NCBI RefSeq assembly: GCF_014279595.1 | Contig: NZ_CP047943.1 | Location: forward strand, 124,001 to 188,000 | Source: Synechococcus sp. RS9909 | GTDB taxonomy: Bacteria > Cyanobacteriota > Cyanobacteriia > PCC-6307 > Cyanobiaceae | Length of the DNA stretch: 64,000 nt | Direction: 5' to 3' | In this document: positions 1 through 64,000 of the stretch, in pieces | Layout: each line of letters opens with the position of its first letter | Position numbering within the stretch: the stretch's first letter is position 1 | Notes under the pieces: generated by a model | What the model saw: the letters and a program-made list of their open reading frames with translations, nothing else | Databases searched by the model: none | Told to the model about the DNA's origin: nothing | Program-made: the position numbers and the translations under genes

Positions 1-2
1 AG

Positions 3-203
3 ATCCGTCAGGCGCGCCTGCTGTCGGCCCAGACCCTGGAGTCGGCGAAGGTGCTGGTGCCGGCCAGCCCGGGCATCAAGCGGCTGCAGAGCATCATCTA
101 CACCCAGCTGCAGCGGGCCATGCTTGGCCAGATCAGCAGCGACGAGGCGGTTCAGGAGGCGGCGCTGCAGTGGAATCGCTACGCCGAGGCCCGCTGGCAC
201 TAG
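3..203 (+). CDS. C-terminal part of a sugar-type ABC transporter solute-binding protein (partial)
   Basis: This reading frame is open from the window edge to a TAG stop and gives the last 66 residues of a protein. The tail is amphipathic and helical, with a segment like MLGQISSDEAVQEAA followed by W-x5-A. That is the usual C-terminal end of family 1 extracellular solute-binding proteins, where a GxIS-x-EEAL-type helix closes the protein. Such proteins capture a substrate, often a sugar or polyol, in the periplasm and deliver it to an ABC permease. Only the tail is visible, so the substrate and even the exact family are tentative. The gene ends about 100 bases before the response-regulator gene and is on the same strand. 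Confidence 0.55.
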   Translation: MRQARLLSAQTLESAKVLVPASPGIKRLQSIIYTQLQRAMLGQISSDEAVQEAALQWNRYAEARWH

Positions 204-213
204 AGCGTTTTCT

Positions 214-222
214 TAAGATAAT
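214..222 (+). promoter_or_regulatory. Candidate -10 region upstream of rpaB
   Basis: The gap between the solute-binding protein and the response regulator contains an AT-rich island, ttaagataat, in otherwise GC-rich DNA. It includes overlapping -10-like hexamers (TAAGAT, GATAAT) about 85-90 bases before the response-regulator ATG. No convincing -35 hexamer is seen. This is a positional guess only. Confidence 0.3.
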
Positions 223-307
223 CGGAAGTCTCAAGGCCCTGTGATCGCTTCTCTCGTAATCGGTTTGCCCTGAACGGTAGGGTTGCGACTCCTCACGAGC
301 GGTTCGC

Positions 308-1078
308 ATGCCCGAAGCCGGGCCATCCAGCACGCCGAAGGCGACGATCCTTGTGGTGGATGACGAACCCGCCGTGCGGCGCGTGCTTGTGATGCGGCTG
401 CAGCTGGCCGGGTACCAGGTGATCTGCGCTGAAGATGGCGAGAAGGCGCTTGAGCTCTTCCACCGCGATAGCCCGGATCTGGTGGTGCTCGATGTGATGC
501 TGCCGAAGCTCGATGGCTTCGCGGTCTGCCGTCGACTGCGGGCTGAGTCCTGCGTGCCGATCATTTTCCTCTCCGCTCTGGAAGCGATTTCCGAGCGGGT
601 GGCCGGCCTGGATCTCGGCGCCGACGACTACCTGCCCAAGCCCTTCAGCCCCAAGGAGCTCGAAGCCCGGATCGCCTCGATCCTGCGCCGTATCGGCCGC
701 GGCTCCGCCACGGCGGAACCGCGTGAGGTGCCGGTGGGGCAGGGCGTGCTGCGCCTGGGTGATCTGATGGTGGACACCAACCGTCGCCAGGTGACCCGTG
801 GCAGTGAGCGTATTGCCCTCACCTACACCGAGTTCAGCCTGCTCGAACTGTTGTTCCGCGAGCCCGGCCGGGTGGTGCCTCGCGCTGAAATCCTGGAGCA
901 GCTCTGGGGCTATCCTCCCCGCCGCGCCGCTGATCTCCGTGTGGTGGATGTGTATGTGGCGCGGTTGCGGGGCAAGCTCGAGCCCGACCCGCGCAATCCG
1001 GAATTGATTCTCACCGTGCGGGGCATCGGCTATGCCTCCCAGCGCATGGGAGATCTTCCCCAGGTGGCAACCGGCTGA
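308..1078 (+). CDS. rpaB: OmpR/PhoB-family response regulator RpaB
   Basis: A two-domain DNA-binding response regulator of 256 residues. The receiver domain (about 13-130) has the acid pocket VVDDE (D18, D19), phosphoacceptor D62 in [12 protein letters not shown]89 in place of the usual Thr, and K111 in [12 protein letters not shown]. The C-terminal winged helix (about 145-250) carries [24 protein letters not shown] and [34 protein letters not shown]-type strings and the ending [11 protein letters not shown] are characteristic of cyanobacterial RpaB, the essential partner of the NblS/Hik33 kinase. That system controls high-light and photosystem genes. The ATG at 308 directly precedes a variable N-terminal tail. 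The next gene, lysS, follows in the same direction after 56 bases. Confidence 0.88.
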
Positions 1079-1134
1079 GGCACCGCCGCTGGCGAAGCGG
1101 TCGGGCAGGATGGCGCCCGACTGCTGAAGGCCCG

Positions 1135-2640
1135 TTGTCTGAGCTGCGCGACACCCGTTTAGAGAAGGCCAACGCTCTGCGGGAGCTGGGGCGGGAGCCC
1201 TATGCCCTGCGGTTTGAGCCCAGCCACCGCACGGCGCAGTTGCAGGCTGACCATGCCGACCTTGCCAATGGCGAGGAGCGCCAGCTGGAGGTGGCGGTGG
1301 CCGGCCGGGTGATGACCCGACGGGTGATGGGCAAACTCGCCTTCTTCACCCTGGCGGATGCCTCCGGCCCGATTCAGCTCTTTCTGGAGAAAGCCAGCCT
1401 CGGTGACGCCTTCGCCCAACTCACCTCCCTGGTGGATGCGGGGGATTGGATCGGGGTGCGGGGGATTCTGCGTCGCACCGATCGCGGTGAGCTGTCGGTG
1501 AAGGTGGCCGAGTGGCAGATGCTCACCAAGGCACTCCAGCCCCTCCCGGATAAATGGCATGGCCTGGCGGATGTGGAGAAGCGCTACCGGCAGCGATACC
1601 TCGATCTGATCGTCAGCCCCCAGTCGCGCGAGACCTTCCGGCGCCGCGCCCTGATGGTGAGTGCGATCCGGCGCTGGCTGGATGACCGCGATTTTCTCGA
1701 GATCGAGACGCCCGTGCTGCAGGCGGAGGCCGGTGGGGCGGAAGCGCGGCCGTTCATCACCCACCACAACACGCTCGATCTGCCCCTCTACCTGCGCATC
1801 GCCACCGAGCTGCATCTGAAGCGCCTGGTGGTGGGTGGCTTCGAACGGGTGTATGAGCTGGGGCGCATCTTCCGCAACGAAGGGGTCAGCACCCGCCACA
1901 ACCCGGAATTCACCTCCGTGGAGGTGTATCAGGCCTATGCCGACTACGTCGACATGATGAACCTCACCGAGCAGTTGATCGCCTCGGTGACCGAACAGAT
2001 CTGCGGCACCACCCGCATCACCTACCAGGGCACGGCGGTGGATCTGACGCCCCCCTGGCGCCGGGCGACGATGCATGAGCTCGTGCAGGAAGCCACAGGT
2101 CTCGATTTCACTGCGTTCACAGGCCCTGGAGCCGCCGGTCGCGACGCCGCCGCAGCGGCCATGGCCGCTGCGGGGTTGGAGGTGCCGGATGCGGCCGACA
2201 GCGTCGGTCGCCTGCTCAACGAAGCCTTTGAGCAACGGGTGGAGGCCACGCTGATCCAGCCCACGTTTGTGATCGACTATCCGATCGAGATCTCCCCGCT
2301 GGCCCGCAAGCACCGCAGCAAACCGGGCCTGGTGGAACGCTTCGAATTGTTCATCGTCGGTCGTGAGACCGCCAATGCCTTCAGTGAACTGATCGATCCC
2401 CTCGATCAACGCCAGCGACTCGAGGATCAGCAGGCCCGTCGGGCTGCAGGTGATGACGAAGCCCATGGGGTGGATGAGGATTTCCTCCAGGCCCTGGAGG
2501 TGGGCATGCCCCCCACCGGCGGCCTCGGGATCGGCATCGATCGGCTGGTGATGCTGCTCACCGACAGTGCTTCGATCCGCGATGTGATCGCCTTCCCGTT
2601 GCTGCGTCCCGAGGCCCGACCCGTCAGCATGGATAATTAG
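1135..2640 (+). CDS. lysS: Lysyl-tRNA synthetase, class II
   Basis: A 501-residue class II aminoacyl-tRNA synthetase that charges tRNA-Lys. The N-terminal OB-fold anticodon-binding domain covers about residues 50-150. The catalytic core shows motif 2 as [20 protein letters not shown] and motif 3 as [14 protein letters not shown]. The length matches the LysS family. The start is a TTG (1135) preceded by GAAGG at a suitable distance. No in-frame ATG gives the conserved [12 protein letters not shown]-type N-terminus. It lies 56 bases after rpaB on the same strand. A long open frame on the opposite strand across this gene is only a coding shadow. Confidence 0.95.
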
Positions 2641-2664
2641 ACCCAGTGGCTGGGTTCTCTTCCC

Positions 2665-2928
2665 ATGAGTGGTGAGCGCGTAGGTTTCCGCTTCAAGCAC
2701 GCCGATGCGGTGGTCAAGCGCAATCCCCAGGGGCGCTCCCGGCGCGGCTGGGTGATGGAGCCGGTGGAGCAGACCACCAGCCGTGGCACCAAGATGCCCG
2801 CTTACCGCATCCGTTGGCGCGACAGTGAACGACCTGAGATCGTGCTCCAGCACATGCTGATTGCCGATCCTGATCCCACCCCGCCGCCGGAGAATGTGAG
2901 CCTCGAACCACCGGCTCCCAAGGCCTGA
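2665..2928 (+). CDS. Conserved small protein, function unknown
   Basis: An 87-residue soluble basic protein located 24 bases after lysS. It contains a compact motif-rich core, GFRFKHADAVV, GRSRRGWV and RIRWRDSERPEIVLQHML, ending in a proline-rich acidic tail. I recall similar short proteins only from picocyanobacteria, with no known role. The core reads like a small beta-barrel or SH3-like fold, but that is inference. The stop codon abuts the stop of the convergent minus-strand gene at 2929 with no spacer. Confidence 0.7.
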   Translation: MSGERVGFRFKHADAVVKRNPQGRSRRGWVMEPVEQTTSRGTKMPAYRIRWRDSERPEIVLQHMLIADPDPTPPPENVSLEPPAPKA

Positions 2929-3414
2929 TCAGCTGAGACCCTGGCGGCGCCGCAGCTCCTCCAGTTCCTGTTGAGCTTCAAACAGGGCCCAGTCCTCATC
3001 CAGGCTCCGTCCCTGCTGTTGCTGGGAAGCGCTTCGGTGCAAGGCATCGAGTTGGTGGTCGAGATCCCGGAACTGCTGGCCGAGCTGGCCCAGTTCCTCC
3101 CACAGCTGCCGCCCCTGATCCATCAGGGTCTGCGTATGGGCTTCAGCCCGTCGTGCCAGATCCATGGCGCCGGCAGCGCGAGCTCGATCACTGCGGCCGC
3201 GCCAGTCGCGCACTTCCCGGGCCAGGCTGAGCAGCTGGCGGCGATGCTCCTGTGCCTGCTCCTGCAGTTGGCGGCGACGGCGTTGCAGGTCCTGTTGCCG
3301 GTCGTGCAGGTGCTGCTGGCGCAGCAGTTGATCCTGCTGAGGGTTGGAGCGCAGAAAGGCGTTGAGACGCTCCTCCAGGTTGCGTTCGAGTTGATCCAGC
3401 CAGCTGGGAGCCAT
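2929..3414 (-). CDS. Hercynine metabolism protein (accessory, coiled coil)
   Basis: A 161-residue protein rich in Gln, Arg, Leu and Glu. A long coiled coil is predicted over about residues 25-150 and there is no signal peptide or membrane segment. It is the last gene of a four-gene run on the minus strand headed by egtB and egtD. In picocyanobacteria short proteins in this position are annotated as hercynine metabolism proteins by neighbourhood, without a demonstrated activity. That name rests on my recollection of the family and on context. The sequence shows no catalytic motif. It could be a scaffold or partner of EgtB/EgtD. Confidence 0.65.
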   Translation of the reverse strand: MAPSWLDQLERNLEERLNAFLRSNPQQDQLLRQQHLHDRQQDLQRRRRQLQEQAQEHRRQLLSLAREVRDWRGRSDRARAAGAMDLARRAEAHTQTLMDQGRQLWEELGQLGQQFRDLDHQLDALHRSASQQQQGRSLDEDWALFEAQQELEELRRRQGLS

Positions 3415-3668
3415 CAGTCGGCCTCGGGGGCTGGGGAAGCCGCCGGGGTTGCCGGTGAGGTGATCAAGGGCGCTTCGATCTCCTGCTGCAGTGGTGTGAT
3501 CGCTCCGTCGCGGGAGCGCAGCAGCAATTGGGTGAGGCGGGCCACCGATCCCTCCCCGAGATCCAGTGCACTGAGCCGTTCAAAGGTCTGCCCGTAGAGC
3601 GTTTCCAGCTCTTCGATCAGGGATTCGCGCTGTTGGCGGATGGTGCGGCGCTGTTCCTCGCGACTCAT
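3414..3668 (-). CDS. Hercynine metabolism small protein
   Basis: An 84-residue protein. Its helical N-terminal half has MSREEQRRTIRQQRESLIEE and a following segment LYGQTFERLSALDLGEGSVARL. The C-terminal tail is rich in Ala, Pro and Ser and probably disordered. Its stop overlaps the start of the next gene by one base, which suggests translational coupling. It follows egtD by 46 bases on the same strand. The assignment to a hercynine-associated small-protein family is by remembered similarity and gene order. No enzymatic residues are recognisable. Confidence 0.65.
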   Translation of the reverse strand: MSREEQRRTIRQQRESLIEELETLYGQTFERLSALDLGEGSVARLTQLLLRSRDGAITPLQQEIEAPLITSPATPAASPAPEAD

Positions 3669-3714
3669 GGCTGTTTCTCGCGACGCATGGCAGCGGCGAT
3701 GACGGGATCAAACC

Positions 3715-4662
3715 TCAGTCTGCCGCTTCCAGCAGATGCAGGGAGAGGCTGTCGGCGGCGTCATGCCAGCGGGCTGCGCAGCGCCAGCCCGATTCCTTTG
3801 CCAGGGCTTCGGCCATCGCCGGGCTGTATTTGACGCTGTATTCCGTGACCAGGGGCTCCCCTGCCGCGAACTTCCACCGCTGGCCGTCGATGCTCACCTC
3901 TTGCTCACAGCAGCTGATCAGGGCCATTTCCACCCGGCTGTGGTCGGCTTGCCAGCGGGCCCGGTAGCGAAACCGCTCGGGGTTGAAATCCGCCTGCAGA
4001 TCCTGGTTCAGCCGTTGCAGCAGGTTGCGGGCGAAGGCGGCGGAGATCCCGGCAGCGTCGTTGTAGGCCGCCTCCAGCTGCTGGGCCGGCTTGGGATGGT
4101 CAAGGCCGAGCAACAAGGGGCCTCCCGCCAGCAGGTGGCGAAAGCGTTGCAGCAGCTGCACGGCCTCCTGCCGATTGAAATTGCCCAGGGAGCTGCCGGG
4201 GAAGAAGCCGAGCCGCTTCTGGCCCTCCAGCAGCGGATGGGGGGGCAGGGCGTCGAGTTGGCTGTGGTCGCAGCAGATGCCGAGCATCGGCACCCGGGGG
4301 TGGACCGGTTGGAGTGCGGCGAGCGCCTCGCGCAGATGGGAGGCGCTGATGTCGAGGGCGACATAGGCGGTCGGTTGCAGGGCCGCCAGCAGGGGCCCCA
4401 CCTTGCGGGCACTGCCGGCACCGAACTCCACGATCACCCCCGCACCGAGCCTGGTGGCGATCTCAGCAGCGCTGGCGTTGAGCAGGGCGATTTCGGTGCG
4501 GGTGAGGGTGTATTCCGGCTGCTCGCAGATCTGATCAAACAGGCGCGAGCCCTCGGCGTCGTAGAGAAACCAGGCCGGCAGCTGGCGGGGCTGACGTGCC
4601 ATGCCCTCGTGCACCAGTTGGTGCATGTCGGCGGCAGCGGGATGAAGATCGATCAGGTTCAT
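3715..4662 (-). CDS. egtD: L-histidine N(alpha)-methyltransferase EgtD
   Basis: A 315-residue SAM-dependent methyltransferase that trimethylates histidine to hercynine, the first step of ergothioneine-type betaine synthesis. The N-terminus has WFLYDAEGSRLFDQICEQPEYTLTRTE, typical of the EgtD/DUF2260 fold. The SAM site is IVEFGAGSARKV. Further family marks are FFPGSSLGNF and LGLDHPK. The ATG at 4662 was chosen because it overlaps the egtB stop as ATGA. A longer frame extends upstream but lies wholly inside egtB. The length matches the family (about 320 residues). Confidence 0.9.
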   Translation of the reverse strand: MNLIDLHPAAADMHQLVHEGMARQPRQLPAWFLYDAEGSRLFDQICEQPEYTLTRTEIALLNASAAEIATRLGAGVIVEFGAGSARKVGPLLAALQPTAYVALDISASHLREALAALQPVHPRVPMLGICCDHSQLDALPPHPLLEGQKRLGFFPGSSLGNFNRQEAVQLLQRFRHLLAGGPLLLGLDHPKPAQQLEAAYNDAAGISAAFARNLLQRLNQDLQADFNPERFRYRARWQADHSRVEMALISCCEQEVSIDGQRWKFAAGEPLVTEYSVKYSPAMAEALAKESGWRCAARWHDAADSLSLHLLEAAD

Positions 4663-5870
4663 CGGCACAAGCGCAGGCCGGAGGCCATCCAGCGCGAGGC
4701 GGGTGGGAAGAAATTGCGGTAGGTGAGGCGGCTGTGCCCCGCTGGGGTCCACCGGCTGCTGCCGCGCAACACAAACTGGGAGGTCATGAATTTGCCGTTG
4801 TATTCCCCCACGGCACCGGCTGCCGCCTGGAAGCCCGGATAGGGCCGATACGGACTGGCGGTCCATTGCCACAGCTCCCCGTGGGCTTGATGCAGCGCGC
4901 CGTTGAACTGCCGCGCCGCCACCTCCCATTCCGCTTCGCTGGGCAGTCGGGCGCCGGCCCAGCGGGCATAGGCGTCGGCCTCAAACCAACTGAGATGACG
5001 CACGGGACGCTCGGGCTGCAGCGGTTGGCGACCCGCCAGGGTGAATTCCCACAACCAGGGGCCTTCGGGGGCATCGCGGCGCCAGTAGCGCGGTGCCTGC
5101 CACTGCCGCTCCTGAAGCAGCGCCCAGCCCTCGCTCATCCATAGATCCGGTCGTCGGTAGCCGCCGTCCTCGATGAAGCGATGGAACTCGGCATTGGTCA
5201 CCAGCCGGTCCGCGATCGCGAACGGTTCCAGCCACACCCGATGGCGCGGCCCCTCGTTGTCGAAGTGGAAACCGTCGCAGCTGTGGCCGATCTCCACCAG
5301 GCCAGCGGTGGGCTCCAGCCAGCCAGGCCCATCCGCGGCTGCCTGGGTCCAGGTGACTGGCGTGGGCTGGTCGGCATCGCTGCGATACACCGGCTCCAGC
5401 GGCTGACGGCTGAAGCCATCGAGCAGGTCCATCAGCAGCAGCTCCTGGTGCTGCTGCTCGTGCTGCAGGCCCAGCTCCACCAACTCCAAGCAGTGGCGGT
5501 CGTTATTGCGGTTCAGCAACCGCTCCAGCGAGGCGTCGACCCGGCGGCGCCAGGTGAGCACCGCCTCGATCGTCGGTCGGCTGAGCAGACCGCGCTGCGG
5601 TCTCGGTTGCCGGGGGCCGATGGCGTCGTAATAGGAGTTGAACAGGTAGCCCCAGCGGCGATCCGCCGTCTCGTGCTCGGGCCAGAAGCGCTCCAGCACA
5701 AAGGTTTCGAAAAACCAGGTGGTGTGCGCCAGGTGCCATTTCGGCGGGCTCGCATCCGCCATGCCCTGCAGGCAGAGGTCCTCCGGCTGCAGCGGTTCGA
5801 TCAGGCGTTCGCTGCGGCGGCGCACCTCCAGCAACCGCGACAGCAGGGAAGGCAACGTGCTCAGCGGCAT
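4659..5870 (-). CDS. egtB: Hercynine oxygenase, ergothioneine-type sulfoxide synthase EgtB
   Basis: A 403-residue non-heme iron enzyme that joins a thiol (cysteine or gamma-glutamylcysteine) to hercynine with oxygen. The N-terminal DinB-like domain supplies the iron histidines: H49 in KWHLAHTTWFFE, and H137 and H141 in LQHEQQHQE. The C-terminal formylglycine-generating-enzyme-like domain (about 185-403) includes ARWAGARLPSEAEWEVAAR and VLRGSSRWTP. It is first in the egtB-egtD-accessory run, which runs away from the divergent kinase-like gene at 5927. No egtA, egtC or egtE is in the window. The final product is therefore not settled by the sequence. Confidence 0.9.
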   Translation of the reverse strand: MPLSTLPSLLSRLLEVRRRSERLIEPLQPEDLCLQGMADASPPKWHLAHTTWFFETFVLERFWPEHETADRRWGYLFNSYYDAIGPRQPRPQRGLLSRPTIEAVLTWRRRVDASLERLLNRNNDRHCLELVELGLQHEQQHQELLLMDLLDGFSRQPLEPVYRSDADQPTPVTWTQAAADGPGWLEPTAGLVEIGHSCDGFHFDNEGPRHRVWLEPFAIADRLVTNAEFHRFIEDGGYRRPDLWMSEGWALLQERQWQAPRYWRRDAPEGPWLWEFTLAGRQPLQPERPVRHLSWFEADAYARWAGARLPSEAEWEVAARQFNGALHQAHGELWQWTASPYRPYPGFQAAAGAVGEYNGKFMTSQFVLRGSSRWTPAGHSRLTYRNFFPPASRWMASGLRLCR

Positions 5871-5926
5871 GGCCTGCTGGTCATTCGGCGAGCCCCTTCT
5901 ACCATCAGCCCACTGCGGCGGGAACG

Positions 5927-8032
5927 ATGGAGATCGGCTCTGTGCTCGCGGAGCGTTATCGGATCGATCAGAAGCTGAGTGGTGCTGCGGCTGAGGCTGC
6001 AGCTGGCGTGGGTGCCACCGCTGGCTCAGCTCCCCAGGGGATCCTCTGGCGTGCGGCCGACACGCTCGCTGCCGATGCGCCCGTCGCCCTGCGTGAATTG
6101 CGCGATCCCGCCGCCCAGGCCCGTTTCCGGGCGATCTGGCCGGCGATGCAGGCGGTCTTGCACCCCCAGATTCCCCGCTTCGGTGGCCTGTTGGAGGAAC
6201 ACGGTGCCCTCTGGCTGGTGCGCGAGTGGCAGCAAGGTCAGAGCCTGCGCCAGATCCAGAGCCAGCGCAGGGAACGCCAGCTGGTGTTCGGCGCCGGGGA
6301 GGTGCTGCTGCTGCTGCGGCAGTTGCTGCCAGCCCTGGCCGTGCTCCATGGCCGTGAGCTCGTGCATGGGGATCTCAACCCGGGCAATCTGCTCCGCCGC
6401 GATCAGGACGGTCTGCCGGTGCTGATCGATTTCGGCCTGCTGCAGCAGGTGGGCCAGCAGCCGATCGCCGGAGCCACCGCCGGCTTTGCCCCTCGGGCCC
6501 AGGGGCGCGGCGAAGCGGCCGCGGCCTGGATGGATCTGCATGGCCTCGGGGTCACGGCCCTCACCCTGCTGAGCGGTCGTGCACCGGAGCAGCTGTTGGC
6601 TGAGGGGAGCGATCAGGCGAGTCCCTGGCGCCTGCCCGACAGCCTCAGCCTGGAGGCTCCTTTACGACGTGTGCTCGAGCGTCTGTTGAGCGAGCGTCAG
6701 GGCGAGCGTTTCGAGCAGGCCCGCGAGGCCTTGCAAGCGCTTCAGGCCGTGGCGATGCCGGAATCCACCGGTCCCCAGGCGCTCTCGGAGCGCACGGTGG
6801 TTCTGGCGCCGGTGGCGCCGATTCCCGTGCCGGTCCGGGAGACCACGCCTCCCGCCCTGCCGAGTCTGGAGCCTGAGCCTGCGGCAGCTGCTGAGGCCCC
6901 CGCGTCGCGCAGCCGGCCTCGGCAGGAGGAGCGTCAGCAGGCGGCGGAGGGGCGTCTCTGGCCTGTGGTGGCGGCACTGCTGATCTCCGCCGTGCTTGGA
7001 ACAGCGATCGGCTGGTTTCTGCTCAGCCGGGGCCGGGCCCCCGATCGCGCCCCTTCCACGGAGCGGGATGTGGTGGGGCGGGCGCCGACGGCAAGCCTGC
7101 CGCCGGCGGAGGTGGATCAGCGGCAGCAGCTGCTCAGCCGCCTTCGTGCGCTTCAGATCGACCGCAGCTGGTTCCTGCAGCTGGTGGATGCCAGCCTGCT
7201 GGCCCGCTTCCCGGAGCGGAACGGCCGCCTGCCCAGCGACTCGCTCGAGGATGCGCCGCTGCGCCGGGTCTGGAATGAGCTGGCGGAGGAATGGCTGGCC
7301 CGGGTGGAGCAGCTGCCACCGGATCTGCGCTCCCGCCTCGGCCGTCTCAAGGGAGCGGATTGGCAGAAACAACGGGAGGCCCTGACCGCACAGGGCGTCA
7401 ACCCCCGGGTGGTGGAGCAGCTGGTGAGTGCGTCGGCCCAGAATCTTCTGCCAGGGGTGGTGAGCGGCAGCAAGCCGCCGGAGCCCTATCTGCAGCTCTG
7501 GTATGCGGCGGCGATGCGAGGCCTGGCGGATGTGCAGATCGAAACCCTGAAGGCCAGGCCCGATGCGCCGGTGGTGCTCTCCAGCCGGGTGCCTTCGGGC
7601 GGCGCCCGTTTGATCACCATCCAGGTGCCGGCGGGCCGTCGTCTCGTGCTCGGCATCAACGGCACTCCCCTGATGCAGATGACGGTGTATGGCGCTGATG
7701 GTCAGGTGGCGGCGGAACGGGGCCCGCTGCGGGTGGTGACGCTGACGCCGGAGGCGGGCTCTCCGGTGCAGGTGTTGGTCACCAACGAGGGGGTCTCCTC
7801 CGGCCTGCTCACCCTCTCCTGCCGCGCCGATCGTCCGGCCCCGAAACCCCTGCCTGAGGTGGATCCGCAGCCGATTCCAGATCCAGCCACCGGCGCCCGC
7901 GGCTCCGTGGAGACGATGCCGGAACCGCCTGGCCCCAGGCCGGCGGGGATGCCGGAACCCATGGCTGAGCCTGCACCGCCGGCTGAGCCCGCTGCGCCAG
8001 ACACACCGCCAGGGGCTGCCGGAACTCAGTAG
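5927..8032 (+). CDS. Membrane-anchored serine/threonine kinase-like protein, possibly a pseudokinase
   Basis: A 701-residue protein with a kinase-like N-terminal domain (about 8-275), a Pro/Ala/Glu linker, one transmembrane helix (about 345-366) and an extracytoplasmic C-terminal part. The C-terminus has several repeated helical blocks and a Pro/Glu-rich tail. The catalytic loop HGDLNPGN (147-154, D149) and DFG (168-170) are present. The nucleotide-loop region has no clear GxGxxG, and the VAIK lysine is replaced by arginine (VALREL, R56). Hence it may be a pseudokinase or use a displaced lysine. It is divergent from egtB and convergent with smpB (9-base gap). Many cyanobacterial Spk-type kinases share the receptor layout. 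Function is unknown. Confidence 0.75.
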   Translation: MEIGSVLAERYRIDQKLSGAAAEAAAGVGATAGSAPQGILWRAADTLAADAPVALRELRDPAAQARFRAIWPAMQAVLHPQIPRFGGLLEEHGALWLVREWQQGQSLRQIQSQRRERQLVFGAGEVLLLLRQLLPALAVLHGRELVHGDLNPGNLLRRDQDGLPVLIDFGLLQQVGQQPIAGATAGFAPRAQGRGEAAAAWMDLHGLGVTALTLLSGRAPEQLLAEGSDQASPWRLPDSLSLEAPLRRVLERLLSERQGERFEQAREALQALQAVAMPESTGPQALSERTVVLAPVAPIPVPVRETTPPALPSLEPEPAAAAEAPASRSRPRQEERQQAAEGRLWPVVAALLISAVLGTAIGWFLLSRGRAPDRAPSTERDVVGRAPTASLPPAEVDQRQQLLSRLRALQIDRSWFLQLVDASLLARFPERNGRLPSDSLEDAPLRRVWNELAEEWLARVEQLPPDLRSRLGRLKGADWQKQREALTAQGVNPRVVEQLVSASAQNLLPGVVSGSKPPEPYLQLWYAAAMRGLADVQIETLKARPDAPVVLSSRVPSGGARLITIQVPAGRRLVLGINGTPLMQMTVYGADGQVAAERGPLRVVTLTPEAGSPVQVLVTNEGVSSGLLTLSCRADRPAPKPLPEVDPQPIPDPATGARGSVETMPEPPGPRPAGMPEPMAEPAPPAEPAAPDTPPGAAGTQ

Positions 8033-8041
8033 CGAGCCATC

Positions 8042-8536
8042 TCAGTAACGAGCAATGGCCGCTCGCGTTTCCTTTTTCAGCTGCTTCTCCTTCTCGGCGG
8101 CGCGCTTGTCGTGCAGCTTGCGGCCTTTGCCAAGGCCGATGGTCACCTTGATCCACGACCCCTGCAGGTGCATGTTCAGCGGGATCAGCGCCAGTCCCTT
8201 CTGGTCGAGCTGGCCCCGCAGCTTGTCGATTTCGCGCCGGTGGGCCAGCAGGCGCCGAACCCGCAGGGGGTCGTGGTTGTAGTAGCCGCTGGCGTGGCTG
8301 TGGGGGGCGATGTGCACGTTGTGCAGCTGCAGTTCGCCGTTGCGGATCAGGCAGAAGCCATCGCGCAGATTGGCCTGACCGGCCCGGATCGATTTCACTT
8401 CCGTGCCCACCAGCTCGATGCCGGTTTTCAGCGTTTCAAGAATCTCGTATTGATGACGCGCCAGGCGGTTGTCCGCCAGCAGACGGTTGGCCGCTGCCCT
8501 GGCTGCAGCGCTTTTCTTTCCTCCCCCCTTGGCCAT
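8042..8536 (-). CDS. smpB: SsrA-binding protein SmpB
   Basis: A 164-residue partner of tmRNA in trans-translation, which rescues stalled ribosomes. Family marks are [26 protein letters not shown] and [13 protein letters not shown]. There is also a basic C-terminal tail with [12 protein letters not shown] that contacts the decoding centre. The ATG at 8536 gives the usual MAKGGGKK start; a GTG one codon upstream is an alternative. A GGAGG-type ribosome site lies just before it on the minus strand. Only 18 bases separate this start from that of the divergent ruvB. Confidence 0.93.
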
Positions 8537-8554
8537 CACCGTTACCCTTCCTCC

Positions 8555-9613
8555 ATGGCGATCGTCTCATCCGGTGCCGGCCGGTCCCCTCTGCTGGATC
8601 CCACCACCGCTCCGGAGCGGCGGGAACAGCCGCTGCTGGCATCGAATCGGGATGAGGGTCTCAGGCCGCGTCGTCTCGAGGATTACATCGGCCAGCCCGA
8701 GCTGAAGCAGGTGTTGGCGATCGCGGTGCAGGCGGCCCTCGGCCGTGGCGACGCTCTCGATCATGTGCTGCTCTACGGCCCACCGGGCCTGGGCAAGACC
8801 ACCATGGCCCTGGTGCTTGCCGAGGAGCTCGGGGTGAGCTGCCGGATCACCAGTGCCCCCGCCCTCGAGCGACCCCGCGACATCGTCGGTCTGTTGGTGA
8901 ACCTGCAGCCGAATGAGTTGTTGTTCATCGATGAGATTCACCGTCTCACCCGGGTGGCGGAGGAGCTGCTCTATCCGGCGATGGAGGATCGCCGCCTCGA
9001 TCTCACCGTGGGCAAGGGCAGCACGGCCCGCACCCGCACCCTGGAGCTGCCACCGTTCACGCTGGTGGGGGCCACCACCAGGGCCGGGGCGCTCAGTTCA
9101 CCCTTGCGCGATCGCTTTGGCCTGATTCAACGGCTCGAGTTTTATGGCCAGGAGGATCTGGAGGCGATTGTGGAGCGGGCCGCGGGTCTGCTGGGTCTCC
9201 GCCTCACGCCGCAGGCCTGCGCTGAAATCGCCGGCCGCTGCCGCGGCACGCCGCGGATTGCCAACCGTCTGTTGCGCCGGGTGCGGGATGTGGCCTGCGT
9301 GCGGGATGTGGAGGGAGCGATTGACGCGGCGCTGGTGGATGACGCCCTCCGCCTGCATCGCGTCGATGGCCGCGGTCTCGATGCCAGTGATCGCCGCCTG
9401 CTGGAGCTGCTGCTGCAGGCCCATGGCGGCGGACCGGTGGGACTCGACACCCTGGCGGCGGCCCTCGGTGAGGATCCCACCACCCTGGAAGCGGTGGTGG
9501 AGCCCTATCTGCTCCAGCTCGGTTTTCTGCAACGCACCCCCCGAGGCCGGGTGGTGACGGCGGCAGGACGCGAACATCTGGGCTGGCCGGCCGCGGAGAT
9601 CGACGCCGCATGA
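8555..9613 (+). CDS. ruvB: Holliday junction branch migration helicase RuvB
   Basis: A 352-residue AAA+ ATPase motor that drives branch migration with RuvA. Walker A GPPGLGKT is at 75-82, Walker [11 protein letters not shown] at about 123-131, and sensor 1 is [18 protein letters not shown]. The C-terminal winged helix includes [15 protein letters not shown] and [17 protein letters not shown]. The ATG at 8555 gives the picocyanobacterial-type MAIVSSG N-terminus. An upstream open extension lies antisense to smpB and is rejected. The stop overlaps the following TPR gene (ATGA). Confidence 0.95.
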
Positions 9614-10395
9614 TGCGTCGTTGTCTGCTGCTTCTGTTCACGCTGCTGTTGCTGGCCCAGCCGGCGTCAGCGCTGAGCGACGTGGTGCCAAGCGATCAGG
9701 CCCTGTTCGAGCAGGCCCTGGCGGCGAGTCGGCAGGGAGAGGCAATTGAGGCCCTGCCCCTCTGGGATGCCTTCCTGGCGCGTCATCCCGAGGATGCGGC
9801 GGCCTGGAGCAACCGCGGCAATGTGCGCCTGGTGCTTGGTGATCCGGAGGGGGCCATCGCTGATCAGACCGAGGCGATCGCGTTGGCGCCAGACGCCATC
9901 GACCCCCATCTCAATCGGGGCACCGCCGAAGAAGCCCTGCAGCGCTGGCCGGAGGCCGCCGACGATTACGCCTGGATCCTGGAGCGGGATCCTGCCGAGG
10001 CTTCGGCTCTTTACAACCTTGGCAATGTGCGCGCCTCCCAGAACGCCTGGTCGGCTGCCGCCGATCTCTATGGCCAGGCGGCGCTGGCTCGACCTGGATT
10101 CGCCATGGCCCGCTCCAGCGAAGCCCTGGCCCGGTATCAGCTGGGTGAGCTCGACGCTGCCGAGCAGGAGCTGCGCAAGCTGATCCGCCGCTATCCCCTC
10201 TTCGCCGATGCCCGCGCTGGCCTGTCAGCCCTGCTCTGGCGCCGCGGCCGCGGCGGCGAAGCGGAAAGCCATTGGGCCGCCGCCGCCGGCCTGGATCCCC
10301 GCTACCGCCAGAGCGACTGGTTGCGCCAGGTGCGGCGCTGGCCGCCCAAGCCCACCGCCGACCTCGCGGCGTTCCTCAAGCTGGAGAGCCCATGA
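9610..10395 (+). CDS. Secreted or lipid-free periplasmic TPR-repeat protein
   Basis: A 261-residue protein with an N-terminal signal peptide: basic MMRR, a hydrophobic [11 protein letters not shown] core and cleavage probably after AQPASA (about residue 21). Four to five tetratricopeptide repeats follow between about 35 and 240, for example [16 protein letters not shown] and [18 protein letters not shown] arrays are protein-binding scaffolds; in cyanobacteria many such exported proteins serve photosystem assembly or envelope functions. That role is only a possibility here. The gene overlaps ruvB upstream and the M20 amidohydrolase downstream by four bases each, so the three are probably co-translated. 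Confidence 0.8.
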
Positions 10396-11588
10396 GTGAT
10401 CCCTCCCGGCTCTGGCCCGCCCGTCTCGAGCGGGAACTCCCTGAGCTGCTGGAGCTGCGTCGCCATTTGCATGCCCATCCCGAGCTCAGCGGCGAGGAGC
10501 ACCAGACGGCGGCCCTGGTGGCCGGTGAGCTGCGGCAGCGCGGCTGGCGGGTGCGTGAAGCGGTGGGTCGCACCGGCGTGGTGGCGGATCTGGGGCCTGA
10601 CCAGGGCCCCAGGGTGGGGCTGCGGGTCGACATGGATGCCCTGCCGGTGGAGGAGCGCACCGGCCTTCCCTTCGCCTCCCGTCGTCAGGGAGTGATGCAT
10701 GCCTGCGGCCACGATCTGCACACCTGCGTGGGGCTCGGCGTGGCGCGGTTGCTGGCGGCCGAACCGGCGTTGCCCTGCGGCGTGCGCTTGTTGTTTCAAC
10801 CGGCTGAGGAGCTGGCCCAGGGAGCGCGTTGGATGCGGGAGGACGGCGCCCTGGAGGGGCTGAGTGCTCTCTATGGCGTGCATGTGTTCCCCTCCCTGGC
10901 GGCGGGCACGATCGGGGTGCGCAGCGGCAGCCTCACGGCAGCGGCCGGTGAACTGGAGATCGAGGTGATCGGGGAGGGCGGCCATGGCGCCCGGCCGCAC
11001 CAGTCAGTGGATGCGATCTGGATCGCGGCCAGGGTCGTCACCGGTTTGCAGGAGGCGATCAGTCGACGCCTTGATGCCCTGCATCCAGTGGTGGTGAGCT
11101 TCGGGGCGATTGAGGGCGGCAAGGCCTTCAACGTGATTGCTGATCGGGTGCGTCTGCTCGGCACCCTGCGTTGTCTGGATGCCGAGTTGCATGCCCGGCT
11201 GCCGGCCTGGATCGAGGAGACCGTGCAGGCGATCTGCGCCAGTTTCGGTGCCACGGCCCGGGTGAGTTATCGCTGCATCGCACCGCCGGTGCACAACGAT
11301 CCAGCGCTCACCGATCTGCTCGAGCGCTGTGCAATCGACCAGCTGGGGCGCGAGCGGGTGCTGCGTTTGGAGCAGCCGTCTCTGGGTGCGGAGGATTTCG
11401 CTGAGCTGCTGCAGGACGTGCCCGGCAGCATGTTCCGCCTCGGGGTGGCGGGGCCGGAGGGATGCGCGCCCCTGCATCACGGCAGTTTTCTGCCGGATGA
11501 GGCGAGCCTGGCTGTGGGAATCCGGGTGCTTACGGCCACCCTGCTGACCTGGTTGCAGGAGGCTGGCGGCCAGGAGGTGGGGCGATGA
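10392..11588 (+). CDS. M20D-family zinc amidohydrolase (IAA-amino acid hydrolase / hippuricase-like)
   Basis: A 398-residue metallo-amidohydrolase predicted to remove acyl groups from N-acyl amino acids or peptides in the cytoplasm. Metal-binding marks are HACGHDLH (C105, H107, H110), the EE pair in FQPAEE (139-140) and a late H in APLHHGSF. The lid domain begins near GELEIEVIGEGGHGARPH. The ATG at 10392 sits in an ATGA overlap with the TPR gene and fits the family N-terminus HLHAHPELSGEE. The exact substrate cannot be read from sequence. The stop overlaps the next small membrane-protein gene. Confidence 0.9.
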   Translation: MSDPSRLWPARLERELPELLELRRHLHAHPELSGEEHQTAALVAGELRQRGWRVREAVGRTGVVADLGPDQGPRVGLRVDMDALPVEERTGLPFASRRQGVMHACGHDLHTCVGLGVARLLAAEPALPCGVRLLFQPAEELAQGARWMREDGALEGLSALYGVHVFPSLAAGTIGVRSGSLTAAAGELEIEVIGEGGHGARPHQSVDAIWIAARVVTGLQEAISRRLDALHPVVVSFGAIEGGKAFNVIADRVRLLGTLRCLDAELHARLPAWIEETVQAICASFGATARVSYRCIAPPVHNDPALTDLLERCAIDQLGRERVLRLEQPSLGAEDFAELLQDVPGSMFRLGVAGPEGCAPLHHGSFLPDEASLAVGIRVLTATLLTWLQEAGGQEVGR

Positions 11589-11830
11589 CGTCGCCGGTCC
11601 GCCCCGCTGGTCACGTGTGGTTGTCGTTGGCGGCTCCGTTGCTGGTGTTGCTGGGGCTGGTGGCGATGCTGCAGCGCCAGGGCAACGATCGGCTGCAGGC
11701 CCTGCCTGCGATTCTGGTGGGACTCGCCCTGGTGATCAGTGCGATCGTCGGCCGACGGCGTCGGCGTCATCGCCTGTTGCTCGCCTTGCGCAGCACCTGG
11801 GCGGAGCGCCCCTCGCGACCACGGGATTGA
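11585..11830 (+). CDS. Small two-helix membrane protein, unknown
   Basis: An 81-residue protein with two hydrophobic helices (about 13-30 and 39-57) followed by a strongly basic stretch GRRRRRH and an Arg-rich tail. The basic tail is expected to face the cytoplasm. Overlaps with the preceding amidohydrolase (ATGA) and the following HEAT-repeat gene (TGATG) show that it is translated within the run. No family is recognised. Confidence 0.7.
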   Translation: MTSPVRPAGHVWLSLAAPLLVLLGLVAMLQRQGNDRLQALPAILVGLALVISAIVGRRRRRHRLLLALRSTWAERPSRPRD

Positions 11831-12474
11831 TGCCTGCCATGCCTGAGTTTTCATCGCTGCCCGATCCGGCCGCCTTGCGTGCGGCGATCAGCTCGGGGGA
11901 CCCAACCCGGGCGATGCCGGCTCTGGCCGGGCTGCGGCAGTTCCCGGAGGACCAGACCGAAGCGGTGGTGGTGCCGTTGCTGATCCTCGGTTCCGAGCAG
12001 GAGGCCTTTCTGGTGCGCTCGCTCAGTTGCAGTGGGCTCGGGGTGCGCCGGAGCGAGGCGGGCTGGGCGGTGCTGTGTCGTCTGATCCGCGAGGACGAGG
12101 ACGCCAATGTGCGCGCCGAAGCTGCCAATGCCCTCGCCAGCTTCGGCGTTGAGCGATCCTGGCCCCTGCTGCGGGACAGCTTCAGCGCCGATCACGCCTG
12201 GTTGGTGCGCTGCAGCATCCTCTCGGCCCTGGCGGAGCAGCCGGCGATGGAGCCCGGTTGGTTGCTGGCGCTGGCCCGTGAGGCGATTGCTGATGCGGAT
12301 GGCACCGTGCGGGTGGGCGGAACGGAGATCCTGGGCCGGTTGGTGCGGGAGCAGGGTGGTGCTGCCACTGGGGCGCCGGTCATCACTGCTGAGGCCCGCA
12401 GCCTTCTGCAACGGCTTCAGCAGGATGGCGATCACCGGGTGGTGGCGGCGGCCCTGAATGGTCTGCAGTCCTGA
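11830..12474 (+). CDS. HEAT-repeat protein (PBS-lyase-like HEAT repeats)
   Basis: A 214-residue alpha-solenoid protein built from about five HEAT-type repeats, for example LIREDEDANVRAEAANALAS and DADGTVRVGGTEILGRLVRE. The repeats match the short bi-helical type also found in phycobilin lyases of the CpcE/F class. No catalytic residue marks it as a lyase, so it is better regarded as a protein-interaction module. The start is the ATG overlapping the previous stop (TGATG). A second Met lies three codons later. It is the last gene before the TPP riboswitch. Confidence 0.8.
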   Translation: MPAMPEFSSLPDPAALRAAISSGDPTRAMPALAGLRQFPEDQTEAVVVPLLILGSEQEAFLVRSLSCSGLGVRRSEAGWAVLCRLIREDEDANVRAEAANALASFGVERSWPLLRDSFSADHAWLVRCSILSALAEQPAMEPGWLLALAREAIADADGTVRVGGTEILGRLVREQGGAATGAPVITAEARSLLQRLQQDGDHRVVAAALNGLQS

Positions 12475-12505
12475 TTGGTCAGCGCTTGCTAGCGTTCGAT
12501 CACCA

Positions 12506-12594
12506 CTAGGGGTGCCTTCAAGTCGCTTGCGGCCTGAGGGCTGAGATCACACCCTCCGAACCTGATCCGGGTCATGCCGGCGCCAGGGAAGTGA
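12506..12594 (+). ncRNA. TPP riboswitch (THI element) controlling thiC
   Basis: The stretch before thiC has all the conserved blocks of the thiamine pyrophosphate aptamer in order: ggggtgcc, gcctgagggctgagat, caccc, gaacctgatccgggt, catgccggcgccaggga. It begins about 30 bases after the HEAT-repeat gene and ends about 57 bases before the thiC ATG. Binding of thiamine pyrophosphate lowers thiC expression in all studied families. No clear intrinsic terminator with a T-run follows, so translational control is the more likely mode. That mode is inference. Confidence 0.95.
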
Positions 12595-14052
<1,458 letters not shown>

Positions 14053-14072
14053 TCGTGATCTGACTCGAGAAG

Positions 14073-14102
14073 GCGGAGATGTGGTTCAGTCGGCATCTCC
14101 GC
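14073..14102. terminator. Inverted repeat between convergent thiC and uxs, possible bidirectional terminator
   Basis: Perfect 9-bp arms gcggagatg and catctccgc flank a 12-base loop, between the thiC stop and the first codons read from the uxs 3' end. The right arm lies inside the uxs coding sequence. Neither side has a T-run, so it is a weak or factor-assisted terminator at best. Confidence 0.4.
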
Positions 14103-15033
14103 TGTATCGGGATCTGAAATCAGCAATCGTGCGCTCCAGCCCGGTAGCGAGGGGGACTGAGGGTTGCCATTGAAGAATCTCTTGAGCCAGCTTGATCACG
14201 GGCTGGCGTTGCAGCGGATCGTCCTGCGGCAATGGCTGATGGACGATGGCCAGATCGGGATTGATCCGATCACGCACCATGGTCGCCAGCTGTTGGATGG
14301 TGAATTCGTCTGGGTTGCCGATGTTCATCGGTCCGGTGTGATCACTGTTCATCAGGCGGATCATGCCTTCGATCAGATCATCCACGTAGCAGAAGGATCG
14401 CGTCTGCTGGCCATCGCCATAGAGGGTCAAAGGGAGCCCCTTCAGTGCTTGCATGATGAAGTTGCTGACGACGCGACCGTCATCGGGAAGCATGCGGGGG
14501 CCATAGGTGTTGAAGATGCGCATCACACGGATTTCCGTGTTGTGCATGCGCTTGTAGTCGAAACAGAGTGTTTCAGCGATGCGCTTGCCTTCGTCGTAGC
14601 AGCTGCGAATGCCGATGGTGTTGACACAGCCGCGATAGCTTTCCGGTTGTGGGTGCACCTCGGGATCGCCATACACTTCGCTGGTGCTCGCGAGGAGGAA
14701 TCGCGCTTTCACGCGCCGAGCCAGGCCCAGCATGTTGTAGGTGCCCAGAAAGCTGGTTTTGGCCGTTTTGATCGGGTTGTATTGGTAGTGAATCGGGGAC
14801 GCAGGGCAGGCCAGGTGCCAGATCCGGTCCACCTCCAATTTGATCGGTTCAGTTACATCGTGACGAATCAACTCAAACTTGGGATGACCGACCCAGTTCT
14901 GTATGTTGGCTTTGCGTCCGGTGAAGTAATTGTCGAGACAGATCACTTCTTCGCCGGCTTGCATCAGCCGATCGACCAGGTGGGAGCCGAGAAAGCCGGC
15001 ACCGCCGGTGATCAGATTGCGAGGTTGAGGCAT
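14086..15033 (-). CDS. uxs: UDP-glucuronate decarboxylase (UDP-xylose synthase), SDR family
   Basis: A 315-residue extended short-chain dehydrogenase. The NAD loop is GGAGFLG (10-16). The catalytic pair is Y146 and K150 in SCYDEGK, with the Ser/Thr of [32 protein letters not shown] and [15 protein letters not shown] are characteristic of UXS, which decarboxylates UDP-glucuronate to UDP-xylose. The product is a donor for glycan or glycoconjugate synthesis, which fits manC nearby and the glycan genes further right. The start ATG at 15033 is preferred to a TTG at 15078 because the latter would translate through the tkt terminator hairpin. An epimerase acting on another UDP-sugar is the main alternative. 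Confidence 0.85.
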
Positions 15034-15044
15034 GGCCAGAAATG

Positions 15045-15072
15045 AAAAGGCCCCGCTTTGAAGCGCGGGGCC
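15045..15072 (-). terminator. Intrinsic terminator of tkt
   Basis: On the minus strand, 33 bases after the tkt stop, an 8-bp GC stem (gcggggcc arms, loop of 8) is followed by TTTT and a further T-rich tract. That is a textbook rho-independent terminator. It ends only 12 bases before the uxs start codon. A second weaker hairpin built on attcac/gtgaat lies between it and the tkt stop. Confidence 0.85.
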
Positions 15073-15105
15073 ATCCAATCATTCACGTGTGAATTGGTGT
15101 CGCGT

Positions 15106-17115
15106 TCAAGCCAGCAGCGCTTTGGCTTTGGCCACCACATTCTCCACGGTGAAGCCGAACTTCTCCATGCAGGTGCCGCCGGGCGCGGAGGCGCCGAAGC
15201 GATCCATGGTGACGGTGGCGCCATCGAGGCCCACGAAACGATGCCAGCCGAAGGCTTCCGCAGCTTCCACCACGATCCGCTTGCGCACGGCGCTGGGCAG
15301 AACCTCTTCCTTGTAGGCGTCGCTTTGCTCATCGAACAGCTCCACGCAAGGCATGGAGACGACGCGCACCTTGTGGCCTTCCGCCGTGAGCTGCTTCGCC
15401 GCTTGCACGCAGAGATCGAGTTCAGTGCCGGTGCCGATCAGGATCAGCTCGGGGGTGCCGGCGCAATCCTCGAGGATGTAACCGCCGTGGGCCACCTTGT
15501 CGATCGAGGAGTTGGCCTGGTTGGCCATGGCCTGGCGGCTGAGGCAGAGCGCACTCGGACGCTTGCGGTTCTGGATGGCCAGCTTGTAGGCGCCACTGGT
15601 TTCGTTGCCGTCGCCGGGGCGGAACACCAGCAGGTTCGGCATCGCCCGCAGAGAAGGGATGGTCTCGATCGGCTGGTGGGTGGGGCCGTCTTCACCAACG
15701 CCGATGGAGTCGTGGGTGAGCACATAGATCACACCCAGCTCGCTCAGAGCGGAGAGTCGCATCGAGCCGCGCATGTAGTCGGCGAACACCAGGAAGGTGC
15801 CGCCGTAGGGGATCAAGCCGCTGTTGTGGTAGGCGATGCCGTTGAGGATCGCCGCCATGGCGTGCTCGCGCACGCCGAAGTGGAGATAGCGCTTCTCCGG
15901 GCTCTCCGGCTGGAAGGAGCCCGTTTCACCGGCGATGTCGGTGTAGTTGGAGTGGGTGAGGTCAGCGGAACCACCGATCAGCTCGGGCAGGTTCGGGCCC
16001 AGGGCACCCAGGCAGATCTGGGAGTGCTTGCGGGTGGCCAGACCTTTGTCGTTGGGGGTGTAGGAGGGCAGATCCTTGTCCCAACCCTGGGGCAGCTCAC
16101 CGCGCAGCATCCGCTCAAATTCGGCGGCTTCGCTGGGGTACTTGCTGCGGTAGCTGGCCAGCGCCTGGTTCCATTCGGCCTCGAGGCTGGCACCGCGTTC
16201 GATCGCCTGACGGTATTGGTCGTAGGCCTCCTGGGGCACTTCAAACGGCCCGTGGTTCCAGCCGAGCTGCTTGCGGGTGAGTTCCGCCTCTTCTTCGCCG
16301 AGGGGAGCCCCGTGCACTCCGGCCGTATCGCTCTTGTTGGGAGAGCCGTAGCCGATCGTGGTGGTCACCTTGATGATCGACGGCTTGTCGGTGACGGCTT
16401 TGGCGGCCTCAATCGCATGGGCGATCGCATTCACGTCGGTGTTGCCATCAGCCACGTGCTGCACGTGCCAGCCGTAAGCCTCGTAGCGCTTGAGCACATC
16501 TTCGGTGAAGGACACATCGGTGCGTCCGTCGATGGTGATGTGGTTGTCGTCGTAGAGCGCGATCAGCTTGCCCAGCTTCAGGTGACCCGCCAAAGAGCAG
16601 GCTTCCGACGACACACCCTCCTGATTGCAGCCATCGCCCATGATCACGTAGGTGTAGTGATCGACGACCTTGGCGTCGGGCTTGTTGAATTTGGCCGCGA
16701 GATGGGCTTCCGCGATCGCCAGGCCCACGGCATTGGAGATGCCGGCACCGAGCGGGCCCGTGGTCACTTCAACGCCAGGGGTCTCGAAGGTTTCCGGGTG
16801 GCCGGGGGTTTTGGAGCCCCACTGACGGAACTGCTTGATGTCGTCGATCGTCACCGAGTCGTAGCCGGTGAGGTGCAGCAACGCGTAGAGGAGCATGCAG
16901 CCGTGGCCGGCCGAGAGCACGAACCGATCCCGGTTGAACCAGAGGGGGTTTTTGGGGTTGTGCTTCAGGAACTTGTCCCAGAGGGTGTAGCCCATCGGCG
17001 CTGCACCCATGGGCAGACCGGGGTGGCCGCTCTTGGATTTGTTGACCGCATCAACGGCCAGCATGCGGATGCTGTTGATGCAGAGGGTGTCGAGGGAAGC
17101 GGGCGCGGCGACCAT
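15106..17115 (-). CDS. tkt: Transketolase
   Basis: A 669-residue thiamine-pyrophosphate enzyme of the Calvin cycle and pentose phosphate pathway. It carries the [20 protein letters not shown] start, [14 protein letters not shown], the TPP/Mg motif GDGCNQEG followed by a downstream N, and the second-domain segment [16 protein letters not shown]. The length matches bacterial transketolases. It lies 44 bases after fabF on the same strand and ends in a strong terminator. ThiC upstream in the window supplies part of its cofactor, though this is only thematic. Confidence 0.96.
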
Positions 17116-17159
17116 GGCGTGGTGACGAAGTACAGAACAGGGGATGCGCAGAGTCTGAA

Positions 17160-18407
17160 TCAGCGCATGCGACGGAAGGCAAGGCAGACGTTGTGGCCGC
17201 CGAAGCCGAAGGAGTTGGAGAGCACCGCATCCAGTGTGGCTTCACGGGCGGTGTTCGGAACGACATCCAGATCACAGTTGGGATCTGGGTTGGCGTAGTT
17301 GATCGTGGGGGGCACAACGCCATGGCGGATGGCGAGGATGCTCGCCACCGCTTCGATGCCACCGGAACCTCCCAGCAGGTGACCGGTCATCGATTTGGTG
17401 GAGCTCACAGGGATCTGATGGGCCCGATCGCCGAGTGCGCTCTTGATGGCAGCGGTCTCGTTGCTGTCGTTGGCTGGGGTGCTGGTGCCGTGGGCATTGA
17501 TGTAACCCACACACTCAGGGGCCAGAGCGGCATCGTCGAGCGCCAGGCGGATGGCAGCGGCGCCGCCCACACCACCCGGGGTCGGGGCGGTGATGTGGTG
17601 GGCATCACAGGTGGTGCCGTAGCCCACGATCTCCGCCAGCACCGTGGCGCCCCGGGCTTCGGCGTGGGCCAGGGTTTCGAGCACCAGCAGGCCTGCCCCT
17701 TCACCGATCACGAAACCGTCCCGCTCGGCGTCAAAGGGGCGACTGGCTGTGGCGGGATCATCGTTGCGGAACGACAACGCCTTGGCGCTGGCGAAACCGG
17801 CGACTCCCAGGGGCGTGATCGCCGATTCGGCACCGCCGCAGATCATGGCGTCGGCTTTGCCCAGCTGGAGGATCCGGAAGGCATCACCGATCGCATTGGA
17901 GCCGGCGGCGCAGGCGGTGGCTACCGCGGAACTGGGACCCTTAGCGCCGAGGGCGATGGCCGCCAGCCCGGTGGCCATGTTGGGAATCATCATCGGTACC
18001 GTGAAGGGGCTGACCCGCCCCGGTCCCTTGTCGGCCAACACGTGGGCCTGGGTCTCCATCGTCAGGAGGCCGCCGACGCCGGAGCCGATGCTGATGCCGA
18101 TGCGGTGGGCATTGGCGTCGGTGATCTCCAGGCCGGAATCGGCCAGGGCCTGCTTGGCTGCCACCACGCCGAATTTGCAGAACCGATCCCAGCGCTTGGC
18201 TTCCTTCGCTTCGAGATAGCCGCTGGGGTCAAAGGCTTTCACTTCCGCCGCGAAGCGGCAGGCGTGGGCGCTGGCATCAAACAGCGTGATCGGAGCCACA
18301 CCGTTGCGGCCGGAGGTCAGCCCGGTCCAGTAGTCGGCAACCGTGTTGCCGATCGGCGTCACCGCGCCGAGGCCCGTGACCACGACACGTTGGAGACCCT
18401 CCACCAT
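17160..18407 (-). CDS. fabF: 3-oxoacyl-[acyl-carrier-protein] synthase II
   Basis: A 415-residue condensing enzyme of fatty acid elongation. The catalytic triad is C166 in [17 protein letters not shown]306 in [14 protein letters not shown] and H343 in [12 protein letters not shown]. The C-terminal NSFGFGGHN is also present. It follows acpP by 8 bases on the same strand, the normal pairing of acyl carrier and condensing enzyme. It probably shares a transcript with acpP and tkt. Confidence 0.96.
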
Positions 18408-18415
18408 CCCGATCC

Positions 18416-18658
18416 TCAGGCCTGCTTGTCTTCGATGTACTTAACTGCGTCACCCACGGTGGCGATGCCTTCAGCGGCTTCGTCGGGGATTTCGATGTCG
18501 AAGGCTTCCTCCAGAGCCATCACCAGCTCGACGGTGTCGAGCGAGTCGGCGCCGAGATCATTCTGGAAATTGGATTCCGGCTTCACGTCGCCGGCATCAA
18601 CGCTGAGCTGCTCCGCCACGATCGAACGGACTTTTTCGAGGATCGCTTCCTGGGACAT
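18416..18658 (-). CDS. acpP: Acyl carrier protein
   Basis: An 80-residue acidic four-helix protein carrying growing fatty acids on a phosphopantetheine arm at S39 in [17 protein letters not shown]. The ATG at 18658 gives the family start [19 protein letters not shown] longer frame adds 18 basic residues not found in ACPs and is rejected. It heads the acpP-fabF-tkt run and is divergent from psaC. Confidence 0.96.
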
Positions 18659-18718
18659 GGCCGTGAAGACGGGACGACGCATCCTACGGGCTGGTCTCGC
18701 GGTCGTTAACAACGGTGA

Positions 18719-19042
<324 letters not shown>

Positions 19043-19073
19043 TTGAGTGGGTTCATCGATAGGCCATAAGCTC

Positions 19074-19098
19074 AGCCCGGCGACTGCCGGGCTTTTTT
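19074..19098 (+). terminator. Intrinsic terminator of psaC, abutting glmS
   Basis: A 7-bp GC-rich stem (agcccgg and ccgggct, loop cgactg) is followed directly by TTTTTT. It lies about 30 bases after the psaC stop and its T-run ends only 3 bases before the glmS ATG at 19102. The start codon therefore has no room for a ribosome site outside the hairpin. Confidence 0.9.
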
Positions 19099-19101
19099 GA
19101 T

Positions 19102-20988
<1,887 letters not shown>

Positions 20989-20994
20989 GTCGGC

Positions 20995-22452
20995 TCAGGC
21001 CTTGAGCGCGGCTGTGGCGTCGCTGCGGCCATATAGATCGTCGAAGCGGACGATGTCGTCTTCGCCGAGGTAGGCCCCGCTCTGCACCTCGATCATCTCG
21101 ACGGGGATGCGGCCCGGGTTGCTGAGCCGGTGTTTGCAGCCCAGGGGGATGTAGGTGCTCTGGTTTTCGCCGATCAGCTGCTGTTCGCCGTCGCGCTCCA
21201 CCAGGGCGGTGCCCTTCACCACAATCCAGTGCTCGGCGCGGTGGTGGTGCATCTGCAACGACAGGCTCGCCCCCGGTTTCACTGAGATCCGTTTCACCTG
21301 CCAGCGATGGTCTTCGACCACGCCGGTGTAGGAGCCCCAGGGGCGATAGATCCTGCGGTGGGCCTTGCCTTCGGGGCTTCCGTCGGCCTCCAGCTGCTTC
21401 ACGATCGTCTTCACGTTCTGGGCCTGGCTGCGGTCGGCGATCAGCACGGCGTCGTCGGTTTCCACCACCACCAGGTTCTCCACCCCCAGGCCCACCACGA
21501 GGCGATGCTCGCTGCGCAGGTAGCAATTGCGGCTGCCTTCGCTGATCACCCGGCCGCGCAGCACGTTGCCGTCGTCATCCCGATCGGCCGTATCCCACAG
21601 CGCACTCCAGCTGCCCACATCGCTCCAACCCGCCGCCAGGGGCAGCACCGAACCCAGCGCCGTTTTCTCCATCACCGCCACATCGATCGCCACATTCGGG
21701 CACTTGGCGAAGGCTTCCCGCTCCAGACGCAGGAAGTCGAGGTCGGCCACGTCCTGCTCCAGGGCGGCGCGGCAGCAGCTCACCACTTCAGGCGCCAGCC
21801 GCTCCAGCTCGGCGAGCATGGCGCTGGCCCGGAAGAGGAACATGCCGCTGTTCCAGGTGAAGCGACCGCTGGCGAGGAACTGCTCGGCCGTGGCCCGATC
21901 GGGTTTCTCCACAAAGCGGGCAATCGGCACGGGCTGGAGCGATCCCGCCTGCAGTGGTGCTGCCGCTTCGATGTAGCCGTAGCCGGTTTCCGGCGCTGTC
22001 GGCACGATCCCGAAGCTCACCAGACGGCCAGCTTCCGCGTCGGCGCGCCCGGCTTCGATCGCGGCACGGAAAAGGGCCGCATCGCGGATCACATGGTCGG
22101 CGGCGAGCACCAGCAGCAGCGGATCGTCGCCGCGGGCGGTGGCCTGGAGGGCCGCCACCGCCACCGCCGGTGCCGTGTTGCGCCCCATCGGCTCCAGCAG
22201 GATGGCGCCCGGCTCCACACCGATCTGGCGCATCTGTTCGGCCACGATGAAACGGTGGTCGTCGTTGCAGATCAGCAGGGGAGCTGCGAGACCGCTCAGC
22301 CCTTCCAGCCGTTGCTGGGTCTGCTGCAGCAGGGTCTCGTCGCCGCTGCCCCCCAGGGGCCAATACTGTTTGGGATAGCTGGCGCGGGAGAGGGGCCAGA
22401 GACGGGTGCCGGTGCCGCCGCAGAGGATCACCGGGATCAGGGGGGTGGTCAC
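20995..22452 (-). CDS. manC: Mannose-1-phosphate guanylyltransferase / mannose-6-phosphate isomerase
   Basis: A 485-residue bifunctional enzyme of the ManC/CpsB/AlgA type. The nucleotidyltransferase domain (about 1-300) carries the pyrophosphorylase loop GGTGTRLWPLSRASYPKQ and FVEKPD. The C-terminal cupin isomerase domain has RPWGSYTGVVEDHRW, HHHRAEHWIVV and STYIPLGCKHRLSNPG. It makes GDP-mannose, the precursor of fucose, perosamine and mannose units in surface glycans. The nearby uxs gene and the distal glycosyltransferases are consistent with envelope glycan synthesis. Confidence 0.94.
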   Translation of the reverse strand: MTTPLIPVILCGGTGTRLWPLSRASYPKQYWPLGGSGDETLLQQTQQRLEGLSGLAAPLLICNDDHRFIVAEQMRQIGVEPGAILLEPMGRNTAPAVAVAALQATARGDDPLLLVLAADHVIRDAALFRAAIEAGRADAEAGRLVSFGIVPTAPETGYGYIEAAAPLQAGSLQPVPIARFVEKPDRATAEQFLASGRFTWNSGMFLFRASAMLAELERLAPEVVSCCRAALEQDVADLDFLRLEREAFAKCPNVAIDVAVMEKTALGSVLPLAAGWSDVGSWSALWDTADRDDDGNVLRGRVISEGSRNCYLRSEHRLVVGLGVENLVVVETDDAVLIADRSQAQNVKTIVKQLEADGSPEGKAHRRIYRPWGSYTGVVEDHRWQVKRISVKPGASLSLQMHHHRAEHWIVVKGTALVERDGEQQLIGENQSTYIPLGCKHRLSNPGRIPVEMIEVQSGAYLGEDDIVRFDDLYGRSDATAALKA

Positions 22453-22523
22453 CGTGGGCTGAGCCGAACGTGGCGCCAGTGTCGCGCAGGGCCCCAGGGG
22501 CTGTCAGCTCTTGATGCCGGTGT

Positions 22524-23072
22524 TTAGAGCTCCAGCAGCCCCGGTGGTGGCGTGAGCAGCAGCCAGCCCTCCTCGAGGTGCACCTCCGGCACGATCGCCT
22601 CCACGAAGGGAATCAATTGTTTGCGGCCATCCGTGCGCTCCACCTCCAGCAGGTCGTTGCCACCGCTGATCAGATCGGTGACGCTGCCGATCGCTTCAGC
22701 ATCGGCCTGGAGCCGCACCTCGAGGCCCACCAGATCGAGCAGGTGAAACTCGCCATCGGCCAGGGCAGGCCGGTCATCGGCGCGCACCAACAGGGTCTGG
22801 CCCACCAGGGCTTCGGCGGCGCTGCGGTCGTTGACCCCGTCGAAGCGCACCACGAACAGCTGTTTGCCGGGCAGCTGCCGACCGCTGCTCAGCTCTACGG
22901 GGCGGGGTTCGCCGCCACGGGCTTGCAGCCAGCGGGTGCCGGGCGTGGTGAAGCGCTCCGGGAACTCACTGGCGGGATTGATGCGCAGCTCGCCGCCGAG
23001 CCCCTGGGCACCCACCACGGTTCCCACCGCCAGCCAGTCGTTCGGCTGTGGAGCGTTGGTGGGTTCAGGCAT
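22524..23072 (-). CDS. rimM: Ribosome maturation factor RimM
   Basis: A 182-residue 16S rRNA processing factor with an N-terminal RimM domain ([20 protein letters not shown]) and a C-terminal PRC-barrel ([38 protein letters not shown]). It binds ribosomal protein S19 and helps 30S head assembly. The start at 23072 overlaps the 3' end of the HEPN gene by 8 bases, so it may be translated from the same mRNA as the MNT/HEPN pair. Confidence 0.93.
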
Positions 23073-23454
23073 CGAGCACCTCCACCAGCTCGATCACTTG
23101 GCTGGCGATGCTGAGAGCTTGATCGGCATCGCCTGGATCAAACAGATCCGCGGGTGGGGTGGCATCCATTGGGTAACGCGATTGAATCGCCATGCGACTG
23201 AGCCCCCGGAGTGGAAGGGCTTGGAGGGCCTGGGTGTCGAGACCGGCTTGGTCGAGTTGTTGGACGAGATCATGCAGCACGTGGGTGTGCGGGGGCTCGA
23301 TGCCGAGCTCCAGCAGTGCTCCGTTGAGGGATTTCTCGGCGGCTTGTGAGGCGAAATAGCAAGCCTGAGCCAGAAACCCGTTGTCGCGGGCGAGCCGCGC
23401 CAAGGCCAGGTCATTCCTGGCCTGATGGAGCCAGGCCTCAGGCCGGGAGTTCAT
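23065..23454 (-). CDS. HEPN-domain protein, partner of an MNT nucleotidyltransferase
   Basis: A 129-residue helical protein with the HEPN (DUF86/PF05168-like) pattern: [50 protein letters not shown] and SRYP. It is the second gene of an MNT/HEPN pair; the ATG at 23454 overlaps the MNT stop (ATGA). Some HEPN proteins are RNase toxins inhibited by AMPylation by MNT. The RX4-6H motif expected for nuclease-type HEPN is not visible here, so toxicity is unproven. An upstream frame extension lies over the MNT gene and is rejected. Confidence 0.85.
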
Positions 23455-23840
23455 GGCTGTTGTGCGCGTAAAGGTTGTTGCGCAAGTAAAGGCTGGGCAT
23501 CGCGAGCCACATGGCGCCAGATCACCGACGGATGCTCGGGGAGCTGTTGCCAGGCCACGCGGTCCAGCCCGATCGCGTCCTGGGCGACACCATGCGCGAG
23601 CAGCTGATCGGCCCATTGCTCGGCTGCTTCTCGGCTCTCGGCCACCACCAGCAGATCCGTATCGGAGAGGCCATCCCAGTCGCCTCGTGCTCTGGATCCA
23701 AACAGATAAATCTGATCAGGCCTGACTGTGCTGCCTGGAGGGGATGAGACCAGCACCTGATCGATGCGTTGTTTCAGCTCAGTGAGCCACTGCGCATGCC
23801 GTTGCTGGCGCAACACATGAAAGCTGGTGACGGCAGCCAT
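23451..23840 (-). CDS. Minimal nucleotidyltransferase (MNT) of an MNT/HEPN pair
   Basis: A 129-residue protein of the polymerase-beta superfamily. The fold signature is LFGSRARGDWDGLSDTDLLVV, with the GS pair at 48-49 and metal-binding D60 and D62. No other domain is present. MNT proteins in such pairs are antitoxins that AMPylate their HEPN partner. The ATG at 23840 is chosen because the preceding 30 residues of the open frame are unconserved in character and overlap the ndhS leader side. It is divergent from ndhS and translationally coupled to the HEPN gene. Confidence 0.85.
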   Translation of the reverse strand: MAAVTSFHVLRQQRHAQWLTELKQRIDQVLVSSPPGSTVRPDQIYLFGSRARGDWDGLSDTDLLVVAESREAAEQWADQLLAHGVAQDAIGLDRVAWQQLPEHPSVIWRHVARDAQPLLAQQPLRAQQP

Positions 23841-23932
23841 GCCAACGCCCTGGCAACGTTGTTCCATTCTGGGGTTGATCCTTGCGTCGGCTCCCCTGCG
23901 CCAGAATGCGCTCACGATCGCTGCCCGCATCC

Positions 23933-24115
23933 ATGGCCTCCACCGCTCCGATCCTGCCCGGTGCCACGGTGAAGGTGGAGGATCCCCGTTCGATTTACAA
24001 CGGGTACACCGGGTTCGTGCAGCGGATCAGCGGGGATCGGGCGGCGGTGCTGTTTGAAGGCGGCAACTGGGACAAGCTCGTGACCCTGCGTCTCAGGGAT
24101 CTGAGCGCCGCCTGA
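23933..24115 (+). CDS. ndhS: NDH-1 complex subunit NdhS
   Basis: A 60-residue SH3-like subunit of the cyanobacterial NDH-1 complex at the ferredoxin-docking side. The family core is clear: ILPGATVKVEDP, GFVQRIS, RAAVLFEGGNWDKLVTLRL. NdhS takes electrons from reduced ferredoxin into cyclic flow around photosystem I. The ATG at 23933 (MASTAPILPG) matches the short family N-terminus. The upstream frame is Arg-rich and rejected. The stop is 5 bases before the K+ channel ATG. Confidence 0.9.
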   Translation: MASTAPILPGATVKVEDPRSIYNGYTGFVQRISGDRAAVLFEGGNWDKLVTLRLRDLSAA

Positions 24116-24120
24116 GGGTG

Positions 24121-24942
24121 ATGTGGGCCGGCGTCCGGGTGCAGTTGCGGCGGGTCGTGCTCGACTCCGACACCCGAGCCGGACGCCTCTACAACCTGAT
24201 CATCTTTGGCACGATTCTGGTGAGTGTGGCGGGGCTGATGGTCGAGCCCCATCCGCTTCATCTCGCTTCTGATGATGCGGTGCCGGCCTGGGTGCACAGC
24301 CTTGAGCGGGCCTGCCTGCTGGTGTTCATCGCCGATTTTCTGCTCCACCTCTGGGTCACGCCCCAACCGCTGGTCTATCTGCGCAGCTTCTACGGCCTGA
24401 TCGACCTCTCGGCGGTGCTGTTCTTTTTTGTACCCCAGATCAGCAGTGGCTTGATCCTCTGGATCTTCAAGTTCGGGCGGGTGCTGCGGGTGTTCAAGCT
24501 GCTGCGCTTTCTCGATGAGGCCCAGCTGCTCGGCAACGCCCTGCGCGCCAGTGCCCGCCGCATCGGTGTGTTCCTGTTCTTTGTGGTGATGGCCCAGGTG
24601 ATGCTGGGGTATGTGATGGTGATGATTGAAAGCAGCCACCCCCAGACGCAGTTCCAGACCGTGGGCCACGGGGTGTATTGGGCGATTGTGACCATGACCA
24701 CGGTGGGCTACGGCGATGTGGTGCCCCAGACCGTGCTCGGTCGCCTGTTGGCGGCGGTGGTGATGCTGCTCGGCTTCGGGATCATTGCCATCCCCACCGG
24801 CATCGTCACGGTGGAGACCATCAATCAGGCCCGGCAGGATCAACGCTCGTGTGGGGACTGCGGCCGCACTGGCCACCGCCACCGGGCCGCCCACTGCGAT
24901 CAGTGCGGGGCGGTGTTGCCAGAGGCTGTCTCAAGGTCCTGA
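24121..24942 (+). CDS. Six-TM voltage-gated-type potassium channel with C-terminal zinc ribbon
   Basis: A 273-residue membrane protein. Segments S1-S4 span about 20-150, with an S4-like stretch FKFGRVLRVFKLLRFL carrying spaced Arg/Lys. The pore helix and selectivity filter are TMTTVGYGD (TVGYGD at 194-199), and S6 is LLAAVVMLLGFGIIAIPTG. The tail has two CxxC pairs (CGDCG and CDQCG), probably a zinc ribbon. The filter predicts K+ selectivity. A GTG one codon upstream (24118) is an alternative start. It follows ndhS by 5 bases and may be co-expressed with it. Confidence 0.88.
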   Translation: MWAGVRVQLRRVVLDSDTRAGRLYNLIIFGTILVSVAGLMVEPHPLHLASDDAVPAWVHSLERACLLVFIADFLLHLWVTPQPLVYLRSFYGLIDLSAVLFFFVPQISSGLILWIFKFGRVLRVFKLLRFLDEAQLLGNALRASARRIGVFLFFVVMAQVMLGYVMVMIESSHPQTQFQTVGHGVYWAIVTMTTVGYGDVVPQTVLGRLLAAVVMLLGFGIIAIPTGIVTVETINQARQDQRSCGDCGRTGHRHRAAHCDQCGAVLPEAVSRS

Positions 24943-24978
24943 TCCAGTCATTCAGGCGATCGTCAGCAGAATGCCCCT

Positions 24979-25313
24979 ATGAACCGCTCTGCCGATTGGT
25001 TGCATCACACCAGGCGGTTGAAAAAGCCCTGAAGGCTTTGCATCTCCATCACGGTCAGCAGAGTTGGGGTCATGGTCTGGGGCGCTCGTTTCGGGATTTG
25101 CCGGCCTTCGTCTCCGAACCCTTGGCGGCGAGAGTGCCTGACCTGGAAGACAGGCTTCGGGTGCTGGACGCCCTGTATATCCCTACGCGCTATCCCGATA
25201 GCCTTCCAGAAGGTGCTCCAACCGATCACTTCGGTCGCCTGCAGAGTTCTGACGCCATCACCCATGCCAGTGCGCTTGTTGACGCAATCCGTGTGGCGAT
25301 GGCCAACTCCTGA
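24979..25313 (+). pseudogene. Disrupted HEPN-domain gene (deletion and frameshift)
   Basis: The ATG at 24979 opens MNRSADWLHHT, a typical HEPN N-terminus, but this frame stops at 25032. From about 25005 a second frame continues the domain with HQAVEKALKALHLHHGQQSW and IPTRYPDSLP down to the stop at 25313. The joined product lacks about two dozen residues that should form the first helices (compare the intact HEPN at 23065-23454). The event therefore looks like an internal deletion not divisible by three. A sequencing error could explain the frame change but not the missing segment. It precedes an intact MNT gene. Confidence 0.65.
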
Positions 25314-25620
25314 ACAGGTCCTCGCTGATGTACGACTCTGGGCGCAACAGCAGCAGCGTCAGGTGCCCAGTCTTCGTCAGGTGGGGGTGTTCGGCAGCTA
25401 CGGCCGAGGCTCCGCAGCATTCGGCAGCGACCTGGACCTTCTTCTGGTTGATGCTCAAGCCACCGGCGGCCAGATCGAGCGTCTCCAGGTCTGGCCCCTG
25501 GGTGACCTCCCTCTCAGTTGTGATGCTCTGGTGTTGACCCCTGAGGAATTGGATCAACGGCTTTCTGATGGCACTCGGATGGCGGCTGAGCTCAGGCGCG
25601 ATCTCCGTTGGATGCTTTGA
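25264..25620 (+). CDS. Minimal nucleotidyltransferase (MNT), partner of the broken HEPN gene
   Basis: A 118-residue polymerase-beta-type nucleotidyltransferase with FGSYGRGSAAFGSDLDLLLVD carrying the GS pair and the two Asp of DLD. The tail LSCDALVLTPEEL and LSDGTRMAAELRRDLRW fits the family. The start is uncertain: ATG 25264 lies within the HEPN 3' end, and GTG 25291 (109 residues, MWRWPTPEQVLADVRLW) fits relatives better. Its 3' end overlaps the convergent rnc by 29 bases. If the HEPN partner is dead, this copy has no obvious substrate in the window except the other HEPN. Confidence 0.75.
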   Translation: MPVRLLTQSVWRWPTPEQVLADVRLWAQQQQRQVPSLRQVGVFGSYGRGSAAFGSDLDLLLVDAQATGGQIERLQVWPLGDLPLSCDALVLTPEELDQRLSDGTRMAAELRRDLRWML

Positions 25621-26335
25621 TCTCTGCCAAGAGAGCAGCTGCAGCGTGCTGTTCGGCTTCACGCCTGGAGCCGCCCCAGCCCTCAGCGAGGAGATCGGGC
25701 AGGCTGACGCGGCAATGGAAGCGGCGCGGGTCGCCGTGGCGCCTGCTGGCCTCGCGGGTGTCGTAGGCCGGTAGGCCCAAAGCCTGGCCCTGGCTCCACT
25801 CCTGCAGGGCGGATTTGCTGTTGCCCCGATGCGGATCGGCGAGAACGGCGGCGCTGGTTGGCTGCCAATAGGGCGTCAGCCAGGCCTGCACCGCCTGCAG
25901 CCCCCCGATGGCATAGATCGCGCCGATCAGCGCTTCACTGAGTTCGGCGCGCAGGGTGGCGTGGCCGGCGACATCACCGCTGGCCATCGCACCGATCTGC
26001 CACCAGCGTGCGATGCCGATCTGCTCTCCCAACTGGGCCAGCCATTGATCGCTCACCAGCTGGGCGCGCAGGGCGGACCGTTCCCCCATCGGCAGCTGGG
26101 GCTGGGTGCTGGCAATGAACTCGGTGGCGGCCAGGCGCAGCACCGCATCGCCGAGAAATTCCAGCTGCTCGTGATGGGGATGCAGGCCGCTGGAGGTGTG
26201 GGTGAGCGCTTCATTGAGCTGGGCAAGCTCGTCGTCCTTGAGCGGCAGCGGCGGGCTAAGGCCGAGTTGCTGCCAGAGCTGCTCCAATTGCTCGCGACGG
26301 GCGGCATCGATTGGCGATGGTCGGGGCACTGCCAT
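25592..26335 (-). CDS. rnc: Ribonuclease III
   Basis: A 247-residue double-strand-specific endoribonuclease. The RNase III signature is HEQLEFLGDAVL, with E59 and D63. The second acidic site reads RAELSEALIGAIY: E134 is present but the usual Asp three residues before it is Glu (E131). A dsRNA-binding domain (about 175-245) has KSALQEWSQG and a basic C-terminal helix. The ATG at 26335 is chosen over two upstream Met codons that add a Cys-rich tail overlapping the next gene. It is divergent from the DUF218 gene. Confidence 0.88.
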   Translation of the reverse strand: MAVPRPSPIDAARREQLEQLWQQLGLSPPLPLKDDELAQLNEALTHTSSGLHPHHEQLEFLGDAVLRLAATEFIASTQPQLPMGERSALRAQLVSDQWLAQLGEQIGIARWWQIGAMASGDVAGHATLRAELSEALIGAIYAIGGLQAVQAWLTPYWQPTSAAVLADPHRGNSKSALQEWSQGQALGLPAYDTREASRRHGDPRRFHCRVSLPDLLAEGWGGSRREAEQHAAAALLAEIKASNGDRA

Positions 26336-26426
26336 GGCGCAGGCGCGGCATTTCCCATGATTGCCTTCGAAGACCATTGGGGCCGGTTCTGGTGGAAGAC
26401 GTTGTTGCTGTGTGCACTCTTTGGCC

Positions 26427-27179
26427 ATGACCTATTGGCTCAGCAAGATCCTGCCCCTGGCCCTGCTGCCCCTGGGGCTCAGCCTGATGCTGTTGCTGCT
26501 GGGGTTGTCGATGCGCTGGCGCTGGCCCCTGATCGGTGCCCTTGCCCTGCTCTGGTTCTTTTCGCTTGGTCTGGTGAGTCAGGTGCTCTGGCGTTGGTTG
26601 GAAGCGCCCTGGCAGCGCTTGCCTGCGGCTGCAGCCCCAACGGCCGATGCGATTGTGGTGCTCAGTGGCGGCCGCCACCCCGCCCCCGGTGCCGCCCGGG
26701 TGAGAGAGTGGGAGGACCCCGATCGCTTCCTGGCTGGCCTCGATCTCTACCGCGCCGGCAAGGCGCCGCGGCTTCTGTTCACCGGCGGTGCCAGCCCCTT
26801 CCGGCCCGGTCAGCCACCGGAAGGTCAGCGCTATCTCGCCGAAGCGGAGCAGCTGGGTATTCCTTCCGAGGCCATGGCCAGCACGCCGGTGGTGGTGAAC
26901 ACCGCCGAGGAAGCGGTGGCGATTCGGCGGCTGCTCCAGGCTCCCTCCGCCAGAATCCTTCTGGTCACCAGTGCGTTCCATATGCGCCGGGCCCAGCGGC
27001 TGTTCGAGCGGCAGGGGCTGGAGGTGAAGCCGTTTCCGGTGGATTTTCAAACCCGTGGGGCCTGGGCCGGCTCCCTGTGGCGGGATCCCAGCCAGTGGCT
27101 GCCAACAGCTCAGGCTCTCGATCACAGTTCCCGCGCTCTGCGCGAGTTGTTGGGGCGACTGGTCTATCGAGCTTGGTGA
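26427..27179 (+). CDS. YdcF/SanA-type DUF218 membrane protein
   Basis: A 250-residue protein with two N-terminal transmembrane helices (about 6-24 and 31-53) and a DUF218 domain (about 75-240). The domain carries ADAIVVLSGGRHPAPG, LLFTGGASPF, NTAEEAVAIRRLL and LLVTSAFHMRRAQRLF. This YdcF family is linked to envelope and cell-wall traits in other bacteria, without an agreed reaction. The ATG at 26427 gives MTYWLSKILPLA. The 3' end is 22 bases from the 3' end of the convergent rnpB RNA. Confidence 0.85.
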   Translation: MTYWLSKILPLALLPLGLSLMLLLLGLSMRWRWPLIGALALLWFFSLGLVSQVLWRWLEAPWQRLPAAAAPTADAIVVLSGGRHPAPGAARVREWEDPDRFLAGLDLYRAGKAPRLLFTGGASPFRPGQPPEGQRYLAEAEQLGIPSEAMASTPVVVNTAEEAVAIRRLLQAPSARILLVTSAFHMRRAQRLFERQGLEVKPFPVDFQTRGAWAGSLWRDPSQWLPTAQALDHSSRALRELLGRLVYRAW

Positions 27180-27201
27180 AGAGTCACTGAGCCAAGGGGG
27201 T

Positions 27202-27589
27202 GAAAGCAGGACATAAGCCGGGTTCTGTTCTCCCTTCCGGGGAAGGGGGGTGGTCATCTATCTGGGATCGCCGTTACCGACGACCTCGAGCGGCACGTTG
27301 TTGGCGGAACGGGGCTGATGGCCAACCGTCGTTCCTGGGCCTTGCTCCCGGCCGGGGTTTACCGAGCCAGCACCTCTCGATGCTGCTGGTGCGCTCTTAC
27401 CGCACCTTTGCACCCTTGCCTGTGCCGGCGAGCCGGCCATCGGCGGTGTGTTTCTGTGGCACTCTCCTCACGGTCACCCGCACTGGGCGTTACCCAGCAA
27501 GCCTGGCCATCGGGGAGCCCGGACTTTCCTCAACCGAGCCCATCGCCCCGTGGGACGACGCCTCGATCGCGACCACCTCGCCTGCTTTC
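27202..27589 (-). ncRNA. rnpB: RNase P RNA (bacterial class A)
   Basis: On the minus strand the RNA starts gaaagcaggcgaggtgg and ends cctgctttc, which pair as helix P1. Inside are cgaggaaagtccgggctcc-type CR-I (here ggttgaggaaagtccgggct), the GGTAAACCCCGGCCGGGAG-like region and the 3' tract agaacccggcttatgtcctg. The length (about 388 bases) matches cyanobacterial rnpB. It is the catalytic RNA that matures tRNA 5' ends. A catTAT-like -10 lies 8 bases before the 5' end. Open frames over this region are not genes. Confidence 0.95.
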
Positions 27590-27610
27590 AAACCCCATAA
27601 TGGCCATTGA

Positions 27611-27684
<74 letters not shown>

Positions 27685-27757
27685 TAGTCGACACTACATT
27701 TGGTGGGGTGGTCAGATCGTGCACCCCCGCTAGCGTTGCGCCAGTGAACCCGGTGCC

Positions 27758-28120
27758 ATGACCCAGCTTCACGATCTGCGGCTGAGGCTCCTTGTTCAGC
27801 AGGAAAGCGAGCGCATCGCCGACTCCCAGCCCACCGATCTCGACCTCTCGGTGGTGCAGGCCCGCTGCCTCTGCTGGTTGGCCCTGCTGGCCGAAGCGCA
27901 CGAAGACCAGGCCAGCGATGCCGAGCGTCGTGGCGACACCGAGCAGGCGATGGGCTGGTTTGCCGATTCCATGCGCCTCCGCGATGTGATTCAGGTGGTG
28001 AGTTCGATCGAAATTCCCCTCCCGGGTGCTGTCGATGACAGTGCCGATGGTCCTGATTCAGAGGGCGGAGATCAGGGTTTTTCGGGGGATTTTTCGGGAG
28101 AACCGCCCCTGGCAGCGTGA
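27758..28120 (+). CDS. Conserved hypothetical protein
   Basis: A 120-residue protein with a helical core that includes LSVVQARCLCWLALLAEAHEDQAS and RRGDTEQAMGWFADSMRLRDV. That reads like two helical hairpins of a TPR-like or MIT-like unit. An acidic Gly/Asp/Ser-rich tail follows. No signal peptide or membrane segment is present. It lies between tRNA-Arg and another conserved unknown on the same strand. Function is not recognised. Confidence 0.65.
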   Translation: MTQLHDLRLRLLVQQESERIADSQPTDLDLSVVQARCLCWLALLAEAHEDQASDAERRGDTEQAMGWFADSMRLRDVIQVVSSIEIPLPGAVDDSADGPDSEGGDQGFSGDFSGEPPLAA

Positions 28121-28158
28121 TCAGGTGCCATAGTGGAAATTGATCTAGAGGGTCTGCG

Positions 28159-28614
28159 GTGCCTGAAGAGCCCTGTCAATGCCCTGACTGCCAACGCTTC
28201 TACCGGGAGCACGACCGTCTGATCCGTGAATGCCCCACCCTGCGTCAGCAGCAGGAACTTTCTTGGGCCGCTCTGCAGGCGTTCCGCACCCTGTCGGGGC
28301 GTGTGCTGGAAGACCTGCAGAAGCAGCACGGCGCCCGCACTTCCGAATCTCAGGCCCACGCCACCCCTGTGGGCGGCACTGAGGAGCCGGCCGACGCGAT
28401 TCAGCAGGCGATGGCCGATCTGGAAAACATCAATGCCCACCTCTTCTCGATCGAGGCCTTGATGGAGCGCATCTTTGATGTGCGTGTGCCCGACGACATC
28501 GAGCAGAAGTTCCGCGAGCTGGCCGGTGAACTTGCCCCTGATCCGCTCAATGCTGATCGGTTGCGTCTCAACCGCCTGCTCCATCAGACCCCCGACCTGC
28601 CCGATCGCGGCTGA
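28159..28614 (+). CDS. Conserved hypothetical protein with N-terminal CxC-xx-C motif
   Basis: A 151-residue acidic helical protein that starts MPEEPCQCPDCQRFYREHDRL. The three clustered cysteines (C6, C8, C11) with a nearby His suggest a metal site or half zinc finger. The rest is helical, with ADAIQQAMADLENINAHLFSIEALMERIFDV. The start is a GTG at 28159. It follows the previous unknown gene by 38 bases. I see no membrane segment and no known family. Confidence 0.65.
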   Translation: MPEEPCQCPDCQRFYREHDRLIRECPTLRQQQELSWAALQAFRTLSGRVLEDLQKQHGARTSESQAHATPVGGTEEPADAIQQAMADLENINAHLFSIEALMERIFDVRVPDDIEQKFRELAGELAPDPLNADRLRLNRLLHQTPDLPDRG

Positions 28615-28649
28615 CGATCAGCAGCTCGCTCTCTCACTGGCTTGACTGC

Positions 28650-29701
28650 TCACTGGCTCACCCGTTCACTGAGGCGGGCGATCATTCCCTCTTCATCGGC
28701 GGGCACCACCTGAATCTCCAGATCGGGGATCCAGGAGAGCGCATCGGCCAGTTCCTGTCTTAGCGCCCCATCGTGTTCGCCGATGCCGCCCGTGAGCGCG
28801 AGCACGTCGACGCCGCCCAGGCTTGCGGCCATGGCGCCGAGTTCCTGCAGCAATCGGTGGCGGAACACCGCCAGCGCCAGTGATGCACCGGCATGGCCAG
28901 CGGCGGCCTGCTCACGGATCTCGCGCATGTCGCCGCTCAGCCCTGAGAGGCCCTTGAGGCCGGCCCGTTTCTGCAGCAGCTCCGCCAGTTCCGCCTCGCT
29001 GAAGCCTTCTCGCATCAACTCCAGCAGCACGCCGGGGTCGACGCTGCCGCTGCGGGTGGCCATCACCAGCCCCTCCAGCGGCGTGTAGCCCATGGTGGTG
29101 TCGATGCAGCGGCCGCCGCGCACCGCCGCCAACGACGCCCCCGCCCCAAGATGGGCGCTGATCAGGCGCAGCTGACTGGAATCACGGCCCTGGGCCTGCC
29201 ACTGCGCGGCCACGGTTTCCGCCACGTGCTGATGGTTGAGGCCATGAAAGCCGAAGCGTCGCAGCCCCCGGGCGCGCAGTTCTGCCGGCAGCGCGTAGGT
29301 GCGGGCCGCTTCCGGCAGGGTGCTGTGGAAAGCGGTGTCGAAACAGGCCCACTGCGGCAGCTCCGGCGCCCAGGCCCGGGCCCAGGCGATGCCCGTCAGG
29401 GCCGGCGGATTGTGCAGCGGTGCCAGCGGGATCAGCGTTTGCAGCTCCTGCTCCACCGCCGCATCGATCCGGGTGGGGGCGATGAAGCGTTCACCGCCAT
29501 GCACCACGCGGTGGCCGATGCGCACCAGCGCCTGGCGATGGTCGGCCAGGGCCGGCGCCAGCCAGTCGTCCAGCACGCTATGGAGCTCCTCCCCGTGAGC
29601 CAGGCTGCGCCCCCGGTGCCAGCAGGCCAGCCCACCCTGTTCGAGCAGGGCGGCCTTGAGGCTGGAGCTGCCCAGGTTGATCACCAGGGTGAGCGGAGCC
29701 A

Positions 29702-29702
<1 letters not shown>
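28650..29702 (-). CDS. ackA: Acetate kinase
   Basis: A 350-residue ASKHA-fold kinase that turns acetyl phosphate and ADP into acetate and ATP. Signatures are VINLGSSSLKAALLE, GHRVVHGGERF, FDTAFHSTLPE, FGFHGLNHQHV and TTMGYTPLEGLVMATRSGSVDPG. The late TGGIGEHD segment is also present. It is about 50 residues shorter than typical enzymes (near 400). The shortening is mainly between the first strand and the GHRVVHGG block. The ATG at 29702 shares one base with the glgP stop (TGATG), so it is coupled to glgP and to xfp upstream. Confidence 0.92.
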
Positions 29703-32230
<2,528 letters not shown>

Positions 32231-32295
32231 GGAGTGGGAAAGGGTGAGTCGGGAACGCTGATGTGACAACCGATGGACCGCTGTGTTGCCTGGGC

Positions 32296-34725
32296 TCAGG
32301 CCTTGCAGGAGCCGTGGCCGAGGCTCCAGCGCCAGTTGTTGATCTCCGGAGCATCGGTGCCGTGCTCGTAGGCGTAGGCGCGGTGCATCTGGATCTCGTC
32401 CTTCATCTGCTCCTTCACATGGGCGGCGCGGGAGCCGAGCTTCTCCACCCGATCGATCACATCGATCACCAGGTCGTAGCGGTCGATCTGGTTGCTGATC
32501 GCCAGCTCGAGCGGCGTGTTGATGTTCCCCTTTTCCTTGTACCCACGCACATGGAAGTTGTTGTGGTTGGGGCGGTTGTAGGTGAGGCGGTGGATCAGCC
32601 AGGGATAGCCGTGGAAGTTGAAGATCACCGGCTTGTCGGGGGTGAACAGGCTGGCGAAATCCACATCGCTGAGGCCGTGGGGGTGATCCTTGGGTGCCGC
32701 CAGGGCAAACAGCTTCACCACATTCACGTAGCGGATCTTGATGTAAGGAATCCGCTCCCGCATGATCTCGATTGCCGCCAGACACTCCTTGGTGGGGATG
32801 TCGCCGGCGGAGGCGAGCACCACATCCGGATCATCCGGTTCAACGCCGCAGTTGTCGTTGCAGGCCCACTCCCAGATGCCCGCACCCTTGGCCACATGGC
32901 GGCGGGCCTGATCCAGGGTGAGGTATTGCAGATGCTTCTGCTTATCCGACACGATGATATTGGCCACATCGGTTTCGGTGAGCGCCGTTTCGGCCACCGC
33001 CAGCAGGCTGTTGGCATCCGCCGGCAGATACACCCGGGTGATGCTGCCCTTCTTGTTGCCGGCCAGATCGATGAAACCGGGATCCTGATGGGTGAAGCCG
33101 TTGTGGTCCTGACGCCACACGGTGGAGGAGATCAGGCAGTTCCAGGGGCCGATCGGGGCACGCCAGGCGATCTCTTCGCAGTGCTCCAGCCACTTGCAGT
33201 GCTGGTTATACATCGAGGCCACCACATGGGCGAAGGCCTCATAGGTGTGGAAGAAGCCGTTCCGCCCTGTGAGCAGATAGCCATCCATCATGCCCACCAG
33301 GGTGTGCTCGGAGAGCATCTCCACCACGGCCCCATCGCGGGAGAGTTCGCTGCCGTTGAGGTCTTCCGGCAGGAAATCAGCCATCCACACCTTCTTGGTG
33401 GCGCCATACACGGCCTGCAGACGGTTGGAGGCGGTTTCGTCGGGGCCGAAGAGGCGATAGCCACCGGGGTTGAGGCTGATCAGGTCGCGGATCAGTTCGC
33501 CCAGGGGATAGGTGTTTTCCTTCTCGGTGGTGCCGGGACTCGTGACCGGCACCTCGTAGTTGCGCAGATCGGGGAAGAAGAGCTCCTTGCGCAGCTCACC
33601 GCCGTTGGTGTGGGGGTTGGAGCCCATGCGGCGATCCCCCTTCGGAGCCATGGCGCGGATCTCTTCGCGCACAGCGCCGTTGTCATCGAAGAGTTCCCAG
33701 GGGCGGTAGCTCTTCATCCAGTCTTCGAGCAGGCGCAGGTGGCTCTCGTTGCTCTTCACATCGGCCACCGGCACCTGGTGGGAGCGCCAGAAGTTCTCGA
33801 TCTTCTTGCCGTCGATCTCCTGGGGGCCGGTCCAGCCCTTGGGGGAGCGCAGCACGATCATCGGCCAGCGGGGGCGGAAGGCCTCGCCACTGCTGCGGGC
33901 CTGGTCGCGGATCGCCCGGATCTCCAGCACCGCCTGCTCCATCGCCACCGCCATCTGGCGATGCATGGTCATCGGGTCGGAACCTTCGACGACGATCGGG
34001 CTCCAGCCATAACCCTTCAGCAGGCTGTCGAGTTCCTCGTGGGGGATGCGGCTGAGGATCGTCGGGTTGGCGATCTTGTAACCGTTGAGGTGCAGCACCG
34101 GCAGCACGGCACCGTCTTTCACCGGGTTGATGAACTTGTTGATGTGCCAGCTGGTGGCGAGGGGGCCGGTTTCGGCTTCACCGTCGCCGACGCAGGCGAT
34201 CGTGATCAGCTCCGGGTTGTCGAACACCGAGCCGCAGGCGTGGGAGAGCACATAACCGAGCTCGCCGCCTTCATGGATCGAACCCGGCATTTCGGCGGTG
34301 CAGTGGCTGCCGATGTGCCCGGGGAAGGAGAACATCTTGAAGAACTTCTTCAGCCCCGCCTCATCGAGTGATTTGTCGGGGTAACGCTCGGTGTAGCTGC
34401 CATCGATGTACACGGGGCCGCGGGCGCCAGGAGCACCGTGACCGGGGCCCGACATGTAAATCATGTCGAGGTCGTATTTGTTGATCAGCCGGTTGGCGTG
34501 GGTCCAGATGAAGGCCTGGCCGGGGCTGGATCCCCAGTGGCCGAGCAGGCGATTCTTGATGTGTTCCGGTTGCAGCGGCTCGCGCAGCAGCGGATTGTCC
34601 TGCAGGTAGATCATGCCCACGGCCAGGTAATTGGCCGTGCGCCAGTAGGCATCCAGGCGCTGGAGTTCCTCCTCCATCGGCGCCTGCACGTGCGCGGCGG
34701 CGGCCTGATAGGGCGTGGTGGTCAT
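32296..34725 (-). CDS. xfp: Xylulose-5-phosphate/fructose-6-phosphate phosphoketolase
   Basis: An 809-residue thiamine-pyrophosphate enzyme that splits xylulose-5-P or fructose-6-P with phosphate to acetyl phosphate plus a triose or tetrose phosphate. It carries GHWGSSPGQAFIW, YMSGPGHGAPG, GDGEAETGPLATSWH, RSPKGWTGP and the C-terminal GHGTDAPEINNWRW-type ending. The ATG at 34725 gives MTTTPYQAAAAHV. It is first in xfp-glgP-ackA. The divergent CPA2 antiporter starts 168 bases to the right. Confidence 0.94.
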   Translation of the reverse strand: MTTTPYQAAAAHVQAPMEEELQRLDAYWRTANYLAVGMIYLQDNPLLREPLQPEHIKNRLLGHWGSSPGQAFIWTHANRLINKYDLDMIYMSGPGHGAPGARGPVYIDGSYTERYPDKSLDEAGLKKFFKMFSFPGHIGSHCTAEMPGSIHEGGELGYVLSHACGSVFDNPELITIACVGDGEAETGPLATSWHINKFINPVKDGAVLPVLHLNGYKIANPTILSRIPHEELDSLLKGYGWSPIVVEGSDPMTMHRQMAVAMEQAVLEIRAIRDQARSSGEAFRPRWPMIVLRSPKGWTGPQEIDGKKIENFWRSHQVPVADVKSNESHLRLLEDWMKSYRPWELFDDNGAVREEIRAMAPKGDRRMGSNPHTNGGELRKELFFPDLRNYEVPVTSPGTTEKENTYPLGELIRDLISLNPGGYRLFGPDETASNRLQAVYGATKKVWMADFLPEDLNGSELSRDGAVVEMLSEHTLVGMMDGYLLTGRNGFFHTYEAFAHVVASMYNQHCKWLEHCEEIAWRAPIGPWNCLISSTVWRQDHNGFTHQDPGFIDLAGNKKGSITRVYLPADANSLLAVAETALTETDVANIIVSDKQKHLQYLTLDQARRHVAKGAGIWEWACNDNCGVEPDDPDVVLASAGDIPTKECLAAIEIMRERIPYIKIRYVNVVKLFALAAPKDHPHGLSDVDFASLFTPDKPVIFNFHGYPWLIHRLTYNRPNHNNFHVRGYKEKGNINTPLELAISNQIDRYDLVIDVIDRVEKLGSRAAHVKEQMKDEIQMHRAYAYEHGTDAPEINNWRWSLGHGSCKA

Positions 34726-34862
34726 GATCCTGTCTATCCAGGGTTCACTACGCGGAAGGTAGCCATGGCCTCCGGGCCTGGTCGTCAACAACGGCACATC
34801 GACACCGTGCGGTGGCCCACGTCAGCGGCTCACCGGGAGCATCAGTGGGCAGCGTTTGCCTT

Positions 34863-34868
34863 TAAGGT
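34863..34868 (+). promoter_or_regulatory. Candidate -10 box (TAAGGT) of the antiporter gene
   Basis: The hexamer taaggt fits the TAnnnT consensus of cyanobacterial housekeeping promoters. It lies in a small AT-rich island 26 bases before the antiporter ATG in the xfp/antiporter divergent region. The same hexamer occurs before ho1 and before the ABC exporter. No transcript data are available here. Confidence 0.35.
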
Positions 34869-34893
34869 CCCCCAAATTACGGACCGACCCGGC

Positions 34894-36288
34894 ATGGTTC
34901 TCCCCCTGGAGCTGGCCCAGCTGCCCGAGATCCTCACCCAGCTCAGTAGTCACGATCTGGAGGTGGCCGAGACCCTGATCGGGGTGATCCGCTTCCTGCT
35001 GATCTTCGTGGCGGCGCGCACGATGGCGGAAGTGCTGGTGCGGCTGCAGTTGCCCACCATCCTCGGCGAGCTCCTCGCAGGTGTGATCATCGGCGCCTCC
35101 GGCCTGCATCTGCTGGTGCCCCCCGACACCCAGGCCCAGCTCAGCCAGAGCTTTGTGTCGCTGATCAGTGGCCTGGCGGCGATCCCACCCGACACGATCC
35201 CGGAGATCTACAACGAGACGTTCCCGTCGTTGCAGGCGGTGGCGACGCTCGGTCTGTATGCGCTGCTGTTCCTCACCGGGCTGGAAAGCGAACTGGATGA
35301 ACTGGTGGCGGTGGGCGGTCAGGCCCTCACCGTGGCCGTGGCCGGTGTGGTGCTTCCCTTCGCCCTCGGCACCTTCGGCCTGATGAGCCTCTTCCACGTG
35401 GAGCTGATCCCGGCGATCTTCGCCGGGGCGTCGATGACGGCCACAAGCATCGGCATCACCGCCAGTGTGTTCGGAGAACTCGGTTACCTGAAAACGCGTG
35501 AGGGGCAGATCGTGATCGGCGCCGCCGTGCTCGACGACATCCTCGGCATCGTGATCCTGGCGGTGGTGGTGTCGCTGGCCAGCGGCGGTTCCCTGGCGAT
35601 TGCACCGATCGTGAAGCTGGTGGCTGCGGCGATCGTGTTTGTGGTGGCGGCGATCGGCCTCAGCCGCACCGCGGCCCCCGCCTTCGACTGGTTGATCGAC
35701 AAGCTCAAGGCGCCGGGGGAAGTGTTGGTGGCCTCCTTTGTGATCCTCTCGTTCAGCTGCTTTGCGGCCACGGCGATCGGTCTTGAGGCGGCCCTCGGCG
35801 CCTTTGCCGCCGGCCTGATCCTCAGCGGCTCCAAGCACAACCACGCCATTCAGCAGGCGGTGCTGCCGATCGTGACCCTGTTCGCCACGATCTTCTTCGT
35901 GCTGGTGGGTGCGGGTATGGATCTGTCGGTGATCAACCCGCTCGATCCGGCCAGCCGCTCGGCCCTCGTGGTGGCCGGCTTCCTGCTGGTGATCGCCATC
36001 GTCGGCAAGATCGCCTCGGGTTGGGCCTTCCTCAGCGACAAGCCCACGCGCCGCCTCGTGGTGGGTCTGGGGATGATGCCCCGGGGCGAAGTGGGTCTGA
36101 TCTTTCTCGGCCTGGGCACCAGTGCCGGCCTGCTCTCACCCTCGCTGGAGGCGGCGATTCTGCTGATGGTGATCGGCACCACCTTCCTGGCCCCGATCCT
36201 GCTGCGCCTGGTGATCGGTGGCGACAAACCCGACGATGGCGACAGCGTCGATGAGGCGGTGGCGGCCGATCCGGTTGGCTTGATCTAA
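34894..36288 (+). CDS. CPA2-family sodium/proton antiporter (NhaS3/NapA-like)
   Basis: A 464-residue integral membrane protein with about 12-13 transmembrane helices. It contains LQLPTILGELLAGVIIG, an extended ALLFLTGLESELDEL, GASMTATSIGITASVFGELG and the paired-Asp site VLDDILGIVIL that marks Na+/H+ exchange. MMPRGEVGLIF follows near the end. It resembles NhaS3/NapA of cyanobacteria, which exchange Na+ for H+ in thylakoid or plasma membrane. The ATG at 34894 (MVLPLELAQLPEIL) is preferred; the upstream frame overlaps xfp. It overlaps the next minus-strand gene by 4 bases at the stops. Confidence 0.88.
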   Translation: MVLPLELAQLPEILTQLSSHDLEVAETLIGVIRFLLIFVAARTMAEVLVRLQLPTILGELLAGVIIGASGLHLLVPPDTQAQLSQSFVSLISGLAAIPPDTIPEIYNETFPSLQAVATLGLYALLFLTGLESELDELVAVGGQALTVAVAGVVLPFALGTFGLMSLFHVELIPAIFAGASMTATSIGITASVFGELGYLKTREGQIVIGAAVLDDILGIVILAVVVSLASGGSLAIAPIVKLVAAAIVFVVAAIGLSRTAAPAFDWLIDKLKAPGEVLVASFVILSFSCFAATAIGLEAALGAFAAGLILSGSKHNHAIQQAVLPIVTLFATIFFVLVGAGMDLSVINPLDPASRSALVVAGFLLVIAIVGKIASGWAFLSDKPTRRLVVGLGMMPRGEVGLIFLGLGTSAGLLSPSLEAAILLMVIGTTFLAPILLRLVIGGDKPDDGDSVDEAVAADPVGLI

Positions 36289-36626
36289 CGCCGCGCCAGC
36301 AGCAGAAACAGGCTCCAGCCCACCGTGATCAAGGCCAGGCTGGAGCCCCAGCCTGGCCCGAGCGTCCAGCTGAGCAGCAACTGCAGCACCAGCCCCACGG
36401 CGAGGGCCAGCAGCAGGCTGCTGATCACCAGGGCCACCTGCTGGCCACCGTGGCTGAGGGGCCCCTGGGTCAGGCTCTCCTCCAGGCGCTGCAGCGGGCC
36501 GCTGAGGGGGATGTAAAGCGCCAGCGCCCAGAACAGGCCACCGCGCAGCATGGCGGGATCCACCAGGGGGCCGAGGCCGCCGCTCCACTCGTTCACGATC
36601 CGCGCATCACCAGGGCTGCCTAGCAT
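36285..36626 (-). CDS. Small multi-helix membrane protein, unknown
   Basis: A 113-residue protein with three predicted transmembrane helices (about 30-46, 67-87 and 93-110). Its short N-terminal segment, VNEWSGGLGPLVDPA, seems conserved in picocyanobacteria, as far as I recall. No enzymatic motif is visible. It is convergent with the antiporter (4-base overlap) and divergent from the alpha/beta hydrolase (23-base gap). Confidence 0.7.
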   Translation of the reverse strand: MLGSPGDARIVNEWSGGLGPLVDPAMLRGGLFWALALYIPLSGPLQRLEESLTQGPLSHGGQQVALVISSLLLALAVGLVLQLLLSWTLGPGWGSSLALITVGWSLFLLLARR

Positions 36627-36649
36627 CGCCAGCCCAGTGGGCGATTGCG

Positions 36650-37597
36650 GTGACCCTTGCTCCAGATGCTGCTCCGACCCGCCAGGTCGAGCCCTGGCGC
36701 TTCCGCGGCCATGCCGTGCACAGTCTCAGCTGCGGCCCCAGTGCCTCCTCCGGTGCTGAACCAGGCCAACCGGCCCTGCTGCTGGTGCATGGCTTCGGTG
36801 CCTCCACTGAGCACTGGCGCCACAACATCCCCGTGCTCAGCCGCAGCCATGAGGTGCATGCCATCGATCTGCTCGGCTTCGGCCGCAGTGCCAAGCCGTC
36901 GGAGCTCGCCTACGGCGGTGCCCTCTGGCGCGATCAGCTGGTGGCCTATGTGCAGGAGCGGATCGGCCGCCCCACGGTGATCGCCGGCAACTCCCTCGGT
37001 GGCTTCGCGGCTCTGGCCGCCGGCGCTGCCCTTGGCCCGGAGGCCGCCGGCGTGGTGCTGCTCAATGCGGCTGGACCGTTCAGCGACGAGCAGCAACCCG
37101 CCAAGGGCTGGGGCGCGATCGCCCGCCAGACGATCGGTGCGGCGCTGCTCAGGAGTCCGGTGCTGCAGCGCTTGTTGTTTGAGAACCTGCGCCGGCCGCG
37201 CACGATCCGGCGCACCCTCAACCAGGTGTATCTCGATCGCACCAACGTCGATGACGCCCTGGTGGAGGCGATCCGCCGCCCCTCGCTTGATCCCGGAGCC
37301 TTCGGGGTGTTCCGCACCGTGTTCGACATCCCCCGCGGTCAGCCCCTTGATGAGCTGTTTGCGCAGTTGCAGGCTCCGCTGCTGTTGCTCTGGGGCATCC
37401 GCGATCCCTGGATCAACGCCGCCGGCCGGCGCGCCAGTTTTCAGCGCCATGCCCCGGCGGCCACCACGGAGGTGGTGCTGGAGGCGGGCCATTGCCCCCA
37501 CGATGAGGTGCCGGATCAGGTGAATGCGGCCCTGCTCGAGTGGCTGGCGAGCCTGCCGAGCCAGTCGTCAGGTCCATGTCGGCCAGAACACCGGTGA
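36650..37597 (+). CDS. Alpha/beta-fold hydrolase
   Basis: A 315-residue hydrolase. The oxyanion segment is LLLVHGFGAST (HGFG 47-50), the nucleophile elbow is AGNSLGGF (S115), the acid is probably the Asp of WGIRDPW, and the catalytic His lies in EAGHCPHDE. The Asn of GNSLGG rather than GHSMGG is shared with plant and cyanobacterial pheophytinase-like hydrolases, so a lipid or chlorophyll ester substrate is possible but not shown. The start is a GTG at 36650. The next gene starts 54 bases later. Confidence 0.87.
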   Translation: MTLAPDAAPTRQVEPWRFRGHAVHSLSCGPSASSGAEPGQPALLLVHGFGASTEHWRHNIPVLSRSHEVHAIDLLGFGRSAKPSELAYGGALWRDQLVAYVQERIGRPTVIAGNSLGGFAALAAGAALGPEAAGVVLLNAAGPFSDEQQPAKGWGAIARQTIGAALLRSPVLQRLLFENLRRPRTIRRTLNQVYLDRTNVDDALVEAIRRPSLDPGAFGVFRTVFDIPRGQPLDELFAQLQAPLLLLWGIRDPWINAAGRRASFQRHAPAATTEVVLEAGHCPHDEVPDQVNAALLEWLASLPSQSSGPCRPEHR

Positions 37598-37651
37598 TTC
37601 ATGGTCGCGGCGGTACTTTCCCGCCAACCTGGATCCAACGGATCAATGGCC

Positions 37652-38539
37652 ATGACGCTCACGCAGCAGTCCGCGCCCTACGCCCATTGGGAGTATGTGC
37701 ACCCCGACTCGGGTGATCGCCTCCGGCTCGTGCCCGAACGGGGCGGCCTGGTGAGTGAGTGGCGCTGCGATGGCCGCGAGGTGCTCTATTTCGATCAGGA
37801 GCGTTACGCCGACCCCACCAAGAGCATCCGGGGCGGTATCCCGGTGCTGTTCCCGATCTGCGGCAATCTCCCCGGCGATGTGCTGCCGCTGGCCCGTGGC
37901 GAGTTCACCCTCAAGCAGCACGGGTTTGCCCGCGACCTGCCCTGGCAGCTGCAGCTGCTGGAGGATCAGGGCGGTGTGCGCCTCAGCCTCAGCGACAACG
38001 CCGAGACCCGGACGGCCTATCCCTTCCCGTTTCTGGTGGTGATGGAGGTGCGACCCGTGCCCCAGGCCCTTGAGATCAGCGTCACGATCCGCCATCAGGG
38101 TGATGATCACCAGGGTGAGGAGCCCACGAGCGACGTGGCCACCGAAGCGATGCCCTTCAGCTTCGGCCTCCATCCCTACTTCAAGGTCACCGACCTGAGT
38201 CGCACCCACCTGGAGGGGTTGGCGCCGGTGTGCCTGAATCATCTGGAGATGGCCGAGGCTGACACCGCCTCCCAGCTGGCCCGTCTGCCCGAGGGCGTTG
38301 ATTTCCTCACCCGCCCCGCCGGCCCGGTCACCCTGGTGGATGACGTCGCCGGCACCCGGTTGCAGCTGCAACATCTCGATCCGATGGATCTCACCGTGGT
38401 GTGGACCGAGCCGCCGCGGCCGATGATCTGCCTCGAGCCCTGGACCGGGCCGCGGCAGGCGCTGATCAGCGGCGATCGCAAGCTTGTGCTCGCTCCCGGT
38501 GAGAGCCGCACGCTCGGCTGCCGTTATGTGATCAGCTGA
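37652..38539 (+). CDS. Aldose 1-epimerase / hexose-6-phosphate epimerase-like protein
   Basis: A 295-residue galactose-mutarotase fold protein. Family marks are GRE.LYFDQERYADP, RGGIPVLFPICGNLPGD, QHGFARDLPW and FGLHPYFKV, with an Asp/Glu near PMICLEPWTGP. It interconverts anomers of hexoses or hexose phosphates. That would help feed glycogen-derived sugars into metabolism, but the exact substrate is uncertain. ATG 37652 and 37646 are both possible; 37652 gives MTLTQQSAPYAHW. It follows the hydrolase on the same strand. Confidence 0.87.
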   Translation: MTLTQQSAPYAHWEYVHPDSGDRLRLVPERGGLVSEWRCDGREVLYFDQERYADPTKSIRGGIPVLFPICGNLPGDVLPLARGEFTLKQHGFARDLPWQLQLLEDQGGVRLSLSDNAETRTAYPFPFLVVMEVRPVPQALEISVTIRHQGDDHQGEEPTSDVATEAMPFSFGLHPYFKVTDLSRTHLEGLAPVCLNHLEMAEADTASQLARLPEGVDFLTRPAGPVTLVDDVAGTRLQLQHLDPMDLTVVWTEPPRPMICLEPWTGPRQALISGDRKLVLAPGESRTLGCRYVIS

Positions 38540-38545
38540 ATGTGA

Positions 38546-39745
38546 TCAGCTGAGCGGATATGGCGTCGCCACCCCCGGCAGGCGGCCGCGGCTCAGTTGC
38601 TGCAGCGGATCAAATTCCCGCTTCATCGCCTCGATCAGGGGTCGGGCGGGGGCATCGAGCCAGGCCGGTAGGGCCGCGCTGGGATCGGTCGGCTCCGGCT
38701 GGACCAGCACCGTGAGCTGACCGCCCAGCTGGGCCACCCGTTGCCGCACCGCCTGCACCGCATAGGCAGGCGTTGCTGAAGGATCGGCTGCGCTGGTGCT
38801 CACTTGCCAGAGGTCGCCGCTGCCGGCCCCCGCCGCCAGCTCGCCCCGCCAGCCGCTGAGGCTGGCCAGCTCCCGGCTGGCGAGCAGGTCGGCGACCCGG
38901 GCCGGCGGCAGGGCCAGACGCAGGAGCCAGGCGCAGGGGCCTGTGGGAGCGGCAGGGGCTGGCAGGGGGCTGCCCCAGGCGTGTCGTTCCGCGCCCAGCT
39001 GGTGGTGCGCGGCGAGGGCCTCGAGGCGGCTCAGCTGCGCCTCCACCGCCGCATCACTGACGCTGGCGATTCCCACCTGGATGCGCCAGGCGGTGTCGGG
39101 CGCGCCTTGCCAGTTGATCCACTCCGGGGTGAGCGTGCTGGCCACCACCTCAGCGCGCCAGGCCTCCAGCGCCTGGAGCTCGCCGGCCAGCTGCAGTTGG
39201 GCCCGGGCTGGCCGGATCGGCTGGGTGCGCAGGGTGAGGCTGTGGATCAGGGCGAGGCTGCCCCAGCTGCCGCAGAGCAGGCGCATCAGGTCGTAGCCGG
39301 CCACATTCTTGACGACGCGGCCGCCCGCCTGGGCGCTGATGCCGTCGCTGCGGAGCAGGCCGATGCCGATGATCTGGTCGCGCACGCCCAGGTGCCGCTG
39401 GCGCAGGCCACCGCTGAGGCCCCGCGCCACCAAGCCGCCGATGCTGCCGGCGGACTGGCAGGGTTCCGGCAGGAGGGGCTCGGGCCTGCTGCCCCAGGGC
39501 CAGTCGATCGGCAGCCACTGGTTGTGCTCCGCCAGGGCGGCCTGGAGCTCGGCCAGGGGCAGACCCGCCTCCACGGTCACGGTGAGATCGTCGACGGCGT
39601 GGTGGAGGATCCGCTTGAGTTGCCTGGTGCTCAGGCGGGGCTGGGCGCCGCCATCGGCGGCTGGTTGCAGCGGTGCTCCCCAGTGCAGTCGCGTGCCGAG
39701 GCCACAGGGCACCCAGGGGTGGCCGTTCTGGTGCAAGCCGCGCAC
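38546..39745 (-). CDS. glcE: Glycolate oxidase FAD-binding subunit GlcE
   Basis: A 399-residue FAD-binding protein of the VAO/PCMH fold. It has VPCGLGTRLHWG, DLTVTVEAGLPLAELQAAL, AGSIGGLVARGLSGGLR and the FAD-phosphate block GGRVVKNVAGYDLMRL. GlcE is the smaller flavin subunit of glycolate dehydrogenase GlcDEF, which oxidises the photorespiratory product glycolate. The only in-frame start is a GTG at 39745. The conserved-looking residues just upstream have no start codon, so the true N-terminus may be a little longer. glcF lies 2.3 kb away on the same strand and glcD is not in the window. Confidence 0.87.
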   Translation of the reverse strand: MRGLHQNGHPWVPCGLGTRLHWGAPLQPAADGGAQPRLSTRQLKRILHHAVDDLTVTVEAGLPLAELQAALAEHNQWLPIDWPWGSRPEPLLPEPCQSAGSIGGLVARGLSGGLRQRHLGVRDQIIGIGLLRSDGISAQAGGRVVKNVAGYDLMRLLCGSWGSLALIHSLTLRTQPIRPARAQLQLAGELQALEAWRAEVVASTLTPEWINWQGAPDTAWRIQVGIASVSDAAVEAQLSRLEALAAHHQLGAERHAWGSPLPAPAAPTGPCAWLLRLALPPARVADLLASRELASLSGWRGELAAGAGSGDLWQVSTSAADPSATPAYAVQAVRQRVAQLGGQLTVLVQPEPTDPSAALPAWLDAPARPLIEAMKREFDPLQQLSRGRLPGVATPYPLS

Positions 39746-39843
39746 GGTGTCCTGCAGTTCACCCAGGCCGTTGGGTGCGATCAGCTCGTGATGGCGCGGT
39801 GACGCGGTGATGGCAACAGAGGCTCGAAGGCCATGATCGTGCC

Positions 39844-41283
39844 ATGACCATCGTGGTGATCGACGACGACCCCACCGGCTCCCAGACGGTGCACAGCTGT
39901 CCGTTGTTGCTGCGCTGGGATCAGGACACGTTGCGCCGGGGCCTGCGCCATCCCTCGCCGTTGCTGTTTGTGCTCGCCAACACGCGGGCCCTCGCGCCGG
40001 CAGCCGCTGCAGCCCGCAACCGGGAGATCGTCAGCACCCTGGTGGCGGCCCTGGCGGCGGAGGCGATTCCGCCTGAAGCGGTGCAGCTGGTGAGTCGGGG
40101 TGACTCCACCCTGCGCGGCCATGGTGTGCTCGAACCCCAGGTGCTGGCGGAGGTCTGGCAGGACAAGGTTGGCCCGGTGGATGCCACCTTGCATGTGCCC
40201 GCTTTCCTGCCGGGGGGGCGCACCACGGTGGGAGGGGTCCATTTGCTGCATGGCGAGCCGGTGCATTTGTCTGCCTTTGCCCAGGACCGCGTCTTTGGCT
40301 ACAGCACCAGCGATCTGGCCGCCTGGCTGGAGGAGAAGAGCGCTGGTGCGATCGCCGCCGCCTCAGTGGCTCGGCTCGGAGGGGAGCTGCTGGATCAGGC
40401 AGACCTGGTGGGATGGTTGGCGGCTCTCAAAGGCAACCGACCGGTGGTGGTCGATGCGGAGCGGCCGGAGCAGCTCGCGGCCCTCGGCGCTGCGGTGGAA
40501 GCGCTCAGGGGGCGCAAGCGTTTTCTGTTCCGTTCCGCCGCCAGCCTGCTCAATGGCCTGGTGGATGGGGGGCGGCTGGCGCCAGGCCAACGGCCATTGG
40601 GGCCTCAACCGCGCGATGCCGCCAGCCTGGCGGCCCTGCGTCGCCGTGAGGCCACGGGCCAGGCGCTGCCAGGGCTGGTGCTGGTGGGGTCTCACGTACC
40701 CCTGGCGGACCAGCAGCTGGCGGCGCTGCTGGCGGAGGAGCGTTGCGTGGGCCTGGAGCTGCCAGTGGCCCGGATCGCCCGGGTGCTGGAGGGTGGCAGC
40801 GCCGATCTGTTGCTGGCGGATCTGGAACGGGAGTGGTTGGCGCGGTTGCGGGAGGTGCTGGCGGCTGGGCGCACGCCGGTGTTGTTCACCAGTCGGGGTG
40901 AGTTGAGTTTCGGGGGCGATGCCGCGGCCATCGAACGACGCCTGGCCTTCGGGATGGAGCTGGCCCGGTTGATGGCCCGTCTCGTGGCGGCGCTGGCTCC
41001 CCAGCTGGGCTACGTGATCAGTAAAGGCGGAATCACCACCGGCACTGTGCTGGCGGAGGGGCTGGGGCTGGAGGCGGTGCAGCTGGAGGGTCAGCTGCTG
41101 CCGGGCTTGTCGCTGGTGAGGCCCATGGGTGTGGATCCAAAGCCCATGGGTGATTGTTCTGATGCTGATCGTGATGCGGTGGCTGGGCTGCCGATCCTCA
41201 CCTTCCCAGGCAATCTCGGCGACCCGAGCACCCTGGCGGAGGCCTGGCGTTGGATGGAATGGGGCGGGGCGGGGAATGCTTGA
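39844..41283 (+). CDS. DUF1537 four-carbon acid sugar kinase family protein
   Basis: A 479-residue protein of the OtnK/DtnK family, which phosphorylates four-carbon aldonates such as threonate or erythronate. The N-terminal domain has VVIDDDPTGSQTVH, LVSRGDSTLRGH and GGRTTVGGVH. The C-terminal domain has VLVGSHVP, FTSRGEL and YVISKGGITTGTVL, with LTFPGNLGDP at the end. The ATG at 39844 fits the family. It sits between glcE and glcF on the opposite strand, suggesting a role in short hydroxy-acid metabolism, but this is inference. Confidence 0.87.
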   Translation: MTIVVIDDDPTGSQTVHSCPLLLRWDQDTLRRGLRHPSPLLFVLANTRALAPAAAAARNREIVSTLVAALAAEAIPPEAVQLVSRGDSTLRGHGVLEPQVLAEVWQDKVGPVDATLHVPAFLPGGRTTVGGVHLLHGEPVHLSAFAQDRVFGYSTSDLAAWLEEKSAGAIAAASVARLGGELLDQADLVGWLAALKGNRPVVVDAERPEQLAALGAAVEALRGRKRFLFRSAASLLNGLVDGGRLAPGQRPLGPQPRDAASLAALRRREATGQALPGLVLVGSHVPLADQQLAALLAEERCVGLELPVARIARVLEGGSADLLLADLEREWLARLREVLAAGRTPVLFTSRGELSFGGDAAAIERRLAFGMELARLMARLVAALAPQLGYVISKGGITTGTVLAEGLGLEAVQLEGQLLPGLSLVRPMGVDPKPMGDCSDADRDAVAGLPILTFPGNLGDPSTLAEAWRWMEWGGAGNA

Positions 41284-41331
41284 GGCAAAGGCTGCGGCTT
41301 TGTTGTCTGCGAGCTCCCTCGACTCAACGCC

Positions 41332-42111
41332 ATGTCGTCACCCAACAATCCTCAAGCTCGAACTGGGCCTGAATCTGCGCGATCCAAGGCTTCTCCCGAC
41401 TGTCTCGATTCCGACAGCCTCCATTCCGACAGTGTCCATAGGTATGACGCATTGTCATACCTATGGACAGCCGAGGCATCGACAAGACCCCCCGCAACAT
41501 CAGCCGCATCAGGCCCTGCGCCGCTGGATCCTGTGGTGAGTGTGCGCGTCCGAACCACCACCTTGGCCGAGCTGGAGTGGCTCAAGCGCCGTCTCGGCAT
41601 GAATCGGAGCAACTGCATCCGGATGGCCGTTGAGCACTACCTCGCCGCCCATCGCCTGGAGTCTGTGGCCGGCGAGCAGTCGCGCCTGATTCAGGAGTTG
41701 GAGGGGTGGCCAGCTGTGGAGACAGGGCTCTGGAGTGGCGACATCGTGCGTTTGGCCACGCCGCTTCGGATCAATCGCTCCCAGACGAGCGACCTGGCCG
41801 TGGTGTTGCAGGCCAGCCCCTGGGTGGGCACCCATCCCACCCTCAGTGTTTGTCCCATGGACACCACGAGGACGATCGGCCAGGGCCTTCAACCGCGTGA
41901 AACCGTGGCGCCTCAGGTGCGCCTCTATGAACAGCCGACCCCCATGACCGATCTCCCCTTCCCCTTTTTCCTGATGTTGGATCGTGTGAGTTGGGTGGAT
42001 CGTCAGGCGGTGCTTCGGCGGCACGGGCGTCTCAGCGATCAGGCGATGCTGCGTCTGCGTTCCGCATTGATGCGCTGGTTCGCTTGTTCCCCTGGGGGGC
42101 AGTCGCTCTGA
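41332..42111 (+). CDS. Ribbon-helix-helix DNA-binding protein, probable autoregulator
   Basis: A 259-residue open frame. A CopG/Arc-like ribbon-helix-helix domain is recognisable at VVSVRVRTTTLAELEWLKR with RSNCIRMAVEHYLAAHR following. The region after it has no known motif. The first 67 residues are rich in Ser, Pro and Ala and span an exact inverted repeat. The true start may thus be a GTG at 41533 or 41536, leaving the repeat in the promoter. With the later start the protein is about 192 residues. Its 3' end overlaps convergent glcF by 73 bases. Regulation of itself or of the neighbouring genes is inference. Confidence 0.7.
   Translation: MSSPNNPQARTGPESARSKASPDCLDSDSLHSDSVHRYDALSYLWTAEASTRPPATSAASGPAPLDPVVSVRVRTTTLAELEWLKRRLGMNRSNCIRMAVEHYLAAHRLESVAGEQSRLIQELEGWPAVETGLWSGDIVRLATPLRINRSQTSDLAVVLQASPWVGTHPTLSVCPMDTTRTIGQGLQPRETVAPQVRLYEQPTPMTDLPFPFFLMLDRVSWVDRQAVLRRHGRLSDQAMLRLRSALMRWFACSPGGQSL
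41433..41469. repeat. Perfect inverted repeat, 16-bp arms with 5-base loop
   Basis: The left arm tgtccataggtatgac at 41433-41448 and the right arm gtcatacctatggaca at 41454-41469 are exact reverse complements, with gcatt between. Two copies of attccgacag lie just before it, at about 41409 and 41424. The repeat is 64 bases before the GTG at 41533 and 101 bases after the ATG at 41332. An operator for the adjacent ribbon-helix-helix protein is the leading explanation. An RNA hairpin is also possible. No T-run follows on either strand, which argues against a plain terminator. Confidence 0.9.
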
Positions 42112-43397
42112 GGCGCTGACAATCCGGCAGATCGGGCCAGCAGTTGCATCGGATGCAGGACCTCCGGACCATCGACGTCCAGATGGCGGCGCAATTGCAG
42201 GCTGCAGCCGATGTTGGCGCTCGCGATCACGCTGGCACCGGTGCCGCTCAGGTCTTGTGCCTTGATCTGGCCGAGCTCGGCCGCCTCGGCCGGCTGCACC
42301 AGGTTGTAGATGCCGGCGCTACCGCAACACACGCCCGCTTCGGTGGCCTCGCGCAGCTCCAGCTCCGGGATCGCCCGCAGCAGCTGGCGTGGCTGGGCGG
42401 CGATGCCCTGGCCATGGATCATGTGGCAGGCATCGTGATAAGCCACGGCGATCGGCAGCGGTTGCAGGGAGCGGCGGAACGCGTCTGAGAGGCCCCGGGC
42501 CGCCAGGAATTCATGCACGTCTTGCACCGGCCAAGGGAAACCTGTCTCCTCACCGGAGTCTGCGTCTGGCCCTTCAGCGAGAATCGCGTTGTAGGCCTTC
42601 ATCGTGTGACCGCAGCCGGAGGCCGCCACCAGCACCGCATCAAGGCCCTCAACTCCCGCAGCCGCCTCGAAGCTGCGGACCAGATCGCTGGCCAGTTCCC
42701 GGGTCTGTTCGAGTTGCCCCTGGTGGTGGCTCACGGCACCACAACAGCCCTGATCGGCTGGGATCACCACCTCGAATCCGTTCGCCTGGAGCACCGCCAC
42801 CGTCGCCCGATTCACATCCGGATCGAAGCAGCGCTGCACGCAGCCAAGCACCAGCCCCACCCGGCCGCGGCGTTCGCCCCGGGCCGGATTCCGCAGGGGA
42901 AAGCGATCTCTGAACCCCTCCGGGGCTAGGGGCGGTAGCAGCGCCTCCATGGCCGCCAGCTGGGGTCCGAGCCAGCGGGGCAGGCCGGCGCGGCGGGCCA
43001 GGGTCTGGAGCGGTCCTCCTGCGTAGACGCGCAGGGGGGTGAGCAGGGCGCGCAGCCGGCGCGGATAGGGGAGCACCGCCAGCAGCAGCTGGCGGAGGCT
43101 CTGCTGCCAGGGAGAGCGCAGCTCGGCCTTATTCAGCTTTGGGCGGGTCGCTTCGATCAGCTGGTCGTAGCGCACGCCGGAGGGGCAGGCGCTGACGCAG
43201 GCGAAGCAGCCCAGGCAGCTGTCGAAATGGGATGCCACGGTGGCATCGAGGCTCAGCTCGCCCGCTTCGATCGCCTTGAGGGTGTGGATGCGCCCCCGCG
43301 GTGAATCCATCTCTGTGCCCAGCACCCGGTAGCTGGCGCAGGTGGGGAGGCAGAAGCCGCAATGAATGCAGGGGTCGGTGGGGTCAGCGATCGCCAT
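42039..43397 (-). CDS. glcF: Glycolate oxidase iron-sulfur subunit GlcF
   Basis: A 452-residue protein with two 4Fe-4S ferredoxin clusters, CIHCGFCLPTC (C10-C20) and CLGCFACVSACP (C61-C71). Two CCG domains follow, around GCCGAVSHHQGQ and VCCGSAGIYN. It passes electrons from the flavin subunits GlcD and GlcE into the chain. The ATG at 43397 gives MAIADPTDPC. An upstream extension lies over the PhyH-like gene and is rejected. It overlaps that gene's 3' end by 14 bases and the ribbon-helix-helix gene by 73 bases on the other strand. Confidence 0.9.
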   Translation of the reverse strand: MAIADPTDPCIHCGFCLPTCASYRVLGTEMDSPRGRIHTLKAIEAGELSLDATVASHFDSCLGCFACVSACPSGVRYDQLIEATRPKLNKAELRSPWQQSLRQLLLAVLPYPRRLRALLTPLRVYAGGPLQTLARRAGLPRWLGPQLAAMEALLPPLAPEGFRDRFPLRNPARGERRGRVGLVLGCVQRCFDPDVNRATVAVLQANGFEVVIPADQGCCGAVSHHQGQLEQTRELASDLVRSFEAAAGVEGLDAVLVAASGCGHTMKAYNAILAEGPDADSGEETGFPWPVQDVHEFLAARGLSDAFRRSLQPLPIAVAYHDACHMIHGQGIAAQPRQLLRAIPELELREATEAGVCCGSAGIYNLVQPAEAAELGQIKAQDLSGTGASVIASANIGCSLQLRRHLDVDGPEVLHPMQLLARSAGLSAPQSDCPPGEQANQRINAERRRSIA

Positions 43398-44151
43398 GGC
43401 GCCATTGTGATGGGCTGATCCGGATTCCGGCTTGTTGCAGCCGGCGCCTGAGGGTGGTGTCGTTGCGTTCCCGCAGGCTGTTGACAACAGGAGAATGCCC
43501 GTAGCCGTGCAGCGTGGTCTGGGGATTGCACGTGAGCGGGGCTCGCAGCCAGTTCACGATCAGGGCATGGCGCACGATGGGGCTGCGATTGCTGCTGGAG
43601 GCGTGAAGGGTCCAGGGGGTGTGGACCGTGGCGTCGCCGAAGGCCATCGGTGCCGCCACGGTGGGGAACCTCTCCGGCAGGCCGATGGGCGCACTGACAG
43701 CGGCCTGGGGTTGATGCAGAAGGCAATGGCGATGGCTGCCCGCCATGAACTTGAGAGGGCTGTTCATGGCATCCATTGCCTGCAGCGGGATCCACACCGA
43801 CAGGGCCTCCAGGCTGTCGCTGGCGATGAAACGGGCGTCCTGATGCCAGGCGGTGCCGGGGTCCCCGGGGTTTCGGCTGTACAGGGTGACCGCCAGCAGT
43901 TCCAGCGGTGCTCCCTTGAGGTCGCAGGCGCGATCCAGACGCTTGAGGAGGCTGGGGGTTCGCAGCAGCCGTGCCAGGGCAGGCAGTTCATCCTGAAGAA
44001 ACCAGAGGTGTTCACCGCTCTGTCGCCAGATGGCAGCGGAGTCGATGATCCGAGGGATGAGCTCGCGCAGTTGGAGGCGTGTCGTTGGATCGAGAAATCC
44101 CGGAATGAAAACGAAACCGTCTCGGTTGAAGTGGGCTTCAGTCAGTTGCAC
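43384..44151 (-). CDS. PhyH-like Fe(II)/2-oxoglutarate dioxygenase
   Basis: A 255-residue protein of the phytanoyl-CoA dioxygenase superfamily. The metal triad is H103 and D105 in WHQDARF and probably H183 in PWTLHASSSN; R194 in SPIVRHAL would bind 2-oxoglutarate. KFMAGSHRHCLL fits the family. These enzymes hydroxylate small molecules, lipids or peptidyl groups. The natural substrate cannot be read here. It overlaps the unknown gene upstream (14 bases) and glcF downstream (14 bases), so it is in a run that starts at icd. Confidence 0.78.
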   Translation of the reverse strand: MQLTEAHFNRDGFVFIPGFLDPTTRLQLRELIPRIIDSAAIWRQSGEHLWFLQDELPALARLLRTPSLLKRLDRACDLKGAPLELLAVTLYSRNPGDPGTAWHQDARFIASDSLEALSVWIPLQAMDAMNSPLKFMAGSHRHCLLHQPQAAVSAPIGLPERFPTVAAPMAFGDATVHTPWTLHASSSNRSPIVRHALIVNWLRAPLTCNPQTTLHGYGHSPVVNSLRERNDTTLRRRLQQAGIRISPSQWRHGDR

Positions 44152-44983
44152 GGCTCAGCAGATACAGCTTGAGCATCCAGTTGTTGGGGGGGGTTGCCGT
44201 CGGCATCAGTTTGAAGTGACTGAAGCCGATTCGGTGGTTCGGTTGGTGATGGTGTTGCCAGTGGATCTGGCGCTCCAGACTGCGCTTCAGGGCGCTTGCG
44301 GGCAGCCAGGGGCGCACCTGGGCCATGAGGCGATCGACGGCCGGATCGGGCCAGGCACTGCCCTGTTGCAGTCGTCCGGCAGGGAACAGTTCGAAGCCGA
44401 GATGGCTCAGACCATCGTCTCCCCAGTCGAAGGTGGCCGACCAGGACAGGGCGTCGCAGTCGAGCAGATGCTTCAGCTCGGGATCCTCCAGCGCCGGGTG
44501 ACGTCCCCGGAGCCAGGCGGTCTGGCCGGCACCGGTGAGGTTCAGGCGCCAGCGGCCCTCACGATGGGCGGGGCGACCCGGAAACAGGCCGAGATGGCTG
44601 ATCGCAACAGTCTCCCCAGGCAGGGTCTCGGGCCAGGGTCGTGACGCGATCGTCCCTTGGGCATTCGACTCTGGCGGCAGCAGTTCGTTGCGCAGGCACT
44701 GCAGGGCCTGCACGGTGTGGATCTGGTGGTTCATCAGCCGCAGGAACAGTCCCGGTGGCCCTTGGAAAGGTTGGTCGAACTCCAGCCAGGGATTTCGCAG
44801 ACCGCCGCGGCCGCTGCTGAGGGCCCGATCCAGGGCCTGCAGAAGGGGTGACCAGGCGTCCCACCCCCGGCGTGCGCTGGGGTGGGGAACCGGTAGGGAG
44901 AGATCCGCTGGCGCGTCGGGATTGTTCAGTGGTATCTCGAGCAGCGCCACCGCTCCGATCGGCGGGGTGGGGCTTCGCATCAC
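44138..44983 (-). CDS. Unknown protein between two 2-oxoglutarate oxygenases
   Basis: A 281-residue soluble protein without signal or membrane segments. It has alternating blocks HLLDCDALSWSATFDWGDDGLSH and GFSHFKL, and a short N-terminal GAVALLEIPLNN. The C-terminal half reads like a beta-rich domain. No motif that I know identifies it. A remote tie to aromatic prenyltransferase-type ABBA folds was considered because of the SHLGFELFP and SHFKL strands, but I cannot support it. It overlaps the PhyH-like gene by 14 bases and follows the 2OG-oxygenase gene by 13 bases. Confidence 0.65.
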   Translation of the reverse strand: MMRSPTPPIGAVALLEIPLNNPDAPADLSLPVPHPSARRGWDAWSPLLQALDRALSSGRGGLRNPWLEFDQPFQGPPGLFLRLMNHQIHTVQALQCLRNELLPPESNAQGTIASRPWPETLPGETVAISHLGLFPGRPAHREGRWRLNLTGAGQTAWLRGRHPALEDPELKHLLDCDALSWSATFDWGDDGLSHLGFELFPAGRLQQGSAWPDPAVDRLMAQVRPWLPASALKRSLERQIHWQHHHQPNHRIGFSHFKLMPTATPPNNWMLKLYLLSRATD

Positions 44984-44996
44984 ACAGCTCTTCGCA

Positions 44997-45680
44997 TCAC
45001 ACGTAGCAGTGCAGGGTGGTGCGGGATTGGTTCAAGCGTAGAAATCCTCCCAGCACCACCCTGGAGCGTGGACCCAGCGTCGGTCGGATTCGATGGGGGT
45101 GAACTCCAGCGTTGAACAGCAGCAGATCACCAGCTGCCAGGTCGTGCTGTTCCCGATTGGCAAGGATCTCCAGCTCACCCCCGCCGCTGGCGGCCTGCAG
45201 TCCGTAGAGGAAACTCATCTGCAGATTCGGGTCGAACAGGGTGTCGGTCAATCGACCGGTCTCGACCAGGTTGCAGTGATTCCAGTCGCGCTCGCAGTGA
45301 TCCGGGATGGTGCCCCCCGGTGCCATCTCCCGCAGGGCCCAGCCCGGCAGGGGGGTGCCGTCGGCAAGCCGCAGAGGATGAACAGGCAGCTCGAACCGCT
45401 GTTCGAGCCAATGGCAGAGGGGCTGGAAGAAGAGTTGATCGAGCCGTTGGCAGGGTTGACTCGGTCGCGCCTGAAGGTTGTGTCGATAGCGATCGGGATC
45501 CGTGCCGACGCAGCTGCGGGGCAGGGTGCGCCCCCATGGCGTGTTGGCCCAGGCCCCTTGATACTGAGGGCTGCGCAGCTCATCGCAGACCGTGCTGATC
45601 GCTTCGTGATCCCAGCCCGGTCGGTCGTGACGGAGAGCCAGCTCGCCCGCCAGGACGCTCTGAAGCAGCGTCGGCGTCAA
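44997..45680 (-). CDS. 2OG-Fe(II) oxygenase (predicted)
   Basis: A 227-residue protein. Its C-terminal half has the double-stranded beta-helix pattern of a prolyl-hydroxylase-like 2-oxoglutarate enzyme: PDHCERDWNHCN (H128/E130 or H135 as candidate iron ligands), GGELEILA, AGDLLLFNAGVHPHRIRP (H196) and RSRVVLGGF. The start is a TTG at 45680, six bases after the icd stop, with no ATG available. An upstream open extension overlaps icd and is rejected. Closeness to icd, which makes 2-oxoglutarate, is suggestive but not proof of joint function. Confidence 0.7.
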   Translation of the reverse strand: MTPTLLQSVLAGELALRHDRPGWDHEAISTVCDELRSPQYQGAWANTPWGRTLPRSCVGTDPDRYRHNLQARPSQPCQRLDQLFFQPLCHWLEQRFELPVHPLRLADGTPLPGWALREMAPGGTIPDHCERDWNHCNLVETGRLTDTLFDPNLQMSFLYGLQAASGGGELEILANREQHDLAAGDLLLFNAGVHPHRIRPTLGPRSRVVLGGFLRLNQSRTTLHCYV

Positions 45681-45685
45681 CTGGC

Positions 45686-47110
<1,425 letters not shown>

Positions 47111-47200
47111 GGCACTGCGCCGCCGGGCGGCATCACATCGGGGCCGAGCCTATGACTCAGGGGGGATCCCTACAGTTCGCCCTGATCCGCTGCGCCATCG

Positions 47201-48139
47201 ATGCCGAACCCCAGTGGTGTGTGGGTGGTGGCGGCCTGCTTCAACGAGCAGGACGTGATCACGACCTTCATCGACCGCGTGTTGGCTGTGCCCGGGGTGC
47301 ACCAGCTTGTGCTGATCGATGACGGCTCCCGCGATGCCACGGTGGAGCGGATCCTGACCTGGCAGGCGCAGCACCCGGAGGCGCCGCTCACCCTGTTGGA
47401 GCTGACCCGCAACTTCGGCAAGGAGGCGGCGATGCTGGCCGGCCTGGATTACGTGGCGGGTCGCTGCGAGGCGGCGGTGCTGATCGATTCCGACCTGCAG
47501 CACCCTCCGGAGCTGATCGAGGCGATGGTGGTCGAGTGGCGTGCCGGCGCCGAGGTGGTGACCGCCGTGCGCGATGACCGCGACCAGGAATCGCGCCTGA
47601 AGGTGGCAAGCGCCTCCTGGTTTTATCGGGTGTTCAACCGGCTGGTGGATTCGATCCAGCTGCAGGAGGGGGCCGGTGACTACCGCCTGCTCGATGCTCC
47701 GGTGGTGGAGGCACTCATCCGCCTGCGCGAATCCAGTCGTTTCTCCAAAGGCCTGCTGCCCTGGACCGGCTATCGCAGCGTCGAGCTGCCCTATCAACGG
47801 GTCAGCCGGGTGGGTGGCACCACCTCCTGGAGTCCGCTCAAGCTGTTTGGCTATGCCTTCGACGGCATCTTTTCCTTCTCGGTGTTGCCCCTGAAGGTGT
47901 GGAGCGTGATCGGCGCCTGTGTGTCGCTGCTGAGCCTGATCTATGCCCTGGTGATTGTGCTCGACACCCTGCTCACCGGGGTGGATGTGCCCGGTTACGC
48001 CACCTTGAGCGTGGCGATCCTGTTTCTCGGTGGTATTCAGCTGATCGGCATCGGCGTGCTCGGGGAGTACATCGGACGGATTTATGTGGAAGCCAAGGCC
48101 CGCCCCCACTACTTCATCCGCTGCATCCACCACAGCTGA
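47201..48139 (+). CDS. GtrB/ArnC-like polyprenyl-phosphate glycosyltransferase (GT2)
   Basis: A 312-residue membrane glycosyltransferase. The GT-A domain (about 5-230) carries VAACFNEQD, LIDDGSRDATVERIL, LTRNFGKEAAMLAGLDYV and the metal site LIDSDLQHPPELI. Two C-terminal transmembrane helices follow (about 232-256 and 268-293). Proteins of this type load a sugar on undecaprenyl phosphate for transfer to a glycan or lipid A. It converges on a GtrA-YdjC fusion gene, the usual partner type, with 14 bases between stops. The sugar is unknown. Confidence 0.9.
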   Translation: MPNPSGVWVVAACFNEQDVITTFIDRVLAVPGVHQLVLIDDGSRDATVERILTWQAQHPEAPLTLLELTRNFGKEAAMLAGLDYVAGRCEAAVLIDSDLQHPPELIEAMVVEWRAGAEVVTAVRDDRDQESRLKVASASWFYRVFNRLVDSIQLQEGAGDYRLLDAPVVEALIRLRESSRFSKGLLPWTGYRSVELPYQRVSRVGGTTSWSPLKLFGYAFDGIFSFSVLPLKVWSVIGACVSLLSLIYALVIVLDTLLTGVDVPGYATLSVAILFLGGIQLIGIGVLGEYIGRIYVEAKARPHYFIRCIHHS

Positions 48140-48153
48140 GCGTTTTCAGGCGG

Positions 48154-49458
48154 TCACAGCGCCTGCAGAGCACGCCACTCGCGTTGACGCCAGCTGGAGG
48201 CGGCAAACGGTTGCGACACGGCGAACCCCAACGCCTGCAGATCCGTGTCGAGGGGGGCGCCGGGGTGGGCCAGCAGCAGGGGGGCGGTTTCACCAGCCCG
48301 CTCCTGTCCGGCCAGGCGTTGCAGCTCTCGCCAGGCGGCGTTCAGCGGGGCGCCGGCCATCTGGCCGGTGAAGAGCACGCCGGCGAAGCTGCGGTTGCTG
48401 CTGAGGCCGTGGCGTCGCATCGGTCGGCGCGCCCGCTGGCTGAGCAGTTGCAGCACCAGCCACTTGAGCAGCCCGGCCTGGCGCCAGGCCTCCCACCAGC
48501 AGCGCAGGGGCAGCCCGGTGGGCAGGGGTTCAGCGGTGCTGCGCAGCCACACGATCTGCTCCCGATCGGCCACCGCCAGCAAGGTGTGCAGCACCAGAGG
48601 CACCAGATGGATGTGCTGGTGGCCATCGAGGTGGATCGGGCCAGGGCCGCGCAGTTGGCGGAAGCGGGCAATCTGGGCTGCGATCTCCTGCCCCAGCTGC
48701 TCGCTGAGGCGCCGCCGTTGGTGTGGTGGCCCCAGGGAGGCGAGCAGCCAGCGCCCGAAGGAGAGGCGCAGGTGGCCGCGTGCATCGACAAGATCGGGGA
48801 TCGCCGCTGCCGGTGCCGCAGCCGGGCCCTCGGTGAGGCAGAGATGCAGACAGAGCTGCAGATCCGGTCGTTCCGCTTCCAGAGCGCTCCAGCCGGCGAC
48901 GCCCGCTGCTGCCGCCGGGCCGTTCACGAGCAGGCTGGCGCCATCGAGTCGGCCGGCTTGCGCCAGCTGCAGGATCGCCCGGTTGGTGGCGTCGCTGAGG
49001 CCGAGATCGTCGGCATGGAGGCGGGGCCGGGGGGCGTTTGGATTGAGCTGGCCGCTGCGCCGTTGCAGGCTGAAGCGGGCCGCCCGCGACCAGATCAGGG
49101 CATTGAGCACGGTGGGGGTGAACACCAGCACCACCAGCTCCAGCGGTGGCGCCAGCAGACCGCCGATCACCAGCGGCAGCAGGCTGCACACCGAAAGGTT
49201 CACGCCGTATTGGAGCAGCAGCCAGCGGCGGGCGAAGCGTTCGCCGCCGGTCTCCGGTCGGAAGGTGACCTGGGCGTGGCCGAGATAGCCCGCAACGGAG
49301 GCGGCCAGGAAGGCCAGGGGGTTGGCCAGCCACACCGGCATCAACACACTGAGGCCGAGCAGCACGCCGGCGTGCACCGCGGCGGCGACGACGCCCACCA
49401 GGCCGTAAAGCCCCACACGGCTGCTGAGTGACCTGCTGCTGGTAGGCCGTGGATTCAT
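48154..49458 (-). CDS. GtrA-type flippase fused to a YdjC/ChbG-family deacetylase
   Basis: A 434-residue protein in two parts. Residues about 12-135 form a four-helix GtrA-like membrane domain (VGLYGLVGVVAAAVHA, GYLGHAQVTFR and TPTVLNALIWSRAARF). From about 145 to the end is a YdjC/ChbG carbohydrate deacetylase with HADDLGLSDATNRAI (148-153 HADDLG) and the metal motif HLDGHQHIH (276-284). GtrA proteins flip undecaprenyl-phosphate-linked sugars; YdjC enzymes remove acetyl groups from glycans. The ATG at 49458 follows a short unusable upstream frame. The adjacent GtrB-like gene strengthens a shared glycan-modification role. Confidence 0.85.
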   Translation of the reverse strand: MNPRPTSSRSLSSRVGLYGLVGVVAAAVHAGVLLGLSVLMPVWLANPLAFLAASVAGYLGHAQVTFRPETGGERFARRWLLLQYGVNLSVCSLLPLVIGGLLAPPLELVVLVFTPTVLNALIWSRAARFSLQRRSGQLNPNAPRPRLHADDLGLSDATNRAILQLAQAGRLDGASLLVNGPAAAAGVAGWSALEAERPDLQLCLHLCLTEGPAAAPAAAIPDLVDARGHLRLSFGRWLLASLGPPHQRRRLSEQLGQEIAAQIARFRQLRGPGPIHLDGHQHIHLVPLVLHTLLAVADREQIVWLRSTAEPLPTGLPLRCWWEAWRQAGLLKWLVLQLLSQRARRPMRRHGLSSNRSFAGVLFTGQMAGAPLNAAWRELQRLAGQERAGETAPLLLAHPGAPLDTDLQALGFAVSQPFAASSWRQREWRALQAL

Positions 49459-49532
49459 GGTCGCAACCGTAACGGCAGCTGGCGCCGCCGGCCTGCATCC
49501 TTCACCCTGGAAGTGAGGGGGGTGTTGGGCGA

Positions 49533-49943
49533 GTGAATGCAGCGGAAGCGGTCGATAGCGTGGCACTGGCCCAGGCGCTCGCCTCAGCGGTGACCCTGGT
49601 GCGGCAGCAGTTCCCTGCGGCCACGGCCAACCTCAGCCCCTGGCGGGATGATCCGCTCACCCGTCGCTGGAGCGAGGAGGAGACCCTGGATCTCGCCTTC
49701 CACTTTCCCGGTTGGAGCCCGCGCCTGCAGTGCCGCAGCCTGCTGCTGCAGCTGCGCCTCAATCACAACCGGGCCCTGCTCGGGGTGTTGATGCGCGGCA
49801 TGACCTACGAGGGTGAGCGCTGGCGCCTGGCCACCGTGGGCGACTGGCAACCCTCCGGACGCCACCTGCCCCAGCCCGATCGGGTGCATCAGCTGCAGCA
49901 GATCTGCCGCGACCTGCACAACCTGTTTCCGCTGGCCTCGTAA
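49533..49943 (+). CDS. Conserved hypothetical protein
   Basis: A 136-residue soluble protein beginning at a GTG (49533). It has AVTLVRQQFPAATANLSPWRDDP, ETLDLAFHFPGWSPRLQCR and SLLLQLRL, then MTYEGERWRLATVGDWQP. No catalytic motif, signal or transmembrane segment is seen. It is divergent from the GtrA-YdjC gene (74 bases) and 74 bases before heme oxygenase on the same strand. I recall proteins of this type from picocyanobacteria only, without a known role. Confidence 0.65.
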   Translation: MNAAEAVDSVALAQALASAVTLVRQQFPAATANLSPWRDDPLTRRWSEEETLDLAFHFPGWSPRLQCRSLLLQLRLNHNRALLGVLMRGMTYEGERWRLATVGDWQPSGRHLPQPDRVHQLQQICRDLHNLFPLAS

Positions 49944-49984
49944 CCCTTCGCAACCCTTGTGGCCGTCCGGATGGACGTGGCTTT

Positions 49985-49990
49985 TAAGGT
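49985..49990 (+). promoter_or_regulatory. Candidate -10 box (TAAGGT) of ho1
   Basis: A TAAGGT hexamer in cttttaaggt lies 28 bases before the ho1 ATG. It matches the TAnnnT form of cyanobacterial housekeeping -10 elements. No confident -35 hexamer is seen. The positional match to the antiporter gene is its main support. Confidence 0.35.
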
Positions 49991-50017
49991 TTGTCGCATT
50001 GCCGAATCGTCCCCTCC

Positions 50018-50731
50018 ATGTCCGTCGCTCTGGCTGCCCAGCTGCGTGAAGGCACCAAGAAGTCGCACACCATGGCCGAGAACACCGGCTTTGTGAGCTG
50101 CTTCCTCAAGGGCGTCGTTGATAAGGGCAGCTACCGCACCCTGGTGGCCGACCTCTATGTGGTGTATAGCGCCATGGAAGAGGAGATGGCCCGCCTCTCC
50201 GGTCACCCCGTGCTCGCGCCGATCGCCTTCCCGGAGCTGAACCGGCGTGACGCCCTGGAGCAGGATCTCACCTATTACTACGGTTCCGACTGGGCCCAGG
50301 TGGTGAAGGCCACCCCTGCCGCCGAGGCCTATGTGGCGCGCATCCGTCAGGTGGCCCAGGACTCCCCGGAGCTGCTGGTGGGGCACCACTACACCCGCTA
50401 CCTGGGCGATCTCTCCGGCGGCCAGATCCTCAAGACGATCGCCCAGAAGGCGATGAACCTGAGCGGTGATGAGGGTCTGAACTTCTACTCCTTCCCGGCC
50501 ATCGCCGATGAGAAGGCCTTCAAAACCACCTATCGCGCTGCGATGGATCAGTTGCCGATCGATCAGGCCACCGCTGATCGGATTGTGGAGGAGGCCAACC
50601 ATGCCTTTCACCTCAACATGACCATGTTCCAGGAGCTCGAGGGCAACCTGGTGGCCGCGATCGGCAAGGTGCTCTTCGGTTTCCTCACCCGTCGCCAGCG
50701 GGCCGGCAGCACGGAGGCCGTGGCGGCTTGA
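50018..50731 (+). CDS. ho1: Heme oxygenase (biliverdin-producing)
   Basis: A 237-residue enzyme that opens heme to biliverdin, the first step to phycobilin chromophores of light-harvesting phycobilisomes. It has LREGTKKSHTMAENTGF with the proximal His H17, YYYGSDWAQ and GHHYTRYLGDLSGGQILK. The ATG at 50018 is chosen over an upstream frame extension. The following glycosyltransferase start overlaps the stop by 4 bases (TTGA), so the two may share a message, although no functional link is evident. Confidence 0.95.
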   Translation: MSVALAAQLREGTKKSHTMAENTGFVSCFLKGVVDKGSYRTLVADLYVVYSAMEEEMARLSGHPVLAPIAFPELNRRDALEQDLTYYYGSDWAQVVKATPAAEAYVARIRQVAQDSPELLVGHHYTRYLGDLSGGQILKTIAQKAMNLSGDEGLNFYSFPAIADEKAFKTTYRAAMDQLPIDQATADRIVEEANHAFHLNMTMFQELEGNLVAAIGKVLFGFLTRRQRAGSTEAVAA

Positions 50732-51822
50732 TCGCCCACGCCACGATCAACTCCATCCGGGTTCTGGTGCCAGGCACCGGGACCCGCTTCCGTTGTGGGG
50801 GGTTGGCTGTGGCCCTCCAGACCGCTCGTCTGCTCGGCCGGCTCCGGCCCACCCAGGTGGTGACCTATCGGGCCCGGGAGCAGGAGCATCCCTGGCTCGA
50901 GGATCTGCTCGCCCAGGAATCGACGCCCGGCGCTGCCCTCTGGCTGGTGAGCTGGGGGTTTGATGTGCCGGCGTTGCTGGCGAAGCTTCGGGGGCGGCCC
51001 GTCGTTTATCAGGCCCACAGCAGCGGCTACGGCTTTGATCTGCCGCCGGGGGTGCCGGTGGTGGCCGTCAGTCGCAACACCCTCGGGTATTGGGGCGATC
51101 GGGCGCCGCGCAATCCCCTGTTTCTGGTGCCGAATGCGCTCGAACCGCAGTGGTTGGAGCGGGGTGCCCGCCCCGGCGCGGCAGACCGCGCTCAGGATCG
51201 GCGTCCGATCGATGTGCTGGTGCAGCAGCGCAAGAGCAGCCCCTATGTGCTGGAGCGCCTGGTGCCGGCCCTGCGGGAGCAAGGGCTCACGGTGGAGGTG
51301 CAGAGCGGTTGGGTGGACGATCTGGTGGAGTTGTTCAACAGCGCCAGCGTGGTCCTCTATGACTCGGCCGAGTATTGGCGTGGCCGCGGCGTCAGCGAAG
51401 GGTTTGGATTGCCCCCGCTGGAGGCGCTCGCCTGCGGTTGTGTGCTGTTCAGCAGCTTCAACCATGCTCTCGCCGATTGGCTCACCCCTGGTCTCACCGC
51501 CCATCAGATCGGCCAGGGGTCGCTGCAGAACGACCTGAGCCGGATTGCGGCGGCGGCAGTGATGCCGGAGCCCTGGCGTCCGCAGCCGTCCGTGCTGGAG
51601 TCCCTGCTGGCCGAGGTGTCGGAAGAGCGCTGGCTCGACCATTGGCAGCGCACCCTGGAGCAGCTCGAGCAGCTGCAGGCCCAGAACGCCCTGGGGCTTG
51701 ACCCGGCCGCGGCGCTCCGCTCGCCCTCGACGCGCCGTCTGCGCTGGGAGCAGCGCCTCGATCGCCTGCGCGGCAAGGTGGCCGATCGGTTGCCTGGCTG
51801 GCCGAACCGGAGAAAACCCTGA
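50728..51822 (+). CDS. Glycosyltransferase family 4-like protein
   Basis: A 364-residue putative glycosyltransferase of GT-B type. The start is TTG (50728), overlapping the ho1 stop. It carries an early VLVPGTGTRFRCGG, a mid-domain VAVSRNTLGYW-VPNAL segment and the C-terminal donor-site block RGVSEGFGLPPLEALACGCVLF. These match GT4-like enzymes using nucleotide sugars. The acceptor and donor are unknown. An AT-rich tract and a candidate TAAGGT box follow before the ABC exporter. Confidence 0.75.
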   Translation: MIAHATINSIRVLVPGTGTRFRCGGLAVALQTARLLGRLRPTQVVTYRAREQEHPWLEDLLAQESTPGAALWLVSWGFDVPALLAKLRGRPVVYQAHSSGYGFDLPPGVPVVAVSRNTLGYWGDRAPRNPLFLVPNALEPQWLERGARPGAADRAQDRRPIDVLVQQRKSSPYVLERLVPALREQGLTVEVQSGWVDDLVELFNSASVVLYDSAEYWRGRGVSEGFGLPPLEALACGCVLFSSFNHALADWLTPGLTAHQIGQGSLQNDLSRIAAAAVMPEPWRPQPSVLESLLAEVSEERWLDHWQRTLEQLEQLQAQNALGLDPAAALRSPSTRRLRWEQRLDRLRGKVADRLPGWPNRRKP

Positions 51823-51836
51823 GGGATCGGGCGGTC

Positions 51837-51842
51837 TAAGGT
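51837..51842 (+). promoter_or_regulatory. Candidate -10 box (TAAGGT) upstream of the ABC exporter
   Basis: The hexamer occurs in gcggtctaaggtcgg, about 15 bases after the stop of the preceding glycosyltransferase gene and 89 bases before the exporter ATG. It fits TAnnnT. Evidence is limited to this match and its repetition before two other genes of the window. Confidence 0.3.
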
Positions 51843-51930
51843 CGGCCGAGATGGATTGGGTTGGCCCTTTGCTGCGCAAACGTTGTCTGAACGCTTGGTT
51901 GCAGCACAAGGCTGATTGCTGACGGTCTTC

Positions 51931-53748
51931 ATGCCCCTGCAAAGCCAGACCTGGAGCAATCTCAGTCAGCTGCTGCGTGCTCTGCCGCAGCGCCGGGTTC
52001 GCCTTCTGGTGCTGGTGTTGATCGCGTCCCTGTTTCAGGGGCTGCTCGATGTGTTCCTGGTGGCCTTGTTGGCCCGCCTCGTGGGGCTGTTGGCTGGAGC
52101 GCGACTCGAGGATTATCTGCCCGGCATCCGGGTGTTCGGTGGTGGTTTTCTTGATCAATCGGGCTGGCTGGTGGCCCTGTTGATTGCATCCTTCTGGTTC
52201 GCATCCGGAATTCGCTTCAGCGTTTCTCTGATGCAGAGTCTGCTGAGCGCTGAGGTGTGGAATGACCTTGTGAATATGGTGTATGCCAATTTAATGCGCC
52301 AGAACTATGAGTTTTTTATTCGTAATCGAACTGCCAATCTGTCGGAAAAATTCAATCGTATTCTCAACAGTGTGTCGACAGGGGTGATCAGCCCGTTGAT
52401 TTTAATCGCCGGCAATGTGGTGTCGGTGTCGGCGCTGTTGATCGGTGTGATTGTGGTGCTCGGGTTCAAGGCCTTGGTCGTGTTTTTGTTGATGCTGGCG
52501 GCCTACGTGCTTGCGTCGCGCATTATCACTCCCTATCTGCGTTTGGCGACCAAGCAGCGCATCCGTTATGGCAGAAGAATCAATCTTCTATTGATGGAAT
52601 CGTTGCGCTCCATGCGTGAAGTGCAGCTTTATTCTGCTGAAAATTATTTCGTTTCCCGGTTTGCCCATGATGGCGTGATCGCCAAGCGTTACGACCGCAT
52701 CGGCCGTCTGCTTCCCGATGTGCCCCGCTTGGTGATTGAGCCTGCTGGAATCACGATTCTGTTTCTGGTGGGGATCGGCCCGGCGTTGTTCAGTGGTGAT
52801 GCCGGAGCGATTCGTGATGCGGTGCCGGCTCTCTCCGCCCTTCTTGTGGCGCTATTGCGCATTTCCGGTCCGCTCCAGTCGATGTTCCGCAGTGTCAATC
52901 GTCTCCGCGGTGGTTTGCCGGAGATTGTGGATGCCTTGGAACTCCTTCGTTTGCAACCGGAGCGCTACCTGCTCTCTTCGCCGGGCGTGCCGACGCCCGA
53001 GGGCGTCATGCCCCGTCGCTTCATCCAGCTCAAGGATGTGAGCTTCAGGTATTCAGCGGATGGCAAAGAAGTGATCAGGGATGTGAATCTCACCGTGCCG
53101 ATTGGGGCGCGAATTGCCCTGGTGGGTCGCACTGGTAGCGGCAAAACCACCCTGGCCCATCTCCTCCTGGGCCTGTTTCAACCCACGCAAGGAGTGTTAT
53201 GCCTGGATGGGGTGGAGGTGGCGGCTCAGGAGCTCCCCGCCTGGCAGGCGAATTGTGCCTTTGTGCCTCAGAACATTCGCCTTGTGGATGGCAGTATTCG
53301 CGACAATGTGGCCTTTGGTTGTGATCCCGAAACGATTGATGATGATCGGGTCTGGAATGCCCTGGAGGCCGCCCAATTTGATGAGTATGTGGCTGGTATG
53401 ACCTATGGCCTCTACACAATGATTGGTGAGAACGGCATCAAGTTGTCGGGTGGTCAGCGGCAGCGTTTGTCCTTGGCTCGGGCGTTTTTCCGCGGTGCCA
53501 AGGTGCTGGTGCTGGACGAAGCTACCAGTGCTCTTGATAACAAAACCGAGCACGACGTGATGCAGGCTCTCGACATCGTCGGTCGACGTTGTACGACGAT
53601 TGTGATTGCCCATCGCCTCTCCACCGTCAAGAAGTGCGACCTGATCCATGAAATGGCGCAAGGGCGCGTGATCGCCAGCGGTGATTTCCAGCAACTGCAG
53701 GAGCGCTCGTCCTCTTTTCGTGCCATGGCTTTGATCGAGAACGGCTGA
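51931..53748 (+). CDS. ABC transporter, fused permease and ATPase (MsbA-like exporter)
   Basis: A 605-residue half-transporter. Six transmembrane helices (about 20-315) precede a nucleotide-binding domain with Walker A GRTGSGKTTLAH, signature LSGGQRQRLSLARAF and Walker B VLVLDEATSALD. The H-loop is IVIAHRLS. Such proteins export lipids, lipid-linked glycans or peptides as homodimers. The ATG at 51931 (MPLQSQTWSNL) is preferred to an upstream TTG. Codon use in about 52240-52720 is notably AT-rich against the neighbours. It stands directly before four glycosyltransferases, suggesting glycan export, though the cargo is unproven. Confidence 0.85.
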   Translation: MPLQSQTWSNLSQLLRALPQRRVRLLVLVLIASLFQGLLDVFLVALLARLVGLLAGARLEDYLPGIRVFGGGFLDQSGWLVALLIASFWFASGIRFSVSLMQSLLSAEVWNDLVNMVYANLMRQNYEFFIRNRTANLSEKFNRILNSVSTGVISPLILIAGNVVSVSALLIGVIVVLGFKALVVFLLMLAAYVLASRIITPYLRLATKQRIRYGRRINLLLMESLRSMREVQLYSAENYFVSRFAHDGVIAKRYDRIGRLLPDVPRLVIEPAGITILFLVGIGPALFSGDAGAIRDAVPALSALLVALLRISGPLQSMFRSVNRLRGGLPEIVDALELLRLQPERYLLSSPGVPTPEGVMPRRFIQLKDVSFRYSADGKEVIRDVNLTVPIGARIALVGRTGSGKTTLAHLLLGLFQPTQGVLCLDGVEVAAQELPAWQANCAFVPQNIRLVDGSIRDNVAFGCDPETIDDDRVWNALEAAQFDEYVAGMTYGLYTMIGENGIKLSGGQRQRLSLARAFFRGAKVLVLDEATSALDNKTEHDVMQALDIVGRRCTTIVIAHRLSTVKKCDLIHEMAQGRVIASGDFQQLQERSSSFRAMALIENG

Positions 53749-53755
53749 ACGCTCG

Positions 53756-56011
53756 ATGGCCGATTTCGTTGTTCTCGCCACTGCCGACTGGGACCATCCA
53801 CTTTGGACGAACAAGCAACACACCGCACTTGAACTGGCCGCCCAGGGCCATCGCGTGCTGTATGTCGAGTCGCTCGGCATTCGCGCCCCTCGGGTCGGGG
53901 CAGCCGATCGCAGGCGGATCCTGCGGCGACTGCGGCGGATGTTGCAGCTGCCGCGGCAGCGGCGGGAGCGCCTGTGGGTGTGGTCGCCGCCCGTGCTCCC
54001 GGGCGGGCATGAGGGACTGGGCCTGCGCCTGAACCGGCGTCTGCTGCGCAGTGGCCTGGAGTTGGCCTGCCGTTGGCTTGGCTTCCGCCATCCGATTCTC
54101 TGGACCTACAACCCGCTCACGGGCCTGTATCTCGACATTGAGAGCTTCGATGGCAGCGTGTATCACTGCGTTGATCGGATTCAGGAGCAGCCGGGGATGC
54201 CGGTGCAGCGCCTCGAGGTGAACGAGGAGCGACTGTGCCGGGCGGTGGATGTGGTGTTCACCACCTCGCCGGAGCTGCAGACCAGTCATCTCCGCTGGAA
54301 TGCGAACACCCTGATGTTCGGCAACGTGGCCGACCAGGGCCATTTCCGCCGGGCGATGAGCGGCGATCGGCCCTGCCCGCAGGCGCTGGCCACCCTCCCG
54401 CCGCCGCGGCTGCTGTTCATGGGGGCGATCGATGCCTACAAGCTCGATCTGGAGCTGCTGCTGCAGCTGGCCCGCCGCCATCCCGATTGGTCGTTGGTGC
54501 TGATCGGTCCGGTGGGTGAAACCGATCCGAGCACGGATGTGAGTGAGCTTCAGGCCTGCGCCAATGTGCATCTGATCGGCCCCCGCCCCTATGGCGATCT
54601 GCCCGACTGGCTCGCCCATGCCGATCTGGCCCTGTTGCCGCTCCAGGTGAACGGCTACACGCGCCACATGTTCCCGATGAAGTTCTTCGAATATCTGGCG
54701 TCGGGATTGCCGGTGGTGGCCACGGCCATTCCGGCGCTTCAGCCCCACGGCGATGTGGCCTGGCTCTGCCCACCGGATTCGACTGCGTTTGAGCGCGCGA
54801 TCATCGCCGCCCTTGAGGGGCAGGGACCGACGCAGGAGCAGCGCCTGGCGAGGGCCGCCGCTCACACCTACGCCAGCCGCACCCGCGCCATGCTCGATCA
54901 ACTCGACCTCGTGGGTCTGCTGGCGGAGGCGGAGCGCCAACAGGCAGGCCCGCTGGCGGGTTATCCAAGTCGCAGGGAGCGCTTTGGGCAATGGTGCACC
55001 GGTCTCGGATCGCAGCTGCTGGTGGCCCTGAGCCATCAACTGATGCGTCGCGGCCATCCCGAGTTGGCGCTGCGGTGTTTGCAGGGCCGTCTGTGCTGGG
55101 GCGAGGGGGATCGGATTCTGCTGGGGGGACTGGTGCTGCCGTTGGTGCGTTGCGGTGCCTACGGGCAGGCGCGGGAGGTGATGGAAACGCTCTGGCTGCG
55201 TGACGGCCATCTGGGGGAGCTCAAGCAGTTGCTGTTCCGCCGCGGCAACCGCCCCTCCGAGCGCCAGGAGCAGGTGCTGCTGTTTGAGGAGCTGGTGGGC
55301 AGCACGGTGTTGCCACTCCACGCCCGGAACTATTGCCTGGTGGTGATGGCCCATCGCTGCGTCGATCTCGATGACCAGCCCCGGATGCGTCGCTGCGTGA
55401 TCGCGATTGATGCGATGGCCAAAGGGCTGGAGCAGGACCCGGGCACGCGTCTGTGCCGGCGGGCGAACCGCCGCAACCGCACCAAATTGCTGGTCTCCTG
55501 TTACGCCACCCTGCAGCGTCTGCACCTGGGCCTGCAGGATTTCGAGGCCTTGGTGGCCTTGGGCCGTCGCGCCCTGATCTTTTTCGACAGCCTCGATCTC
55601 AACCGGATCGATCCAGACACGTCCTACCGACTCACCCGCAACAGCCTGCGGGTGCTGTCGCTCAATGTGATCGAGGCCTGGCGCACGAAGGATCATGGCC
55701 TGCTCCAGCGGGCGTTGCAGTCGATGGAGCATCTGCGGGACCACTGCGAGCAGGAATGCTTCGATGGCCAGTCGGCTCAGGAAAATCACCGGGGCTTTGC
55801 CGATGCGATGGTGCAGCTCAGCCACGAGCTGGAGGCTGCGTTGCCAGGCGATGGGTTGGAGGCGGTGCGGAGCTTGCTGGTGCTGATGATCCGCAGTGAG
55901 CGGGAGTTGAGCACGGAGGAGCGTCGCCGGCGGTTCGCCGATCAGATCGAGCCGCTGTTTCGCGCCTATCTGCCCCAGTTGGAACGCTGCCGTGAGCAGC
56001 CCTTGCCATGA
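53756..56011 (+). CDS. Glycosyltransferase family 4-like protein with large C-terminal extension
   Basis: A 751-residue protein. The first 390 residues are GT-B type: FVVLATADWDHPLWTNKQH, GSVYHCVDRIQEQPGM, LFMGAIDAYKLDLELLLQ and FPMKFFEYLASGLPVVAT. The early domain resembles enzymes that act on surface polysaccharides. Residues about 400-751 add a helical region with ALRCLQGRLCWGEGD and TSYRLTRNSLRVLSLNVIEAW, perhaps TPR-like. No motif assigns that extension. The ATG at 53756 is 7 bases after the exporter stop. It overlaps the next glycosyltransferase by 4 bases (ATGA). Confidence 0.75.
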   Translation: MADFVVLATADWDHPLWTNKQHTALELAAQGHRVLYVESLGIRAPRVGAADRRRILRRLRRMLQLPRQRRERLWVWSPPVLPGGHEGLGLRLNRRLLRSGLELACRWLGFRHPILWTYNPLTGLYLDIESFDGSVYHCVDRIQEQPGMPVQRLEVNEERLCRAVDVVFTTSPELQTSHLRWNANTLMFGNVADQGHFRRAMSGDRPCPQALATLPPPRLLFMGAIDAYKLDLELLLQLARRHPDWSLVLIGPVGETDPSTDVSELQACANVHLIGPRPYGDLPDWLAHADLALLPLQVNGYTRHMFPMKFFEYLASGLPVVATAIPALQPHGDVAWLCPPDSTAFERAIIAALEGQGPTQEQRLARAAAHTYASRTRAMLDQLDLVGLLAEAERQQAGPLAGYPSRRERFGQWCTGLGSQLLVALSHQLMRRGHPELALRCLQGRLCWGEGDRILLGGLVLPLVRCGAYGQAREVMETLWLRDGHLGELKQLLFRRGNRPSERQEQVLLFEELVGSTVLPLHARNYCLVVMAHRCVDLDDQPRMRRCVIAIDAMAKGLEQDPGTRLCRRANRRNRTKLLVSCYATLQRLHLGLQDFEALVALGRRALIFFDSLDLNRIDPDTSYRLTRNSLRVLSLNVIEAWRTKDHGLLQRALQSMEHLRDHCEQECFDGQSAQENHRGFADAMVQLSHELEAALPGDGLEAVRSLLVLMIRSERELSTEERRRRFADQIEPLFRAYLPQLERCREQPLP

Positions 56012-57198
56012 CCAGCAACGGCCGCCGGGTGGTGCTTTACATCGACAGCCTCAAGCTGGGGGGTGCCGAGCGGGTGACGCTCACCTGGGCCCAGTGGCTG
56101 CGGGAAGCGGGCTGGCAGCCGCTGCTGCTGACGCGCAAGCCCCGCAGTTGGGATTTCTATCCGATTCCGGCCGGTGTGATCCGGGTGGTGGAGCCGACGG
56201 ATGCGACCTGGATGCGTCGCCTGGGTCCTGTGGCGTTTCCGTTTCGGATCCGGCGGCTGTGCCGGTGGCTCCAACGGGAGCGCGTGGATCTGGCCATCGG
56301 TATCACCTCCCTGCCGGCGATCAAGCTGTTGTTCGCCTGCCGCGGGCTGGGTGTTCCCTGTGTCGTCTCGGAGCGCAATTATCCGCCCCTGAAGCGGATC
56401 GGCCTGATCTGGAGCGCCCTGCGCCGGCTCAGCTATCCCTGGGCGGCCCTGCACCTGGTGCAGACCCAGGCGGTGGGGCAGTGGCTGACCCAGCACCTCC
56501 GCGCCCAGCGCCAGCTGCTGCTGCCCAACCCCGTGCAGTGGCCCCTGCCCGCCTTTCATCCCCGGCTCGACCCGGAGCCATGGCTGGCGGCCGCCGGCGT
56601 CAGGTCGGATGACCCGGTGCTGCTGGCGGTGGGCACCAAGGCGGAGCAGAAGGGGTTTGACCGGCTGGTGCGCTGGTTTGGCGAGCTGGCGCCGCGCCAT
56701 CCCCGCTTGCAGCTCGTGATTGTGGGCCTGGATGAGCAGCCCTATCACGGTCGTGATCAGCAGGCTGATCTCTTGGCTTTGTTGCGGGATCAGCCGGAGC
56801 TGCGATCCCGGCTTCACTTTCCCGGCCGGGTGGGCAACCTGGCGGCTTGGTATGCACGCAGCCAGATTTTTGTGTTGTCGTCTCGTTATGAGGGCTTCCC
56901 GAATGTGCTGCTGGAGGCGATGGCCGCCGGATGCTGCTGCGTGGCTGCCGATTGTCCCCAGGGGCCGGCCGATCTGGTGGACGACGGCGTGAATGGTGTG
57001 CTGCTGCCCCTGGAGACGGACGATCAGACCTGGGTGGAGCAGCTCGATCGCCTCCTGTGTACAGCGGCGAGCCGGGTCCGCTTCGGGGCCGCGGCAACGG
57101 CCGTGCGCGAGCGTTATGCGCCCACTCGCCTGCGCCGGAACCTGATGGAGGCGCTGGAGCCACTTCTGGCGAACCGGTTGGATCGACGTGGTGGCTGA
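56008..57198 (+). CDS. Glycosyltransferase family 4
   Basis: A 396-residue GT4 enzyme. It begins RVVLYIDSLKLGGAERVTLTWAQWL, the glycine-rich acceptor-site N-terminus. The donor-side domain carries LLAVGTKAEQKGFDRLVRWF, VLSSRYEGFPNVLLEAMAAG and CPQGPADLV. The E-x7-E pattern of retaining GT4 enzymes is visible in the second of these. The ATG is in an ATGA overlap with the preceding gene, so translation is coupled. Donor and acceptor are unknown. Confidence 0.88.
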   Translation: MTSNGRRVVLYIDSLKLGGAERVTLTWAQWLREAGWQPLLLTRKPRSWDFYPIPAGVIRVVEPTDATWMRRLGPVAFPFRIRRLCRWLQRERVDLAIGITSLPAIKLLFACRGLGVPCVVSERNYPPLKRIGLIWSALRRLSYPWAALHLVQTQAVGQWLTQHLRAQRQLLLPNPVQWPLPAFHPRLDPEPWLAAAGVRSDDPVLLAVGTKAEQKGFDRLVRWFGELAPRHPRLQLVIVGLDEQPYHGRDQQADLLALLRDQPELRSRLHFPGRVGNLAAWYARSQIFVLSSRYEGFPNVLLEAMAAGCCCVAADCPQGPADLVDDGVNGVLLPLETDDQTWVEQLDRLLCTAASRVRFGAAATAVRERYAPTRLRRNLMEALEPLLANRLDRRGG

Positions 57199-57199
57199 G

Positions 57200-58426
57200 A
57201 TGGACGATCACGATCGCGATGATCTCTGGTTGGTGCTGCCCCATCTCGGTCCTGGCGGGGCGCAGAAAGTGGCTGTGCTGGCGGCAGAGCACTTTCTCGC
57301 CAAGGGCTGGCGGGTGCGGATCGTCACGCTTCTGGCGGAGCCGCCTCTGGCTCACACCCTGCCGGAGACCTTGCCCTGGAGCGATCTCAGCCCTGCGGTG
57401 GAGCGGCGCTGGCGTCAACACCGGATCCGTCGCCGGGCTCATCGGTTGCTCGCCAAGCTGGTGATGGGGCCGCTTCTGGGGTTGCTGGAGCCCGTGCAGC
57501 CCCACACGACCGGCTGGCGTTCCAGGCTGCTGCGCTGGTGCGTGGAGGGGATCAGTGGGCCGCCGGCCCTGGTGCTCGCCGAACGGCTGCAGGCGCAACG
57601 GCCTCGGCGGGTCCTGGCCCTGCTCAGCCGCACCAGCATGCTCTGCTGCAGTGTCCTCTGGAACCAGCCCTGCCATCTGGTGGTGTCGGAGCGCAATGAC
57701 CTCCGCCGCCAACGCCTGCCGTTTCCCTGGCCCCGGTTTCGGCGCTTGCTCTATCGCCGCGCTGATGTGCTCACCGCCAACACGGCAGGGGTGCTGGAAA
57801 GCCTGGCTCCCCTTTTCGCCGAGCGACAGCTGGCCCTGCTGCCCAATCCGCTCCCCATGCCTCGCCTCGACGCTCAGCCGGTTGGGGCGGGTGAGCGGGA
57901 GGGTCTGGTGTGCGTGGCCCGCCTGGTGCATCAGAAGGGCCTGGATGTGTTGATCGAGGCCCTGGCCTCAGGGGAAGGGGCTTTGATGACCTGGCCACTG
58001 ACGCTGGTGGGGGATGGCCCGGAGCGACCGGCACTGGAGCGGCAGGTGCGCAATCGAAGGCTGGCGGAGAGGGTGCGTTTCATGGGATTCCGATCCGATC
58101 CGCAGACGTTCCTCCAGCAGGCGGCGGTCTTTGTTCTGCCGTCGCGGTTTGAGGGCATGCCCAACGCCCTGTTGGAGGCGATGGCGTTCGGTCTGGCGGT
58201 GGTGGTGACCGATGCCTCCCCCGGCCCGCTGGAGGTGGTGGATCACGGCGTCACCGGCCTGGTGGTGCCGAGTGAGCAGCCCCAGGCTCTGGCGGATGCG
58301 CTCGAGCGGCTGGCGGCGGATGCTCCCTTACGCGCCAGGCTCGGGGCAGCGGCACAGACCCGGCTGCGTCAGATGGATTGGTCGGTGGTGGGGCCGATCT
58401 GGGATCAGCTGGTGGGGGGGGCATGA
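57200..58426 (+). CDS. Glycosyltransferase family 4
   Basis: A 408-residue GT4 paralogue of its upstream neighbour. The N-terminus is DLWLVLPHLGPGGAQKVAVLA. The donor site is LVCVARLVHQKGLDVLIEAL and VLPSRFEGMPNALLEAMAFG, with DASPGPLEVV after it. The likely start is the ATG at 57200, one base after the previous stop; a GTG at 57188 would overlap it instead. The next gene starts in an ATGA overlap. The tandem duplication of related enzymes suggests stepwise building of one glycan. Confidence 0.88.
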   Translation: MDDHDRDDLWLVLPHLGPGGAQKVAVLAAEHFLAKGWRVRIVTLLAEPPLAHTLPETLPWSDLSPAVERRWRQHRIRRRAHRLLAKLVMGPLLGLLEPVQPHTTGWRSRLLRWCVEGISGPPALVLAERLQAQRPRRVLALLSRTSMLCCSVLWNQPCHLVVSERNDLRRQRLPFPWPRFRRLLYRRADVLTANTAGVLESLAPLFAERQLALLPNPLPMPRLDAQPVGAGEREGLVCVARLVHQKGLDVLIEALASGEGALMTWPLTLVGDGPERPALERQVRNRRLAERVRFMGFRSDPQTFLQQAAVFVLPSRFEGMPNALLEAMAFGLAVVVTDASPGPLEVVDHGVTGLVVPSEQPQALADALERLAADAPLRARLGAAAQTRLRQMDWSVVGPIWDQLVGGA

Positions 58427-59532
58427 GCCTGCAGCGGTTGCTGGTGTTCGCGCCGACGCGGCGAGCGGCCTCGGAAACGTTTGTGCGCGCCAACCTCGAG
58501 GGACTGCCCTGCGAGGTGGTGGCCTACTTCGGCGATGAGTGCCCCCTTGGTCAGCCCGATCGCCTCGCCTATGGCCTGGCGGTGCTGCTCAGCAAGGTGT
58601 GCACCCGGCTGGGTTGGCTGCGGCTGGCGGGTTGGCCGGCGGCTCAGGTGGCCAGGTGGTTGATGCATCGTCATCAGCCCGATCTGGTGCTGGCGGAATT
58701 CGGCTTCCATGCCGTGCGGGTGATGGAGGCCTGCCCGCGCGCCCGCGTGCCGCTGGTGGCGCATTTCCGAGGCTCCGATCTCTCGGCCGCTGGCAAATTG
58801 GGGGTGTTGCGCGGGCGTTACCGGCGGCTGATGCAGCTGGCGGCTGGCCTGATCTGCAAATCCCAGCCGATGGCCCGTACCTTGCGCGCGTTGGGGGGGG
58901 ATCCACAGCGGATTCTGATCAGTGCATCGGGGGCGAATGCCGCCCTGTTCTCTGCCGGCGATGCGGCAGCAGCTCCAGCCATTGCTTTGGCGGTCGGGCG
59001 GTTTGTGGAGAAGAAAGGGCCCTTGCATACGATCCGCGCCTTTGCCCGTGTGCCCCTGGGGGAGCTGTGGATGGTGGGAGAGGGGCCCTTGCTGCCTGCG
59101 GCTCGGCGTTTGGTGGCGGAGCTCGGCCTTGAGGATCGGGTGCGGTTTCTCGGTACCCAGACCCAGGAGCAGGTGGCCGAGCTGATGCTCCGGGTGCGCG
59201 TCTTCGTGCAGCATTCCCTGGTGGCGGCTGATGGCGACAGTGAGGGCAATCCGGTGGCGGTGATGGAGGCCCAGTTGAGCGCCCTGCCGGTGGTGGCCAC
59301 CCGGCATGCTGGCATCCCCGAGGTGGTGCTCGAGGGCGTTACCGGCCTGTTGGTGGAGGAGGGCGATGTGGAGGCCATGGCGCTGGCGCTGGAGCGACTG
59401 CTGGCCGAGCCGGCCCTGGCGGCTCGCCTGGGTGCGGCCGGCCGGGAGCGGGTGCTGGCCCGCTTCACCCTCGACCATCACCTGCAGGATCTGATGGCGT
59501 TCCTGGAGCGCGTCGCGGCGGACGGAGTGTGA
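58423..59532 (+). CDS. Glycosyltransferase family 4
   Basis: A 369-residue GT-B enzyme. LLVFAPTRRAASETFVRANL and LVAHFRGSDLSA make up the first domain. ALAVGRFVEKKGPLHTIRAFA, GDSEGNPVAVMEAQLSALPVV and ATRHAGIPEVV form the donor domain, typical of WcaL/colanic-acid-type transferases. The ATG at 58423 lies in an ATGA overlap with the previous gene. The stop overlaps the sulfotransferase start by one base. Sugar specificity is unknown. Confidence 0.88.
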   Translation: MSLQRLLVFAPTRRAASETFVRANLEGLPCEVVAYFGDECPLGQPDRLAYGLAVLLSKVCTRLGWLRLAGWPAAQVARWLMHRHQPDLVLAEFGFHAVRVMEACPRARVPLVAHFRGSDLSAAGKLGVLRGRYRRLMQLAAGLICKSQPMARTLRALGGDPQRILISASGANAALFSAGDAAAAPAIALAVGRFVEKKGPLHTIRAFARVPLGELWMVGEGPLLPAARRLVAELGLEDRVRFLGTQTQEQVAELMLRVRVFVQHSLVAADGDSEGNPVAVMEAQLSALPVVATRHAGIPEVVLEGVTGLLVEEGDVEAMALALERLLAEPALAARLGAAGRERVLARFTLDHHLQDLMAFLERVAADGV

Positions 59533-60386
59533 TGGCGGCACCACGCAGACTGCTGTTGATCCGCGGCCTGGGGCACAGCGGCACCACGATCCTCGATCTC
59601 GCCCTCGGCGCCCATCCCGCCATTACCGGATTGGGGGAGGCGGTGCGGCTGCTGGAAACGCCGGCGGCAGGCGACGCCCACCGCGGTCCGGCCCAGTTGC
59701 GAGGACCGTTGCGCTTTGAACGGGCCTGCACCTGTGGTGCCGTCGCCGCCGCTTGCCCTGTGTGGGGGCCGGTGCTGGCTTGGTTGCCGGCCAACGATCA
59801 CCGGCCGCTGCTGGAGAAGCTGCATCACTTGCTCGATGCGCTGGCACCCGCCGAGGACGCCTGGGTGGTGGAGTCCTATCAGGACGATCGCCATCTGCCC
59901 CTGCTCAGCGATCCCTCCCTGGAGATCCGGGTGATCCATCTCACCCGCGACGTGCGCAGCTGGGTGCATTCACGGGCCCGGGATGGCCGCCGCCAAGGCC
60001 ATTGGCTCCCGGGTCTGGCGCCGCTGCTGCGCTGGTGGCGCCTCAGCGCCCGCCATGAACGGCTCCTGGCACGCTGCGGCAAACCCGTGTTCCGGCTGGG
60101 TTATGAGGAGCTGGCGCTGGCACCGGAAGCGAGCCTGCGTCGCCTCTGCCGTTGGCTGGAGCTCGACTTCCACCCCGCCATGCTGCAGCCGGTGTTGCAC
60201 TCCGGTAGCCACATCCTCGCCGGCAATCGGGTGCGCTTTGATGTGGAGAAAGGACGGGCGATTCACTACGACGCCGACTGGATGGGGATGGGCGCCGGGG
60301 TGGCACAGCTCGCCCTGCTCTGGCCCCCCCTGGCTCGCCTGAATCGCCGTTTGGTTTATTCCGGTTTCGCCGCCGGCCAGCGATAG
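59532..60386 (+). CDS. Sulfotransferase
   Basis: A 284-residue P-loop enzyme that moves sulfate from PAPS to a hydroxyl of a glycan or small molecule. The 5'-phosphosulfate loop is LIRGLGHSGTTILDLALG and the 3'-phosphate site is HLTRDVRSWVHSRAR. The end of the glycosyltransferase run, four enzymes followed by this one, suggests a sulfated polysaccharide. Start ATG 59532 shares a base with the previous stop; a GTG at 59529 is the alternative. Its 3' end overlaps the convergent membrane-protein gene by 31 bases. Confidence 0.82.
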   Translation: MAAPRRLLLIRGLGHSGTTILDLALGAHPAITGLGEAVRLLETPAAGDAHRGPAQLRGPLRFERACTCGAVAAACPVWGPVLAWLPANDHRPLLEKLHHLLDALAPAEDAWVVESYQDDRHLPLLSDPSLEIRVIHLTRDVRSWVHSRARDGRRQGHWLPGLAPLLRWWRLSARHERLLARCGKPVFRLGYEELALAPEASLRRLCRWLELDFHPAMLQPVLHSGSHILAGNRVRFDVEKGRAIHYDADWMGMGAGVAQLALLWPPLARLNRRLVYSGFAAGQR

Positions 60387-62143
60387 ATCCGGCCGTTACT
60401 CACGGCGGGATCAAACCGATAGATCGGCACAAACGAGGAAATATCGATGCCGTATTTCTCCAGTTTGTTGCCGGAGCCGATATCGAGAAAGAAGTCACCG
60501 GGGCCTGGTTGATAGAGCTGGCCGCGCTGGCGACCTTCGAGAATTCGATACTGTTTTTTGTCTGGGTCGAGATACACCAGGCGATCGAACGGCAGCCGTT
60601 TGATCGTGTCGGAATGTTTGAACCATGACTTGCTGAAAATCAGGTTCACCGGTTCACCTTTGCGGCGGGCCTTCCGCGCGACGGCATCGGCCTGATCGAG
60701 GGTGGCTTGCCAGGAGCGCTGGGTCTGGTGGATGTCGGTCCAGCGGCTCACAAAAGTCTGGGCGAAGCGATGTTCCACGATCAGCACCAGGCTGCTGAGG
60801 CCAATCGCCAGCAGGTTGATGGCCGGCCAGGACCATTGGGACTGCAGCCGGGGTTCCAGCCATGCACTCCAGAGAAAGAGCAGATCGAGCAGGGCGATCC
60901 AGTGCACCGGCAAGGCCATGTAGTTGGTGCTTTTGAAGCCCACCAGGGCAAACAGCGCTAGGCTGTAGGCCAGGGCAGCGATGTTGAGGCCATCGAGCAG
61001 CTGGAAGCGGGCTTGTTGGCGTGCGATCACCACAGCGCGGCCGATGATGAAAGCGGTGAGCGATGCCGTGCGCAGATCCAGTTCCAGGGCGGAGAAGCGC
61101 AGGCCGGCGTCATAGCGCGCATCTCCGAAGAACACACTCGGCAGCACGCTCAGACCAAGCACCGCGGCGCACCAGAGCGGAATCAGGCCGATCAGCATGG
61201 CTTCGAGCTGATAGGCCTCCAGCCAGCTTCGCCAGCCATGGCGCGACCAGCGGCGGGAAGCCTGCAGCCCTCCCAGCGAACCGGCCAGCACGGTGGCCAT
61301 CGCGGGAATCACGAACAGCAGGATGGCCGTGTCTTTGGTGAAACTGCCCAGCAGCGCTGCCGCCAGCGCGATGGTGCCATCGCGGCCGTTGCGGCTGTGG
61401 AGATAGCGGCCATAGGACGTAGCGAACAACGCCAAGAACAGGGTGAGCAGCCGCTCGCTGTAGATGAACTGGAAATAGTTGTAGGCCGCGGCGGGGGTGA
61501 AGAGAAACAGCAGGCAGGCGATCCACACCAGGCTGGTGCTGCGAGTGCTTTTCGCCAGCAACAGGGTCAGTTGCACGGCAAGCACAATCGTGAGAATGAG
61601 CTCGATGGCGCTCACTGCAGACCACACCTTCACGTAGGGGGTCAGCCAGCTGAGGAGATGAAGATCCTGATGGGCGAGAGGAAAGAAACGGAAATCGTTG
61701 CGTCCCATCGATTCGCTGATGAAGGAATCACGCAACGAGAAATTGGAAAGCAGCAAGCCGGTGTTGACGTCGTCAAACCAGGTGAGAATTTCCTTGTAGA
61801 ACCAACTGCTCTCGCTGATCATCACGAGGGCGTAGGCGATCAGCAGCACCGACGGCAGGGGGTGGCGGCGAATCGCCCGCAGGATGGTTGGGACGGGCGA
61901 ACGCCAGGTCCAGGATTCCGAACGGATCAGCAGGGCGATGCTGAGGAGGACCACGCCGATGAACAGACCGTGGGCCCAGTCGTTGTAGGTCTGCAGCAGC
62001 TGGCCGCCTGCCGGGGAAAGAGCAGGCGGCAGCAGCGTTCTATTGCCGATCAGCCAGGCCCAGGCGACCAGGCCCAGCAGGCTTAGCAGTGCTGAGACGA
62101 TTGCCAGGCCCAGCCAATAGCGCTTGAACTGCTGCAGCGTCAT
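60356..62143 (-). CDS. Multi-TM membrane protein, tandem paralogue A
   Basis: A 595-residue polytopic protein with about ten or eleven transmembrane helices, ending in a soluble domain (about 465-595). The central blocks [40 protein letters not shown] and [10 protein letters not shown] recur in the next gene, so the two arose by duplication. The general layout resembles GT-C-type lipid-sugar glycosyltransferases or O-antigen-like ligases, but a DxD-type acidic motif of those families is not recognised. It overlaps the sulfotransferase gene at the 3' ends. Confidence 0.7.
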   Translation of the reverse strand: MTLQQFKRYWLGLAIVSALLSLLGLVAWAWLIGNRTLLPPALSPAGGQLLQTYNDWAHGLFIGVVLLSIALLIRSESWTWRSPVPTILRAIRRHPLPSVLLIAYALVMISESSWFYKEILTWFDDVNTGLLLSNFSLRDSFISESMGRNDFRFFPLAHQDLHLLSWLTPYVKVWSAVSAIELILTIVLAVQLTLLLAKSTRSTSLVWIACLLFLFTPAAAYNYFQFIYSERLLTLFLALFATSYGRYLHSRNGRDGTIALAAALLGSFTKDTAILLFVIPAMATVLAGSLGGLQASRRWSRHGWRSWLEAYQLEAMLIGLIPLWCAAVLGLSVLPSVFFGDARYDAGLRFSALELDLRTASLTAFIIGRAVVIARQQARFQLLDGLNIAALAYSLALFALVGFKSTNYMALPVHWIALLDLLFLWSAWLEPRLQSQWSWPAINLLAIGLSSLVLIVEHRFAQTFVSRWTDIHQTQRSWQATLDQADAVARKARRKGEPVNLIFSKSWFKHSDTIKRLPFDRLVYLDPDKKQYRILEGRQRGQLYQPGPGDFFLDIGSGNKLEKYGIDISSFVPIYRFDPAVSNGRIYRWPAAKPE

Positions 62144-62150
62144 CGCCTTG

Positions 62151-63908
62151 TCACTGTTTGCGGTAGATCCTGCCGTTGTGCAGCGTCGGTGCGTAGCGGT
62201 AGATCAGGCTGTAGTCGCCCGGCTTCGGTGCCGTGAAGTCGCGTGAGTCACGGTCGATGTTGATCAGCAGGTCACCCGGTTTGGGTGTGTAGGTATCTCC
62301 TTCGCCGATGCCATCTTCCACGGTGTAAGTGCCCTCGTCCGGATCACGAATGATCAGGCGGTCGTAGGGCAGGCGGCCAAGATGGCGTTTACGCGAAAAC
62401 CAGGTGGTGCGATTGCGAATGATGTTGACGTCATCACCGTTGGCTTTTTGCTCGCGAGCCAGGCTCTCCAGCCTGGTGTAGGTCTGTTGCCAGGAGTCCT
62501 GGCGGCTTTTCATGTTGGCGACGGTGTTGAAAAACGAGAAGCCGGCCAGGTGCTCCAGGCTGATCCAGCCCAGGCAAGCGACGACACCGATCGCTCCCGT
62601 AAGGCCCGGGCTGGAGCGCTGTTGCAATGTTGGGGCGATCGCTTCTGACCAGATCCAGAGCGCGTCGAGAACGGTGATCAGTTGGATCGGCAGGGCGAGA
62701 TAGCTGCTGCTCTGCCAGCCGATCAGCCAAAACAGGGCAGCGCCATAGAGCAGGGCGGCGATGTTGAGACCATCGAGCAGATTGGCCTGGATCCGACCAA
62801 GGGCGATCCCTAGAGCGCGCCAGGCCGTGAAGCTGCTGATCAGCCAGAAACGCCAGTCGGGCCGAAAGATGAATTCACCACCTTTGTTGTAGGCCCCTTT
62901 CGCGGCATAGGTGCTGGGCAGCAACGAAAGCACGATGTAGAAGCACACAAACACCAGCGTCAGCGAACAAAGCCAGAGCTCCAGCCGGTAGTGCTTGGCC
63001 AGGGTGCCGGTGTTGGTGAGACTGAAGCGCGGGTATCCCTCCATCCTGCCGAGGCTGCCAAGGACCAGGGTGATCAAGGGCGGGGCGATGAACAGCACAA
63101 TGGCGATGTCTTTGATGAAGATGCCGATCAGGCCGAACAGAATCGTGCTGTAAAACGAAGCCTGAGATTTGCTGAGTTGGTAGTGGAGATAACTGGCGAA
63201 ATAAAGGCAGAAAAGAAAGGTGAGCAGGCGTTCGCTGTAGGTGAATTGAAAGAAGGCGGTGCCTGTGCTGGGCTGGAACAGCAACAGCAGGCTGGTGATC
63301 ATCAACAGGGCCGGAATGGCGACGCGACCGGTGATGCGTCGGATGAAGCGCGCACTGAGCACCACGATCGCGAACAGCTCGGCCGCACTCACCAGCATCC
63401 ACACCTTCACATAGGCGGTGAACCAGCTGAGAACGTGGAGATCCTGATGAGCGAGGGGAAAGAAACGGAAATCGTCCCGTTTCATCGTCTCTCGCAGGAA
63501 GTCCTGGCGGAAGCTGAAGTTGTTGAGAAGATGGTCGGCGATCACGTCCTTGTACCAACCCACGAGCTCTGGATAAAACCAGCTGGTGCCCTGCACCATG
63601 GCCACGGTGTAGCCGGCCCAGAGTGCGAGCACGAGGGGATGGGAGCGGGCCCAGCGCCAGGGTGTCAACGGTTCGGAGGTGTCGGGGGCGCGGCGGATCA
63701 ACGCCACCAGCGTGATCACGGCGACGGCGAGCAGAACGAGAAACACGTCGTGGCTGGAGCCGCTGTAGTGCTTCAGCAGTTGTTTGCCCGCATCGGAACT
63801 GGGATCAGGCAGCAGTGACCGGTTCTGCAGCAGCCAGATCCAGACGCCCAGCCCCAGGCCGCTGACGACCGCCAGCACGCTGTTGATCCAGGCCAGGGGT
63901 GAGGTCAT
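62151..63908 (-). CDS. Multi-TM membrane protein, tandem paralogue B
   Basis: A 585-residue polytopic protein related to the gene before it by the shared [43 protein letters not shown] and the terminal NGRIYRKQ. Its soluble C-terminal domain has [15 protein letters not shown], matching RLPFDRLVYLDPDKK in paralogue A. The gap to paralogue A is 7 bases. Its ATG overlaps the stop of the preceding kdsA-like gene. Both are likely parts of envelope glycan assembly by context only. Confidence 0.7.
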
Positions 63909-64000
63909 CGAATCGCCAGGGCCGGCAGGTTCTTCACCAAATGATCCACGGCCTTGAGCTGACTGAGGAAAGGCTCGAGCTGTTCCAGGGGCAGGGCGCT
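63905..64000 (-). CDS. kdsA: C-terminal part of a KdsA-type 3-deoxy-8-phosphooctulonate synthase (partial)
   Basis: The frame open to the right edge ends [21 protein letters not shown] and continues [10 protein letters not shown] to a TGA. This is very close to the C-terminal segment of KdsA, ALPLxKLEPFLxQLKAIDxLVK in E. coli-type enzymes. KdsA condenses arabinose-5-phosphate with phosphoenolpyruvate to Kdo-8-phosphate. The stop overlaps the ATG of the membrane-protein gene (63906-63908). Only 31 residues are visible, so the call depends on this tail. Confidence 0.7.

Follow-up and report, generated by a model that had tools for sequence, protein, structure and literature searches.

The 64,000-nt stretch of Synechococcus sp. 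RS9909 DNA analyzed here (the window) contains a perfect 37-bp inverted repeat shortly upstream of sequence coding for a ribbon-helix-helix (RHH) domain. This raises the question of whether the palindrome is an operator, and what kind of protein would bind it. The repeat itself, its flanks, the encoded protein and related loci in other genomes were examined in turn.

The palindrome and its flanks

The following elements are referred to below:

41433..41469, no strand assigned: perfect inverted repeat, the proposed operator (37 bp; two 16-nt arms, 5-nt spacer)
41441..41461, no strand assigned: 21-bp core GGTATGAC-GCATT-GTCATACC, with the skeleton GTNNNAC-N5-GTNNNAC common to the dyads of two-gene relatives
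41396..41432, + strand: 15-nt tandem repeat of about three units, including both copies of ATTCCGACAG, directly adjoining the palindrome

The two arms (41433-41448 and 41454-41469; 16 nt each, 100% complementary, 5 nt apart) form the longest perfect inverted repeat of the window at spacers of 3-12 nt, the runner-up having arms of 11 nt. A preliminary description of this DNA had called the palindrome exact and unlikely to arise by chance, and both statements were borne out: in a control of only 60 dinucleotide shuffles of the window, the longest arms reached at most 14 nt (mean 10.35) and never 16 nt. The GTG that it had placed 64 bases after the palindrome is found at 41533-41535, in frame with an ATG at 41332. 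The two copies of ATTCCGACAG that it had seen ahead of the palindrome are members of the 15-nt tandem repeat, which counts about three units in the window and about four in a second genome of the genus, G028 (L004).

Searches of the organism's own genome (2.6 Mb) at up to two mismatches returned no match to a single arm beyond the palindrome's own arms and no second site for GTATGAC-N5-GTCATAC. An interspersed palindromic repeat, REP-like or mobile, is not supported, given this lack of further copies. Among 31 genomes of the genus, the arm occurs at up to one mismatch only in the window's genome and in G028; one-mismatch matches were also found in G303, G171 and G391 (about 220 bases of sequence each). 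An extra one-mismatch site in G028 (L014) lies inside open frames, shows no evident link and was discarded.

The region 41200-41700 contains no terminator-like site and the palindrome is not followed by a T-run, in agreement with the preliminary description, which had argued on this ground against a plain terminator; as a hairpin without a T-run, the repeat is not supported as an intrinsic terminator. No sigma-70-like promoter was found in the same region, and no TANNNT occurs on the + strand of 41284-41532, leaving the dyad of the window without an abutting -10 box.

A predicted single-chain RHH-MazF protein

The gene downstream of the palindrome is composed of the following parts:

41533..42111, + strand: fused RHH-MazF protein, 192 aa if the GTG is the start
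41332..41532, + strand: 5' part of the frame (residues 1-67), likely a leader that is not translated or else an extension free of constraint (dN/dS 0.60, GC3 0.49)
41536..41646, + strand: RHH domain, residues 69-105 (Pfam RHH_1, E 9.4e-4; aligns with the antitoxins of relatives)
41737..42081, + strand: MazF/PemK domain, residues 136-250 (Pfam PemK_toxin, 24.0 bits at a cut-off of 23.1; alignments)

The designation as a ribbon-helix-helix gene is correct as far as the RHH domain is concerned but covers only half of the gene, whose frame continues into a MazF/PemK domain. According to Pfam, the open frame 41332-42111 thus combines both domains in one chain, and since the protein is an RHH-MazF fusion, the natural frame for its interpretation is toxin-antitoxin autoregulation. 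The protein is more interesting than the palindrome. The RHH_1 score of 19.5 bits falls just under the Pfam cut-off of 20.5; a profile of the relatives' RHH sequences matches the fusion at 8.5e-27, but includes the window sequence itself. For the toxin half, a profile of the MazF parts of the window and 27 relatives matched solved MazF structures at 1.3e-6 at best, and its conserved Arg and Thr columns coincide with an Arg and a Thr in the structure displayed. Structure prediction gave two models of low quality (pLDDT 45.3 and 52.5), which were given no weight. The best Foldseek matches of the model of the fusion (pLDDT 52.5) were MazF proteins, at E 0.49 or worse. An assignment to the aCcr1 cell-cycle regulators (NCBIfam NF053762) was rejected at 27.2 bits against a cut-off of 60, and PADLOC reported 0 families.

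The MazF half departs from its relatives at two positions. In the alignments, a near-invariant Arg (relatives mostly R-P-A-V-V) corresponds to D154 of the window and a near-invariant Thr (relatives mostly C-P-L-T) to D177, i.e., the catalytic Arg (R25) and Thr (T48) of the MazF mRNA interferase are both replaced by Asp. Changes of these residues are described as crippling the enzyme (PMC7354611; PMC8634880). Because Asp occupies positions that are important in MazF enzymes, the toxin half of the fusion is predicted to be catalytically inactive. The fusion also lacks the last approximately 15 antitoxin residues, and its RHH part is joined to the start of MazF. The missing C-terminal tail (typically ...HWSEQLPDWSDWTA in the antitoxins of relatives) would, judging from its place, be the toxin-binding part.

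Translation start and comparison with the orthologue

Among the 31 genus genomes, an orthologue of the fusion was found only in G028, besides the window's own; the genus otherwise yielded matches to the MazF part, one of them in G007 and another elsewhere in G028. The G028 copy is frameshifted in MazF. Since the codons flanking the deletion still show signs of selection, this break is probably recent. A two-gene RHH-MazF system is present in G028 as well (L008, G028 C1:258831), and its dyad scores well. No such second match was obtained in the window's genome.

Selection was estimated by comparing the window with G028 outside the 50 nt that G028 lacks because of a deletion. Non-synonymous and synonymous codons number 12 and 6 in residues 1-67 (dN/dS 0.60), 0 and 7 in the RHH part (dN/dS 0.00) and 2 and 12 in the MazF part (dN/dS 0.06). 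RHH and MazF taken jointly are under purifying selection (dN/dS 0.04; 2 non-synonymous vs 19 synonymous codons), and the codon counts of residues 1-67 differ from those of the remainder (Fisher P 0.0005). GC3 is 0.49 for residues 1-67, compared to 0.86 for RHH, 0.75 for MazF and 0.80 for the upstream kinase gene. The suspicion that the N-terminus is unconserved and that the gene may start at 41533 is therefore supported, with no protein-level constraint upstream of this position and strong constraint downstream. A translation start near 41533 is plausible because residues 1-67 look unconstrained while RHH and MazF are under purifying selection. Most RHH genes of relatives also begin near the corresponding place. 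Against this start, the frame has no stop upstream of it in either genome, and the indels of 30 and 15 nt relative to G028 leave the frame intact.

The preliminary description had proposed to compare the repeat in relatives that keep the protein. This comparison rests on a single relative, G028, whose toxin half is frameshifted: the inner 21 bp of the palindrome are identical there, but each outer arm carries one change and the perfect 16-nt arms are not conserved. Both changes lie in the stem and are uncompensated, although, being A to G and T to C, they may still permit pairing of the G-U type. Since a difference at 2/37 bases is no better than the 4.1-4.2% of the adjacent coding sequence, conservation of the palindrome as such proves nothing.

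Two-gene relatives

Pairs of separate RHH and MazF genes are an established type (PMC2701414). Fifty of 400 sampled genomes of the family, own genome included, matched at E 0.001 or better. In a first set of 30 places (L005, L006, L008 and L015-L041), searched with the window's own queries, RHH and MazF were found as separate frames in 29. A second search contributed 30 loci, and profiles then replaced the window queries, giving a total of 36 distinct loci, a subset of the matched places; with the profiles, both were separate frames in all 36 relative loci examined. The RHH gene of L018 had been overlooked by the window's RHH query and was recovered by its profile. L018 and L072 denote one and the same place; in L072, a stop interrupts the MazF frame. 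The fused form was seen only in the window and G028 among the loci examined, and a pattern scan of the genome contigs gave 34 stretches, none of them a relative. In trees of the domains (midpoint-rooted, no support test), the window and G028 lie together on one long branch.

L024 looks degenerate, with RHH and MazF parts in one frame split by a stop, and may possibly represent a parallel step towards fusion or decay.

A putative operator motif shared with the two-gene relatives

The upstream regions of 28 two-gene relatives were searched for a motif by expectation-maximization with symmetry imposed, the training sequences being related to each other. A 21-bp dyad, about TGTTSAACRAATCGTTSAACA, was found upstream of the relatives' RHH start. 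It scores at least 15 in 33 of the 36 distinct loci, including all seven outside the training set (L072, L077, L086, L093, L097, L098, L099). Low scores were obtained for the apparently degenerate L024, for L015, where the locus ends just upstream, and for L039, which is unexplained. Of the 33 well-scoring relatives, 30 have a gap of 8-13 nt between the end of the dyad and the aligned RHH start, and 29 have a TANNNT (-10-like) element immediately adjoining the dyad. Dyad and TANNNT together form a promoter-operator unit characteristic of the family's two-gene RHH-MazF systems.

MazE6 is presumably an RHH protein. This antitoxin is described as binding, through beta-strand contacts, an operator of 18 bp that covers a TANNNT box (PMC9477884), and the arrangement of dyad and TANNNT in the relatives resembles such autoregulated toxin-antitoxin promoters.

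The eight most informative positions of the motif (1.34-1.66 bits; all others at most 0.88) make up the skeleton GTNNNAC-N5-GTNNNAC. In the 64-kb window, this skeleton occurs once, at 41442-41460, in register with the center of the palindrome; the expected number is 0.28, and at least one occurrence was present in 25 of 100 shuffled versions of the window. The skeleton is carried by only 0.5% of composition-shuffled arms, and the whole-motif score of the core is reached by 1.3-2.0% of random palindromes. This score is modest (43rd of 63,980 positions in a scan of the window) because the relatives have other bases at the three inner positions of each half-site. The resemblance to the dyads of relatives is one of sequence only; it covers the 8-5-8 geometry and the eight key bases and in this respect supports the interpretation of the palindrome as an operator, whereas the outer arms are changed in G028.

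In the window, 71 nt separate the end of the core from the aligned RHH start, a longer distance than most relatives show. Similar distances were found for L017 (78 nt), L023 (68 nt) and L072 (125 nt), all of which have N-terminal extensions, and L017 and L072 also have an ATG between the dyad and the domain. This likeness is given little weight because the real starts lie closer to the dyad.

In summary of the comparison with two-gene RHH antitoxin-MazF toxin operons, the window shares with them the RHH domain, the MazF/PemK domain and an upstream dyad that agrees with theirs in the eight key bases and the spacing. It differs in forming one polypeptide, in the missing antitoxin tail, in the change of the MazF Arg and Thr to Asp and in the position of the dyad, which lies 71 nt from the RHH start and has no abutting TANNNT.

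Alternative explanations

The palindrome might act as an RNA hairpin in the mRNA leader, in stability, translation control or attenuation, and not as a DNA site. Its position, 64 nt ahead of the likely start, is probably within a 5' leader, and its predicted fold is strong (-30.2 kcal/mol, z -5.9, with none of 200 shuffles equally good), as is to be expected since any such palindrome would fold well. However, there is no T-run or terminator-like site, and a known RNA family is unsupported, as the sole Rfam match in 41200-41700 has an E-value of 0.99 and lies outside the palindrome. Both G028 changes fall in the stem without compensation, though G-U type pairs are possible, and an RNA function would leave the shared operator skeleton unexplained. 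We therefore regard this possibility as rather improbable. Translation from the ATG at 41332, which would make the palindrome merely coding sequence, is compatible with an operator role and is unlikely. The frame is open in both genomes and the indels of 30 and 15 nt are multiples of three, but their lengths equally fit the 15-nt repeat, GC3 is 0.49 there compared to 0.75-0.86 elsewhere, and non-synonymous codons outnumber synonymous ones (12 vs 6) in the upstream part, as opposed to 2 vs 19 elsewhere (Fisher P 0.0005).

Binding of another regulator, whose target might for example be the upstream kinase gene or the transcript as a whole, would accommodate the inner half-site bases that are unlike the relatives' dyads and the failure to recognize a promoter beside the palindrome. 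Yet 26 of the 28 kinase-bearing genus genomes show no RHH-MazF gene beside the kinase, the arm is confined at up to one mismatch to the window's genome and G028 among the 31, and no second copy exists in the own genome, as expected of an autoregulator with one target; a foreign regulator is accordingly very unlikely. The locus could also be a decaying toxin-antitoxin relic, the palindrome being a leftover without present function. The loss of the antitoxin tail and of the catalytic residues, the frameshift in G028 and the presence of the fusion in only 2 of 31 genus genomes would fit such decay. Against it stands the dN/dS of 0.04 for RHH and MazF, with 0 and 2 non-synonymous codons, respectively, against 19 synonymous ones, which argues that the fusion protein was selected for much of the time since the window and G028 split and makes the relic a poor candidate.

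Proposed mechanism and relation to known systems

We consider it reasonably likely, if well short of certain, that the palindrome serves the downstream gene as its operator; this gene would encode a detoxified single-chain RHH-MazF protein descended from a two-gene operon. The comparison of sequences supports the operator reading, and the fused protein has probably been kept as a DNA-binding autoregulator. In this model, the genes of an RHH antitoxin-MazF toxin operon would have been fused into one frame. The RHH domain of the fusion would dimerize and bind the 21-bp core, and the outer arms may extend the binding site. Two RHH dimers might sit side by side on one face of the DNA, which is conceivable because the arm centers are 21 bp apart, about two helical turns. 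Binding to the dyad would repress transcription of the fusion gene itself, and the MazF half may serve as a dimerization or co-repressor module and not as an RNase. A parallel for such a built-in co-repressor is described for RelE, which acts in this way for RelB (PMC2812701).

What speaks for the fusion reading is the single frame, together with the missing antitoxin tail, the two Asp residues in place of Arg and Thr, purifying selection on RHH and MazF and the shared operator skeleton. Counting against the operator are the frameshift in the single orthologue, the two unpaired changes in the outer arms, the lack of an abutting -10 box, the differing inner half-site bases and the restriction of the fusion to two genomes. 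A more far-reaching version, put forward here as a tentative possibility that we think would more probably fail than hold, is that a type II operon was domesticated into a single-chain transcription factor, that its operator was enlarged to 37 bp and that the dead MazF pocket may sense nucleic acid or a ligand.

If true, an ancestral operator able to hold two dimers would have become part of a self-contained one-gene switch. The preferred reading by itself already hints that a selfish gene pair became a normal regulator of gene expression. Conversion of toxin-antitoxin loci into regulators is assumed to occur, but its intermediate steps are seldom caught. Here, one small locus combines fusion, tail loss, loss of catalytic residues and a surviving operator skeleton, with two-gene relatives available for comparison. 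The operator motif for the family's RHH-MazF systems, GTNNNAC-N5-GTNNNAC and mostly beside TANNNT, is concrete and testable.

Several known systems resemble the fusion in part. EzeT of E. coli, a zeta-type system, likewise combines toxin and antitoxin in a single chain and is thought to derive from a bicistronic operon; according to the same source, it keeps an active toxin that is quenched in cis (PMC4826407), whereas in the window the toxin site looks dead and the DNA-binding domain is kept. The fused HicA-HicB protein Slr1999 of Synechocystis 6803 also unites a toxin and an antitoxin domain but belongs to other families, and the portion of the source consulted mentions neither an operator nor loss of catalysis (PMC4963859). 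Similarly, a Phd-RelE fusion of Ralstonia eutropha carries truncations thought to abolish the enzyme; its families differ from those of the window, and operator data are not mentioned in the relevant section of the source (PMC4826407). In MtvTA, an inactive type II system, a toxin without detectable toxicity is kept in a DNA-binding regulatory complex, as proposed for the window. It differs, however, in that it consists of two proteins, is plasmid-borne and controls other genes (PMC11826091). A toxin-antitoxin survey of Synechococcus CB0101 lists a mazEF pair, with no fusion mentioned in the part of the survey consulted (PMC5498466). No report of a fused RHH-MazF protein was found among the titles listed for open-licence papers.

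Genomic neighborhood

The fusion gene is flanked by two genes:

39844..41283, + strand: upstream neighbor, a SBD_N/NBD_C sugar-acid kinase-like protein (Pfam domains)
42039..43487, - strand: convergent neighbor, a Fe-S/CCG (GlcF-like) protein whose 3' end overlaps that of the fusion gene

The convergent Fe-S/CCG protein is one that we take to be GlcF-like by name. Its gene and the fusion gene overlap by 73 nt at their 3' ends (42039-42111). Matches of relatives to this protein mostly stop 10-25 residues short of its C-terminus, and the protein may consequently be longer in the window. Of the 31 genomes of the genus, 28 have the upstream kinase, and in 21 of these 28 kinase loci the convergent GlcF-like gene was detected as well. 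The interval between the two holds the fusion gene in 2 of the 21 loci and another gene in 3, while in the remaining 16 the matches are at most about 55 nt apart. As the interval mostly lacks it, the fusion gene is an accessory insertion. In L056, L058 and L060, the interval is occupied by a different gene, glyoxalase/VOC-like by eye, the frame of which contains a stop in L058. The kinase-GlcF interval is thus a small hot spot of insertion.
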